A stretch of 54,979 nucleotides of DNA from a bacterium (GCA_021796335.1 JAJYHZ010000003.1:1-54979), one strand, 5' to 3'. Positions 1 to 54,979 are shown, numbered from the stretch's first letter. The notes: generated by a model not told the origin, from the letters alone. Translations and numbers: made by a program.

Positions 1-360
1 CAGGGCGGGAATTTATTCTTACGGCCGGCCGGCAACGGAAACTTATGGGCAAATAATTCAATAACTGCCAGTGGTAATGTTTACGGCAATGACATCTGCA
101 CTTTTGGGGGAAAATGCTTGAGTCAGGCCGGAGGCGGGTTAAGTCAAGTAACAACATATAATTTTACTGCAAATGGCTCATATCTGGGTATTCATAAATT
201 CTGCTTTTTAAGTAAAATTCAGTATGGTTGGTATAGTAATATCGGAAATTCTTGGATTGCGGTAAATGGAACATTTAATGGACCATGGTATTTAAGTGTT
301 ACTGGCGCGCATCCTTTAAGTTCCCCTCCGGATCAGGCAAGTGAGATATGTGTTGATTAA
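1..360 (+). CDS. Partial (5' end outside window) secreted/tail-fibre-like surface protein, C-terminal part
   Basis: Frame 1 is open from base 1 to TAA at 358-360. N-terminal part QGGNLFLRPAGNGNLWANNSITASGNVYGNDICTFGGKCLSQ resembles repetitive GNV/SGNVYGNDxC tail-fibre/surface proteins. Confidence 0.5.
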   Translation, partial: QGGNLFLRPAGNGNLWANNSITASGNVYGNDICTFGGKCLSQAGGGLSQVTTYNFTANGSYLGIHKFCFLSKIQYGWYSNIGNSWIAVNGTFNGPWYLSVTGAHPLSSPPDQASEICVD

Positions 361-498
361 ATTTAACTTTTTATCCAAATGTAAGGATTAACACAATCCG
401 GATTCACGGAATTTTATTTATTATTAAATTATAAAAATATAAATTAATAATATAAATTATGGATAACACAATTGCAACCGACAATAAGTCAAAATTAA

Positions 499-1092
499 AT
501 AGAGGAGTTATATAGCGATGGCCAATCTGCTCCGGTTTATGACAATGGAACTAATGTGGGAATCGGAACTACAAACCCCAGTTCCAAACTTGATGTTAAT
601 GGAGATCTTAACGTTAATGGAGCTGCTAGCATCAAACAAAATCTAAATATTGACGGACAAGTTCATGCGAGTGGCGATGTTTGTACGGATGCCGGAGGAG
701 GGAAATGTCTAAGCAATCTTTCCAATTCTTCAAACGTAATCCCAGCCGGCTATTCTTTTGTGCCATTCGGTCAGGAATTGGTTTTATTGAAAAGTAATGC
801 GTATACTCAGGCAGAAAGTAATGGCACGTCTGCTGCCGCGCGAGTTTATAATGGTCAGATTCAAACACGCGTATGGATAAATCAAGCCAATGCCTTTAAC
901 GGAGCATTTGGTTTTAATGGGACAGTATTATGTGATTCCGGGTGGGTGAATGGTTTTAATGCATCCTGCGGCGCTTGGAGGCAGATAACTTATACCACTG
1001 TTTATGGCGCAACTGATATTAATGGGGTTGGCGTGGCTTGGACAAGCAATGGGTTTAATAGTTCATCTGGTTCTAATTATGCATCATGGTAA
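499..1092 (+). pseudogene. Tail-fibre-like C-terminal cassette without a convincing start codon (possible gene fragment)
   Basis: Open frame ...YSDGQSAPVYDNGTNVGIGTTNPSSKLDVNGDLNVNG... after a TAA at 496-498. The first start-like codon is GTG 556, inside the conserved NVGIGTTNPSSKLDVNG motif. It shares the GDVCTDAGGGKCLSN motif with CDS 1-360. Confidence 0.45.
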
Positions 1093-1165
1093 TAGCGGCA
1101 ATAATAATTATTATTAATTAATAAAATATTCGGTTCGGTGATTTTAAATAAGAATAATTTTTACG

Positions 1166-1726
1166 ATGCGAAATAAATTTATAAAAATAACAATAATTAT
1201 ATTAATTTTTGTTTTAGGACTTGTTATTGGATTTACGATAGCGGCTAAAGTTTTTTCCACTGCCTTAAATAATCAAAACAGGGATACTATTACTGCTACT
1301 CAAAGCCAAAATAAAATTTGGAACAGCATGATTATTAAAAACATCAATGGACTTGTGGAAAAAATAGACAATAATAAATTAACGGTAAAAATAACACTGG
1401 CAGAACCTTTGGTTGGTTCGAATTCTAATGAAAAAACCGTTGATATTGACGGCAATACCAAATTTTTTCAATTAACCCAAAAAGATTCCAAAGAATACCA
1501 GAAAGAAATCGCCAATTTTCAGGAGTCAATAAAAGCGCCAACCGCCGTTCAAACTACCCAGCCCCCGATTCCTTTTAACAAAACGCAAATCAATTTTTCA
1601 GATATAAAACCCAATCAGCAAGTTTTGATTACTTCTGCCAGCGACATCAAAAATGCCCAAGAATTCAAGGCAACGGAAATCGATATTCTGCCGGATGTCG
1701 GCCAATCTTCAAATACTGGTAATTGA
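1166..1726 (+). CDS. Hypothetical membrane-anchored protein (one N-terminal TM helix)
   Basis: 186-aa ORF with hydrophobic N-terminus IKITIIILIFVLGLVIGFTIAAKVF, followed directly by a hairpin terminator. Confidence 0.6.
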   Translation: MRNKFIKITIIILIFVLGLVIGFTIAAKVFSTALNNQNRDTITATQSQNKIWNSMIIKNINGLVEKIDNNKLTVKITLAEPLVGSNSNEKTVDIDGNTKFFQLTQKDSKEYQKEIANFQESIKAPTAVQTTQPPIPFNKTQINFSDIKPNQQVLITSASDIKNAQEFKATEIDILPDVGQSSNTGN

Positions 1727-1730
1727 TTAA

Positions 1731-1758
1731 AATGCCTCGCAATGAATGCGAGGCATTT
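1731..1758 (+). terminator. Rho-independent terminator
   Basis: aaTGCCTCGCaatgaatGCGAGGCAttttattgttttt. Confidence 0.8.
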
Positions 1759-1945
1759 TATTGTTTTTATTTGTATTTATTTTGAATTAGAAACTTATTC
1801 TGAATACTGAAATAAATTCAGCACAAGTTTTATTTCGGAATTTATTCTCATTGCTGTTTTAGATTTCTGAAATCCCGCGCAAATTAAATTTTAATATGGG
1901 ACAAGCAAGCTTGCTTATCAATAGACAGGTTCAGAATAACAGGAA

Positions 1946-1967
1946 AACCGAGTCTTGAAACTCGGTT
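1946..1967 (-). terminator. Rho-independent terminator downstream of gpmI
   Basis: AACCGAGTcttgaaACTCGGTT; the minus strand continues into TTTTCC. Confidence 0.65.
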
Positions 1968-1981
1968 CCAAATCAGCAGTC

Positions 1982-3523
1982 CTAAATTAGCAAATCCAGT
2001 AAATTCTGAGCGGTCATCTCAACCGGTTTAGGAAGGTTCATTAATTCCAAAACAGTGGGGGACACGTCTGCTAGAACTCCCATGGGAGCTCTTTCGGCGG
2101 CATGGATTTCTCCATCGGAATTTTCCGTTTTATATTTATTTCCGATCAGGTAAATCGGGACGGGGCTGGCGTCGTGTTTGGTTTCTATTTCTCCGGTTAA
2201 AGGCTCTATCAGTTTTTCGGCATTGCCGTGATCGGCGGTGATAAGCATTACGGCGTCATTTTCCAAAACAGTTTTCATTAAAATTCCGATTTGTTCGTCT
2301 AAAATCCTGATCGCTTCTTCGGTAGCTTTGAAATTCCCGGTGTGGGCGACCATGTCCGCGTTCGCAAAATTGGCCAGAATAAAATCGTAAGTTTTTTCTT
2401 CAATGGCTTGGACCATGCGGGAACAAATTTCGCGGGCGCGCATTTCGGGATGCTCGTCGTGCTGGCCGGTTTGAGACGGGATTAGAACGCGGTATTCGTT
2501 TGGATAAGGGTCTTCTTTCAGGCCGTTGAAAAAATAAGTGACATGGGCGTATTTTTCGGTTTCGGCGACGCGAAACTGGATTTTACCGCTGTCGGAAAGG
2601 ACCTTCCCCAGGGGTGTGTCGATTTCTTCAGGAGGGAAGACATTCGGAATATCGAATGCGTCATCATAACTGATCATCGAGGCAATAAAAAGATTGTTGA
2701 ATTTTTTCGTCGGAAATTCTTTAAAGTCTTTTTGAATGAAAGCGCGGACGATTTGTTTCATGCGATCTTCGCGGAAATTGAAAAAAATTACGGAGTCGTT
2801 GTCACTAATGGGACGTTTGGGATTTACCAGAGCCGGAACGATGTATTCGTCATTTAATCCTTTGTCATAAGTCTCCTGGAGATGTTTTTGAATATCGCTT
2901 ATGGCGGGACCGTTGCCGATCATGGCATTGTAGCCTTCCTGGACTCGCGTCCAATTCTTCGCCCGATCCATCGTATAGTAGCGGCCGGCTAAGCTGGCAA
3001 CTTGTTCTCGATAAGGAAGTTTTTCGATCAGTTTCATGGCGGATTCCGGTTCGCTGTCGCGCCCATCGGTTATCAGATGAAGATTCAGTTTTTCTTTTGG
3101 AAAATTTTCTTTATCGGCGAAATCGATCAAAGCTTTGAGATGTTCAAATGAAGCATGGACATTAGCTTCGGTCAAAAGGCCGATTAAATTTACGCTAGAA
3201 TTCTTTTCTTTAGCATGGTCAAATGCTCTTTTAATGGTTTCGTTTTGGAAAAATTGCCCGTTTCTGATAGCCAGAGTGATTCGCGGATAATTTTGGTAAA
3301 TGATGCGTCCGGCGCCCATATTTAAATGGCCGACTTCGCTGTTTCCTTCTTCTCCCCAGGGTAGGCCGACGGAAATTCCAGATGCCTGAAGAGCGCCAAT
3401 CGGGAAATTATGCTTTATGTAATTGAAGTTAGGCGGATTAACGAGATAAATCGGATTGGTAAAATCATGAGCTCCGATACCCCATCCGTCGAGAACAACT
3501 AAGATAACTGTTTGCTTATGCAT
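1982..3523 (-). CDS. gpmI: 2,3-bisphosphoglycerate-independent phosphoglycerate mutase
   Basis: 513 aa; LDGWGIG, GNSEVGHLNMGAGRIIYQ, TDGRD and TADHGNAE motifs. Confidence 0.95.
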   Translation of the reverse strand: MHKQTVILVVLDGWGIGAHDFTNPIYLVNPPNFNYIKHNFPIGALQASGISVGLPWGEEGNSEVGHLNMGAGRIIYQNYPRITLAIRNGQFFQNETIKRAFDHAKEKNSSVNLIGLLTEANVHASFEHLKALIDFADKENFPKEKLNLHLITDGRDSEPESAMKLIEKLPYREQVASLAGRYYTMDRAKNWTRVQEGYNAMIGNGPAISDIQKHLQETYDKGLNDEYIVPALVNPKRPISDNDSVIFFNFREDRMKQIVRAFIQKDFKEFPTKKFNNLFIASMISYDDAFDIPNVFPPEEIDTPLGKVLSDSGKIQFRVAETEKYAHVTYFFNGLKEDPYPNEYRVLIPSQTGQHDEHPEMRAREICSRMVQAIEEKTYDFILANFANADMVAHTGNFKATEEAIRILDEQIGILMKTVLENDAVMLITADHGNAEKLIEPLTGEIETKHDASPVPIYLIGNKYKTENSDGEIHAAERAPMGVLADVSPTVLELMNLPKPVEMTAQNLLDLLI

Positions 3524-3629
3524 TGTTTTATTCTAATTTATGATGATTACTTAAACAAGCATAATCAAAAAATAAAGCTTATAATGTTGTTATGTTCATA
3601 TAAATTAATGCATAATTATAATATTAAAA

Positions 3630-3869
3630 ATGAAAACTCAGAAATATCTTCAACACATAAAAATCCCAAACCATTTAAGATTATTCAAATTGATTCTCAT
3701 CCCCCTTATTTTTATCGGAGGGGTTATTTTCAATGTACAAGTTAAAGCTGCTGCTTCCTATTTTGGCCAAATAACCAAAAATTCCCTTATCCTGTTCCAA
3801 AAATCCAATAATATTTCCCAAACCGGAGTTTTTGATTCTTCCACCAGAGGAGTGATGAATGGGGAGTAA
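3630..3869 (+). CDS. Small exported protein ending in a peptidoglycan-binding-like motif
   Basis: 79 aa; hydrophobic signal/TM then SYFGQITKNSLILFQKSNNISQTGVFDSSTRGVMN, resembling PG_binding_1 repeats. Confidence 0.5.
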   Translation: MKTQKYLQHIKIPNHLRLFKLILIPLIFIGGVIFNVQVKAAASYFGQITKNSLILFQKSNNISQTGVFDSSTRGVMNGE

Positions 3870-3986
3870 AAAAGAAACTCGGACATAATGCAGAGTGATT
3901 ATCAGATTTCCATTTTGCGTGATTCTTGCTGCAAATTTTTTGACTTTTGATCTTTAAATTTTTATTATTTAGAAAATAAACCCTTC

Positions 3987-5414
3987 ATGAACAATTCAAG
4001 GCAAAAAAAAATAAAAGTCATCGATATTGTCAGGAAATCTCCCGAAGAAAAGTTTGAAAAAATAACAAAAAAGAAAGAACTCGCCAAAAAAATATCTTCC
4101 GAACAAGATTCGGAAATAAAAATAGGGAAAAGAGAATTGATTAATGAATCGATCAAAGAATCGGCGGAAGAAAAACCGCATATTTTAGATAAGAATTTTA
4201 AATTTGAAAAAGAGCCTACATTTCTAGCAGTGAAAAGGGAGGATAAGCGTGAATCTGTTCATCATCGCGAGGTAAAAGAAAAAAATAAAAAATCCCGCAA
4301 ATTTTATTTGATAACCAGTTTAGCAGTAATTTTTTTGATTTTAGTAGGATTTGTGGGAGCAAACGCTTTGCCGAGAGCGGATATAAAAATCACTCTTAAA
4401 ACCGCGGATTGGCAGTGGGGTGGTTCAGTGGGGTTGAATCCGAATATCGCAGAGCCGGACGGAACAAACATACAAATTCCCGTGGCTAATTTTTCACAGA
4501 CGAAGAACGGGACGTTCAGCTGGCCAGCAACCGGCGGAATAAGGCATGTAGAAAATAAGGCAACTGGCCAGATTACAATTTACGACAATTACAGCAATGC
4601 CGATCAGGTTTTGGTGGCAGGAACAAGATTTGAAACTCCGGACGGAAAAATTTTCAGATTGCAGAACAGGATTACGGTGCCGGGAATGAGCAGTATAACC
4701 GCGAGCGTGACGGCAGATCAGCCGGGCAATGCATACAATATCGGTCAAGTTCAAAAATTTACAGTTCCGGGTTTTTCCGGTTCTGCGAAATTCGAGAAAA
4801 TATATGGACAGTCGACTCAGCCAATGGCCGGCGGATTCGTCGGAGACGGAAAATATCCGTCTGATAGCGATATAGCGAAGGCAAAGGCAAATGCGGAAAA
4901 TCAAATTAAAAACGGTCTTGAATCGTATGTTTATTCGCAAATCCCGACTGACGGAGGTTTTAAAGTAATTGACGGGAGTAAGAATTTTAAAATTACCAAA
5001 GAAACCGTGAATAATAACACTGATGCCAGCGGAAATTTTTCGGTTTTCATAGAAGCTCAAGAATCTTTACAGGCTTTTAAAGAAAGCGACCTTACAAAAT
5101 TAATGACTGGATTGATGAGGGTGGCGAACAATAACGATCCCGATTATCAAATAAAAAATTATAAAATCGATTACGGAAGCTTTTCGGCAGATTCAAAAAA
5201 TAGCTCAATTTCGATTAATTTTGACGGGACTTTCTATAAGCCGATTGATCCGGCCGATCTTAAAAAGCAGATTTTGGGGAAATCAGAAACGGATTTGAGG
5301 AATTTGATTTATTCGCTTTCTTCGAAAATCGAAAAGGCGGATATTTCAATAGGTCCGTTCTGGGTAACCAAAGTCCCGACTGATCAAAATAAAGTAAATT
5401 TGGAGATAGACTGA
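3987..5414 (+). CDS. Membrane protein, baseplate J/gp47-like region
   Basis: 475 aa; charged N-terminus, one TM helix, then AGTRFETPDGKIFRLQNRITVPGMSSITASVTADQPGNAYNIG, typical of baseplate-J-like annotations in this lineage. Confidence 0.55.
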   Translation: MNNSRQKKIKVIDIVRKSPEEKFEKITKKKELAKKISSEQDSEIKIGKRELINESIKESAEEKPHILDKNFKFEKEPTFLAVKREDKRESVHHREVKEKNKKSRKFYLITSLAVIFLILVGFVGANALPRADIKITLKTADWQWGGSVGLNPNIAEPDGTNIQIPVANFSQTKNGTFSWPATGGIRHVENKATGQITIYDNYSNADQVLVAGTRFETPDGKIFRLQNRITVPGMSSITASVTADQPGNAYNIGQVQKFTVPGFSGSAKFEKIYGQSTQPMAGGFVGDGKYPSDSDIAKAKANAENQIKNGLESYVYSQIPTDGGFKVIDGSKNFKITKETVNNNTDASGNFSVFIEAQESLQAFKESDLTKLMTGLMRVANNNDPDYQIKNYKIDYGSFSADSKNSSISINFDGTFYKPIDPADLKKQILGKSETDLRNLIYSLSSKIEKADISIGPFWVTKVPTDQNKVNLEID

Positions 5415-5754
5415 ACTTATTGAAAATCAAAGAGTTCGGAGTTTAATCTTTTTATGCGTAATTTGTGAGGAAAACTCTTGAAATACCGAATAAAATCTGC
5501 TTTAATTTTACTAAAGTGATCAGCCTTGCGAGACGGATTGGCGCCGATTGCGAGTGCCACCCCGAATTTGTTTCGGAGTCTTAAGGATTCATTTTTGACG
5601 CCGGGATTTCGCACAAAAATAAATTTTGATACGGGACAAGTAAATTTCGCATGACAAAATCAGTATGACAAAAATAGTTGATTCTGCGGTATTTCTGAAC
5701 AGTGCCTTGACGGGGTTGACCTTTTAAATTTTATAGTTTAGTATAGATTTTTAC

Positions 5755-5967
5755 ATGCCAAACGAAAAAAAGCCATTAATTAAAGGCAGAGTTATCGAAG
5801 CTTTGCCGGCCACCACTTTTAAAGTCCAGCTTGAAAAGGGAGAAGAGATTTTGGCTTATTTGTCCGGCAAAATGAGATTGAATTATATTAAAATTCTTCC
5901 GGGTGATTTTGTTTTGCTTGAATTAAGCCCTGACGGAAAGCGCGGAAGGATTACAAGAAGGCTGTAG
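5755..5967 (+). CDS. infA: Translation initiation factor IF-1
   Basis: 70 aa; [21 protein letters not shown]...[24 protein letters not shown]...GRITRR. Confidence 0.95.
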
Positions 5968-6015
5968 CTTTTCAGAGACTTCTAAATACTAATGGTTAAT
6001 AGCTAAATTATTTTA

Positions 6016-6132
6016 ATGAAAGTACGCGCATCGGTCAAAAAAATTTGCAAAGATTGCAAAACAGTTCGACGAAAGGGTCGCGTTTTTATCATTTGCAAAA
6101 AAAATCCAAAACATAAACAACGACAAGGATAA
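6016..6132 (+). CDS. rpmJ: 50S ribosomal protein L36 (not in the supplied ORF track)
   Basis: Read directly: [38 protein letters not shown]. Confidence 0.95.
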
Positions 6133-6210
6133 AATATATTTTAGTTGTCAGTTGTTAGTGATTAGTTTTTAAAACTAATCACTAATTGCTAATTACTAAG
6201 TGTTAAATTA

Positions 6211-6594
6211 ATGCGTTTATTAGGTATTAATATTCCGGATAATAAAAAATCAGAATATGCCTTAGGTTATCTTTACGGCATTGGTCATACTTTAGCGGTG
6301 AAAATTTTAACGGAAACCAAAATCGATTTAAATAAGAGAATCAAGGATTTGAATGCGGATGAAGTCAGGAAAATCCAAGATTATATTGAAAAGCATTATA
6401 AAGTAGAAGGAGAACTTCGCCAGATAGTCAAGTCAAATATTTCAAGATTGAAAGATATTCAGGCTTACAGGGGAGTAAGACATATGAGGAGATTACCGGC
6501 TAGAGGCCAAAGAACAAAAACAAATTCCCGAACAATTCGAGGCAATGTCAGAAAGACGGCTGCAAGCGGAAAAAGAAAAGTGGAATTGAAATAA
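6211..6594 (+). CDS. rpsM: 30S ribosomal protein S13
   Basis: 127 aa; GINIPDNKKSEYALGYLYGIG and YRGVRHMRRLPARGQRTKTNSRT. Confidence 0.95.
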   Translation: MRLLGINIPDNKKSEYALGYLYGIGHTLAVKILTETKIDLNKRIKDLNADEVRKIQDYIEKHYKVEGELRQIVKSNISRLKDIQAYRGVRHMRRLPARGQRTKTNSRTIRGNVRKTAASGKRKVELK

Positions 6595-6686
6595 AATATT
6601 TAATGCTAATATACTAATGCATGTGAATGCAATAAATAATACTAATTATTACAAAACTTGCATATTCGCATTATTTAGCCAAAACT

Positions 6687-7139
6687 ATGGGTAAAAAGAA
6701 AGTTATAAAACAAACAGAAGCAGAAGTGCTGAAAGAAAGCGAAAACCTGGAAAAGGTGATGACTAAGGTTTCAGGGAAGGCATCATCGAAAAAAATCGAA
6801 AACGGCAAGGTTTTCATAAATGCAACATATAACAATACTTTGATAACGGTTACGACCGGCAACGGTGATGTAATCGCCTGGGTTTCGGCTGGAAGCTTAG
6901 GCTTTTCTGGTCCCAAAAAAGCAACTCCATTTGCTTCTTCGAAAGCGATTGCCGCTTTGGCGGAAAAAGTTAAAAAAGTGGGATTGATGAATATCGAAAT
7001 AATCGTTAAGGGGGTTGGATCGGGCCGGGATTCGGCCATTCGGTCTTTAGCGAATCAGGGTTTCAATATAACTTCGGTTAAAGACGTGACTCCGATCCCG
7101 CACAACGGACCGCGGCCGGTCAAGGTTAGAAGAATATAA
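6687..7139 (+). CDS. rpsK: 30S ribosomal protein S11
   Basis: 150 aa; INATYNNTLITVTTGNGDVIAWVSAG...VKGVGSGRDSAIRSL...DVTPIPHNGPRPVKVRR. Confidence 0.95.
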   Translation: MGKKKVIKQTEAEVLKESENLEKVMTKVSGKASSKKIENGKVFINATYNNTLITVTTGNGDVIAWVSAGSLGFSGPKKATPFASSKAIAALAEKVKKVGLMNIEIIVKGVGSGRDSAIRSLANQGFNITSVKDVTPIPHNGPRPVKVRRI

Positions 7140-7212
7140 TCACAAATTTACACAAATGTGGCACAAATATCACGAATTCGTGAAATACGTGTCTGACTAG
7201 GGAATAATTAGT

Positions 7213-7827
7213 ATGCTAAAAGCAAAAGAAAAAAAAGAAAGAGCGTTAGGTGTCAAGCTTTTTTTGAAAGCGGAACGTTGCAGTTCTCCGAAATGTGCGA
7301 CAGTAAGGCGTCCGGGCAGGCCGGGACAGCATGGAAAGGCTCGAAGAAAAACGATTTCGGAATACGGTCAGCAGTTAATGGAAAAACAAAAAATAATGTT
7401 CAGCTACGGATTAAGAGAGTCTCAGATGAGAAGAATTTTCAAAGAAGCTTTAGGGAAAAAGACAAATGTTATCGATGCAATTTTTGGACTTTTGGAAAGA
7501 AGACTGGACAATGTTGTTTATAGACTGGGAATAGCTCCATCGAGGATAATGGCGCGGCAATTCGTAAGCCACGGGCATATAACGGTGAACGGTAAAAAAA
7601 CAACTATACCGTCTTTTTTGGTAAAAAAAGGGGATATGATTTCAATCCGGGCGTCTTCTGCTGATTTGGCGATATTTAAAGAACTGCAAAATAATTTAAA
7701 GAAATATGAGGCGCCATCATGGCTTTTTATGGATAAAGAAAAATTGCAGGGGACAATGAAAGCAACGCCGGTTGCAAACGAAACAATGTTCGATATTAAT
7801 CTCGTCGTTGATTTCTACAGTAAGTAA
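7213..7827 (+). CDS. rpsD: 30S ribosomal protein S4
   Basis: 204 aa; S4 core ERRLDNVVYRLGIAPSRIMARQFVSHGHITVNGKK. Confidence 0.95.
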   Translation: MLKAKEKKERALGVKLFLKAERCSSPKCATVRRPGRPGQHGKARRKTISEYGQQLMEKQKIMFSYGLRESQMRRIFKEALGKKTNVIDAIFGLLERRLDNVVYRLGIAPSRIMARQFVSHGHITVNGKKTTIPSFLVKKGDMISIRASSADLAIFKELQNNLKKYEAPSWLFMDKEKLQGTMKATPVANETMFDINLVVDFYSK

Positions 7828-7963
7828 TTAAATTAATAAAACACATAGCTCTGAGTGCACGAAACGCAGAAGATGAAAATTAATTAAAAAACATAAATAA
7901 AGCATAATCAGAGATGTTCAAAACTAAAAAATTTGAACGAGGAGCGGTTAATGCTTAAAAATT

Positions 7964-8740
7964 ATGGAATACGCATTATTAAGCGAAAGCGTACAAATTA
8001 AAAAGATTTCAGAAAACGATAATGAAGGCGTTTTCGAAGTGGAGGGCCTTTTCAGCGGTTACGGTTTGACGATCGGCAATGCGTTGCGCAGGGTTCTTTT
8101 ATCTTCTTTGCCGGGAGCGGCGGTAACCCAGGTCAAGATCAATAACGTCAAACATGAGTTTTCCACTATTGACGGCGTTTTGGAAGACGTTGTTGAATTG
8201 ACTTTAAATCTTAAAAAAATGAGGTTTAAATTTTATGCCGACGAGCTGCAGGTTTTAATGTTAGATATAAAAGGAGAAAAGGAAATTACGGCGGGAGATT
8301 TTAAGACGCCTTCCCAGGTTGAAATCGTGAATCCGGATTTGCACATCGCAACTATTACCGATAAGAAAGTCGAATTAAAAATGGAAATTACGGTTGAAAA
8401 AGGATTGGGATATTCCCCGATTGAATCAAGAAAAACGGAAAAACTTCCCATCGGCGTCGTAGCAATTGATGCGATATTCACTCCCATTACCAAAGTTAAT
8501 TTTACAATTGAGAATATGCGCGTGGGAGAAAGGACTGATTATAACAAATTAAGACTAGTTGTTGAGACTGACGGGACTATTGCTCCGTCAGCGGCCTTGA
8601 GAAAAGCGGCCAATATTTTAAAAGACCATTTTGACAAAGTTTCTCAAGTCGAAGTTGTCGAAGAAGCTATTCCAAAAGAGAAAAAAGAAGCGAAGGAAAC
8701 TAAGGAAAAGAAAGAGACTAAGAAGAAAACAAAAAAGTAG
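7964..8740 (+). CDS. rpoA: RNA polymerase alpha subunit, N-terminal domain only
   Basis: 258 aa; alpha-NTD (GLTIGNALRRVLLSSLPGAAVTQVKI) then a K/E-rich tail, no alpha-CTD. Confidence 0.95.
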   Translation: MEYALLSESVQIKKISENDNEGVFEVEGLFSGYGLTIGNALRRVLLSSLPGAAVTQVKINNVKHEFSTIDGVLEDVVELTLNLKKMRFKFYADELQVLMLDIKGEKEITAGDFKTPSQVEIVNPDLHIATITDKKVELKMEITVEKGLGYSPIESRKTEKLPIGVVAIDAIFTPITKVNFTIENMRVGERTDYNKLRLVVETDGTIAPSAALRKAANILKDHFDKVSQVEVVEEAIPKEKKEAKETKEKKETKKKTKK

Positions 8741-8827
8741 TTCATAAAGTGAAAAGTTATAAAGTTCATAACGTAGAATATCTTATGAACTTTAAGCGAA
8801 GTGAATTTTATAAACTTGCAGTTGTTT

Positions 8828-9178
8828 ATGAGGCATTTAGTAAAAACCAAAAAATTTCATAGGAAGACCGGCCAACGAAAAGCTTTATATAAACATTTAG
8901 CGAATAATCTTATTTTGGAGGAAAAAATGACGACTACGGAGGCCAAGGCAAAATACGTGAAATCTTACGTTGAAAAGATGATAACTTTGGGCAAGAAACA
9001 GAATTTAGCCGCCTTGAGACTTTTAATTTCGCGAATTCCGAAAGGAGCGGCTGAGAAGATTTATTATGAATTAGCTCCGAAATATAAAGGTAGAAAGGGC
9101 GGATATCTGAGAATAACCAAAAGCGCGGGCAAAAGGAAAAGAGACGGAGGGGATATGGCGATCGTGGAATTCGTATAA
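8828..9178 (+). CDS. rplQ: 50S ribosomal protein L17
   Basis: MRHLVKTKKFHRKTGQRKALYKHLANNLI; start chosen at ATG 8828. Confidence 0.95.
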   Translation: MRHLVKTKKFHRKTGQRKALYKHLANNLILEEKMTTTEAKAKYVKSYVEKMITLGKKQNLAALRLLISRIPKGAAEKIYYELAPKYKGRKGGYLRITKSAGKRKRDGGDMAIVEFV

Positions 9179-9436
9179 GCGCAATCCCGATTAATCTCAA
9201 TCTGAAATTTGCACAATTTTGTGTAATTCTGAGAATTCGTATAACACTTGTAAATTCGAGTTATTAATATTGACTAATCACTATTTAATAGTATAAAATC
9301 AAAAAGTCGTTAAAAAACAAAAATAATAATACTAATATACTAATTCGTGCTAATGATACGAATGATACAAATAATTATTCGTAGCCATTAGTATCATTCG
9401 AATGCATTCGTATATTGGTATTATAAATTAATCAAT

Positions 9437-10636
9437 ATGGCAGAAAAAGAAAAATTCGAACGTTCTAAGCCGCATGTTAATGTTGGAACCATCGGACATG
9501 TTGATCATGGCAAAACAACTTTAACCGCAGCTATTACCCACGTTCTTCACTTGAAAGGTTTGATTTCCAAAGAAGAAAAAGTGGACCAAATCGACAATGC
9601 GCCCGAGGAAAAAGCTCGTGGAATTACTATCGCATTGCATCACTCCGAATACGAAACGGAGAAAAGACACTATGCTCACGTTGATGCTCCGGGACACGCG
9701 GATTATATCAAGAACATGATTACCGGTGCAGCTCAGATGGATGGCGCCATTTTGGTGGTCGCCGCCACTGACGGTCCTATGCCTCAAACCCGGGAACATA
9801 TTTTGTTGGCAAGGCAGGTCGGCGTTCCAAATATCGTTGTTTTCTTAAATAAGGTGGATATGGTGGATGATCCGGAACTTATTGATTTGGTTGAAGCCGA
9901 AGTGAGGGAACTTTTAAAGAAATATCAGTTTGATGGAGATAATGCTCCGGTTATCCGAGGGTCGGCTTTGAAAGCTTTGGAAGCTTCATCAGTTGATGAT
10001 CCTGCGGTTAAGCCGATTTTGGATTTGGTGCAGGCTTTGGATGATTATATTCCGGAACCGGTTCGCGATACTGACAAACCGTTTCTGATGCCGGTTGAAG
10101 ATATTTTCTCGATCGAAGGCCGCGGAACCGTTGTTACTGGCCGTGTTGAAAGAGGAATCGTCAAAGTTAATGAAGAAGTTGAAATTATCGGCATCAAGCC
10201 GACGGCAAAAACTGTTGTTACTGGTATTGAAATGTTTAATAAATTATTGGATGAAGGAAAGGCGGGTGATAACGTAGGCGTTCTTTTGAGAGGCCTTAAA
10301 AAAGAGGATGTTGAAAGAGGACAAGTTCTTGCAAAACCGGGAAGCGTAACTCCGCACACTGAATTTGAGGCCGAAGTTTATATCCTGACCAAGGAAGAAG
10401 GCGGACGGCACACCCCGTTCTTCAAGGGATACAAGCCGCAGTTCTATATCCGAACAACCGATGTTACCGGCGAGGTTCAAATTCCGGCAGGAATGGAAAT
10501 GGTTATGCCTGGCGATACGGTTAATTTAGCGATCAAATTGATTGCTCCGGTTGCCTTGGAAGAGAAGCAAAGGTTCGCCATCCGTGAAGGAGGTAAGACT
10601 GTTGGCGCCGGCGCAGTTACAAAAATCATCAAATAA
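9437..10636 (+). CDS. tuf: Elongation factor Tu
   Basis: 399 aa; [22 protein letters not shown] motifs. Confidence 0.98.
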
Positions 10637-10740
10637 AAAATGGCCACAGACTACAGATTACGGTCAACAGCAGTTCTTAAAAAATTTAGAAAATTGCAAA
10701 TAGCCGTAGTCAGTAGACGGTAGTCCGTAAGCTAATCAAA

Positions 10741-11073
10741 ATGAACAAGAAGGCAAAAGAAGAAGGACAATCAAAATTGCGTTTAAGGGTTAGGTCATAT
10801 GACCATAAGCTGATTGATAATTCCATCAAACAGATTATTGAAACCGCTATTCGAAACGGGGCGGAAATAATAGGACCGGTTCCTTTTCCAACGGAATTTA
10901 AGCGCTATACTGTGAACCGTTCGACCTTTGTCCATAAGGATGCCAGAGAGCAGTTTGAACTGAGGGTTCATAATCGCATGATTGATATTCTTAATCCAAA
11001 TCAAAAAATTATTGAAGCTTTGAGCAGTTTGAATTTGCCTTCAGGGGTGGATATTGAGATAAAAATGAGGTAA
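10741..11073 (+). CDS. rpsJ: 30S ribosomal protein S10
   Basis: 110 aa; LRLRVRSYDHKLIDNSIKQI...VNRSTFVHKDAREQFELRVHNRMIDI. Confidence 0.95.
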   Translation: MNKKAKEEGQSKLRLRVRSYDHKLIDNSIKQIIETAIRNGAEIIGPVPFPTEFKRYTVNRSTFVHKDAREQFELRVHNRMIDILNPNQKIIEALSSLNLPSGVDIEIKMR

Positions 11074-11102
11074 TAAAAATCGCAAGTTAAAGATTTTATT
11101 AC

Positions 11103-11132
11103 GCAAAATCCCGGTTTTATCCGGGATTTTGC
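11103..11132 (+). terminator. Hairpin/terminator after rpsJ
   Basis: gcAAAATCCCGGttttatCCGGGATTTTgc. Confidence 0.7.
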
Positions 11133-11285
11133 TTTGAAACATTTTATGGTATATTGAATTATACCTCTGTGGCAATTGCTTCGAGACAATTTTTACACAT
11201 AATTTTTACGCGCGAAATAAGCTTGGTTTACATCAGAATTTATTCTTAGAAGCGCAATACGAGCCGATTGTTTCGTAATTTTATT

Positions 11286-11873
11286 ATGCAAGAAATTTCC
11301 GCCGGTATTATTATTTACCGAAGAACAAAAGATGGATTGAAATTTCTGATTTTGTATCATGGGCACGGATATTGGAATTTTCCGAAAGGAAAAATCGAAA
11401 GCCGAGAGAAAAGTTTCCAGACAGCCCTAAGGGAAATAAGGGAGGAGACCGGTTTGACCCGGTCTGATTTGAAATTCGGCGATTATTTCAAGACCTCGGA
11501 ACATTTTACTTTTTGGAGAGATAAAGAAAAAGTTTCGAAAAACGTGACTTTTTATTTAGCTGAAACCAAGAGAAAAGCGATTAGAATCTCCGAAGTACAG
11601 GAGGGCCAACCCCATGAAGGATTTGCCTGGTTTACCTATAAAGAGGCTTTGGATATTTTGCATCGCCATAAAGATAGCCAGAGAATTTTAAAACAAGCGT
11701 ACCAATTTTTGCAAAACAAAGGAATCGCGCCGGCGGAAAAAATTGAAAAGCCGCAACAGCAATCTCAGCAACTGCAAAAACATCATTACAAAAAATCAAA
11801 TTATCGTAAAAATCCGCAGCAGTCTCCCAACAGATATAAATATTCTTCCAGACCCAGCGCGGAAATTGAATAA
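11286..11873 (+). CDS. NUDIX hydrolase with Q/K-rich C-terminal tail
   Basis: GKIESREKSFQTALREIREETGL Nudix box; start chosen at ATG 11286. Confidence 0.85.
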   Translation: MQEISAGIIIYRRTKDGLKFLILYHGHGYWNFPKGKIESREKSFQTALREIREETGLTRSDLKFGDYFKTSEHFTFWRDKEKVSKNVTFYLAETKRKAIRISEVQEGQPHEGFAWFTYKEALDILHRHKDSQRILKQAYQFLQNKGIAPAEKIEKPQQQSQQLQKHHYKKSNYRKNPQQSPNRYKYSSRPSAEIE

Positions 11874-12024
11874 ATCAGAATTCAGGATATATGGTAAGCG
11901 TGTTTTAATTGCCACAATAGCGATTAATCCGTTGAAGTTGTAGCAATAAAAACAGGGGTTGCAATAATTTTATTAAGTTTGCTTTAAAATAATAGTTGAT
12001 TGGTAGCCCTAATTTTTAAAAATT

Positions 12025-12705
12025 ATGGACTTATTTTCAAACGGTGCAATTACATTGAGTTTTGATGATGGGTGGAAATGTATTTACGATAATGCCTTCC
12101 CAATCATTAAAAAGAATAAAATTCTAGCAACTTTTTATGTAATAAGCGGTTATCTTGATGACGAACAATTTCCTCGTTATATGAATATTGAAGATATTCG
12201 GGATTTAGAAAAACACGGACATGAAATTGGCTGTCATACAGTTTCACACAAACATCTTTCGCAAGAAAACAAAAATATAATAAAAGAAGAAATTATTTCA
12301 TCTCTTGATTATTTAAAAAACGAAGGTTTTTCAGTCAGTACATTTTCCTATCCCTACGGAGAATTTAATGATGAAATTTTGGAAATAGTAAAAAACGCAG
12401 GATTTATCGGCGCCCGAAGTGTTGAAAGAGGATTTAATGATTTAGAAACCAACCCCTTTTTATTAAAATGTCAGGCTGTTAAGACTTCAACAAAACCAGA
12501 GCAGGTGAAGGAGTGGATTGATTTTGCTAAAGCCAGGAATAAGTGGTTGATTTTAATGCTTCACCAGATAGATCATGATGGAAGAGAATGGAGCACAACC
12601 TCTGAGATTTTAACAGAAATTGTTGATTGTATAAAAAACAGCAACATTAATTCCATTACGCTTAAAGAGGGTTTGAAAATTTTAAATGATGCAGCAACTA
12701 TTTAA
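12025..12705 (+). CDS. Polysaccharide deacetylase (NodB family)
   Basis: TLSFDDGW and HTVSHKHLS metal-binding motifs; 226 aa. Confidence 0.85.
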   Translation: MDLFSNGAITLSFDDGWKCIYDNAFPIIKKNKILATFYVISGYLDDEQFPRYMNIEDIRDLEKHGHEIGCHTVSHKHLSQENKNIIKEEIISSLDYLKNEGFSVSTFSYPYGEFNDEILEIVKNAGFIGARSVERGFNDLETNPFLLKCQAVKTSTKPEQVKEWIDFAKARNKWLILMLHQIDHDGREWSTTSEILTEIVDCIKNSNINSITLKEGLKILNDAATI

Positions 12706-12949
12706 ACAAAAAGTTTTTGAAGTTGTTAAGGAAATTTCAAAAGGAAAAACTTTAACTTACAGACAGGTGGCGGAATTAGCAGGGCGGCCAAAAGCATATC
12801 GGGCAGTCGGAAACATCTTGAATAAGAATTCCTATAAAAATATCCCTTGCCATCGGGTTATCCGTTCTGACGGAGAAATCGGCGGATATAATCGCGGCCA
12901 GAAATTAAAAATAAAAAAATTAAGATCTGAGGGATTTAGAATTGAGTGA
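12686..12949 (+). CDS. 6-O-methylguanine-DNA methyltransferase-type protein (C-terminal domain only)
   Basis: 87 aa; AVGNILNKNSYKNIPCHRVIRSDGEIGGYNRGQKLK, catalytic PCHR motif; overlaps the preceding gene. Confidence 0.85.
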   Translation: MMQQLFKQKVFEVVKEISKGKTLTYRQVAELAGRPKAYRAVGNILNKNSYKNIPCHRVIRSDGEIGGYNRGQKLKIKKLRSEGFRIE

Positions 12950-12992
12950 TTTAATCAAAATAATTTGATATCCTTCATTTTTATTTTTTTTC

Positions 12993-13337
12993 TTATTTTG
13001 CCTTAGCAACTATTTGCTCAAAAACTTTAGGTTCTTTTCTTGCGATTTCCGCTAAGATTTTTCTATCAATTATAATGTTTGCTTTTTTTAATCCGTTAAT
13101 TAGTTTGCTATATGTTGTGCCATTGGTTCTGGCTGCGGCATTGATTTGAACCTGCCATAAGCTGCGGTAGTCTCTTTTCTTTTGTTTTCTTCCGGAAAAT
13201 GCGTGTGACATGGAGTGGAGAAGAGCTTCTTTAGCGGCTCTTTCTTTTGATTTCCTTCCCCAGCGGAATCCCTTGGTCTGTTTTAATACTTTTTCTCTTT
13301 TTTTATGGGCTATTGTGCCTCGTTTTACTCTGGTCAT
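12993..13337 (-). CDS. rplT: 50S ribosomal protein L20
   Basis: MTRVKRGTIAHKKREKVLKQTKGFRWGRKSKERAAKEAL. Confidence 0.95.
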   Translation of the reverse strand: MTRVKRGTIAHKKREKVLKQTKGFRWGRKSKERAAKEALLHSMSHAFSGRKQKKRDYRSLWQVQINAAARTNGTTYSKLINGLKKANIIIDRKILAEIARKEPKVFEQIVAKAK

Positions 13338-13373
13338 AGATTAGTGGTTAGTGATTAGTTTTTAGTAATTAGG

Positions 13374-13550
13374 CTAGTGGCTGGCGTATTTTTGGATATT
13401 TTTTGCTTCAGTAACAAGCTCTCTCATTCCGGATTTTCGATTCATTTCCTTGCTTTTCTTTTTGGCCCGAAAATGGCCCAAGCCCATGGCTCTTCTGAGA
13501 ACCTTGCCGTTTTTGGTGATTCTAATTCTTTTTTCTACGGTGTTTTTCAT
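13374..13550 (-). CDS. rpmI: 50S ribosomal protein L35
   Basis: MKNTVEKRIRITKNGKVLRRAMGLGHFRAKKKSKEMNR; start chosen at internal ATG. Confidence 0.9.
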   Translation of the reverse strand: MKNTVEKRIRITKNGKVLRRAMGLGHFRAKKKSKEMNRKSGMRELVTEAKNIQKYASH

Positions 13551-13655
13551 AGCTTCGCTTTTATAATGCCAATCTGCAGATTTATGCAAATCTGTAAATA
13601 ATGCGGATTCGTATTATTTGTTTCATTCGCAATTATTTGCATATTGGTATTGTGA

Positions 13656-14162
13656 TTACTTTTTTGAGATTTGCATCATTAATCCTTTTCCGCCGAATTT
13701 CGGTTCCATGATGATCTTATATTCAAATGGAATCATTTGCAAAAATTCATTTAATTTTTTCATTGCCCACTCGCGGTTGTATTTTTCGCGTCCTCTTAAA
13801 ATTAACGTTATTCCGACTTTATGCTCTTCATCCAGGAATTCCTGGATTTTTTTGATTCGAATTTCCAAGTCATTTTTTGCCGCACGAGCTCCTATTCTGA
13901 TTTCTTTCAATTCGTTGGCCTTTTGGATAGAACGCTGTTTTTTTAACTCTTTTTCTTTTTGATATCGGAATTTGTCAAAATTGATGATTTTGGCTACCGG
14001 GGGCTTGGCCGTGGGAACGATCTCGATTAGATCCAGTCCTTTTTCTTGGGCTAATTTTAAAGCCGCTTCGCGCGGCATTATGCCAAGATTTTCTCCAGCG
14101 TCATCAATTATCCGCAATTCCGGGGCAGTTATTTGATTATTTATTCGTGTTTTATCTACCAA
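13656..14162 (-). CDS. infC: Translation initiation factor IF-3 (TTG start)
   Basis: RINNQITAPELRIIDDAGENLGIMPREAALKLAQEKGLDLIEIVPTAKPPVAKIINFDKFRYQ. Confidence 0.95.
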   Translation of the reverse strand: MVDKTRINNQITAPELRIIDDAGENLGIMPREAALKLAQEKGLDLIEIVPTAKPPVAKIINFDKFRYQKEKELKKQRSIQKANELKEIRIGARAAKNDLEIRIKKIQEFLDEEHKVGITLILRGREKYNREWAMKKLNEFLQMIPFEYKIIMEPKFGGKGLMMQISKK

Positions 14163-14330
14163 TGATTTTAAAATTTAATAGAGAAATCTGTATTTACAGC
14201 TTAATATGTGGAGACGGGATTGTCCCCGGATTTATGGTGCTACATAAAGCGCATCATAAATCCTTCAATTCCTAACGCGAGACAAGCAGTTGTCTCGCTC
14301 CCTTTCCACTGCACTCATTTCATTCGTTTG

Positions 14331-14696
14331 TGGAGACGGAGGGATTGAACCCTCGTCCAAAAATTTTTCAAAACAATCTCTACAAGCTTGCCTTAATTAG
14401 AATTTAGAATTAAGAAGTAAGAATTAAGGAAAAACTTCAAAATTCTTTTGCCAATTTTGTCTTTGTTGGTTTTGGCATCCAACAAACAAGCTTGATTATA
14501 ACACCCCTTAATTCCGACTCAAGCATTCAGAAGGGATGCCTGTATTAAGCTAAGGCTAATGCAGGAACTGCAGTTTTGTCGGCAGTTATATGTTTTTTGC
14601 CAGATTTATCCCATACTTAAATTTAAGTATGGGGTTGATGAGATGGCGCTCAACTTGCAATTGTTTTGTCCGATTTTTGTCGAGACGTGCGTCCCC
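14331..14696 (-). ncRNA. ssrA: tmRNA
   Basis: Minus strand 5' GGGGACGCACGTCTCGAC...GGACGAGGGTTCAATCCCTCCGTCTCCA 3'. Acceptor GGGGACG pairs with CGTCTCC (one G-U); T-arm present. Tag frame GCC GAC AAA ACT GCA GTT CCT GCA TTA GCC TTA GCT TAA = ADKTAVPALALA*. Next to smpB. Confidence 0.92.
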
Positions 14697-14742
14697 ATGT
14701 ATCCGAATAGCGCACGTACTAAGAACGCGCCCATCCGAATAT

Positions 14743-15180
14743 TTATTTTTTTGCCTTGCGCATTTCTCTTTTGTCTTCTCGTTTTTTTATCAATTCGCGT
14801 TTGTCAGCTTTTTTTCGGCTCCTTGCAAGGCCTATTTCCAACTTAATCTTATGATTTTTAGTATAAACTTTTAAAGGCACTAAAGTCAAGTTTTTTTCCT
14901 GTATTTTTCCCGCTAATTCCCTGATTTCTTGGCGCTTCAGAAGCAATTTTCGGGTACGTTTTGAGTCATAATTTTTTGGGGTATTTTGAGGTTGGTAAGG
15001 AGGAATATCGGAACCTAAAAGCCAAGCCTCATTATTTTTAACAATAACATAAGATCCGGAAAGATTTATCCGGCCGTTTTTAATTGATTTAACCTCAAAA
15101 CCGAGTAAGGCAATGCCAGCCTCGAACTTTTCGAGGATTTCATAATCATAATATGCGCGTTTGTTGGTAATAGATTCCAT
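14743..15180 (-). CDS. smpB: SsrA-binding protein
   Basis: MESITNKRAYYDYEILEKFEAGIALLGFEVKSIKNGRINLSGSYVIVKNNEAWLLGSDIPPYQ; start chosen at ATG ending at 15180. Confidence 0.93.
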   Translation of the reverse strand: MESITNKRAYYDYEILEKFEAGIALLGFEVKSIKNGRINLSGSYVIVKNNEAWLLGSDIPPYQPQNTPKNYDSKRTRKLLLKRQEIRELAGKIQEKNLTLVPLKVYTKNHKIKLEIGLARSRKKADKRELIKKREDKREMRKAKK

Positions 15181-15284
15181 ATGAAAAGTATAAAGTAAAA
15201 TGGAAAATGGAAAAAGTAAAGTAGGGAGAGATAAAAAAAGTAGGGAGAGATAAAAAAGGAGGCGCTCATTGCGCCCCCTCAAGC

Positions 15285-15485
15285 TCAAAAGAACCGATTG
15301 GGGAAGATTTGACCATCGATTTCGATAAAATAGCCCGCTTCTATTTCACTTTTCAGTACTTTACGGGCCAGGGATTTAGTTATGTTCTCATCAGCAATCC
15401 GAAGAAATTCTTCTTCAGATAAGCCCCGCATTCCTTTTTTGGCGATTTCTTGGTCCAAATAATTCAACCACCATCGTGATGACAT
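15285..15485 (-). CDS. Small hypothetical protein preceded by an SD-like AAAGGTGGTGAG
   Basis: 66-aa ORF; upstream on minus strand: gaaaggtggtgagtggATG. Confidence 0.5.
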   Translation of the reverse strand: MSSRWWLNYLDQEIAKKGMRGLSEEEFLRIADENITKSLARKVLKSEIEAGYFIEIDGQIFPNRFF

Positions 15486-15662
15486 CCACTCACCACCTTT
15501 CGGATATGAATTTTGTAGTTTCTGAATTTATTATATTATTATTTTTTAAAAAATAAAATAATTTTGTGCGGGGTTTTAATTTATAAATCTTTCACTTAAA
15601 ATGAATTATGCATCCGAATAGCGTATTATTCCGCTAAGCGAGGTGTCCATTTGAATTAATTT

Positions 15663-17378
15663 ATGATTAAAGAACGGATTTATTCTTATTTAGTTAAAGC
15701 GACAAATAAAAAAGATATTGAAATTTCCATGCCAGAAAACGGAAAATTCGGGCATTATTCGACTAATATCGCTTTGAAATTGGCTAAAGACTTGAAAAAA
15801 AGTCCTATGGAATTGGCTGAAAACATTGCGGTGGAAATTAAAAAGAAAGCGCCGAATGATTTTTTTAAAAAAGTAGAAGTTATTTCGCCGGGTTTTATAA
15901 ATTTTTTTCTTTCCAATAAAGCGTTTCAGGATGAATTTTGGGAAATATATAAGGAAGGGAAAAAATGGGGTAAACCTAAAAAAAGTAAAAAACAAACAGT
16001 TGTTATAGATTATTCGGCGCCGAATATCGCTAAGCCGATGAGCGTGGGACATTTAAGATCGACCATCATCGGACAAGCGCTTTATAATGTTTTTAAATTC
16101 AGCGGATGGAAAACAATCGGAGATAATCATTTGGGGGATTGGGGAAAACAATTTGGGATTTTAATCGCGGCTTATAAAGAGCGATTAAAAGCTAAAGACA
16201 AAAAACTAAAAAATATTTCGATTGATGAGCTGATGCGGGTATATGTCGATTATAACGCGCAGATGAAAGAAAATCCGGAATTGGAAGAAAGAGCACGTTT
16301 GGAGATTAAAAAATTGCAAAAAGGAAACAAGGAAAATATCGGGATTTGGAATAAATTCCGGAAGATAAGCCTGGATGAGTTTAAAAAGATTTATAAAATT
16401 TTAGGAATCAAGTTTGATTATTGTTTCGGGGAGAGTTTTTATAACAAGATGCTTCCGGGAATCGTGAAAGAAGCCTTGGATAAAAATGCGGCGGTTGAAA
16501 GCGAGGGCGCTACGGTAATTCCTGTCGAGGGCGACGAAACCCCGCTTATGATTCAAAAATCGGACGGAGCATTTTTGTATACAACCACCGATCTTGCTAC
16601 GGTTAAATTTAGGGTTAAAAAATTTAAGCCGGACTTAATTTTATATGCGGTTGGCAGCGAACAGGGGTTTTATTTTTCACAGCTGTTTAAGGCGGTTAAG
16701 AAACTTGATTTTGCCAAAAAAGCAAAATTAACCCATGTTAATTTTGGGTTGTTGCTGGGAGAAGATTTGAAAAAATTTTCGACCAGGGCGGGTAGGCATG
16801 TGTCGCTTGAGGGATTGATAAAGGAATCAATCGATCGCGCCCGGAAAATTGCAGAAGAGAAGCAGCCCGGTATTTCTAAATCAGACAAAGAAAAAATAGC
16901 GAAAATAGTTGGCGTGGGCGCCGTAAAATACAACGATTTATCGCAAAACAGGGAATCGAATATTATTTTCGATTGGGATAAAATGCTGAATTTAGAAGGG
17001 AATTCAGCGCCTTATTTGCAATATACTTACGCCCGTTTGCGCAATGTACTGCGCAAAGCGCGTATGCTAAAAGGCAAAAAGCAAAAGCCAAAAGCGAGCG
17101 CGGAATTTCTAAATGAGCCGATTGAAATAAGTTTAATTTTTCATTTGTCGCAATTTCCGGATGTGATCAAGCGAATAACGGAATTTTATTACCCGCATTA
17201 TTTGGCTGATTATTTGTTTGACTTGGCGAAAATGGCAAATGTATTCTATCAGAATATCCCGGTTCTAAAATCCAATCCGGAGGTTCGGGAAGCCCGTCTG
17301 TCTTTAGTTAAGACTGTCTCAGATGTTTTGAAAACCGGGCTGAATCTTTTAGGGATCGAAGCGCTTGAAAAAATGTAA
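15663..17378 (+). CDS. argS: Arginyl-tRNA synthetase
   Basis: 571 aa; APNIAKPMSVGHLRSTIIGQAL, GDNHLGDWGKQFG. Confidence 0.95.
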   Translation: MIKERIYSYLVKATNKKDIEISMPENGKFGHYSTNIALKLAKDLKKSPMELAENIAVEIKKKAPNDFFKKVEVISPGFINFFLSNKAFQDEFWEIYKEGKKWGKPKKSKKQTVVIDYSAPNIAKPMSVGHLRSTIIGQALYNVFKFSGWKTIGDNHLGDWGKQFGILIAAYKERLKAKDKKLKNISIDELMRVYVDYNAQMKENPELEERARLEIKKLQKGNKENIGIWNKFRKISLDEFKKIYKILGIKFDYCFGESFYNKMLPGIVKEALDKNAAVESEGATVIPVEGDETPLMIQKSDGAFLYTTTDLATVKFRVKKFKPDLILYAVGSEQGFYFSQLFKAVKKLDFAKKAKLTHVNFGLLLGEDLKKFSTRAGRHVSLEGLIKESIDRARKIAEEKQPGISKSDKEKIAKIVGVGAVKYNDLSQNRESNIIFDWDKMLNLEGNSAPYLQYTYARLRNVLRKARMLKGKKQKPKASAEFLNEPIEISLIFHLSQFPDVIKRITEFYYPHYLADYLFDLAKMANVFYQNIPVLKSNPEVREARLSLVKTVSDVLKTGLNLLGIEALEKM

Positions 17379-17379
17379 T

Positions 17380-18273
17380 ATGAAAAAGAAGATCGCCTTT
17401 CTATTTTTTATCTTACTGGTTTTGCTCCTGGGATTTTTTCTGGTTACTTATCAGAAAAATGATTATTTATTTTTTTCCGGGGCCGATCAGAATCCAAACG
17501 GCATAACTTTTGTTTTGTTCGGAAGGACCGGAAAGGTTATCGGATGGAATATGTCTCCGGATTTGACGGATACAATTATGGTCGTTGATTATCGTCCGAA
17601 TATAGGGGTGGTAAATTTAATTTCTTTACCGCGGGATTTATACGTTAATCTTGACGGAGAAAATTTTAAGCTGAACGAAGTCGTCGAGCGGGGGAAGGTG
17701 GATGATTTTTTAAATAATTTACTGCCTGAGTTAACCGGGCTCCAAACAAACAATTATGCCATTGTCGATATCGGTTTATTGCAGAAAATCGTCGATAATT
17801 TAGGAGGCATAGATGTCGATTTGAAATCACCGTTAACAGACTGGGCAAGCGGATACACTATCCAAGCCGGCAATCAGCATTTGGACGGCACGCAAGTCGT
17901 GTGGCTGGTGCGAAATCGATACGCGCCCAACGGAGATTTTTTCCGTGAAAAAAATCAGCATCAAATAATTCAAACAATCGCCCAAAAAATAGAAGGCTTA
18001 AACGCCTTGGAAAAAACCGCGTTTTTATTCAAACTGACTCCGGATTTGGCAACAAGCATAAATACGAATATGAATCCGCAAATCTTCATTACTCTAATGG
18101 AAAAATTCCACAGTGTGAGGTTTAATGATGTGGTAATGGATTTTGGTTCCGGATTGTTAGAGAGCGCCACAACAACAGCCGGAAGTTCGACAGAAGACAT
18201 TTTATTGCCCGTGAAAGGATCGGATAATTACGACAATATAAGAAATTATATTGAATCAAAATTAGAAAAATAA
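17380..18273 (+). CDS. LytR-CpsA-Psr (LCP) family protein
   Basis: Signal/TM, then TDTIMVVDYRPNIGVVNLISLPRDLYV, NNYAIVDIGLLQKIVDNLGGIDVDL, LDGTQVVWLVRNR. Confidence 0.85.
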   Translation: MKKKIAFLFFILLVLLLGFFLVTYQKNDYLFFSGADQNPNGITFVLFGRTGKVIGWNMSPDLTDTIMVVDYRPNIGVVNLISLPRDLYVNLDGENFKLNEVVERGKVDDFLNNLLPELTGLQTNNYAIVDIGLLQKIVDNLGGIDVDLKSPLTDWASGYTIQAGNQHLDGTQVVWLVRNRYAPNGDFFREKNQHQIIQTIAQKIEGLNALEKTAFLFKLTPDLATSINTNMNPQIFITLMEKFHSVRFNDVVMDFGSGLLESATTTAGSSTEDILLPVKGSDNYDNIRNYIESKLEK

Positions 18274-18459
18274 TTTTTAAATTATAATTATTGTACGCTA
18301 TATTATACTGCAGCACGCGTAAAATATTTTAACCCGCCTCCGCATAGTTTTCCAATCAATAAGGCTGCGGGATACAAAACCTTTTCCGCTTCGGTGGATC
18401 TCAGCTTCAATGAACAGTCTAAATAAATTTCTCGACACCGTAGTAATGTCGGTGGAGTT

Positions 18460-19011
18460 TTAATTCGATGCGGACTGGAAAAGCTGAGAAATAATTTGAT
18501 CGAAAGTCTGGTTGATGATTTCCAAATTTTTCTTATTTATAGTATTGAGGACATAACTGTCGGCTTTTAATCTATTTGGAAGGCCGATGCCGATTCTGAG
18601 TCGTCCGAAATTTTTAGTTCCCAGGCTTTTAATTATAGATTCGATTCCCCTATGGCCGGCCGAGCCGCGATCCATATCAAATTTGTATTTTCCCAATTCG
18701 ATATCGACATCATCGTGAGCGATTAAAATTTCTTCCGGTTTTATCGCCGATTTTCCCGCAGAAAAATATTTTAAGGCCGATAAAACCGACCCGCCGGATA
18801 AATTCATAAATGCCAGGGTTTTAACAATAATTGATTTATCGTTATTGATAAATTCAAAATTTTTGAATCTCGGTTTTTTGAATGGTTCATTCGGAGAAAA
18901 ATATTCGGCCAAATAGTCTATAAACATGCTGCCCGCGTTATGGTATGTTCGGCGATATTCTTGGCCGGGATTACCCAGCCCTATGATGATTTTAAAATTT
19001 TGTTTATTCAT
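18460..19011 (-). CDS. pth: Peptidyl-tRNA hydrolase
   Basis: IIGLGNPGQEYRRTYHNAGSMFIDYLA...KTLAFMNLSGGSV...HDDVDIELGKYKFDMDRGSAGHRGIESI. Confidence 0.93.
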   Translation of the reverse strand: MNKQNFKIIIGLGNPGQEYRRTYHNAGSMFIDYLAEYFSPNEPFKKPRFKNFEFINNDKSIIVKTLAFMNLSGGSVLSALKYFSAGKSAIKPEEILIAHDDVDIELGKYKFDMDRGSAGHRGIESIIKSLGTKNFGRLRIGIGLPNRLKADSYVLNTINKKNLEIINQTFDQIISQLFQSASN

Positions 19012-19132
19012 TCGTCTTATCTTCCAGGTTTTTTCGAAGAAAAATCAATAATCTTGGGGAATAGATTTAAATTATCGGGTTGACTTTAATTAATTTTATA
19101 TTAAAATTATAATAATTAAAACTCAGTAATGA

Positions 19133-19690
19133 ATGAAAATTTTTCTTTATACAATACGTGAGATCCTTGAGATCGTAATAAGCGCCGTTTTAGTTGTTAT
19201 AATCGTTCACCAGTTTCTGGTTCAGCCGGTTTTGGTAAGCGGATCGAGCATGGAGCCGAATTTTGAAAGCGGCGATTATATTCTTGTAAACGAGATTTCT
19301 TACCGTTTTCGAGAACCGCAGAGGGGAGAAGTCATCGTATTTCGTTTTCCTGGAGACAATAAAACTTTGTTTATAAAAAGAGTAATCGGGTTGCCCGGTG
19401 AACACGTTGTTATAACCGACGGCAAGGTGGAAATTTTCAATCAGCAAGACCCCAAAGGCATGGTCTTGGATGAAACCTATCTTCCGGCGAATATAAAAAC
19501 AACGGGAAATGTTGACGTAACCTTAAAAAATGACGAATATTTCGTATTAGGAGATAATAGGCCTGCGAGTTTCGATTCAAGGCAATGGGGAACTGTTAAA
19601 AAAAGCGAAATTATCGGCGACGTGTGGATGCGATTATGGCCGTTAAATAAAGTATCGGCTTTTGAAACGCCTTCATATCAGAACCAATGA
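19133..19690 (+). CDS. lepB: Signal peptidase I
   Basis: VSGSSMEPNFESGDYILVNE (Ser), FIKRVIGLPGE (Lys), VLGDNRPASFDSRQWG. Confidence 0.93.
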   Translation: MKIFLYTIREILEIVISAVLVVIIVHQFLVQPVLVSGSSMEPNFESGDYILVNEISYRFREPQRGEVIVFRFPGDNKTLFIKRVIGLPGEHVVITDGKVEIFNQQDPKGMVLDETYLPANIKTTGNVDVTLKNDEYFVLGDNRPASFDSRQWGTVKKSEIIGDVWMRLWPLNKVSAFETPSYQNQ

Positions 19691-19700
19691 CTTGAAAGAA

Positions 19701-21014
19701 ATGCCAAAAACTACAGCAAAAAAACAAAAATCCGCAAAAGAGAAGAAATTATCTTACCAGTCTCCGAAAGGAATGCATGATATTCTGCCGGAGGATCAGC
19801 CTTTATGGGAAAAACTCAGGCAAACTGCAAAATCAACCGCGGATTTTTATAATTTTTCGCGGATAGACACTCCGATAGTGGAGGTGGCGGAACTTTTCGA
19901 GAGGAGCGCGGGAGTTTCTTCGGATATCGTGGAAAAACAAATGTATTTCGTAAAAACCAAAGGAGGCGATCGATTAGTCTTGCGTCCGGAAGCAACAGCT
20001 CCGGTTGTGCGCGCTTATTTCGAGCACGGATTATCGAGAATGGGCCAGCCGGTGAAACTTTATTATACGGGGCCGATTTTCAGATACGAACAGCCGCAAT
20101 CGGGAAGGTATCGGCAACATTATCAGGTAGGTTTTGAAATTTTGGGCGGAGAGAATGATCCGATTTACGATGCGCAGGCAATTTTGGCGCCGTACAAATT
20201 TCTGGAAGACGTGAAAATTAAGAATGTGATGGTGCATATCAACAGCATCGGATGCCCGAAGTGCAGGCCGAATTACCAGAAAAAATTGGAAGCCTATTAT
20301 AAAAAATATCAGAAAAAAATATGCAAAGATTGCCAGAGGAGGTTGGCGACAAATTCAATGAGGCTTTTGGACTGCAAAGAAGAAAAGTGCCAGCCGGTCA
20401 AAGCCGAGGCGCCGGTTATTTTGGATTACCTTTGCGAATCTTGTAAAAATCATTTTAAGAGAGTTCTGGAATTTTTGGATGAACTCAAGCTTCCTTACAT
20501 GATTGATCCTTACCTTGTCAGAGGGTTGGATTATTATAATAGAACAGTTTTTGAAATGTTCAGCGAAGGATTCAATTTCGCAATTGCAAGCGGCGGGCGA
20601 TATGACTATCTGGCGGAAATGCTGAGGCTCGGAAGATTGTCTGCGGTTGGCGGGAGCTTGGGTTTGGAAAGAATAGTCGAAGTTTTAAAGGAGTCCGGAA
20701 AATCGGCAGCCTTGCAAAAATATCAACCAAAAATTTTCTTCATCCACATCGGCGATGAAGCGAAGAAAAGAGGACTTGTCATGCTGGAAGAGTTTAAGAA
20801 ATCAGGCATAAAGGTTTCCGAATCGTTCGGCAAAGAATCTTTAAAATCTCAATTGCGTCTGGCGGATAAGGATAAAGCTCAGTTGGCTTTAATTCTAGGA
20901 CAAAAAGAAGTGTTTGAGGGAAGCATTATAATTCGTGATATGGTAAATGGCGCTCAGGAAACGGTCCCTTTGGAGAAAGTTGTAGAGGAGGTTAAAAGGA
21001 AGCTGCACAGTTAA
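19701..21014 (+). CDS. hisS: Histidyl-tRNA synthetase
   Basis: SPKGMHDILPEDQPLWEKL, RPEATAPVVRAY, GLDYYNRTVFE; start chosen at ATG 19701. Confidence 0.94.
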   Translation: MPKTTAKKQKSAKEKKLSYQSPKGMHDILPEDQPLWEKLRQTAKSTADFYNFSRIDTPIVEVAELFERSAGVSSDIVEKQMYFVKTKGGDRLVLRPEATAPVVRAYFEHGLSRMGQPVKLYYTGPIFRYEQPQSGRYRQHYQVGFEILGGENDPIYDAQAILAPYKFLEDVKIKNVMVHINSIGCPKCRPNYQKKLEAYYKKYQKKICKDCQRRLATNSMRLLDCKEEKCQPVKAEAPVILDYLCESCKNHFKRVLEFLDELKLPYMIDPYLVRGLDYYNRTVFEMFSEGFNFAIASGGRYDYLAEMLRLGRLSAVGGSLGLERIVEVLKESGKSAALQKYQPKIFFIHIGDEAKKRGLVMLEEFKKSGIKVSESFGKESLKSQLRLADKDKAQLALILGQKEVFEGSIIIRDMVNGAQETVPLEKVVEEVKRKLHS

Positions 21015-21093
21015 ATTTCTAATTAATCTATTATTCTAAATTCTAATAAGCCGGATTTATATTCAGAAATTAGGATTTAGAAATTTTGTTTTA

Positions 21094-21507
21094 ATGCCGG
21101 ATTGTTTGTTTTGTAAAATTATAAACAAGGAAGTTTCCGGAAAAATTATTTATGAAGATGAAGATACAATTGCGGTGTTGGATGTTTTTCCGCGCGCGCC
21201 CGGTCATGCGATGGTGATTCCGAAAGTTCACGCCGAAAATATTTTGGAATTGCCGGATGATAAAGTCGGTCCGGTTTTCGAAACTGTTAAGAAAATGACC
21301 GCCAAAATAAAAAAAGCTTTGAATCCCGACGGCTTTACAATAGGCATCAACCATGGTAAGGTGAGTGGGCAAGCAATTAATCATTTGCATGTCCATATTC
21401 TCCCGAGATGGGAAAACGACGGAGGCGGTTCGGTCCATTCCGTGGTAAATAATCCGCCAAAGGAATCACTGGATGAAATTTTGAAAAAAATAAAACAAAT
21501 ATCGTAA
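21094..21507 (+). CDS. HIT family protein
   Basis: CLFCKIINKEVSGKIIYEDED...NHLHVHILPRWEND histidine triad. Confidence 0.93.
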   Translation: MPDCLFCKIINKEVSGKIIYEDEDTIAVLDVFPRAPGHAMVIPKVHAENILELPDDKVGPVFETVKKMTAKIKKALNPDGFTIGINHGKVSGQAINHLHVHILPRWENDGGGSVHSVVNNPPKESLDEILKKIKQIS

Positions 21508-21568
21508 GCCAAAAGTCAAAATTAAAAATTTAAATAATAATTTTGAATTTTGTCTTTTTAAATTTTTT

Positions 21569-21778
21569 ATGGAAGTCAAAAGAAAAGAAGGAGAATCAGT
21601 CAGCGCATTTTTGTACCGTTTTACGAAAAAAATGCAGCAAAGCGGAGTTTTGCGTGAAGCCAAAAAACGAAGGGCTCATAACAGAACAGTAAGCCGCGTA
21701 AAGAGAAAGGCGGCGGCTTTATACAGAAATAAAAAGCAAGCGGAACTGGGTAAGGCAAAGAAACTTGGGAAAAAGTAA
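21569..21778 (+). CDS. rpsU: 30S ribosomal protein S21
   Basis: MEVKRKEGESVSAFLYRFTKKMQQSGVLREAKKRR, bS21-like. Confidence 0.88.
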   Translation: MEVKRKEGESVSAFLYRFTKKMQQSGVLREAKKRRAHNRTVSRVKRKAAALYRNKKQAELGKAKKLGKK

Positions 21779-21872
21779 ATTATCTGACTACGGACCACAG
21801 GCTACGGACTATAGAAATTTAGATCTATTCTTCTATTTTTTCCGTAGATTGTAGGCAGTAGCATGTAAATTT

Positions 21873-22325
21873 TTGTTGGAGCGAATAAATAATAATCTTA
21901 AAGAAGCTTTGAAAGCCGGCAATTCCGAGAAAGCCGGCGTTTTGCGCATGTTGGTTGCCGCAGTAAAAAACAAGGAAATTGAAAAAAGAGGAAAAGGCGG
22001 AGAGCCGATTCTGACTAATGACGAGATTGTCGATGTGCTGTCTCGAGAAGCGAAAAAAAGGAGGGAATCAATCGAGGTTTACAAACAGGGCGGGCGCGAG
22101 GAACTGGCTCAAAAAGAATCAGCCGAGCTGGCGATAATACAGCAATATTTGCCAGAGCAATTATCGGAACAGGAAATTGAAAAAATTATTGATGAGGCAA
22201 TAGCAAAAACCGGAGCAAACTCAATAGGTGATCTGGGAAAAGTAATGGGCGAGGTGACAAAACAAATAAGAGGAAAAGCGGATGGCAAGTTGGTGAGCGA
22301 GATTGTGAAAAGGAAATTACAATAG
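21873..22325 (+). CDS. GatB/YqeY domain protein (TTG start)
   Basis: 150 aa; LKEALKAGNSEKAGVLRMLVAAVKNKEIEK...YLPEQLSEQEIEKIIDEAIAKTGA...GKVMGEV. Confidence 0.9.
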   Translation: MLERINNNLKEALKAGNSEKAGVLRMLVAAVKNKEIEKRGKGGEPILTNDEIVDVLSREAKKRRESIEVYKQGGREELAQKESAELAIIQQYLPEQLSEQEIEKIIDEAIAKTGANSIGDLGKVMGEVTKQIRGKADGKLVSEIVKRKLQ

Positions 22326-22471
22326 CAATGAGTTATTAGTAATTAGAAATTGATAATCGGCGTGCGAACGCCGTTTTTTGATTCCGTCCATAAATATAAC
22401 TGACGAGCCGAACTTGCATTTGTTTGAAGATGTGTTATAAATAATTCAGAAACTTGAAGGAGGTGAGAAAA

Positions 22472-22645
22472 ATGAATCGAGTTACTGCCTGCGGTTGCGG
22501 GCGGATAAAAGAAAACAGTTTTTGGCGCGATACTGAGCCTAAGCGGGATTATCCCGCTATAGGCCAGTTTGGCGTAAAGTTCGAGCAGTGTGATCGCTGC
22601 TCGGGCCGGAAGTCGGACTCGGCTGAGTCCGCTCCGAAGAAATAA
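22472..22645 (+). CDS. Small Cys-containing protein or structured RNA (see findings)
   Basis: MNRVTACGCGRIKENSFWRDTEPKRDYPAIGQFGVKFEQCDRCSGRKSDSAESAPKK preceded by AAGGAGGTGAGAAAA; terminator follows. Confidence 0.5.
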   Translation: MNRVTACGCGRIKENSFWRDTEPKRDYPAIGQFGVKFEQCDRCSGRKSDSAESAPKK

Positions 22646-22666
22646 TTTTCATGTTTTTTGTTCAGG

Positions 22667-22690
22667 GGGGCCGTTTCGGCCCCTTTTTTA
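22667..22690 (+). terminator. Rho-independent terminator
   Basis: GGGGCCGtttCGGCCCCttttttat. Confidence 0.85.
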
Positions 22691-22751
22691 TGACAATTAT
22701 GACAATATTAAAATATGATTTTTATTAGAATTTTGGATATAATGCAATATT

Positions 22752-23342
22752 ATGAAAAATTCAAGCGTCGCCAAGATTTTAAAAGTCTTACGGTATAGTA
22801 GTAATATTTGGTATTTAGCAGAAGGAATGCTTGGGCCACTATTTGCTGTTTTTGCCCAGAAAATCGGCGGGAATGTTTTTGATGTTGCATGGGCATGGGC
22901 TTTGTTTCTTATAATCGATGGTTTATTGATTGTTGTTGTTGGGAAAATATCTGATAAATATATCAAGGGCAATATCTTAATGGTCGCAGGCTACGCATTA
23001 AACGCGCTTTTCACATTTGGCTATTTATTTGTTCACTCAACTGCTGAACTATTTTTTATCCAAATCGGCTTAGGTGTCGCCAGTGCTTTAGCTACTCCTA
23101 CTTGGGACGAATTTTATGCTGAATTAGAAGAAGGGCTAGGGGAGCGATATAATGCCTGGGGTTTGGTTGAAGGAGAAAAGGAATTATTGATGGGTGCAGG
23201 ATTACTTGTGGGAGGAGTTATTATTAGCAGATTGTCATTTTATGCGCTATTTATGATAATGGGAATTATTCAAATATTAGCAACAATTTTAGCTACATAT
23301 TGCGTAATTAAAAGCGAGGTTCCCTTAAAAACGCAGATATGA
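22752..23342 (+). CDS. Half-length MFS-like membrane protein (about six TM helices)
   Basis: 196 aa; hydrophobic segments with GKISDKYIKGNILMVAGY loop, an MFS-like motif. Confidence 0.55.
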   Translation: MKNSSVAKILKVLRYSSNIWYLAEGMLGPLFAVFAQKIGGNVFDVAWAWALFLIIDGLLIVVVGKISDKYIKGNILMVAGYALNALFTFGYLFVHSTAELFFIQIGLGVASALATPTWDEFYAELEEGLGERYNAWGLVEGEKELLMGAGLLVGGVIISRLSFYALFMIMGIIQILATILATYCVIKSEVPLKTQI

Positions 23343-23755
23343 GAGCCTATTTAGCGCATAAATTTTACTCTGATGGCAGAAATAGAAATCTGGTGGAGTC
23401 TATAGCTGATTCTTTGGAAAAAGAAGGGATTGAAACATTTGTAATGGCTAGAGATTTTGAAGATTGGGGTAAAAACGAGTTTTCTTCCAGCAAACTCATG
23501 GAATTATCTTTTCGGCAAATCGAAGATTGTGATTTTTTAATTGTGGAGTTTTCAGAAAAAGGAGTGGGATTAGGAATTGAGTCAGGCTATGCTTATGCTA
23601 AAGATAAACCGATTTTTATCATTGCTAAAAAAGATTCTGAAATTTCTCTTACACTCAGAGGAATCGCAAATAAAATTATCTTTTATAATAATCCCGAAGA
23701 AGTTGGAAATAAAATTAAATCAGAATTGATAGATATTGGAGTAGCTCAGAAGTAA
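23339..23755 (+). CDS. Nucleoside 2-deoxyribosyltransferase / DNPH1-like protein
   Basis: 138 aa; MRAYLAHKFYS...CDFLIVEFSEKGVGLGIESGYAYAKDKPIFIIAKKD; overlaps the upstream gene by 4 nt. Confidence 0.6.
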   Translation: MRAYLAHKFYSDGRNRNLVESIADSLEKEGIETFVMARDFEDWGKNEFSSSKLMELSFRQIEDCDFLIVEFSEKGVGLGIESGYAYAKDKPIFIIAKKDSEISLTLRGIANKIIFYNNPEEVGNKIKSELIDIGVAQK

Positions 23756-23812
23756 TTTCTGAGCAGCGATAATTTATCCATAAAAAATAGCTTTTTCAAA
23801 AAAATCAAAACA

Positions 23813-24508
23813 ATGGAATTGTATAATTTCAAAGCAGAATCAAAAAAATATTTTCCAGAAATAGAAATTGAACAAGCTTATAAAAATTTTGTTCCCGACG
23901 AGTTTAAAAAAGATCCGATAGGTTATTTTAAATTAAAAGGTAAAAATATAAAATCCGGGGAAATTAAAAGGGATAAAACTGGAAGAGTTCGAGAAGATCC
24001 TACGGCAGTCAGAGAGTTGCCGATTTGGTTTGACGCAAACGGCAACGAACTTAAAACAATCGGAAAAAGAGTGGATATTAGAAAAGGAAAAATCAGAGAG
24101 TCGGCAAATCCGTTTTATGAATATCAAATAATGGAATTAATAAATGATATCGGTTTGCCAGCTTCAAAACCGATAGCTAAAGTAGAGCAAGCGGGTAATT
24201 ATTTGATCGTGATGGAAAAAGTTCAAGGAACCAGTTGGTATGAAAAGAATAATTTACTCCTGAAGGAAAACGGTTATACCGATGAAGAAATAAGAAATCT
24301 GGAGAAACAGGCAGAAGAAAAAATGGCTCAGCTGCGAGCTGAATTTGAAGAAGCGGGGGTTAAAAGGAGCTGGAAATTAAAAGATATGATTTTTGACATT
24401 GATATCGAAAATAAAACTATCCGCAAAATTATTCCTGTCGATTGGGAGAGAACTGAAATTGAAGCGGATAAATTAAATGCATATAGAAAAAATAAATTGG
24501 AACAATGA
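23813..24508 (+). CDS. Hypothetical, kinase-fold-like protein
   Basis: 231 aa; hinge-like YLIVMEKVQGTSWYEK and terminal KDMIFDIDIENKTIRKIIPVDWERTEI; overlaps ychF start. Confidence 0.4.
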   Translation: MELYNFKAESKKYFPEIEIEQAYKNFVPDEFKKDPIGYFKLKGKNIKSGEIKRDKTGRVREDPTAVRELPIWFDANGNELKTIGKRVDIRKGKIRESANPFYEYQIMELINDIGLPASKPIAKVEQAGNYLIVMEKVQGTSWYEKNNLLLKENGYTDEEIRNLEKQAEEKMAQLRAEFEEAGVKRSWKLKDMIFDIDIENKTIRKIIPVDWERTEIEADKLNAYRKNKLEQ

Positions 24509-25515
24509 AAAATATTTCAATCGGAATAGTGGGTCTTCCGAATGTGGGGAAGTCGACACTTTTTAAAATTCTTACAAATCAAAATATTACAATCGCCAAT
24601 TATCCGTTTGCGACTATTGATCCGAACGTGGGGATTGTGGCAGTGCCGGATGAGCGTTTGGAAAAATTGACGAAGCTGAGTGCGTCTAAGAAAACAATTC
24701 CGGCAGCTGTGGAATTTTACGACATTGCCGGGTTGGTTAAAGGCGCTAATAGGGGCGAGGGATTAGGAAACCAATTTTTATCGCATATCAAAGAAGTGAA
24801 CGCGATTGTGGAGGTGATTCGCTGTTTTAAATCAGACGAGATTATACACGTGGAACAGGGAATTGATCCTGTGCGCGATATTGAAATCATAAACACGGAA
24901 TTGATTTTAAAGGATTTGGACACGGTGGAAAAAAGATTGGCAAAATTGGAAGGAGAGGCGCGAGCGGGAGATAAAAATAAAATTAAAGAAAAAGAAATTG
25001 TTGAGAAAATAAAAGAAGTTTTGAACGCGAATAAATTGGCAAACAGCTTGGGAGAAAAGATTTTAAACGGGCCGGTCGTGAAAGAAATGAATTTATTAAC
25101 AGCAAAAAAACAAATTTATTTACTAAATGGAGATGAGGCTGATGTTGGTGAAGAACTGAAAAATAAAATAAAAGGACTTGGCGCCGATTATCTGATAATG
25201 AATTTAGGGCAGGTAAACAATGTGGATGGACTCATTAAAAAAGCTTATGAAATTTTGGGTTTGATCAGTTTTCTGACAACCGGAGAAGATGAAACTCGGG
25301 CATGGACTATTAAAAAAGGCGAAAAGGCGCCAGAAGCGGCCGGTACGATTCATTCTGATTTTGAGAATAAATTTATTCGAGCTGAAGTTATTAATTGGGG
25401 AAAGTTATTAGAATCTGGTTCTTGGAATGGAGCAAAGCAAAAAGGATGGATAAGAGTTGAAGGAAAAGACTATGAGGTGCAAGATGGCGATGTGATGGTT
25501 ATTCGCCACAGCTAG
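24505..25515 (+). CDS. ychF: Redox-regulated GTPase/ATPase YchF
   Basis: GIVGLPNVGKSTLFKILTNQNITIANYPFATIDPNVGIV. Confidence 0.95.
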   Translation: MKNISIGIVGLPNVGKSTLFKILTNQNITIANYPFATIDPNVGIVAVPDERLEKLTKLSASKKTIPAAVEFYDIAGLVKGANRGEGLGNQFLSHIKEVNAIVEVIRCFKSDEIIHVEQGIDPVRDIEIINTELILKDLDTVEKRLAKLEGEARAGDKNKIKEKEIVEKIKEVLNANKLANSLGEKILNGPVVKEMNLLTAKKQIYLLNGDEADVGEELKNKIKGLGADYLIMNLGQVNNVDGLIKKAYEILGLISFLTTGEDETRAWTIKKGEKAPEAAGTIHSDFENKFIRAEVINWGKLLESGSWNGAKQKGWIRVEGKDYEVQDGDVMVIRHS

Positions 25516-25789
25516 GAAAAAGATGATGCTTGCCTGATAGTAGAATTTATAAGTTTCTTTACTAAGATGAGATTATGAGTGTAAGGTTGCGGATAATCAG
25601 CATATTTTAGAGTGCTTATACATGTAGCGTTCTGGGTAAATTAAAGCTTGGATTTAAATAATGCCATTGGCCATAAGGCCATGGAGATTTATAGCAGCCA
25701 GGCGTTTGTAAGCATAGAGTTAAAAACAGAAAAAGACTTTTATCCACAATTTATTTTGATTATTTTAGTAAAAGTTTTATTATTGGAAA

Positions 25790-26179
25790 ATGGACGACCA
25801 ACAAATAATTCAAAAATACAAAGAAATTAATCCATGGGGAATGTCTGCCTCCATCGATTTGAAAAATTGCGATCCGGAAATAATTCGGAATGCAGATAAA
25901 ATTAAGCAATTTGTAAGAGATTTGTGCGACCGAATTGAAATGAAGCGGTTTGGGGAAACAATTGTGGTTGATTTTGGAGAAGATCCAAGGGTGTCAGGCT
26001 TTTCGATGACTCAATTAATCGAAACTTCTCTTATTTCCGGACATTTTGCAAACCAAACCAATGCGGTTTATCTGGATGTGTTTAGCTGCAAAGAATATCC
26101 TCCATATGAAACCGCGGAATTTGCAAAAGAATTTTTTAAGTCTGATTATTACGAAATTAATATTACATATAGAAAATAG
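25790..26179 (+). CDS. S-adenosylmethionine decarboxylase (SpeD)-like pyruvoyl enzyme, divergent
   Basis: 129 aa; WGMSASIDLKNCDP...LIETSLISGHFANQTNAVYLDVFSCKEYPP, SpeD-like fold signature with altered cleavage-site neighbourhood. Confidence 0.7.
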   Translation: MDDQQIIQKYKEINPWGMSASIDLKNCDPEIIRNADKIKQFVRDLCDRIEMKRFGETIVVDFGEDPRVSGFSMTQLIETSLISGHFANQTNAVYLDVFSCKEYPPYETAEFAKEFFKSDYYEINITYRK

Positions 26180-26181
26180 GC

Positions 26182-27048
26182 ATGAATACGCTGAAACAAT
26201 ACATTCAAGCGGCGGGGGAAAACAAAGTGGCTATCGGCCATTTTAATATTTCGGATCTTGCCGGGTTAAGGGCAATTTTCGAAGCTGCTCGAGAATTAAA
26301 TTTGCCGGTAATGATTGGCACATCGGAAGGAGAAGCGGGGTTTGTCGGATATAAACAGGCGGCCGCTTTAGTGAGAAGCTTAAGGGAGCAATATGATTAT
26401 CCGATTTTCATAAATGCCGATCATACGAAATCTTTGGAAAAAATAAAAGAAGCGGTTGAGGCGGGATATGACGAGGTGCTTTTTGATGCGGGAAGATTAC
26501 TCCTTGAAGAGAATATCGTGAAAACAAAAGAAGTGGTGGAGTATGTTAAATCGGTAAATCCAAATATTTTAGTGGAAGCGGAATTGGGATATCTGGGATC
26601 GAGCTCAAATATTTTAACGGAAATTCCGGAGGGAGCGACAATTAAAAAAGAAGATTTAACAAAACCGGAAGAGGCAAAAAGATTTGTGCAAGAAACCGAG
26701 ATAGATTTATTGGCGCCGGCAGTTGGGAATATCCACGGGATGTTTAAGAATATGCCAAATCCGCGCATTGATACCGAAAGAATAAAAGAATTGCGGCAAG
26801 CGGCAGGAGTGCCGTTGGTTTTGCACGGCGGATCGGGAATTGTGGATAGCGACTTTGTGAGCGCAATTGAATCAGGAATTTCGATTATCCATATTAATAC
26901 AGAGATAAGATTCGCCTGGCGGAAGGGATTAAATGAAGCATTTGCAGAAAAACCGGAAGAAATTGTGCCTTATAAATTATTACCTTACGCAATCGATGAA
27001 ATGAAAAAAGTGATTTCAAGCCGCTTGAAGCTGTTCAATAAGAAATAA
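26182..27048 (+). CDS. fba: Class II fructose-bisphosphate aldolase family
   Basis: INADHTKSLEKIKEAVEAGYDEVLFDAG, APAVGNIHGMFK, LVLHGGSGI. Confidence 0.88.
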   Translation: MNTLKQYIQAAGENKVAIGHFNISDLAGLRAIFEAARELNLPVMIGTSEGEAGFVGYKQAAALVRSLREQYDYPIFINADHTKSLEKIKEAVEAGYDEVLFDAGRLLLEENIVKTKEVVEYVKSVNPNILVEAELGYLGSSSNILTEIPEGATIKKEDLTKPEEAKRFVQETEIDLLAPAVGNIHGMFKNMPNPRIDTERIKELRQAAGVPLVLHGGSGIVDSDFVSAIESGISIIHINTEIRFAWRKGLNEAFAEKPEEIVPYKLLPYAIDEMKKVISSRLKLFNKK

Positions 27049-27590
27049 ATGAGTTTTCTTCAAAGAACTGAGCAATTTGTTATAGAAGCTTTCACAAAAG
27101 TTGATAAGCCGACAGACATTTTTCATGCACAAAGGACTGCGTATTGGATTAGACAATTAGAGCCGAATGCAGATGAGGCCTTATTGGTGGCAGGATTAGC
27201 ACATGATATTGAGCGGTCTTTTAATGGTGATTAGAAGAAAGGATCTTCGAATCCTGAAATTCTAAGGAAACATCAAGATCTGAGCGCAGAGGAAATTGAA
27301 AAATTTTTAAAAGCTCAAAATGATCCTAATAATTTCATTGAGAAAGTAAAAAAGTTGGTTTCTTTTCATGAACAGGGAGGAGATAGAGAGCAGAATATTT
27401 TATGTGATGCGGATACGTTGGCTTTTTTTGAAGAAAAGGCTTTGCGAAGAGTAAAAAAATGGAAAGAAGAGGGTAAGCCCAAAGAGGAAATTAGAAAGAA
27501 TATAAATTTTATTTTTCTAGATTTATTTCTGAAAAAGCTAAGCAAATTACTGAGAAATGGCGGGATGAAGCATTAAAAGAAATAGAATAA
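27049..27590 (+). pseudogene. HD-domain phosphohydrolase gene interrupted by in-frame TAG (27232-27234) and a likely 3' frameshift
   Basis: GLAHDIERSFNGD* KKGSSNPEILRKHQ...VSFHEQGGDREQNILCDADTLAFFEEKA in one frame; a better C-terminus (FISEKAKQITEKWRDEALKEIE*) lies in another frame. Confidence 0.7.
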
Positions 27591-27694
27591 ACAGGGGTTG
27601 AAATCTCAGGATTACCTGTTATAATGCTTTTTAAATAAATAGTTTGAATAAAAGTTAGTTTTTAGACTAATTTTTTATTGCTTAATGAAAATTC

Positions 27695-28339
27695 ATGGAA
27701 CTTACAGCGCAAAAAAGAGAAATATTCGGTAAAAAAGTTAAGGCTTTACGAACACAAGGTTTGATCCCGGCAGAACTTTACGGGAATAAAAAGGAAAACT
27801 ATCATTTGAGCGTTCCGGAAAAAGAGTTTGCCGCTGTTTTTAAACAAGCGGGCGAGAGCACTATCGTTACTGTTAATTTTGAAAAGGAAAAAATTCCATC
27901 TTTGATCCACGATGTTGAATTAGATCCGATTTCTCAGAAAATTTCGCATATTGATTTTTATGCGGTTAAAATGGATGAAAAAATCAAAGTGGAAATTCCT
28001 CTGGAATTTATCGGCGAATCATCGGCAGTAAAACAAGGCGGAGTTTTGGTTAAGTCAATGAAAGAAATCGAAGTGGAAGCTTTGCCGACTGATTTACCGC
28101 ATTCATTCGGAATTGATTTAAGCAAGTTGGAAAATATTCATGACAGTATACGCGTCAGCGACTTAAAGATAGACTCAAAAGTTAAGATTTTAGTTGAATC
28201 GGAAACTGTTATTGCTACAGTTATCGAGCCTGCCAAGGAAGAAGAGGTTGCTCCGGCAGTTAGCGTTGAAGATGTTAAAGTGGAAGGAGAAGAGAAGAAG
28301 AAAGAAAGAGAAGCTGTAAAAGAAGAAGAAGCAAAATAA
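27695..28339 (+). CDS. rplY: 50S ribosomal protein L25/CTC family
   Basis: MELTAQKREIFGKKVKALRTQGLIPAELYG...; acidic C-terminal tail. Confidence 0.92.
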   Translation: MELTAQKREIFGKKVKALRTQGLIPAELYGNKKENYHLSVPEKEFAAVFKQAGESTIVTVNFEKEKIPSLIHDVELDPISQKISHIDFYAVKMDEKIKVEIPLEFIGESSAVKQGGVLVKSMKEIEVEALPTDLPHSFGIDLSKLENIHDSIRVSDLKIDSKVKILVESETVIATVIEPAKEEEVAPAVSVEDVKVEGEEKKKEREAVKEEEAK

Positions 28340-28502
28340 GGAACATTTCAAGTTCAATGCAGCTAAACGAATGACAAAATGTAAAATTTTTTTGCATTTT
28401 GGCTGAGCAATGCTGCAGCGGAGGTTTTTGAAGTGAAACTCAAAGCCTTTATAAACGTTATAGTCGTAAAGAGTGAATTTATCTCCATATCAGTTTTGTC
28501 TC

Positions 28503-29960
28503 ATGAAACCCAAAGCGCTGATAGACATAAAAGGCGCGCATTCTTCAAAAATAAGAAATGCGCAAATCAATTTACGATATTATCGAATAATCAGAATTCC
28601 TTTAAAGTCAATTATAAGCATCGGACTTTTGATTTTTGTGATTGCTTCTTTCTTTAATTCTGTTATAGCTCCTACTAATGGAGATGCTTTTGCGGCACAA
28701 ACGAATGCCGCTGACGAAAGAAAGGCTTTGGAGGCTCAGCTGACTCAGCTGGAAACGCAAATAGATAATTATCAAGGAAAAATCGACCAATATGAGAAAC
28801 AGGGCAGTTCTTTAAAATCGGAAATCAATACTCTTAACGCGAAAATAAGTAAAATAAATCTTCAAATTAAGGCGATAACTTTAACTCTGCAAAAAGTTAA
28901 TTACGATTTATCGGCTACGCAAACTCAGATTGCGACTACGACAAGTCAAATAGATTTAAAAAGACAAGATATATCTCAAATCCTGCAAGCTATTTATCAG
29001 AATGACAACCAGGGATTTTTAACCATTCTTTTAACGCATGCGCAAATTTCAGATTTTTTCAATGAAATGAATCGGTTAAGCAGCGTACAGGATGAATTAA
29101 GATCAAACGTGGAAGATCTGATGAATTTAAATAACCAGCTGTCGGATCAAAAACAATCTTTGGCCTCAGAGAAACAAGATGTAATGAGTTTAAAGACTTA
29201 TCAAGAAGCTCAGATGCAGGCGATTCAGCAAACGAAAAGCGATAAGAATAATTTATTAGCCGTCACAAAAGGGCAGGAATCGAAATATAAGCAAATTTTG
29301 GCAGTAACTCAGCAGACCGCGGCGCAGATAAGGAGCAGAATTTTCCAATTGATCGGCGGCGGGCAATTGAGTTTCGGAGATGCATACAAATTTGCTCAAA
29401 TTGCGGAATCAAAAACAGGAGTAAAAGCATCTTTGATTTTGGCGGTATTAGACAGAGAATCGGCATTAGGGGCAAATGTCGGGAAATGCCGTTATGATAT
29501 AAACCCGTATTATCCGACGCGCGCCAGCAATCCAACCACAATGAGTCCGACCAGGGATATCCCGATTTTTTTGCAGATTACAAGCGCATTGGGATTGGAT
29601 CCGAAGACCACGCTGGTTTCCTGTCCGATTCCAGCCGACGGAGCTTATGGAGGTGCTATGGGACCGGCGCAATTTATTCCTTCTACTTGGGACATATATT
29701 CAGATCGAATTGCATCATTAACAGGCAATAATCCGACTTCGCCATGGAATGACGAGGATGCGTTTATGGCAACCGCTTTATATCTGAAAGATGCCGGAGC
29801 TGCGGGCGGTTCACTTTATGCCGAAAAAGTGGCAGCGGCAAAATATTATGCCGGAGCAAGATGGTATAACTATATGTCAACTTACGGAGCGGCGGTTATT
29901 GACAGGGCTCAGGAATTTGATCAGGATATTGCTACTCTTAACGGGCAAACATCTTCTTGA
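28503..29960 (+). CDS. Coiled-coil exported protein with lytic transglycosylase-like domain
   Basis: TM, long Q/K coiled coil, then LILAVLDRESALGANVGK...AYGGAMGPAQFIPSTWDIY...FMATALYLKDAGA...AAAKYYAGARW. Confidence 0.8.
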   Translation: MKPKALIDIKGAHSSKIRNAQINLRYYRIIRIPLKSIISIGLLIFVIASFFNSVIAPTNGDAFAAQTNAADERKALEAQLTQLETQIDNYQGKIDQYEKQGSSLKSEINTLNAKISKINLQIKAITLTLQKVNYDLSATQTQIATTTSQIDLKRQDISQILQAIYQNDNQGFLTILLTHAQISDFFNEMNRLSSVQDELRSNVEDLMNLNNQLSDQKQSLASEKQDVMSLKTYQEAQMQAIQQTKSDKNNLLAVTKGQESKYKQILAVTQQTAAQIRSRIFQLIGGGQLSFGDAYKFAQIAESKTGVKASLILAVLDRESALGANVGKCRYDINPYYPTRASNPTTMSPTRDIPIFLQITSALGLDPKTTLVSCPIPADGAYGGAMGPAQFIPSTWDIYSDRIASLTGNNPTSPWNDEDAFMATALYLKDAGAAGGSLYAEKVAAAKYYAGARWYNYMSTYGAAVIDRAQEFDQDIATLNGQTSS

Positions 29961-30052
29961 GATGAAACTAAATCTAATTTTTTATTGAAAACAGCTTTTT
30001 ACAGAAAAAAAATAGATTAAATTTAAAAGGTCGTTTTAAAAATAAAAATATT

Positions 30053-30286
30053 ATGGAATTCATAGAAAAGGAGCACATGGATTCATTCGATAGGAATTCA
30101 TCGGAAGACAGAGAAAAAGGAATAGAAAAGGCTAATAAATTATTTGAGAGTTTAGAGAAATTGAGATATTCGAATTTCGGAACTGTAGAGGGGAAAACTC
30201 TTTTAGCTGTGATGGAACAAAAAGGAGTTAATGAAGAATTATTAAGAGAATTGCGCGATAAGTTGCGGAACTTAAAACCTTTTTAA
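30053..30286 (+). CDS. Hypothetical protein
   Basis: 77-aa ORF, no recognised motif. Confidence 0.45.
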   Translation: MEFIEKEHMDSFDRNSSEDREKGIEKANKLFESLEKLRYSNFGTVEGKTLLAVMEQKGVNEELLRELRDKLRNLKPF

Positions 30287-31008
30287 TTTCGTTTTTTGAT
30301 TTTATCCAAAATCATGTCCAGGTTTCCTTCAAGCACTTTTTCAATGTTGTGAACTTTTACATTAAAACGGTGATCGGTGATTCTGTCATCCGGGAAATTG
30401 TAAGTCCTGATTTTTTCGCTGCGGTCGGCGGTGCCGATTTGTTCTTTTCTGGCGGCACCCATTTTGGAAATTTCCTGTTGCATTCTCTCATCGTAAATTT
30501 TGGCGCGAAGCATACTCATGGCCGTTTCGCGGTTGGCATGCTGGGAGCGGCCGGCTTGGGAAGCGACAATAACTCCGGTCGGTTTATGGATAATTCTGAC
30601 ACCGGTTTCGACTTTGTTTACATTTTGTCCGCCGGGTCCCGATGACCTAAAAAATGAAATTTCCAAATCCGTCGGATTAATTTGGACTTCTTCGGGTTTT
30701 ACTTCGGGAAGGACAACAACAGAAGCGGTGGAGGTGTGGATGCGGCCAGCTTTTTCAGTTTTTGGAACACGTTGAATGCGATGGACGCCGGATTCCTGTT
30801 TTAAATCATCGTAAATATTTTCTCCTTCCAATTCGGCGATAAAGGTTTTATACCCTTCCAATGTTTCGGCGTTAAAGTCGATAATATCGAATTTCCAGCC
30901 TTTTTTATGGGCATATTTTTGATACATGCGGGCGAGTTCGCCGGCAAAAATAGCGGCTTCATCACCGCCTGCTCCAGCTCTAATTTCAAGAATAATTTTT
31001 TGAATCAT
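30283..31008 (-). CDS. prfA: Class-I peptide chain release factor (RF1-type) lacking N-terminal domain 1
   Basis: 241 aa; starts at LEIRAGAGGDEAAIFAGEL; PxT motif RVPKTE; SSGPGGQNVNKVETGVRI GGQ loop; in-frame TAA just upstream of the ATG. Confidence 0.88.
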   Translation of the reverse strand: MIQKIILEIRAGAGGDEAAIFAGELARMYQKYAHKKGWKFDIIDFNAETLEGYKTFIAELEGENIYDDLKQESGVHRIQRVPKTEKAGRIHTSTASVVVLPEVKPEEVQINPTDLEISFFRSSGPGGQNVNKVETGVRIIHKPTGVIVASQAGRSQHANRETAMSMLRAKIYDERMQQEISKMGAARKEQIGTADRSEKIRTYNFPDDRITDHRFNVKVHNIEKVLEGNLDMILDKIKKRN

Positions 31009-31102
31009 ATTAGAACCTTAACAAAAGACTTAATTTTTTTCAATTTTTCTCACATTGCAAAAAGGTTTCTAATTTCTATAATTTTAATTATAATTCTTAT
31101 CA

Positions 31103-31525
31103 ATGGAAAGTATTAAACTGTTTGTTGCCACAAAAGCTTTTATTGTGAATGACGGGAAGGTTTTATTGGTCCGCGAATCAAATAAGTATAAGGATGGAGC
31201 TAATGAGGGCAGATATGATGTGGTTGGGGGGAGAGTTAATCCCGGACAAAGATTTGATGACGGTCTAATTCGTGAGATAAATGAAGAAACGGGTTTAAAT
31301 GTAAAAATTGGAAAGCCATTTTTTGTAAATGAGTGGAGGCCGGTAGTTAGAGGAGAAAAATGGCAAATTGTAGGAGTCTTTTTTGAATGATTTTCGGATT
31401 TAAAAGAAATTAAATTAAGCGAAGATCATGATGGATTTTTGTGGATAGACCCGAAGAAGTATAAAGATTATAATGTAATTAATAATTTAAATCCGGTTTT
31501 TGAATCTTATATAAATAATTTTTAA
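31103..31525 (+). pseudogene. NUDIX hydrolase gene with in-frame TGA at 31388-31390
   Basis: GGRVNPGQRFDDGLIREINEETGLNV Nudix box; after ...VGVFFE* the same frame continues FSDLKEIKLSEDHDGFLWIDPKKYKDY...NNF* to 31525. Confidence 0.75.
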
Positions 31526-31526
31526 A

Positions 31527-31934
31527 ATGGCATTACTAATTTGGAAAGAAGAATACGGCGTCGGCGTTAAGGAAATAGACGACCAACACAAAAAAATATT
31601 CGGTTTAATAAACAGGCTTTACAGCGCCATGGTTGACTTGAAAGAAGGAGAAGTGATTAACTCAATAGTGGAAGAATTAGTCGGTTATTCCCATTACCAT
31701 TTCGGTCTGGAACAGGAATATTTTGAAAAATTCAATTATCCGGATAAAAAAAGTCACGAAGCGGAACATGAAAAATTCAAAAACGAATTGATTCATTTTC
31801 AAAAAGATATTAATGATAAAGTGGAAATTTTACCGCGGGAAGTTTTGACTTTTCTGGAAGATTGGTGGGTAAAGCATATAAACGGAACCGATAAAAAATA
31901 CACGGAATTTTTCCATGAACACGGGTTGTATTAA
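31527..31934 (+). CDS. Bacteriohemerythrin
   Basis: WKEEYGVGVKEIDDQHKKIFGLIN...HYHFGLEQEYFEKFNYP...HEAEHEKF...HINGTDKKYTEFF. Confidence 0.92.
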   Translation: MALLIWKEEYGVGVKEIDDQHKKIFGLINRLYSAMVDLKEGEVINSIVEELVGYSHYHFGLEQEYFEKFNYPDKKSHEAEHEKFKNELIHFQKDINDKVEILPREVLTFLEDWWVKHINGTDKKYTEFFHEHGLY

Positions 31935-31938
31935 CTGG

Positions 31939-31967
31939 AAGTCCGCTTAAAAAAAGCGGACTTTTTA
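31939..31967 (+). terminator. Rho-independent terminator
   Basis: AAGTCCGCTtaaaaaaAGCGGACTTttta. Confidence 0.85.
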
Positions 31968-31984
31968 ATTTTTAATTATATTAA

Positions 31985-32452
31985 ATGGATAAAAAGGGAA
32001 AAATCATAGATCGGGCTTTTGATATCGGGGTCATTTTGAAAGGAATTGACGGATTTATTGAGATCATCGGCGGGATGCTTCTGTTTTTTATTTCCCCTGC
32101 GCAAATCAACAGCTTTATTCTGTTGATAGCTCAGCACGAGTTAAGTCAGGATCCCAAAGACATTTTGTTTAATTTTTTGATAAAAGCCAGCCAGCAGTTG
32201 TCGGTAAAAGCAGAAATTTTTACAGCCATCTATTTTCTGACTCATGGGATCATAAAAGTCGGTTTGATTGCGGCACTTCTGGGGAAAAAACTCTGGGCGT
32301 ATCCGACAGCAATAATTTTCTTTACAGCTTTCGGAGTTTACCAGATTTACCGTTATTTTTATTCTCATGCGGTTTCAATGTTGATTTTGACCGTATTCGA
32401 TATAGTTATTATTGTTTTGACATGGATGGAGTACAAAAGGATTAAAATATAG
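31985..32452 (+). CDS. DUF2127-like membrane protein
   Basis: 155 aa, four hydrophobic segments, GIDGFIEIIGGMLLFF...FLTHGIIKVGLIAALLGKKLWAYP. Confidence 0.7.
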   Translation: MDKKGKIIDRAFDIGVILKGIDGFIEIIGGMLLFFISPAQINSFILLIAQHELSQDPKDILFNFLIKASQQLSVKAEIFTAIYFLTHGIIKVGLIAALLGKKLWAYPTAIIFFTAFGVYQIYRYFYSHAVSMLILTVFDIVIIVLTWMEYKRIKI

Positions 32453-32554
32453 AATTTAGGATATAGGATTTAGGAAATGAAAGGGCGTGGATAACTCCTA
32501 TTGCGGATATATATACTTATATATTTACTTATTTTAAAGCCGGAAAAATATTTA

Positions 32555-32608
32555 CTGAGCTTATCGAAGTTTTAATTTAAAACTTTTAAACCTTTCGACT
32601 TCGCTCAG
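32555..32608. repeat. REP-like imperfect inverted repeat
   Basis: CTGAGCttatCGAAGT...CGACTTCGCTCAG. Confidence 0.5.
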
Positions 32609-32630
32609 AGAATAAAAAATTTTTATAATT

Positions 32631-32924
32631 ATGGAAAAATACGAACCATCAAATGAGGAAATTAAAAAGGCGGAGGAGGGGATAATAGGCGAAGGAGAGG
32701 GGATAAGCAAGAATAGAGAACAAATTATTGAAGCAATGAAAAATTTAAAGGTAGAAGCAGAAAAAACCAAAGGTTGTTCCGGTGGCTGGAACTATGTTAT
32801 ATCGCCACTTCCTTATTTTGGAAAATTGAGAGAAACTGCTGGTGGAGTAAAACCAACTGAATCAGATATACAACGAGTTATTAAACAAACCCAAGAAGGT
32901 CTTGAACGAGCACTCGCGGTTTAA
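32631..32924 (+). CDS. Hypothetical protein
   Basis: 97-aa ORF, ATG start. Confidence 0.45.
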   Translation: MEKYEPSNEEIKKAEEGIIGEGEGISKNREQIIEAMKNLKVEAEKTKGCSGGWNYVISPLPYFGKLRETAGGVKPTESDIQRVIKQTQEGLERALAV

Positions 32925-33270
32925 TGTAGAAGAATTAAACAAAAAATCATTTATTCCTAAGAAATATAAAGAGTATCCTGGAATAGAATGGTTTACGCAT
33001 CTTCCGAAGGATATAATTAAAACAACAGACAGTTTTGGAGAAGTTTTTATAATTGCCCCTGGACATGCCATAGATGACGTGGCAATACATGATAAAAATT
33101 TTGTTGTTAAAAAAGGAGAAACACTATTTTCTTCAGAAAGAGCCCCAAAAGGCGATTTTAATTATCGAATAATATTTTGGGGAGTTCCTGAGGATGATAT
33201 TCGCATTCATCGTTTCCATGCGGATGTTACACATGATCGAGTTGCTTATATAGATCCAGTTGAAAAGTAA
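32902..33270 (+). CDS. Hypothetical protein (TTG start, overlaps previous ORF)
   Basis: 122 aa; EWFTHLPKDIIKTTDSFGEVFIIAPGHAIDDVAIHDKNF...; terminator follows. Confidence 0.5.
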   Translation: MNEHSRFNVEELNKKSFIPKKYKEYPGIEWFTHLPKDIIKTTDSFGEVFIIAPGHAIDDVAIHDKNFVVKKGETLFSSERAPKGDFNYRIIFWGVPEDDIRIHRFHADVTHDRVAYIDPVEK

Positions 33271-33300
33271 ATCAGAAAACGCCTCAGGCGTTTTCTGATT
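33270..33300 (+). terminator. Strong hairpin/terminator
   Basis: AATCAGAAAACGCCTcAGGCGTTTTCTGATT, 15-bp perfect arms. Confidence 0.75.
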
Positions 33301-33356
33301 GGATAGGATTCTTCTCCCGCTAAGCGGGATCAGAATGGCAAATTAAAATTGTTTTT

Positions 33357-33815
33357 TTAATTGTTAATTATCTTGATTATTATAAATTCTTTTTTGTTTG
33401 TGCCAATTAGGCCAATGCGTTTTTCTCCGGATTTGGCACCCATTAAAATTTTCCCCAAGGGGGAATTATAAGAAATTGCTTTTCCGTCCGCAATAAAATA
33501 ACTTCCAATTTTTATATTTAGTTCTCTGTGTGATTCATCTTTATAAATAACTATACTGCCGATTCCAACTTTTCTACCTTTTGCCGGAGAAATTACCGCA
33601 GCTTTTCTTTTTATCTCTAATAATTCAGAAATGTTGCTGGCTAATTGATTTATTCGTCGAACACCTTCTTCAAAACCGAAATTGTCATGCCAGGTTTCCG
33701 AGGATTGGGTGGTGGCAAGGTGCTTGTCTTTTTGCGCTTCTTTTAATTTATTTTGTAATTTCGAAATAATTCTGTTCAGTTTTTCCAGATCTTTTTTTAA
33801 GAAATAGTAGTTCAT
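33357..33815 (-). CDS. GreA/GreB-family transcription elongation factor-like protein
   Basis: N-terminal coiled coil; C-terminal ISYNSPLGKILMGAKSGEKRI. Confidence 0.75.
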   Translation of the reverse strand: MNYYFLKKDLEKLNRIISKLQNKLKEAQKDKHLATTQSSETWHDNFGFEEGVRRINQLASNISELLEIKRKAAVISPAKGRKVGIGSIVIYKDESHRELNIKIGSYFIADGKAISYNSPLGKILMGAKSGEKRIGLIGTNKKEFIIIKIINN

Positions 33816-33831
33816 AAATTTTATTTTTGCC

Positions 33832-33851
33832 TACTATCACGCGTGATAGTA
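33832..33851. promoter_or_regulatory. 20-bp perfect palindrome upstream of the gre-like gene (putative operator)
   Basis: TACTATCACGCGTGATAGTA. Confidence 0.5.
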
Positions 33852-33907
33852 AACTTAAAATAATTTTTGTCAGTATTAATGGGGAATATCATTCGACTTT
33901 ATAATTT

Positions 33908-33932
33908 AAAAGGACCCGTTTGGGGTCCTTTT
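33908..33932 (-). terminator. Rho-independent terminator downstream of rpmE
   Basis: AAAAGGACCCgtttgGGGTCCTTTT. Confidence 0.8.
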
Positions 33933-33935
33933 GGT

Positions 33936-34199
33936 TTACTTTATTTTCTTTGCTTTTTTTGCCGCTTTTTTCTCCGTTTTTTTTCTGACGGTAATCTTTG
34001 CTCCTTTTTCTTTTCTGGCTTTGAATTTTTCAACGCGTCCGGCAGTGTCAACCAGCTTTTCTTTCCCAGTGTAAAACGGATGGCACTTGTAGCAAATTTC
34101 AACACGAAGCTCTTTTTTGGTTGAGCCTACTGTAAATTCGTTGCCGCAGGCACAATGCACTTTGGCTTGATGATATTCTGGATGAATTCCTTTTTTCAT
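33936..34199 (-). CDS. rpmE: 50S ribosomal protein L31
   Basis: [59 protein letters not shown]. Confidence 0.95.
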
Positions 34200-34552
34200 T
34201 TAATCGCGAATAATCACAAATTTGAACACAAATATCACGAATGTATATTTGTGAAATTTGCGACTTATTTATGTAAATTAGTGGAACAATTGTAGCAACA
34301 ATTGATACGCTTGACAAGAGGTTTGAGATGGCTATAATAATTTTATGCACGGTGAGGATTAAAAAAGATTAAGATTGAACATCCGAAATCAACATCTACC
34401 GTCCTAAGATTGGTGGATGTTTTAATTCACTTGTGCTGCACATTTAAAAATCGAGTAATAAATTGACCTATTCTATTCAGAATTTTTTTAGTTATCCCGA
34501 TATTTCATAGAGGTGGATTAACGTCGATTTCAATCTACGTTGATCTGTCTCT

Positions 34553-36072
<1,520 letters not shown>

Positions 36073-36330
36073 TATTCAAGTGTCGTTCATCTTGTCGAAG
36101 ACAAGATCGCGGAAGGGCGCGAATAAAACGCGGACTGACGCGGAAAATTAAAAATTCCGCGTAGGTCTGTAATAAGTTTGCGTAAGTCAGCGTTCTCGCC
36201 TTCGACGAGATAGAAGGTGTTGATCGTGGAGCCTTTAAGTCACGATTTCGGGATGACTGAAAAAGTTCTGAAGGTTAAATTATATAGAAATAAGCACAAA
36301 TATTTGCGTTATAAACGCAAAAATAAAAGA

Positions 36331-36357
36331 CCCCTTTCATTTTGAGGGGTTTTTTAT
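36331..36357 (+). terminator. Rho-independent terminator after 16S transcript
   Basis: CCCCTttcattttgAGGGGttttttatt. Confidence 0.75.
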
Positions 36358-36406
36358 TAGAATTTAATTTAAGCTTTATAATTAAGTTTCGATTTTTAAA
36401 TTAATT

Positions 36407-36787
36407 ATGAAAATTTTATTGGTTGAAGATGATCCGTTTTTGTCTTCGCTTTTGAAAAATCGATTACAGAAAGAGGGGCTGGAAATTCTTTTGGCGCGGG
36501 ATGGAGAAGAGGCTATGAATTTTTTGAGAACGGCCGATCCGAATTTGGTTTTGCTGGATCTTATCCTTCCGAAGAAATCGGGTTTCGAAGTTATGGAGGA
36601 AATAAAATTAGATCCGCAAATCAGGAATAAAAATATTCCGATAATAGTTATCTCTAATTTGGGGCAGGAGGAGGATATTATAAAGGGAAAGCAGCTGGGG
36701 GCGATCGAATACTTTATAAAAGCGAAAACTTCAATCGATGATCTGGTTACAAAGATAAAAGAGTTTTTAACACAAAAAACCGCATAG
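36407..36787 (+). CDS. Response regulator receiver (CheY-like) protein
   Basis: KILLVEDDPFLSSLLKNRL...PNLVLLDLILPKKSGFEVMEEIK...IIVISNLGQ...YFIKAKT. Confidence 0.92.
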   Translation: MKILLVEDDPFLSSLLKNRLQKEGLEILLARDGEEAMNFLRTADPNLVLLDLILPKKSGFEVMEEIKLDPQIRNKNIPIIVISNLGQEEDIIKGKQLGAIEYFIKAKTSIDDLVTKIKEFLTQKTA

Positions 36788-36918
36788 CCGGTTTTTTTGT
36801 GAATTGTGATAGCCGGAGGAATTATCCACATTTATTTAAGTGTAATCTTTATGTATAATAATTATCAAAATTTGAGGAAAGGTCGAAGGGAATTTGAGCG
36901 GGAAAATTTTTTATAAAA

Positions 36919-37488
36919 ATGATTAATCAAAGAAAATCGGACGAAGTTTTGGCAAAGGGATTTACATTACTAGAACTTTTGATAGTTATCGCGATTTTGG
37001 CAATTCTGGCGACCGCAGTTGTTCTGGTTTTGAATCCGGCCCAATATTTGGCTCAGAGCCGAGATACGCAAAGGATGAACGATCTGGATACGGTAAAAAA
37101 TGCGATAAATTTGTATTTGGCTACGGCAACGAGCGTAAGCTGGACGCCGGTTACTTCTTGTGATCTTTCGGCGGTTGCTTCATGTACTAATCCTCCGACT
37201 GGCTGGACAATTGGTAGCGCAAGCACAAGCACGGCTATCAACGGCACGGGTTGGATAAATGTTCCGTTTAACGCATTACCTAACGGTTCTCCGCTGTCCA
37301 AACTTCCGTTGGATCCGGTAAACGGAATATCGGGAGGCGTTACATATTATTACGGATATAAGAGTTCGGCATCGCAAACGTTTAAATTAGTGGGAAAATT
37401 GGAAAGCTCCAAGTACAGTCCGCTTATGTCGACTGACGGAGGAACCGATAATAATTGGTATGAGGTTGGAACAGATATGAGTCTTTAA
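36919..37488 (+). CDS. Type IV major pilin-like prepilin
   Basis: KGFTLLELLIVIAILAILATAVVLVLNPAQYLAQSRDTQRMNDL. Confidence 0.92.
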   Translation: MINQRKSDEVLAKGFTLLELLIVIAILAILATAVVLVLNPAQYLAQSRDTQRMNDLDTVKNAINLYLATATSVSWTPVTSCDLSAVASCTNPPTGWTIGSASTSTAINGTGWINVPFNALPNGSPLSKLPLDPVNGISGGVTYYYGYKSSASQTFKLVGKLESSKYSPLMSTDGGTDNNWYEVGTDMSL

Positions 37489-37496
37489 TTAAACTT

Positions 37497-37524
37497 TAAA
37501 AACGTCCCTTAAAGGGGCGTTTTT
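37497..37524 (+). terminator. Rho-independent terminator
   Basis: AAAAACGtCCCttaaaGGGgCGTTTTTg. Confidence 0.75.
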
Positions 37525-37656
37525 GATTGCGTGAAAAATTTAGTGATTGTATAATAACTAACGAGTAGGCATGAATCACCAGCCTGATAAAAACAAATGC
37601 GAATTAGCACTAAAAATATATTCGTGATTGACAGTAATTTATTTTCGTAAATTTTT

Positions 37657-39369
37657 ATGTTGCAACTTCCGCCGGAAAAACTGAAAGAAATATTATTAAA
37701 TGAAAATCTCGTCAGTTCCGATAAATTCGATGAGATTTTAAAAGAATCGGAAAGGCTGAACCAAAGAATTGAAGATATCTTGGTTTCCAAGGGAATTATT
37801 TCTTTTGACTATCTTTATAATTTGCTCTCAAATTATTTGGGAGTCCCTTTGATTGATCTGGGAGCGAGCGGAGCCATCGATGAATCGGTTTTGAACAAGT
37901 TAAGTCTGGATTTGGCAAGGCAAAAAAAGGTCATTATTTTCAAAAACGAGGGAGACGGGGAAATCGGAGCGGCGATGGAAGATCCGAGCGATTTGAAAAC
38001 CATCGAATTTTTAGAGCGGCATTTAAAAGCAAGAATCAGGCCGTATTTGGCCAAGCCGAGCGACCTGGAAAAAGGTTTCGCGATTTACAACAGGGAATTG
38101 ACGGAAGATTTCAAAAAGATCATCGAGGAAAACATCAAGAATAGCCTTCAGATCAAGAACGAAAAAATAGAACAAGTGGCGATGACCGTCCCTATTGTGG
38201 CAATTGTCGATAATTTCATCTCATACGCCAATTCTTTAAAAGCTTCGGATATTCACATCGAGGTGCTGGATGACACTGTTTTGGTGCGATTTCGAATCGA
38301 TGGGATTCTGCATGAAATAACCAAAATTCCGAAAGAAATCGATGCTTCGATATTGGCGCGTATAAAACTTTTGGCGGGACTCAAAATCGACGAGCATTAC
38401 AAACCGCAGGATGGTCGTTTTAAATTTACGGCGGGAGAAGAAAAAATCGACGTGCGCGTTTCGATAATGCCGACGCTTTACGGTGAGAAAACCGAAATGC
38501 GTTTATTACCGGCTGCGCAAAAACCGCTTTCACTGCAGGAAATTGGGATGCTGGACGATATGGCCGATACCATCAGAGAAAATTTGAAAAAAAGTTTCGG
38601 AATGCTCTTAATTTGCGGCCCGACTGGATCCGGAAAAACGACAACTTTGTATTCGATTTTAAATATAATCAATAAACCGGAGGTCAATATAGTTACTATA
38701 GAAGATCCGATTGAATACAACATCAAATACGTGAATCAAACCCAGATTAATCCGCAAGCCGGAATAACTTTCGCAAACGCGCTTCGTGCGTTCCTGAGGC
38801 AGGATCCGAATATCATCATGGTCGGTGAAATCCGCGACGAAGAAACCGCGGAAATTTCCGTGCATGCCGCTTTGACTGGGCATTTGCTTTTATCAAGCTT
38901 GCACACGAACAATTCCGCCTCGGTCATTCCGAGATTGGTTGATATGAAAGTTCCGCCTTTTTTGATTTCCGCCGTTTTGAATGTGGCGATGGCGCAAAGA
39001 TTGGTTAGAAAAATCTGCCTGAATTGCATTGAATCCGTAACGCCCACTCCGGAAATAATTCAAGGCATACAGAAACAAGCCGAAGAAATGGGATTGTCAA
39101 ATAAAGTCAATCCCCCGAAAATTTTATTCCATGGAAAGGGATGTTCGGTTTGCAACGGAACCGGTTATCAGGGAAGAATCGGGATTTTTGAGATTTTAAG
39201 CGTGGATAACGACGTAAGGGAATTAATAAACAGCCCGGAATTTTCTCTGGATGACTTGGATAATTTGTTAAAAAAGAAGGGAATGACTACAATGTTTGAA
39301 GACGGCTTTCGAAAGGCCGAATTGGGGATGACAACAATCGAAGAAGTGTTCAGGGTTATAAGAGAATAA
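37657..39369 (+). CDS. pilB: Type IV pilus assembly ATPase (GspE/PilB family)
   Basis: 570 aa; GPTGSGKTTTLYSIL, EDPIEY, RQDPNIIMVGEIRDEETAE, CxxC zinc motifs. Confidence 0.95.
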   Translation: MLQLPPEKLKEILLNENLVSSDKFDEILKESERLNQRIEDILVSKGIISFDYLYNLLSNYLGVPLIDLGASGAIDESVLNKLSLDLARQKKVIIFKNEGDGEIGAAMEDPSDLKTIEFLERHLKARIRPYLAKPSDLEKGFAIYNRELTEDFKKIIEENIKNSLQIKNEKIEQVAMTVPIVAIVDNFISYANSLKASDIHIEVLDDTVLVRFRIDGILHEITKIPKEIDASILARIKLLAGLKIDEHYKPQDGRFKFTAGEEKIDVRVSIMPTLYGEKTEMRLLPAAQKPLSLQEIGMLDDMADTIRENLKKSFGMLLICGPTGSGKTTTLYSILNIINKPEVNIVTIEDPIEYNIKYVNQTQINPQAGITFANALRAFLRQDPNIIMVGEIRDEETAEISVHAALTGHLLLSSLHTNNSASVIPRLVDMKVPPFLISAVLNVAMAQRLVRKICLNCIESVTPTPEIIQGIQKQAEEMGLSNKVNPPKILFHGKGCSVCNGTGYQGRIGIFEILSVDNDVRELINSPEFSLDDLDNLLKKKGMTTMFEDGFRKAELGMTTIEEVFRVIRE

Positions 39370-39445
39370 AATAAGTTCATAGTCTTTAGTATTCGGATTT
39401 TAATTAAAACTTAAGATTAACAACTAATTACTAATAACTATTCAG

Positions 39446-40654
39446 ATGAAATTTCACTATATCGCTTCGGAGGCGAATGGAAAAATTAAGGAGGGGGAAA
39501 TGGAGGCAAACGGGGTTGCGGAGGTTCTGGAATTTTTATCGGCGGAAGGACTCAAGCCCGTTTCTTTAAAAAAAGAAGAAGAATCTGTCGTGAAAAAATG
39601 GCATCTTTTTGAATCGTCGATTTCCGCAAGCGACAAGATTTTTCTGACCAAATATTTATCATTAATGTTGAGGATCGGAAGTGATTTATTCAAGGCTGTC
39701 GATATTTTGATTTCAGATTTTGACAAAGAGTCGGTAAGGTCATTTCTGTTTGAAGTCAGGGATAATTTAAGTAAAGGACAGCCGTTTCATGTCGCCTTTG
39801 AAAAATATCCAAAATATTTTTCTCCTGTTTTCGTTAATTTAGTGAGAGCGGGTGAAGTTTCGGGAAGTTTGGATAAAACTTTTGAAAAATTAAGCGAGAC
39901 TTTGCAGAAAGATCAGGAGCTAAGCCATGAGGTCCGAGCAGCTTTGACATACCCGATTTTGCTTGTCATCGTTTCGGTCTTAATAGTATTTTTCATTTCC
40001 ACATTCGCTTTACCGAAGATTGCGAAATTATTCACGGACAGCGGATTCGAACCGCCTCTTTTTTCAAAAATAGTTTTTGCAATCGGTTTATTTTTGAACC
40101 AATATTTCTTAATTATTTTAGCCGTTGTCATCGGCTTGGTTGTCGCTTTCTGGCTTCTGATGACCCAAACAGTCGCTTTTAAAAAAATATTCCAAAGGTT
40201 TATAAGGAAATTGCCCTTGATCGGGCCGTTATTGAAAAAAATCGCTTTGCAGCGATTTGCCGTAACTTTTGCGTCACTGTTGTCTTCTGGCTTGCCGATT
40301 TTGAAATCTTTGGAAATTACCGCCAATGCTGTGGGCGATGAGGAACTGAAGGAATCTTTGATTCGTATCGCCGATGAGGGGATAGCCAAGGGATTGACGA
40401 TAGGAGAAGCTTTCAAAAAAGAACCGGCCTTTCCGAAAATCATATCGAATTTCGTTTCGATTTCGGAAAAAAGCGGGAATCTTTCCGGCATTCTGTTTAC
40501 AATCTCTGATTTTTACGAGATTGAAATAAAATCTTCCATAAAAGTTCTTATTTCTTTTTTGGAGCCGATTCTTTTGTTGTTTATCGGTATTATTGTCGGA
40601 ACGATTGCTTTGGCGGTTATCGTACCGGTTTATCAATTAGTGGGAAAGTTCTAA
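39446..40654 (+). CDS. pilC: Type IV pilus inner-membrane platform (GspF/PilC family)
   Basis: 402 aa; LTKYLSLMLRIGSDLFKAVDIL...FVNLVRAGEVSGSLDKTFEKL...SGLPILKSLEI. Confidence 0.93.
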   Translation: MKFHYIASEANGKIKEGEMEANGVAEVLEFLSAEGLKPVSLKKEEESVVKKWHLFESSISASDKIFLTKYLSLMLRIGSDLFKAVDILISDFDKESVRSFLFEVRDNLSKGQPFHVAFEKYPKYFSPVFVNLVRAGEVSGSLDKTFEKLSETLQKDQELSHEVRAALTYPILLVIVSVLIVFFISTFALPKIAKLFTDSGFEPPLFSKIVFAIGLFLNQYFLIILAVVIGLVVAFWLLMTQTVAFKKIFQRFIRKLPLIGPLLKKIALQRFAVTFASLLSSGLPILKSLEITANAVGDEELKESLIRIADEGIAKGLTIGEAFKKEPAFPKIISNFVSISEKSGNLSGILFTISDFYEIEIKSSIKVLISFLEPILLLFIGIIVGTIALAVIVPVYQLVGKF

Positions 40655-40690
40655 ATTAAAAATCGGAGTATTGAAAATCGAAAGATTAAA

Positions 40691-41221
40691 ATGCGTGAAA
40701 TCAAATACAATAGAAGAAAAAAACAAGAAAATTTCAATTATTCAAATTTTCAATCTTGCAATTTGAATGGCGGTTTTACCCTGGTTGAAACAGTGCTTGT
40801 GATCGTCATTGTCGCGATTTTGGCGACTTTTGCGAGTTTCAATCTTTACGGTTCTTACCAAAATCAGCAATTGCAAAGCGATGCGGAAGAAATCGCTTAT
40901 GCGCTGCGCGGAGCTAGAGACAATTCCGTAAATCAAAAAAATTCCGACGAGTGGGGCGTTCATTTTGACAATGCCGCCAGCCCGACCGGATTTTTCGCCG
41001 TCTTTGAGGGTGCGAATTACGCTTCCGGAAAAAATATCGTCCGTACGAATTTAAGTTCTTCCGTAATTTTTAAAAATCCGCCCGTAGCCAGTTCGACTGA
41101 TATAATTTTTTCGAAAATGGCCGGATTGCCGTCAAGCGCCGCTTCCATTATAATCTCTTTAAATAATTCCTCATCCACCAAGGCAATAACAGTCAATTCG
41201 AGCGGAGAAATAAGTTATTAA
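40691..41221 (+). CDS. Prepilin-like protein (GspH-like)
   Basis: NGGFTLVETVLVIVIVAILATFASFNLYG; AEEIAYALRGARDNSVNQ. Confidence 0.85.
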   Translation: MREIKYNRRKKQENFNYSNFQSCNLNGGFTLVETVLVIVIVAILATFASFNLYGSYQNQQLQSDAEEIAYALRGARDNSVNQKNSDEWGVHFDNAASPTGFFAVFEGANYASGKNIVRTNLSSSVIFKNPPVASSTDIIFSKMAGLPSSAASIIISLNNSSSTKAITVNSSGEISY

Positions 41222-41224
41222 AAA

Positions 41225-44200
41225 ATGAAAAATCAAAACGGCCAGTCGTTAATGGAGATTTTAATAGGTCTGACCATCGGGGCCGCCGTAATAGGCGGAG
41301 TTTCCGCTTTAATTGCCGTCAATATGAGAAGTTCTTCCGACGCGAATTTGATACAAACAGCATCTAATCTGGCGCAGGATGAATTGAACTTGGTAAAATC
41401 GTCGGCGCAATCCGATTGGCACACGGTTTACAATCTGCAAAAAGGGGAAAACAGTCCCTATTATTTTTCGACTTCGACGGCAACCACTTCTTCTTCGACA
41501 CCTTATGATTTTTCCGGCGGGACTTTTGCAAGTACGACAATGAGCGGATCAAGCGTCGTGCTTCAGATAGAATCGCCGAACAATTTCGGTTCCGGAGCAG
41601 ACGGACCTCTGACTATCGCGCCTTCCGCGAATTATAATATAAATACGGACCAGAATTCCGATGCTAATAACAGCGATCCGGAAAAAGGAAATCGCACTTG
41701 CGCGGACGGAGCCGTATATGATGTCAATTCTTTGACTTCAAATTCCGCGACTTTGGCTTCAACTCCGGCAGCCGGCTGTCTGGTCCCGAATGATCTGGTT
41801 TTATTGATTAATGAGCAGGGCAACAGCGGTTCAACGGTTAATGTTGGTAATTACGAAATTTTGTCAGTGAATTCAGTTTCGGGTAATGTTGTTAATTTGA
41901 CCCAAAACAAAAAGTACTATGGCAGCGGAAATAGTGATAATATTGGCGATTGGAAATCTATTTCAAGTGACGACGAATCGACTTTAGCGATTAAAACAGA
42001 TGGCACTCTTTGGGCTTGGGGCGGTAACTGGGATGGTGGATTAGGATTAGGATCGGGGTCAAACATTTATTATTATTCACCTGTTCAAGTCGGTACTGAT
42101 AGCCATTGGGAATCAGTTTCATTGGGAGGCACTTACAGCAGTAAAACTGATAATTTCACTTTGGCAATTAAAACAGATGGCACTCTTTGGGCCTGGGGCA
42201 GTAACAATTATGGACAATTAGGCATAGGAAATACCGTTAATCAATTTTCTCCGGTTGAAGTTGGAACGTCTACTGATTGGAAATCGGTTTCAGCGGGAGA
42301 AGGATTTACTTTAGCAATCAAAACAGACGGCACTCTTTGGGCATGGGGAATTAACGATTGGGGTCAGTTGGGATTGGGTAATAATACGAACTACAATACT
42401 CCGCAACAGGTGGGAACGTCCGCAAATTGGGGGTCAATTTCAGCTGGAGAAAGTTCTAATTGGTGGGTAGGACATGGTTTTGCCTTGGCAACTAAAACAG
42501 ATGGCACTCTTTGGGCTTGGGGATACAATGGAAACGGTCAATTAGGTTTGGGGAATACTAATTCCTATTCTACGCCGCAGCAGGTGGGAACATCCACAAA
42601 CTGGAAGTCAATTTCAGCAGGAGATAATTTTTCTTTAGCGATTAAAACCGATGATACTTTATGGGCTTGGGGATTGAATAATACTGGGCAACTAGGTTTA
42701 GATAATCAAATAAATTATACTTCTCCGCAACAAGTAGGTAACGAGATAAACTGGCAATCAGCTTCAGCTGGAGATGCATTTTCATTGGCAATTAAAACAG
42801 ATGGCACTCTTTGGGCTTGGGGAGGAAATGGTTATGGTCAGCTTGGTTTAGGCAATACCGTTAATCAACTTTTGCCGGTCCAAGTCGGGACAAATAATAA
42901 TTGGCAATTTGCTTTGGCGAGTGGAAACGATTTTTATGATAACTATAGCAGTTCTTCAGCTTTGGGCTCTTCTTTTGCAATCCAAGCCGATAATGTTTTA
43001 TGGGTTTGGGGATCAAATAACGTCGGTCAATTGGGTTTGGGTATTCAGGCAAGCCAACAGTTGCCAACCCCTTTGCCTTACCAAAAAATAATTTTGCAAA
43101 GAATTCCGCAATACACTGATGTTACGGTAAATAGCGGAGGCAGTTTGACTGCCAACACCTGGAGTGGAACTGACGGCGGAATTCTGGCGTTTTTTGCCAA
43201 TGGGAAAATAACTATTGCGGGCAATATCAACATGCAGGGAAATGGGTACAGAACTTTTCCCGATACCGGCAGTTCTTATAGTAGCTTCGGTTCAGGAGAA
43301 TCGCGTTCTGGGCCTGGACTTTTAGAGTCGGGCGCCAATAACGACGGCGGTGGCGGCGGTGGGTATTTTTGGGATATTGGTTCTTATGATAGTAACTATT
43401 CCGGCGGGGGAGGTTACGGTATGCCGGGCGCTGACGGATTAGAAGGCAAAGGTGGAAATCAATACGGAAGTCAAACTTTGTCTTCCCAGATATTTTTGGG
43501 AAGCGCCGGCGGAGCTTATGATGGAGGAGGAGAGCCGCCTTGCTATAATACTTATTATTCCGGAGGAAATGGAGGAGGAATAGTTTTAATTAAAGGAAAT
43601 AACATTTCCATAAGCGGAGCAATTAATAATAGCGGAGGCAATGTTAATTGTCCTGATCCCGGAACCGGTTCCGGAGGATCAATTTACTTAGAAGGCAGTT
43701 CAATTGATGTTGGAAATAAAATAGTGACAGCAATAGCGGGGACAGGCGGAACTACCGGAGGAGTGGGCAGAATACATATAAAATACGGGACATTAAATGG
43801 AACCACGAACCCAAGCGCCTTTATGGAACATGGCTTTTATTATCCGGTCGGAACTTATACTTCAAGCATAATTGATACGCTTAAAAATAATTCAACCGCT
43901 GTTTTCAGCTGGAATGTTACTTTAAACGGAAACAGTTCCATTACCATGCAAGCGCGCGGAGCAAACAGTAATTCCGGAGTTTCATCAAAGCAATGGTGCT
44001 CCGTTACAAACGGAGGGGACATCTTAAGTTTGGGCAGTTCCTGCGCCGACCCCAACAGCAGGTACTTCCAGTTCAAGGCCACTTTATACGCTTCAAGCGA
44101 CAGAACGCAAACGCCTTATTTAAATTCGGTCGCCATAAATAATTTTTACCAGTCCAATTTTATTGCCGGAAAAGAATCGGTCAATATGAACGGGACAATT

Positions 44201-44872
44201 TTTACCAGATATTTTTATCTGGATAACGTTAGCAGGAATGATTGCGGTATCGGCGATATTTCAACAAGCAGTCCGACGGGTTGCATTAATATTCAAGGAG
44301 CGGGCCAAAACGATATTGCCAATGATCCTTCAACGCAAAAAATCACGGTTGTTGTCGCGAAAGGGAGTAACGATATAATCCGCCAAAGCCAATACCTTAC
44401 AATGTTCAAGGATTATGTTTTCAAACAGAACGATTGGAGCGGGGGATCCAAACAAGAATATTTCCCGCCGGTCGTTAATAATAAATTCGCCGCTTTTACG
44501 GGAATTAGCGTTTCTACTCCGGGAAATTTAACAATGACCTCGCCGACAACCACCATATCCTATTTAATTTCGTCGGTTTTTTATTCCGGATTGGCCAATT
44601 TGAACAGCATTTTGTGGCAGGGATTGACAAACGGCGGCAGCGTACAGTTCCAGATAGCTTCTGCGAATTCTTCAGCAGGGCCGTGGAATTATCTCGGTCC
44701 TGACGGGACAAATTTAACTTATTACAGCGCCGGTCCGGGAATTTCCATTCAGCTTAATCCGCAATACAACGGTGGAATTTCTTATTTCCGATACAGGATA
44801 ATTTTGAACCCCGATTCGCAGGAGAAAAATTCGCCTTCGGTGAATAGTATCGTTATAAATTACAATATTTAG
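41225..44872 (+). CDS. Giant pseudopilin-like protein with inserted seven-repeat RCC1 propeller and Gly-rich region
   Basis: 1215 aa; N-terminus NGQSLMEILIGLTIGAAVIGGVSALIA; seven RCC1-like units (LAIKTDGTLWAWGxNxxGQLGLGN); then GGGGGGY and C-terminal beta-rich region. Confidence 0.9.
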   Translation: MKNQNGQSLMEILIGLTIGAAVIGGVSALIAVNMRSSSDANLIQTASNLAQDELNLVKSSAQSDWHTVYNLQKGENSPYYFSTSTATTSSSTPYDFSGGTFASTTMSGSSVVLQIESPNNFGSGADGPLTIAPSANYNINTDQNSDANNSDPEKGNRTCADGAVYDVNSLTSNSATLASTPAAGCLVPNDLVLLINEQGNSGSTVNVGNYEILSVNSVSGNVVNLTQNKKYYGSGNSDNIGDWKSISSDDESTLAIKTDGTLWAWGGNWDGGLGLGSGSNIYYYSPVQVGTDSHWESVSLGGTYSSKTDNFTLAIKTDGTLWAWGSNNYGQLGIGNTVNQFSPVEVGTSTDWKSVSAGEGFTLAIKTDGTLWAWGINDWGQLGLGNNTNYNTPQQVGTSANWGSISAGESSNWWVGHGFALATKTDGTLWAWGYNGNGQLGLGNTNSYSTPQQVGTSTNWKSISAGDNFSLAIKTDDTLWAWGLNNTGQLGLDNQINYTSPQQVGNEINWQSASAGDAFSLAIKTDGTLWAWGGNGYGQLGLGNTVNQLLPVQVGTNNNWQFALASGNDFYDNYSSSSALGSSFAIQADNVLWVWGSNNVGQLGLGIQASQQLPTPLPYQKIILQRIPQYTDVTVNSGGSLTANTWSGTDGGILAFFANGKITIAGNINMQGNGYRTFPDTGSSYSSFGSGESRSGPGLLESGANNDGGGGGGYFWDIGSYDSNYSGGGGYGMPGADGLEGKGGNQYGSQTLSSQIFLGSAGGAYDGGGEPPCYNTYYSGGNGGGIVLIKGNNISISGAINNSGGNVNCPDPGTGSGGSIYLEGSSIDVGNKIVTAIAGTGGTTGGVGRIHIKYGTLNGTTNPSAFMEHGFYYPVGTYTSSIIDTLKNNSTAVFSWNVTLNGNSSITMQARGANSNSGVSSKQWCSVTNGGDILSLGSSCADPNSRYFQFKATLYASSDRTQTPYLNSVAINNFYQSNFIAGKESVNMNGTIFTRYFYLDNVSRNDCGIGDISTSSPTGCINIQGAGQNDIANDPSTQKITVVVAKGSNDIIRQSQYLTMFKDYVFKQNDWSGGSKQEYFPPVVNNKFAAFTGISVSTPGNLTMTSPTTTISYLISSVFYSGLANLNSILWQGLTNGGSVQFQIASANSSAGPWNYLGPDGTNLTYYSAGPGISIQLNPQYNGGISYFRYRIILNPDSQEKNSPSVNSIVINYNI
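41940..43070 (+). repeat. Seven tandem RCC1-unit coding repeats, several near-identical at DNA level
   Basis: aaaacagatggcactctttgggcttgggg recurs nearly unchanged near 41993, 42168, 42319, 42490 and 42790, with a diverged copy near 42642. Confidence 0.85.
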
Positions 44873-44946
44873 TGAAATTATTTGAAACTGTTTTAATTTC
44901 GTCGAATAAATTGGCATATAAGTCATTTTAAGCGGCATTTCAATAA

Positions 44947-45408
44947 ATGAAATTTTCAGAAATTTTTATAATTAAAATCAGGCGGGGATTTGTGGCGTTG
45001 CCGATGATTCTTCTGATAAGCGGGATTGTTTTGGAAATTTCCGTGTCTCTTGCTCTAATAACTTTTTACGTAGTTCAAAACAGCGCGAACGGCAAATATT
45101 CTAATCAAGCCTTGTCCGCGGCGCAAGCGGGTATTGACGACGCATTGATGCAGCTGAAAAGAAATAATAATTTTTCAAATACCAACGGTTATAATTTGAC
45201 TGTTGAAAACAGTTTCGCAACAATCGTGGTTTGCAAGGATTTTTTGTCAACAACGTATGCTCCCTGTTCGGTATCGAATCCGGGAGAAGATGAAATAACT
45301 TCAACCGGGCAATCTTTCGGAAGAAGCAGAAAGATGCGTGCTATTGTTGATGTATCTACAAGTACCGGAGAAATTGATGTAAAATCAATACAGGAGATTT
45401 CGTTGTAA
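44947..45408 (+). CDS. PilX-like pilus minor component
   Basis: 153 aa; RRGFVALPMILLISGIVLEISVSLALITFYVVQNS...ALSAAQAGIDDALMQL. Confidence 0.7.
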   Translation: MKFSEIFIIKIRRGFVALPMILLISGIVLEISVSLALITFYVVQNSANGKYSNQALSAAQAGIDDALMQLKRNNNFSNTNGYNLTVENSFATIVVCKDFLSTTYAPCSVSNPGEDEITSTGQSFGRSRKMRAIVDVSTSTGEIDVKSIQEISL

Positions 45409-45536
45409 ATCATGAATTCCGCGTATAGTTTTCCCCGTAACGGGATTATGAGGCGGGAGATGAATTGAAATTAAATTTAACTTCGTAATTGAATTGAATA
45501 AAAAATTTTCTTATTTGATTCAAAAAATGAAGTTAT

Positions 45537-47042
45537 GTGCGGATGAAATTCAAAACTTTTTTAAATTTAATAAATCCTCAGCCTGAAATCGGCGGGTTTG
45601 AAATAAATGATTTTGGAATAAAATTTATCGAGTTAAGGGGGAAAAAGACAAGTCTTGCGTCAATTCAATTGCCGCCGGGGATTATCGAGGAGGGGAAAAT
45701 TAAGGATAAAGATAAATTTTTTGAAATTATCTCCGAATTCCGGAATAAAATAACAAAGAGTAAGCGGAAAAAAATACACATAGTCGCCAGTATTTCAGAT
45801 ACCAATATTTATACGGAATCCTTTGTTCTCCCGCGATCAGTCGGTTCAAAACTTAACGAAGCCGCTGATTTGAACTTGCGGATGATCTCCCCTATTGATT
45901 TTGACGCTTCTTATCATGACTGGCAGCTGGTGGGGGAGCGGCTGGTAAACGGAACAAGTCAGCTGGAAATTTTCGGCGCTTTTATTCCGAAACAGGCAGT
46001 GGACGATTTTGAAGAGATTTTACTTAAGGCTGGATTTGAGGTTGTCGCTTTCGAATTTCCGACTTATGCTTTGACGCGGACGATAATGGAAATCGGGGAA
46101 GGATTTGCGAAAGAAAAAAATTACCTTTTGGTGAAAATCGGATCAGACAATCTGTCCTTTGGTTTGATTAAAAACGGCAATCTTAATTTTCTGCATTTCG
46201 TTTCCTGGAAATCCGTTTACGGAGAAGAGAAAAAAATACCTTTGCAAAGTTTTGAGAATTTGATTGTTGATGAAGTTAAAAAAGTTTTGAAATTTCAGGA
46301 GACTCATTCGACTACGGCAATCGACGGGCTGATTTTATTCTCGCCAAATTTAATAAAAGAGCTTTCAAAAATAATTTCAGATAATTTTCCCAATCTGCCG
46401 TTGATGATGCCGAATATAAACAAATTTAAAGATTTGGCTCCGGCGTGGTTCGGCGTTTTAGGTTCGGCCTTAAGAGGCGCTTTTTTCGCCGATACCTCAA
46501 GCAAGATGATTAATTTGGCGGGTTCGGAAACTACCAAGAGGTTTGACACTTATCAAATCTTAAGTTTTATCAAAATTTGGAGGAGTTTGATCGTGATATT
46601 TTTTGGATTGGTTTTGATTTTTTATGCGGGGCTGGACGTTTTTCTTTATAAATACGCGAGCCAACTGGCCGATCAGAATCAAAATGTAAAAAATCCGGAA
46701 GTTCAGATGTTGGGCCAGCTGCAGAAAGCAGCCGAGGATTTCAATCAAAAAGTGGATAATTATTATCAAATCCGCCAAAATGAGCTTAATTGGTCTTCAT
46801 TCTTCCAGAATGTGGAGAGTTTGGCGGGCGCTGATATAACAATAAAACGCATTTATGTGCAATCGAAAAATTCGCCGGTATTACTATTAGGAGAAGCATC
46901 GAATAATGACGCGATAATTGCTTTTAAAAAAGCGTTGGAGAGCGACAATCATTTCTCAAATATTAATTTTGAACTTTCCAGTATTGTTCCTGACGGGAAA
47001 AACTACGATTTCAGTATAAGTTTTTCCATTATTAAAATTTAA
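45537..47042 (+). CDS. GspL-like PilM-PilN fusion protein
   Basis: 501 aa; PilM-like part (GFEINDFGIKFIELRGKK; ESFVLPRSVGSKLNEAADLNL), TM WRSLIVIFFGLVLIFYAGLDVFL, then PilN-like C-terminal part. Confidence 0.75.
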   Translation: MRMKFKTFLNLINPQPEIGGFEINDFGIKFIELRGKKTSLASIQLPPGIIEEGKIKDKDKFFEIISEFRNKITKSKRKKIHIVASISDTNIYTESFVLPRSVGSKLNEAADLNLRMISPIDFDASYHDWQLVGERLVNGTSQLEIFGAFIPKQAVDDFEEILLKAGFEVVAFEFPTYALTRTIMEIGEGFAKEKNYLLVKIGSDNLSFGLIKNGNLNFLHFVSWKSVYGEEKKIPLQSFENLIVDEVKKVLKFQETHSTTAIDGLILFSPNLIKELSKIISDNFPNLPLMMPNINKFKDLAPAWFGVLGSALRGAFFADTSSKMINLAGSETTKRFDTYQILSFIKIWRSLIVIFFGLVLIFYAGLDVFLYKYASQLADQNQNVKNPEVQMLGQLQKAAEDFNQKVDNYYQIRQNELNWSSFFQNVESLAGADITIKRIYVQSKNSPVLLLGEASNNDAIIAFKKALESDNHFSNINFELSSIVPDGKNYDFSISFSIIKI

Positions 47043-47070
47043 ATTGAAAAATCATCTTTTTGTTGCTATA

Positions 47071-47105
47071 TTAATCCCACACATAAAATTTATGTGCGGG
47101 ATTAA
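47071..47105 (+). terminator. Hairpin between pilus operon and tRNA-Gly
   Basis: TAATCCCaCACATAAAATTTATGTGcGGGATTA. Confidence 0.55.
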
Positions 47106-47115
47106 TTTGATTATT

Positions 47116-47187
47116 GCGGGCGTCGTATAGTGGCTATTATGCTAGCCTTCCAAGCTGGAGACGAGGGTTCGATTCCCTTCGCCCGCT
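47116..47187 (+). tRNA. tRNA-Gly (anticodon TCC), CCA not encoded
   Basis: GCGGGCG TC GTATAGTGGCTATTATGC TAGCCTTCCAAGCTGG AGACG AGGGTTCGATTCCCT TCGCCCGC T; cloverleaf read by eye. Confidence 0.93.
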
Positions 47188-47194
47188 CAAAATT

Positions 47195-48622
47195 ATGGCT
47201 GCTTATAAACCAACAATTGGTTTAGAAATTCATACTATTTTAAAAACCCAGACAAAAATGTTTTGCGGGTGTTTAAACGTACCCGATGAAAAACAACCAA
47301 ATGCAAATATTTGCCCGATTTGCATGGCTCATCCCGGGACATTACCGACGATAAACAAAGAAGCAGTTGAGAAGGTTATTAAATTAGGGATTGCTTTAAA
47401 TTCGCAGATTGCAGAAGTATCAAAATTTGATCGAAAAAATTATTTTTATCCTGATTTACCGAAAGCTTATCAACTTTCACAATATGATCAACCTTTGGTT
47501 AGTGGAGGAGAATTAAATGGAATTCGATTGCGCAGAATTCATTTGGAAGAAGATGCAGCAAGATTATTACATGATGAAAAAATAAAATCGACTTTGGTGG
47601 ATTTTAATCGTGCCGGAGTTCCTTTAATGGAATTAGTGACTGAGCCAGATGTGACAAATGGTAAACAGGCAACTGATTTTGCAAAAGAATTGCAGTTGAT
47701 AATGCGATATCTGGGAATTTCGGATGCTGATATGGAAAAGGGTCACATGCGAATTGAGGCAAACTTATCTTTAAGCGCCGATGAGAAATTGGGAACAAAA
47801 GTTGAAGTAAAAAATTTGAATTCTTTTAAGGCGGTGGGAGATGCGATTGATTATGAAATAAAAAGACAGACTGAATTTTTGGATAAGGGAGAAAAAATTA
47901 TCCAGGAAACGCGCGGTTGGGATGATAAAAATAAAAAAACCGTTTCGCAGAGGCTGAAAGAAGAAGCGCACGATTATCGTTATTTTCCGGAACCGGATTT
48001 GCCGTCGCTCAACATTAAAGAATTATTTGATTCGGAGAAAATAAAAATGGAAATGCCGGAATTGCCCGCACAAAAAAGAGAACGATTTGCAAAGCAATAC
48101 GGCCTAAATAAAGATCAATCCGGAATGTTGGTGGAGAATAAATTAATGGCTGGATATTTCGAAGAATCCGCAAGCGAGCTAGAGGAACTAGCTCCCGGGG
48201 CAAATTTTCAGAGTCTTTTCAATTATTTGACATCCGATTTAAAAGGATTGATGAAAGAGGGAGAAGTCGATTTCGGGGAAAAATTAAAAATCAGCCCGGA
48301 ATATTTCGCCCGTCTGATTTTCCTTATCTCGAAAAATGAATTAAACAGCAGAATGACTAAAGATATCTTGGCGGAAATGTTTAAAACAGGACTTAATCCG
48401 GAAGATGTTATAAAATTAAAAGGGTTGGATGAGACTGTGTCCGAGAAATCTTTAAGCGAAATAATCGATTCGGTAATTTCAGAAAATCCAAAAGCAATCG
48501 AGGACTATAAGAAGGGGCAAGAAAATGTCATCCAATTTTTAATAGGGAAGGCGATGCAAAAATTGAAAGGACGCGGTAACCCGGATCAGCTTAGAGATTT
48601 ATTTAAAGGGGAAATAAAGTAA
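47195..48622 (+). CDS. gatB: Aspartyl/glutamyl-tRNA amidotransferase subunit B
   Basis: PTIGLEIHTILKTQTKMFCGC...NICPICMAHPGTLPTIN...GVPLMELVTEPD; start chosen at ATG 47195 after the tRNA. Confidence 0.94.
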   Translation: MAAYKPTIGLEIHTILKTQTKMFCGCLNVPDEKQPNANICPICMAHPGTLPTINKEAVEKVIKLGIALNSQIAEVSKFDRKNYFYPDLPKAYQLSQYDQPLVSGGELNGIRLRRIHLEEDAARLLHDEKIKSTLVDFNRAGVPLMELVTEPDVTNGKQATDFAKELQLIMRYLGISDADMEKGHMRIEANLSLSADEKLGTKVEVKNLNSFKAVGDAIDYEIKRQTEFLDKGEKIIQETRGWDDKNKKTVSQRLKEEAHDYRYFPEPDLPSLNIKELFDSEKIKMEMPELPAQKRERFAKQYGLNKDQSGMLVENKLMAGYFEESASELEELAPGANFQSLFNYLTSDLKGLMKEGEVDFGEKLKISPEYFARLIFLISKNELNSRMTKDILAEMFKTGLNPEDVIKLKGLDETVSEKSLSEIIDSVISENPKAIEDYKKGQENVIQFLIGKAMQKLKGRGNPDQLRDLFKGEIK

Positions 48623-48674
48623 ATTTTCCGGTCTGATATACAAATGCAGTTTCCCGACTGTAAGGTCGTGGGAA

Positions 48675-48714
48675 GTCTATTATTTTATCCGCCGCGGCGG
48701 ATAAAATAATAGAC
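48675..48714. repeat. 40-bp perfect palindrome between convergent gatB and miaA
   Basis: GTCTATTATTTTATCCGCCG|CGGCGGATAAAATAATAGAC. Confidence 0.9.
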
Positions 48715-48734
48715 AGGTTATCCATGCTACTTAT

Positions 48735-49715
48735 CTAATCTAAAAAAGATTTTATGAGATTTATCGCCTTATCTGGGCTTTCAACCCAATAGATTTTTTT
48801 ATTCCTTTTAAACCAGGTCATCTGGCGTTTGGCGTATTTCTCACTTTCTTTTTGAATTAAGGCAATCATTTCCTGTTTGGAAATGAGGCCGCGCAAGTAG
48901 CGGGAGATAAAACGGTATTCCAGCCCGAAATCATCCAAACGTTTCCAGCTTATTCCATAGGAAGCAGAAGGCCTTCCTTCGGGGTTTAATGCTTTTCCAT
49001 TATGCAAATTTTCCACCTCTTTAATCATCCCTTGCTTGAGGCGTTTTTTAAGGCGTTTAAAAATCAATTTTCCCGATTCTTCTTTAGATTTTTTTATCCC
49101 TATTATAAGCGTGTTATGGAGTTCGCTATCAGTACTGATAGCGAACGGGATCGGTCTCTTTGTGGTTATCACTATTTCCAAGGCGCGGATAAGACGGCGG
49201 CGGTTATGTGAATCGATATTTCGGCTGCGCACAGGATCAATCTTTTCCAGTTTTGTAAAAAGTTCTTCGGCTGATAATTTTTCCAGTTTCTTGCGAAGCT
49301 TGAGTTGGGGAGGGACTTGGGGGAATCGCGAGCCATAGATAATCGAATCGATATACAATCCGGTGCCGCCGCAAATTATCGGAATTTTGTTTTTTTTCGA
49401 TATTTTTTCAATGGCCTTGTTCGCGAGCTTTTGATATTGGGCAACGGTGAATGTTCTTTTCGGATTTGCGACATCTAAAAGATAATGAGGAATGCCTTTA
49501 TAGAAATAACTGTTAGCTGTTAGTTCATAGTTTTTAGGGGGAAATTTGTCGCGGGGGATTTTACCAGCGCCCAAGTCCAGTCCGCGATAAACTTGGCGGG
49601 AATCGGCCGAAATAATTTCTCCGTTGAATTTTTTTGCTATTTCCACGGCGAGATCGGATTTTCCTGACGCGGTCGGGCCGAGGATTACGATAACTTTTTG
49701 TTTATTTTTAGTCAT
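48735..49715 (-). CDS. miaA: tRNA dimethylallyltransferase
   Basis: VILGPTASGKSDLAVEIAKKFNGEIISADSRQVYRGLDLGAGK. Confidence 0.95.
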   Translation of the reverse strand: MTKNKQKVIVILGPTASGKSDLAVEIAKKFNGEIISADSRQVYRGLDLGAGKIPRDKFPPKNYELTANSYFYKGIPHYLLDVANPKRTFTVAQYQKLANKAIEKISKKNKIPIICGGTGLYIDSIIYGSRFPQVPPQLKLRKKLEKLSAEELFTKLEKIDPVRSRNIDSHNRRRLIRALEIVITTKRPIPFAISTDSELHNTLIIGIKKSKEESGKLIFKRLKKRLKQGMIKEVENLHNGKALNPEGRPSASYGISWKRLDDFGLEYRFISRYLRGLISKQEMIALIQKESEKYAKRQMTWFKRNKKIYWVESPDKAINLIKSFLD

Positions 49716-49759
49716 TTTTATTTTATTATTTTAACAGCAATTTTATCTTTTCTAAAAGG

Positions 49760-49938
49760 TCTCGGGCAGGAAAACAGCTTGTTGATATAAGCGCAATTAC
49801 GCGCTTATGTAGAGCTATCCCTATGATGCGCTTCGGGCGCGCCTGAGGGTGCCCCCTATACGATTTTCTATTAAAGAAAGCGCGGAGGGTTTATTACCTA
49901 TCTGCCCCAAAAAAGGGCTCGCAAAGCGAGCCCTTTTT
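49760..49938 (+). ncRNA. Structured RNA candidate A, terminator-bounded
   Basis: Closing stem GGGCAG(49764)/CTGCCC(49902); hairpin ATAAGCGC/GCGCTTAT; hairpin GCGC-ttcgg-GCGC; terminator GGGCTCGCaaaGCGAGCCCTTTTT. Confidence 0.45.
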
Positions 49939-50040
49939 AATTTTTACTCACACACCAAATGTCCCGAGTGTAAGCTGCGGGGAGTACTTCACATTTTGAA
50001 ATTTTTAAAAAAATTTATACAATAAAATCAGCAAGGGCAA

Positions 50041-50281
50041 GGTGGCATATGAAAATATCCGGTACTGCTAAAGTAGTGCGGCCGCAGCCGGATGTTGGCT
50101 TGAGCGGATTACGCCCCCTTTCTAATTCCACTCAAAAGCCCGGTAATGCTCCGGGGTATGCCACCGTCATTTTAAAATAATATTTTCAGAGAGGAGGTGT
50201 ATTAAAACCAAAGATCCTCTTAATCGGAGAGCGGATATGACTCTTGGAGAAATCAAAGGGGGCTGAAAGCCCTCTTTTTAT
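50041..50281 (+). ncRNA. Structured RNA candidate B with a 9-codon ORF and terminator
   Basis: Closing stem GGTGGCATA/TATGCCACC (50041/50157); internal stems ATCCGG/CCGGAT, TTGAG/CTCAA, CCCGG/CCGGG; AGAGGAGGTG at 50189-50198; ORF MTLGEIKGG* 50237-50266; terminator AGGGGGCTgaaAGCCCTCTTTTT. Confidence 0.5.
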
Positions 50282-50364
50282 CGTATAAATTTTTATGATA
50301 TTTTTTAATAAATTTATTAAAATTTTAAAAATAAATAACAAAAATTTTAAAACAAAACAACCTT

Positions 50365-51078
50365 TTAGATTTTAATATTTTTTGTAAAACTATTTCGATG
50401 GATTTTTGAGAGTCCGTATTTTTTTAAAGCGGCAAAGTGTTTTTTAGTGCCGTATCCTTTGTGCTCGTTAAACCCATATTGCGGGAATTTTTTATGGAGC
50501 AGCGCCATTTTTTTGTCGCGATAAACTTTGGCAATAATGGAAGCCAAAGAAATTTCCGGAATTAATTCGTCGCCTTTAATTATGGTTTTGGACATAACTC
50601 TTTTATTTAAATTTTTGATTTTTTTTGAATCTAGATAAAGTTCGCCGTCAAGATAAATATTGTAAGATTGCGGGATTAGATAATCAGAAGATTCTGAATT
50701 CTGAATTTTCAATTTTTCAATCAGCCTGATCGCGGCGCGAGTGGCCGCTAGGTTGGCGGATTTGGAAATATTCGTCTTATCAATTGTTTTGGGATAGACG
50801 GATGCGATCGTGTGCGGAATCTTGTTCTTTTTTACGAAATCAGCCCATTTTTCCCGCTGTCTGGCAGTTAACCTTTTCGAGTCTCGCAGAGGAATATAAT
50901 TACCATTATCCCTTTTTTGAAAAGGGATAATGGATTTAAGATCGGCCGGAATAATGGCTGCGCAGGCAACAACGGGACCGGCTAAGGGGCCGCGGCCGAC
51001 TTCGTCTATTCCGATTATCCACGCATCAGAGTGTTTTGAGTGTAAATTAAGGAAACGCTTCGCTGTTTTTTTAGCCAT
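50365..51078 (-). CDS. rnhB: Ribonuclease HII
   Basis: IIGIDEVGRGPLAGPVVACA...RDSKRLTARQREK...DELIPEISLASIIAKVYRD. Confidence 0.93.
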   Translation of the reverse strand: MAKKTAKRFLNLHSKHSDAWIIGIDEVGRGPLAGPVVACAAIIPADLKSIIPFQKRDNGNYIPLRDSKRLTARQREKWADFVKKNKIPHTIASVYPKTIDKTNISKSANLAATRAAIRLIEKLKIQNSESSDYLIPQSYNIYLDGELYLDSKKIKNLNKRVMSKTIIKGDELIPEISLASIIAKVYRDKKMALLHKKFPQYGFNEHKGYGTKKHFAALKKYGLSKIHRNSFTKNIKI

Positions 51079-51142
51079 ATTCTTATTATAAAAATTTAAG
51101 CGGAATTATTGAATATTTGAGTTTTATTGCTAAAATTAACCC

Positions 51143-53302
51143 ATGGGCAGAAAGAAAAAGAAAAAGAAGAGCGGGAAAACGGAAACAAAGAACAAAAGAC
51201 AGGAATTAAAAAAAGAGAAAAATTCGGATTTTTTAAACGAACTCAGGCTTCATCCGGAAACCGTAAAAAGCATTTGGGCGGTTATTTTTTTCGGCATTGC
51301 GGTTTTGTCTTTGTTGGCTGATTTTCAAAATGCCGGACCTGTTGGAAATTTCTTTTATGCGATTTTTGGCAAATTGCTGGGTGTTTGGGGTTATTTTCTT
51401 CTGCCGCTTATTTTTTTGGTGATGGGAATCGTATTTCTGACTTCGGAACGCAAGAAAATTTATGGAATTACTTTTTTAGGCGCGGGACTTTTTATACTTT
51501 CCGGTTTGGGATTTATAAATATCGTTTTCAGCGGGAACAAGGCCGGCTGGATCGGAAATATCGTCGGATCAATTCAGAATTTATTCGGATTTTCGGCGGC
51601 TTTGGTTATTATTTCAGTTCTGATAATAATCTCGTTTTTAATAACGCTTAACTTACCTATTAAGCTTAGTTCTTCTTTTGAAAAAGAGAATGCTTCTGAA
51701 GAAGAGATCGGAATTCCGGAAGACGAAGAAACGAAAAATCCGGAAGAAAACCGGTCCGAACAGGAAGAAAGGGTGGAGGCTGAACCCGAAGAAAAAGATC
51801 TGAAAACAAAAATCGTTGAGGCGATTCCCGCACCGATTAAGCCGAGAAAAATAAAAAGCGAAAAACTGGGAGATTATGTTTTTCCGCCTTTGGATTTATT
51901 GAAATCTTCCGTGGAAAAACCAACTTCGGGAGATTTGCGAGCTAATGCCAATATAATCAAAAGAACCTTGGAAAGTTTCGGAATTATGGTGGAAATGGGC
52001 GAGATAAATATCGGTCCGAAAGTTACGCGATATACGTTAAAGCCGGCGGAAGGAGTAAAACTTTCAAGAATTACCGCGCTTTCGCAGGATTTGGCTTTGG
52101 CTTTGGCGGCTCATCCGATTAGAATCGAGGCGCCGATTCCGGGAAAATCTTTAGTAGGAATAGAAGTGCCGAATAAGGCGGCGGCGTTAGTGCGTCTGGG
52201 GAGTTTGATTCATTATCCGGAATTCGAAAGCGCGGGATTATTGGCTTTTGTTTTGGGACGGGATGTAACCGGTGAGCCGATTTTTACCGACATCCAAAAA
52301 ATGCCGCACTTGCTGGTGGCCGGAAGCACGGGTTCGGGGAAGTCTGTGACCATTCATTCGGTTATTCTTTCTTTGCTTTATAAAAATTCTCCGAAGACCT
52401 TGAAGTTGATAATGATCGATCCGAAAAAAGTAGAGCTATCAATTTACGAGAGAATTCCGCATCTGATCGCGCCGGTAGTTACAGAGGCGAAAAAATCTCT
52501 GGGGGTATTTAAATGGGCCATCAACGAGATGGAGCGAAGATATGAAATGTTTTTGAAGGCCGGGTCGCGAGACATAGTAAGCTATAACAAAAAAAATCCG
52601 GAAGACTCCTTGCCGTTTATCGTTATTGTCGTCGATGAATTGGCGGATTTAATGAGTACTTACGGCAGGGAGGTGGAGGGATCAATCGTCCGGCTTGCGC
52701 AGATGGCGCGCGCAACGGGAATCCATTTGATTCTTTCGACTCAAAGGCCTTCCGTTGAAGTTATCACTGGTTTAATAAAAGCGAACATCACTTCGAGAAT
52801 CGCTTTACAGGTGGCAAGTCAAGTGGATTCGCGAACTATCATCGACTCAAGCGGCGCTGAAAAACTTTTGGGCGGCGGCGATATGCTTTTTATTTCCTCA
52901 CAATTATCCAAGCCGAAAAGAATTCAGGGCGCCTTTGTTTCCGAAGACGAAATTTATAAAGTGGCCGATTTTATCCGTACCAAAAATCAGGGAATTATTG
53001 CCGAAGATGAAGAGGTGCCGACTTTCGACAATGGCAACGGGAAAAAAGAGAACGGGGAAAAGGCGGGAGACGTATTCGATGAATTCGCGGGAGGAGATGA
53101 CGATGATGAGTTGTTGCCGCAAGCTGTTGACGTGGTTATTCAGGCCGGAAAAGCTTCCGCTTCTTTGCTACAAAGACGGTTGAAAGTGGGTTATGCGCGG
53201 GCGGCGCGTTTGTTGGATATTATGGAAGAGCAGGGTATCATTGGTCCGGCCGATGGTGCCAAACCTCGTGAAGTATATGATACAATGGGGAAAAGGATAT
53301 AG
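51143..53302 (+). CDS. ftsK: DNA translocase FtsK
   Basis: 719 aa; N-terminal TM helices; HLLVAGSTGSGKSVTIHSVI; VVDELADLM; C-terminal winged helix KASASLLQRRLKVGYARAARLLDIMEEQGIIGPADGAKPREVY. Confidence 0.95.
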   Translation: MGRKKKKKKSGKTETKNKRQELKKEKNSDFLNELRLHPETVKSIWAVIFFGIAVLSLLADFQNAGPVGNFFYAIFGKLLGVWGYFLLPLIFLVMGIVFLTSERKKIYGITFLGAGLFILSGLGFINIVFSGNKAGWIGNIVGSIQNLFGFSAALVIISVLIIISFLITLNLPIKLSSSFEKENASEEEIGIPEDEETKNPEENRSEQEERVEAEPEEKDLKTKIVEAIPAPIKPRKIKSEKLGDYVFPPLDLLKSSVEKPTSGDLRANANIIKRTLESFGIMVEMGEINIGPKVTRYTLKPAEGVKLSRITALSQDLALALAAHPIRIEAPIPGKSLVGIEVPNKAAALVRLGSLIHYPEFESAGLLAFVLGRDVTGEPIFTDIQKMPHLLVAGSTGSGKSVTIHSVILSLLYKNSPKTLKLIMIDPKKVELSIYERIPHLIAPVVTEAKKSLGVFKWAINEMERRYEMFLKAGSRDIVSYNKKNPEDSLPFIVIVVDELADLMSTYGREVEGSIVRLAQMARATGIHLILSTQRPSVEVITGLIKANITSRIALQVASQVDSRTIIDSSGAEKLLGGGDMLFISSQLSKPKRIQGAFVSEDEIYKVADFIRTKNQGIIAEDEEVPTFDNGNGKKENGEKAGDVFDEFAGGDDDDELLPQAVDVVIQAGKASASLLQRRLKVGYARAARLLDIMEEQGIIGPADGAKPREVYDTMGKRI

Positions 53303-53398
53303 ATTTTCACGAATAGAAACTAATGAATGCGAATTACGAATTTTAAAAATTATTCGTGATTTGTGGAAATCATTGATTAATTAGTGCAAATTAATTTT

Positions 53399-54040
53399 AT
53401 GAGAAAGGAAGAACTAATTTCAATTAAAGACATTTTAAACGAGGCTTTTGGAAGAAAGAATATCGGCTTGGAAAAATTAGCCGAACTTACGGATATTCCA
53501 GAGCGTTATTTGGCCGCGCTTTATCAGGGTGATTACTACAATTTGCCGGCGCAGCCTTACGTACACGGTTATTTAATGAAAATCGGGGAAGTTTTGGGAA
53601 TCGACGCCGACGGACTTTGGCAGATATACAAAAAAAATTTGGCGCTGAAAACTTCGGGGGGAACGGATAAATTGCCTTATAACAGGTTTGCTTTTAAAAA
53701 GATCAGCAAAAAAAAGATTGTAACGGCGGTTTTAATCCTGGCGATATTGGGATTTTTTGCGATAAATATCGGAAGATTTTTGGGAATTCCTTCCATTAAC
53801 ATAACCAGCCCGAGTTTGGACGGCACAATCGTAAACAACTCAAACATGGATTTAACGGGGAAAATAAATCCGAAAGATAAACTGACTATCAACGGTGAAG
53901 ATGTTCCGGTTGACGGCAACGGGGATTTCGATTACCAATTTTTGTTGCAGCCCGGACCGAATTCTATCGAATTCAAGGTAAAACGATTGCTGGGTAAGAC
54001 AACGACCGTAACAAGGCAGGTGATTTATCAAGCGCAATAA
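53399..54040 (+). CDS. RodZ-like membrane HTH protein
   Basis: N-terminal HTH (EAFGRKNIGLEKLAELTDIPERYLAALYQGDYYNLPAQPYVHGYLMKIGEVLGID), TM, C-terminal Ig-like region. Confidence 0.8.
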   Translation: MRKEELISIKDILNEAFGRKNIGLEKLAELTDIPERYLAALYQGDYYNLPAQPYVHGYLMKIGEVLGIDADGLWQIYKKNLALKTSGGTDKLPYNRFAFKKISKKKIVTAVLILAILGFFAINIGRFLGIPSINITSPSLDGTIVNNSNMDLTGKINPKDKLTINGEDVPVDGNGDFDYQFLLQPGPNSIEFKVKRLLGKTTTVTRQVIYQAQ

Positions 54041-54122
54041 TAAAATATGGGATTTAAAACTTAAAATTTGGGAAGAATATTTAAAATCAAAAAATAAAAT
54101 CATATAATAAACAAAACAGATT

Positions 54123-54173
54123 AAGACAAGGAGATATGAAATAGAGGACCCCAACTTCCTATTTCTCGGTCTT
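54123..54173 (+). promoter_or_regulatory. recA leader hairpin containing SD-like AAGGAG and minimal ORF ATG-AAA-TAG
   Basis: AAGAC aaggagatat GAAATAG aggaccccaactt CCTATTTC tcg GTCTT; MK* at 54136-54144. Confidence 0.5.
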
Positions 54174-54186
54174 AAATCATTTAATT

Positions 54187-54979
54187 ATGGCGAAAAAAGA
54201 AACAAAAGAATCAGTAAAGGATTTAAAAAATAAGGATATTGATTCTTTGTTAGAAAGCTTGCAGGAGAAATTTGGAGAAGGATCCATAATGAAACTGGGT
54301 GAAGTGAAAAGAGTGAACGTGGATGCCATTCCTTCCGGGTCATTTTCCTTGGATTTGGCTTTGGGAGTGGGAGGATTTCCCAAGGGGAGAATTATTGAAA
54401 TATTCGGACCGGAAAGTTCCGGAAAAACCACTTTAGCGCTGCATGCGGTGGCTGAGGCGCAAAAAAAAGGAGGAAAAGCCGCTTTCATAGACGCGGAGCA
54501 CGCTATGGATCCCGATTACGCGAAAAGGCTGGGAGTAAAAATAAACGATCTTTTGATTTCCCAGCCTGATAGCGGAGAAGAGGCGTTGAATATTTTAGAG
54601 AGTTTAGTTAAGTCGGGAATTATAGATATTATAATTGTTGATTCGGTGGCGGCGCTTACTCCGCGAGCGGAAATCGAGGGAGAAATTGGCGATCAGCATA
54701 TCGGAAGGCAGGCGCGTTTAATGTCTCAGGCTCTTCGTAAAATTACATCGATAATAGATAAATCGAATTGCACGGTTATTTTTATAAATCAAATAAGAAT
54801 GAAAATAGGAATAATGTTCGGAAATCCGGAAACCACTCCCGGAGGTCTTGCCCTAAAATTTGCCGCGTCCGTAAGGCTTGATATCAGAAGAATCGCCCAA
54901 ATAAAGAAGGGAGAGGAAGTGGTCGGCAATCGAGTCAGAGTAAAGGTGGTAAAAAACAAAGTGGCGCCGCCGTTCAAAG
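54187..54979 (+). CDS. recA: Recombinase A (3' end outside window)
   Basis: [51 protein letters not shown]...[22 protein letters not shown]; open to the window end. Confidence 0.97.

Follow-up and report, generated by a model that had tools for sequence, protein, structure and literature searches.

A PilV-like minor prepilin with a seven-bladed RCC1 beta-propeller predicted to be nested within its pilin fold

The window analysed here is a whole stretch of 54,979 nucleotides from a bacterial genome, and it contains a pil locus in which a response regulator gene is followed by genes for a pilin, PilB, PilC, a GspH-like pilin, a pilin of 1,215 amino acids, a PilX-like protein and PilM/N (Table 1). 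A full-length 16S rRNA gene is found just upstream of this operon, at 34553-36073. Relatives keep the order pilB, pilC, GspH-like pilin, PilV-like pilin, PilX-like gene and pilMN, with a downstream module gene placed between the PilV-like pilin and the PilX-like gene in most of them. A preliminary description of this DNA had placed a giant pseudopilin-like protein inside a pilB-pilC-pilin operon, and both the gene neighbours and their conserved order bear this out.

Table 1. Genes of the pil locus and parts of the 1,215-residue pilin, with positions in the window
Feature	Coordinates	Strand	Basis
Class III pilin (GFTLLELL), probable major pilin	36919..37488	+	N_methyl 3e-7
PilB assembly ATPase	37657..39369	+	T2SSE 1e-119, MshEN; best NCBIfam model is PilB
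PilC membrane platform	39446..40654	+	T2SSF 1e-48
GspH/FimT-like minor pilin	40691..41221	+	Pfam GspH, TIGR01708; separated by 3 bases from the propeller pilin gene
Modular PilV-like minor prepilin, 1,215 aa	41225..44872	+	Intact ORF; N_methyl and RCC1 Pfam matches; orthologs in same operon slot
Residues 1-92, N-terminal part of the pilin: leader MKNQNG with predicted cut at G6/Q7; Glu+5; long helix	41225..41500	+	Pfam N_methyl; alignment to residues 1-~90 of insert-less orthologs
Carrier first half X, residues 93-240	41501..41944	+	51% identity to L039 of own genome, 41% to L052 of G020
Seven RCC1 repeats, residues 242-620, seven-bladed beta-propeller (predicted)	41948..43084	+	Pfam RCC1 3e-71, 7 stretches; model pLDDT 89; UVR8 TM 0.83/0.90
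Carrier second half Y, Gly-rich, AgmC-like, residues 641-866	43145..43822	+	NF047640 E=5e-14, below cut-off; 54% identity to L039
Beta module Z, residues 867-976	43823..44152	+	Matches in L052, L054, L055, L059, L092 (giant secreted proteins from relatives)
Pilin beta-sheet part, residues 977-1105	44153..44539	+	Contiguous with N-terminal part in insert-less orthologs; A4 model positions 95-220
C-terminal module, residues 1106-1215	44540..44869	+	C-terminus of separate downstream secreted protein in most relatives
PilX/GspK-like minor pilin candidate	44947..45408	+	Weak GspK match, E=0.05; position conserved in relatives
Fused PilM-PilN-like protein	45537..47042	+	PilM_2 3e-7, weak PilN; TIGR01175

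The large pilin is encoded by a single uninterrupted frame and is a real, intact and well-formed protein. Its N-terminus had been read as a class III signal, and this reading holds: a short hydrophilic leader ending in Gly is followed by Glu at +5 and a long hydrophobic helix (MKNQNG/QSLMEILIGLTIGAAVIGGVSALIA). Cleavage is predicted at MKNQNG/QSLMEIL, with Gly at -1, and the mature protein (residues 7-1215) has a computed mass of ~127 kDa and a computed pI of 4.4. The Pfam family N_methyl matches residues 1-26 with 21.0 bits against a cut-off of 21.2 when the whole protein is searched, and with 26.9 bits, above the cut-off, in the genome-wide scan. The pattern G-Q-x-x-x-E, which includes Gly-1 and Glu+5, is retained by all aligned orthologs. 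When bacterial genome contigs were scanned with the whole protein, the sole match was to RCC1 in an Oscillospiraceae genome.

The RCC1 region is made up of exactly seven repeats (residues 242-293, 294-350, 351-400, 401-458, 459-508, 509-558 and 559-620), the number that had been counted from the DNA alone, and they fall between the two landmarks given in the preliminary description. All seven blades are intact and their core residues are conserved. A scan of the 752-kb own genome found no RCC1 besides these seven repeats. An AlphaFold2 model of residues 236-631, based on an alignment of 13 relatives, has a mean pLDDT of 89, a pTM of 0.88 and 28 strands, corresponding to seven blades of four strands each. 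In a search of the PDB, this model matched UVR8 over its full length, with TM scores of 0.83 (query) and 0.90 (target) and 2.0 Å over ~390 columns. HERC2, RPGR, HERC1 and RCC1 came after UVR8, and BLIP-II was also among the fold matches. Because of the 28-strand model and the long UVR8 alignment, a closed seven-bladed ring is well supported as a predicted structure, in agreement with the complete propeller first proposed. The propeller is acidic in composition, with a pI of 4.1 and 12 Lys and Arg against 28 Asp and Glu. A model of almost the full length (residues 16-1215) has a mean pLDDT of 50 and is confident in the propeller alone, while the pilin, carrier and C-terminal parts, for which the alignment holds no relatives, lie mostly below 50. 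The arrangement of the propeller within the rest of the protein is thus deduced from sequence comparison.

This comparison starts from relatives that have the same pilin without the RCC1 insert, a search for which had been suggested in the preliminary description. In most relatives, residues 1-92 and 977-1105 adjoin and form one ordinary pilin of ~220 amino acids. A4, the model of this insert-less pilin, has matches in 153 of 200 genomes from the order, and it is split at about position 95 in the 1,215-residue protein, where 886 residues intervene. Alignment to these orthologs shows an insert of ~886 residues (~92 kDa) between the predicted long helix and the predicted beta-sheet of one PilV-like pilin. 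The PilV model TIGR02523 matches the 1,215-residue protein with 22.0 bits (E=1.8e-4) against a curated cut-off of 52.2, and it matches six of nine insert-less orthologs at E<=0.01. The pilin is therefore called PilV-like only, and its assignment to PilV is weak.

What follows the propeller had been described as a Gly-rich turn and a C-terminal beta region. Both are present, but they resolve into four parts, namely the AgmC-like module, the beta module Z, the pilin beta-sheet and the C-terminal module. The last of these is a separate entity in most relatives, in which the downstream gene encodes a secreted protein with YAWNDxIGW repeats and a C-terminus homologous to residues 1106-1215. In L040 and L042, from two genera, the C-terminal module is already fused to an insert-less pilin of ~345 amino acids. 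A pilin of ~490 amino acids, fused with the downstream YAWNDxIGW-repeat protein, occurs in L048-L051, from four genomes of one other genus.

The insert itself appears to be composite. Like the strongly acidic carrier, the insert is acidic, and it is rich in Gly, Ser, Thr and Asn. The two halves of the carrier, X and Y, flank the propeller, and the second resembles the N-terminal region of AgmC; the NF047640 model gives 52.1 bits over residues 626-845, below its curated cut-off of 275. The own genome encodes a 1,832-residue Sec-type secreted protein (L039:5003-10498, minus strand), in which the X and Y halves adjoin via a short linker and RCC1 is absent; identity to the pilin insert is 51% for X and 54% for Y. 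This protein continues after the carrier module with many fibronectin-like domains, and it is likely to be a relative of the source of the carrier. In G020, of another genus, a secreted protein of 2,239 residues (L052) has the same carrier with RCC1 in the same gap. These AgmC-like giant proteins therefore share the carrier with the pilin, with or without RCC1 between its halves, but they differ in having a Sec-type N-terminus, further surface domains and no pilin parts. From these alignments, the propeller is predicted to lie in a loop of an AgmC-like carrier, and the carrier in a loop of the pilin. The first impression of a pseudopilin bearing a propeller was correct as to both components, pilin and complete propeller, but it missed the nesting: the protein is more than a pilin head with the propeller behind it. 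Neither the carrier module nor the pilin N-terminus was found when viral contigs were scanned for them. Tandem rows of separate RCC1 proteins of ~400 amino acids were seen on viral contigs (six in L094:211-8203, and others in L095-L098); they are 44-54% identical to the propeller of the pilin, and their role in the phage is not obvious.

The same pilin carries inserts in other genomes. In G004, which belongs to a different genus, RCC1 repeats lie between the same two pilin halves and the carrier is absent. This gene is interrupted by a scaffold gap, and an apparent break in it was not retained as a mutation since the translation enters a string of X there. The best match of the G004 repeats is L142 of G444, whereas the nearest RCC1 relatives of the 1,215-residue pilin are L136 of G300 and L052 of G020, and this difference points to separate acquisition of RCC1 in the two pilins. 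Twenty further orthologs were chosen for an apparently split match to the pilin model or for a long frame. A large insert is present in 18 of them, mostly of ~200 residues and in one case of 408, and every one of these 18 inserts matches Laminin_G_3 (ConA-like lectin/glucanase) in Pfam, so that at least 18 other genomes have this arrangement. The lectin inserts occupy the loop that leads from the first conserved beta-strand to the FxRYFxVxNVxR strand, and the RCC1 site precedes that first strand. An identical insertion point for both was considered and dropped because the alignment puts Laminin_G_3 one loop on, ~10-15 residues further.

A phylum-wide sample of 380 genomes contains 26 with RCC1, and within the order 10 of 200 have it. 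RCC1 follows a PilX-like N-terminus as a C-terminal part in L130, L131 (twice), L138, L145 and L149, it occurs with a weak PilX_N match in L135, and class III pilins with RCC1 are found in L156 and L139. Since RCC1 sits on several pilin-like proteins within this sample, propeller-bearing pilins seem to be recurrent yet uncommon. The two proteins of L131 (289-3492 and 4736-7639) are neighbours, and their C-terminal RCC1 arrays of 11-12 repeats each exceed one propeller.

As for the assembly apparatus, the locus of the propeller pilin has its own PilB and PilC and is without its own PilT. In the 752-kb own genome, which can be called Patescibacteria-like solely from its small size and its small-genome relatives, 12 prepilin candidates and four PilB-type ATPases are encoded on contig C1 and in the window, together with a single PilD, from another pil locus, and a single clear PilT, likewise outside the locus of the propeller pilin. 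Several pilus systems of this genome would share processing and perhaps retraction. ComEC is encoded in the genome as well. A second large pilin, of 615 amino acids and with CarboxypepD_reg (carboxypeptidase-regulatory-like) modules, is found at L213:6846-8693 on the minus strand, in a pil locus that has its own PilB and PilC.

A characterised pilin of this kind does exist, although the preliminary description knew of none. PilX2 of TM7x (Nanosynbacter lyticus), an episymbiont of the candidate phyla radiation, is a minor pilin whose RCC1 propeller has seven blades, and deletion of pilX2 reduces host binding from ~10.6% to 4.6% (PMC12206443). Loss of pilX2 also altered the number and length of filaments, and in mutants of the propeller-pilin pilus neither motility nor competence was impaired beyond controls (PMC12206443). 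The two pilins have in common a seven-bladed RCC1 propeller on a minor pilin and a system without a linked retraction ATPase. They differ in that PilX2, as described in PMC12206443, has its propeller at the C-terminus and no predicted PilD signal, whereas the 1,215-residue protein starts with a class III signal of the canonical type, Glu+5 included, is PilV-like, and holds an internal propeller, within a carrier that appears to be inside the pilin fold.

Internal insertion is also known. ComZ of Thermus thermophilus has a beta-solenoid inserted in its pilin fold, binds DNA, shows no obvious positive patch, and is argued to fit only at the filament tip (PMC6561018). In ComZ and GspK, large domains, a DNA-binding beta-solenoid and an alpha domain, respectively, are inserted among the pilin beta-sheet elements at later strands, and a tip location has been argued (PMC6561018; PMC8179133). 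The 1,215-residue pilin shares this architecture, which does not mean homology to ComZ, but its insert precedes the first conserved beta-strand and contains a propeller within a carrier. In having a pilin core common to insert-less orthologs together with RCC1 and the carrier, it belongs with the modular pilins surveyed in PMC8179133, the main text of which makes no mention of RCC1. Examples are PilB (vWA) and PilC (lectin) of Streptococcus sanguinis, minor pilins that present a grafted binding module on the filament (PMC8179133; PMC9934059). The structure of this PilC has been solved, and its ConA-like lectin module binds glycans and has been modelled at the tip (PMC9934059). The module is a parallel to the Laminin_G_3 inserts in relatives of the 1,215-residue pilin, though both S. 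sanguinis modules are C-terminal grafts, unlike the internal insert described here. Finally, the PilY1/PilC tip adhesins place a beta-propeller at the tip of the type IV pilus via minor pilins (PMC8179133; PMC12206443); PilY1 is not a pilin and its propeller is of another family (IPR008707), whereas the propeller of the 1,215-residue protein is an integral part of a pilin.

On these grounds, the 1,215-residue protein is probably a modular minor type IV pilin that displays a recognition module. Its likely place is the tip of the pilus, where it would grip a neighbouring, probably host, cell. In the mechanism envisaged, PilD would cleave the prepilin after G6, the helix would pack into a filament assembled by the linked PilB and PilC, and the pilin would become part of an H/V/X-type complex of minor pilins, by which the filament is initiated and capped. 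The tip position is suggested because an insert of this mass would be hard to pack in the filament body; it could be accommodated only at or near the tip, with the propeller facing outward. The ligand of the propeller may then be a surface protein or glycan of the neighbouring, probably host, cell, and in relatives the lectin inserts may have the equivalent role towards a different ligand. Cleavage, tip placement and adhesion are all proposals, the last two drawn from the bulk of the insert and from the published parallels above. That binding-type modules were repeatedly recruited to the same pilin, RCC1 in G004 and Laminin_G_3 in 18 orthologs, suggests display as the role of the insert. RCC1 folds serve many unrelated functions, and this counts against the reading as an adhesin.

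Four other explanations must be weighed against the display of a recognition module. First, the protein may be a structural or assembly subunit, the pilin core of which primes the filament, as it would almost everywhere in the order, with the insert as a passive spacer or decoy under little constraint. The conservation of the pilin beside inserts that are gained and lost, and the effect of pilX2 loss on TM7x filaments (PMC12206443), would fit this explanation, but seven intact blades with conserved core residues and the recurrent recruitment of binding-type families to one pilin make it unlikely. Slightly less likely still is that the insert serves, in the manner of ComZ, to capture DNA at the tip for natural transformation instead of adhering to cells. 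No other precedent for a large beta domain inside a pilin fold is as close as ComZ (PMC6561018), and a ComEC is available in the genome. However, DNA binding is made less likely by the acidic, Gly/Ser/Thr/Asn-rich insert, although ComZ also does without an obvious positive patch; the same pilin bears lectin-like modules in relatives, and the TM7x mutants stayed competent (PMC12206443). Third, the locus might encode a type II-like secretion pseudopilus, and the propeller protein, or an insert cleaved from it, would then function away from the filament, for instance as an inhibitor such as BLIP-II is for beta-lactamase. The locus without its own PilT and the fold match to BLIP-II would allow this, but PilB, PilC and PilMN agree with a type IVa pilus and no sign of a cleavage site was seen between the modules, so that we regard it as improbable. 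An assembly chimera, in which a pilin gene was misjoined to a fragment of a surface-protein gene, is very improbable even though this type of insert is otherwise found in giant Sec-secreted proteins, because both junctions are in frame, the downstream pilin half is intact, the genome has no second RCC1 copy to supply the misjoin, the nearest carrier copy is merely 51-54% identical, and G004 independently has RCC1 at the same site.

Thus, an RCC1 propeller on a minor pilin, modular pilins, and inserts inside the pilin fold were already known from TM7x PilX2, from earlier surveys, and from ComZ and GspK, respectively. What is new is the combination of a propeller in a carrier in a canonical class III pilin, as predicted here, with the repeated use of lectins or propellers by one conserved pilin. 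A wider view, which we offer as possible rather than probable, is that the PilV-like pilin is an exchangeable display scaffold across the whole small-genome order. Two adjacent loops would accept lectin, RCC1 or nested modules, partner specificity would evolve by swapping inserts from secreted surface proteins, and the core would keep its role in assembly. Because this pilin belongs to a lineage separate from TM7x PilX2 and would have reached its propeller by another route, internal insertion instead of C-terminal fusion, it supports the view that propellers have been adopted repeatedly for pilus-mediated contact. A natural control is at hand, since this pilin occurs in insert-less, lectin-bearing and propeller-bearing forms. 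Host recognition by ultrasmall episymbiotic bacteria is still poorly understood, and the 1,215-residue pilin is a defined and testable candidate for this recognition.
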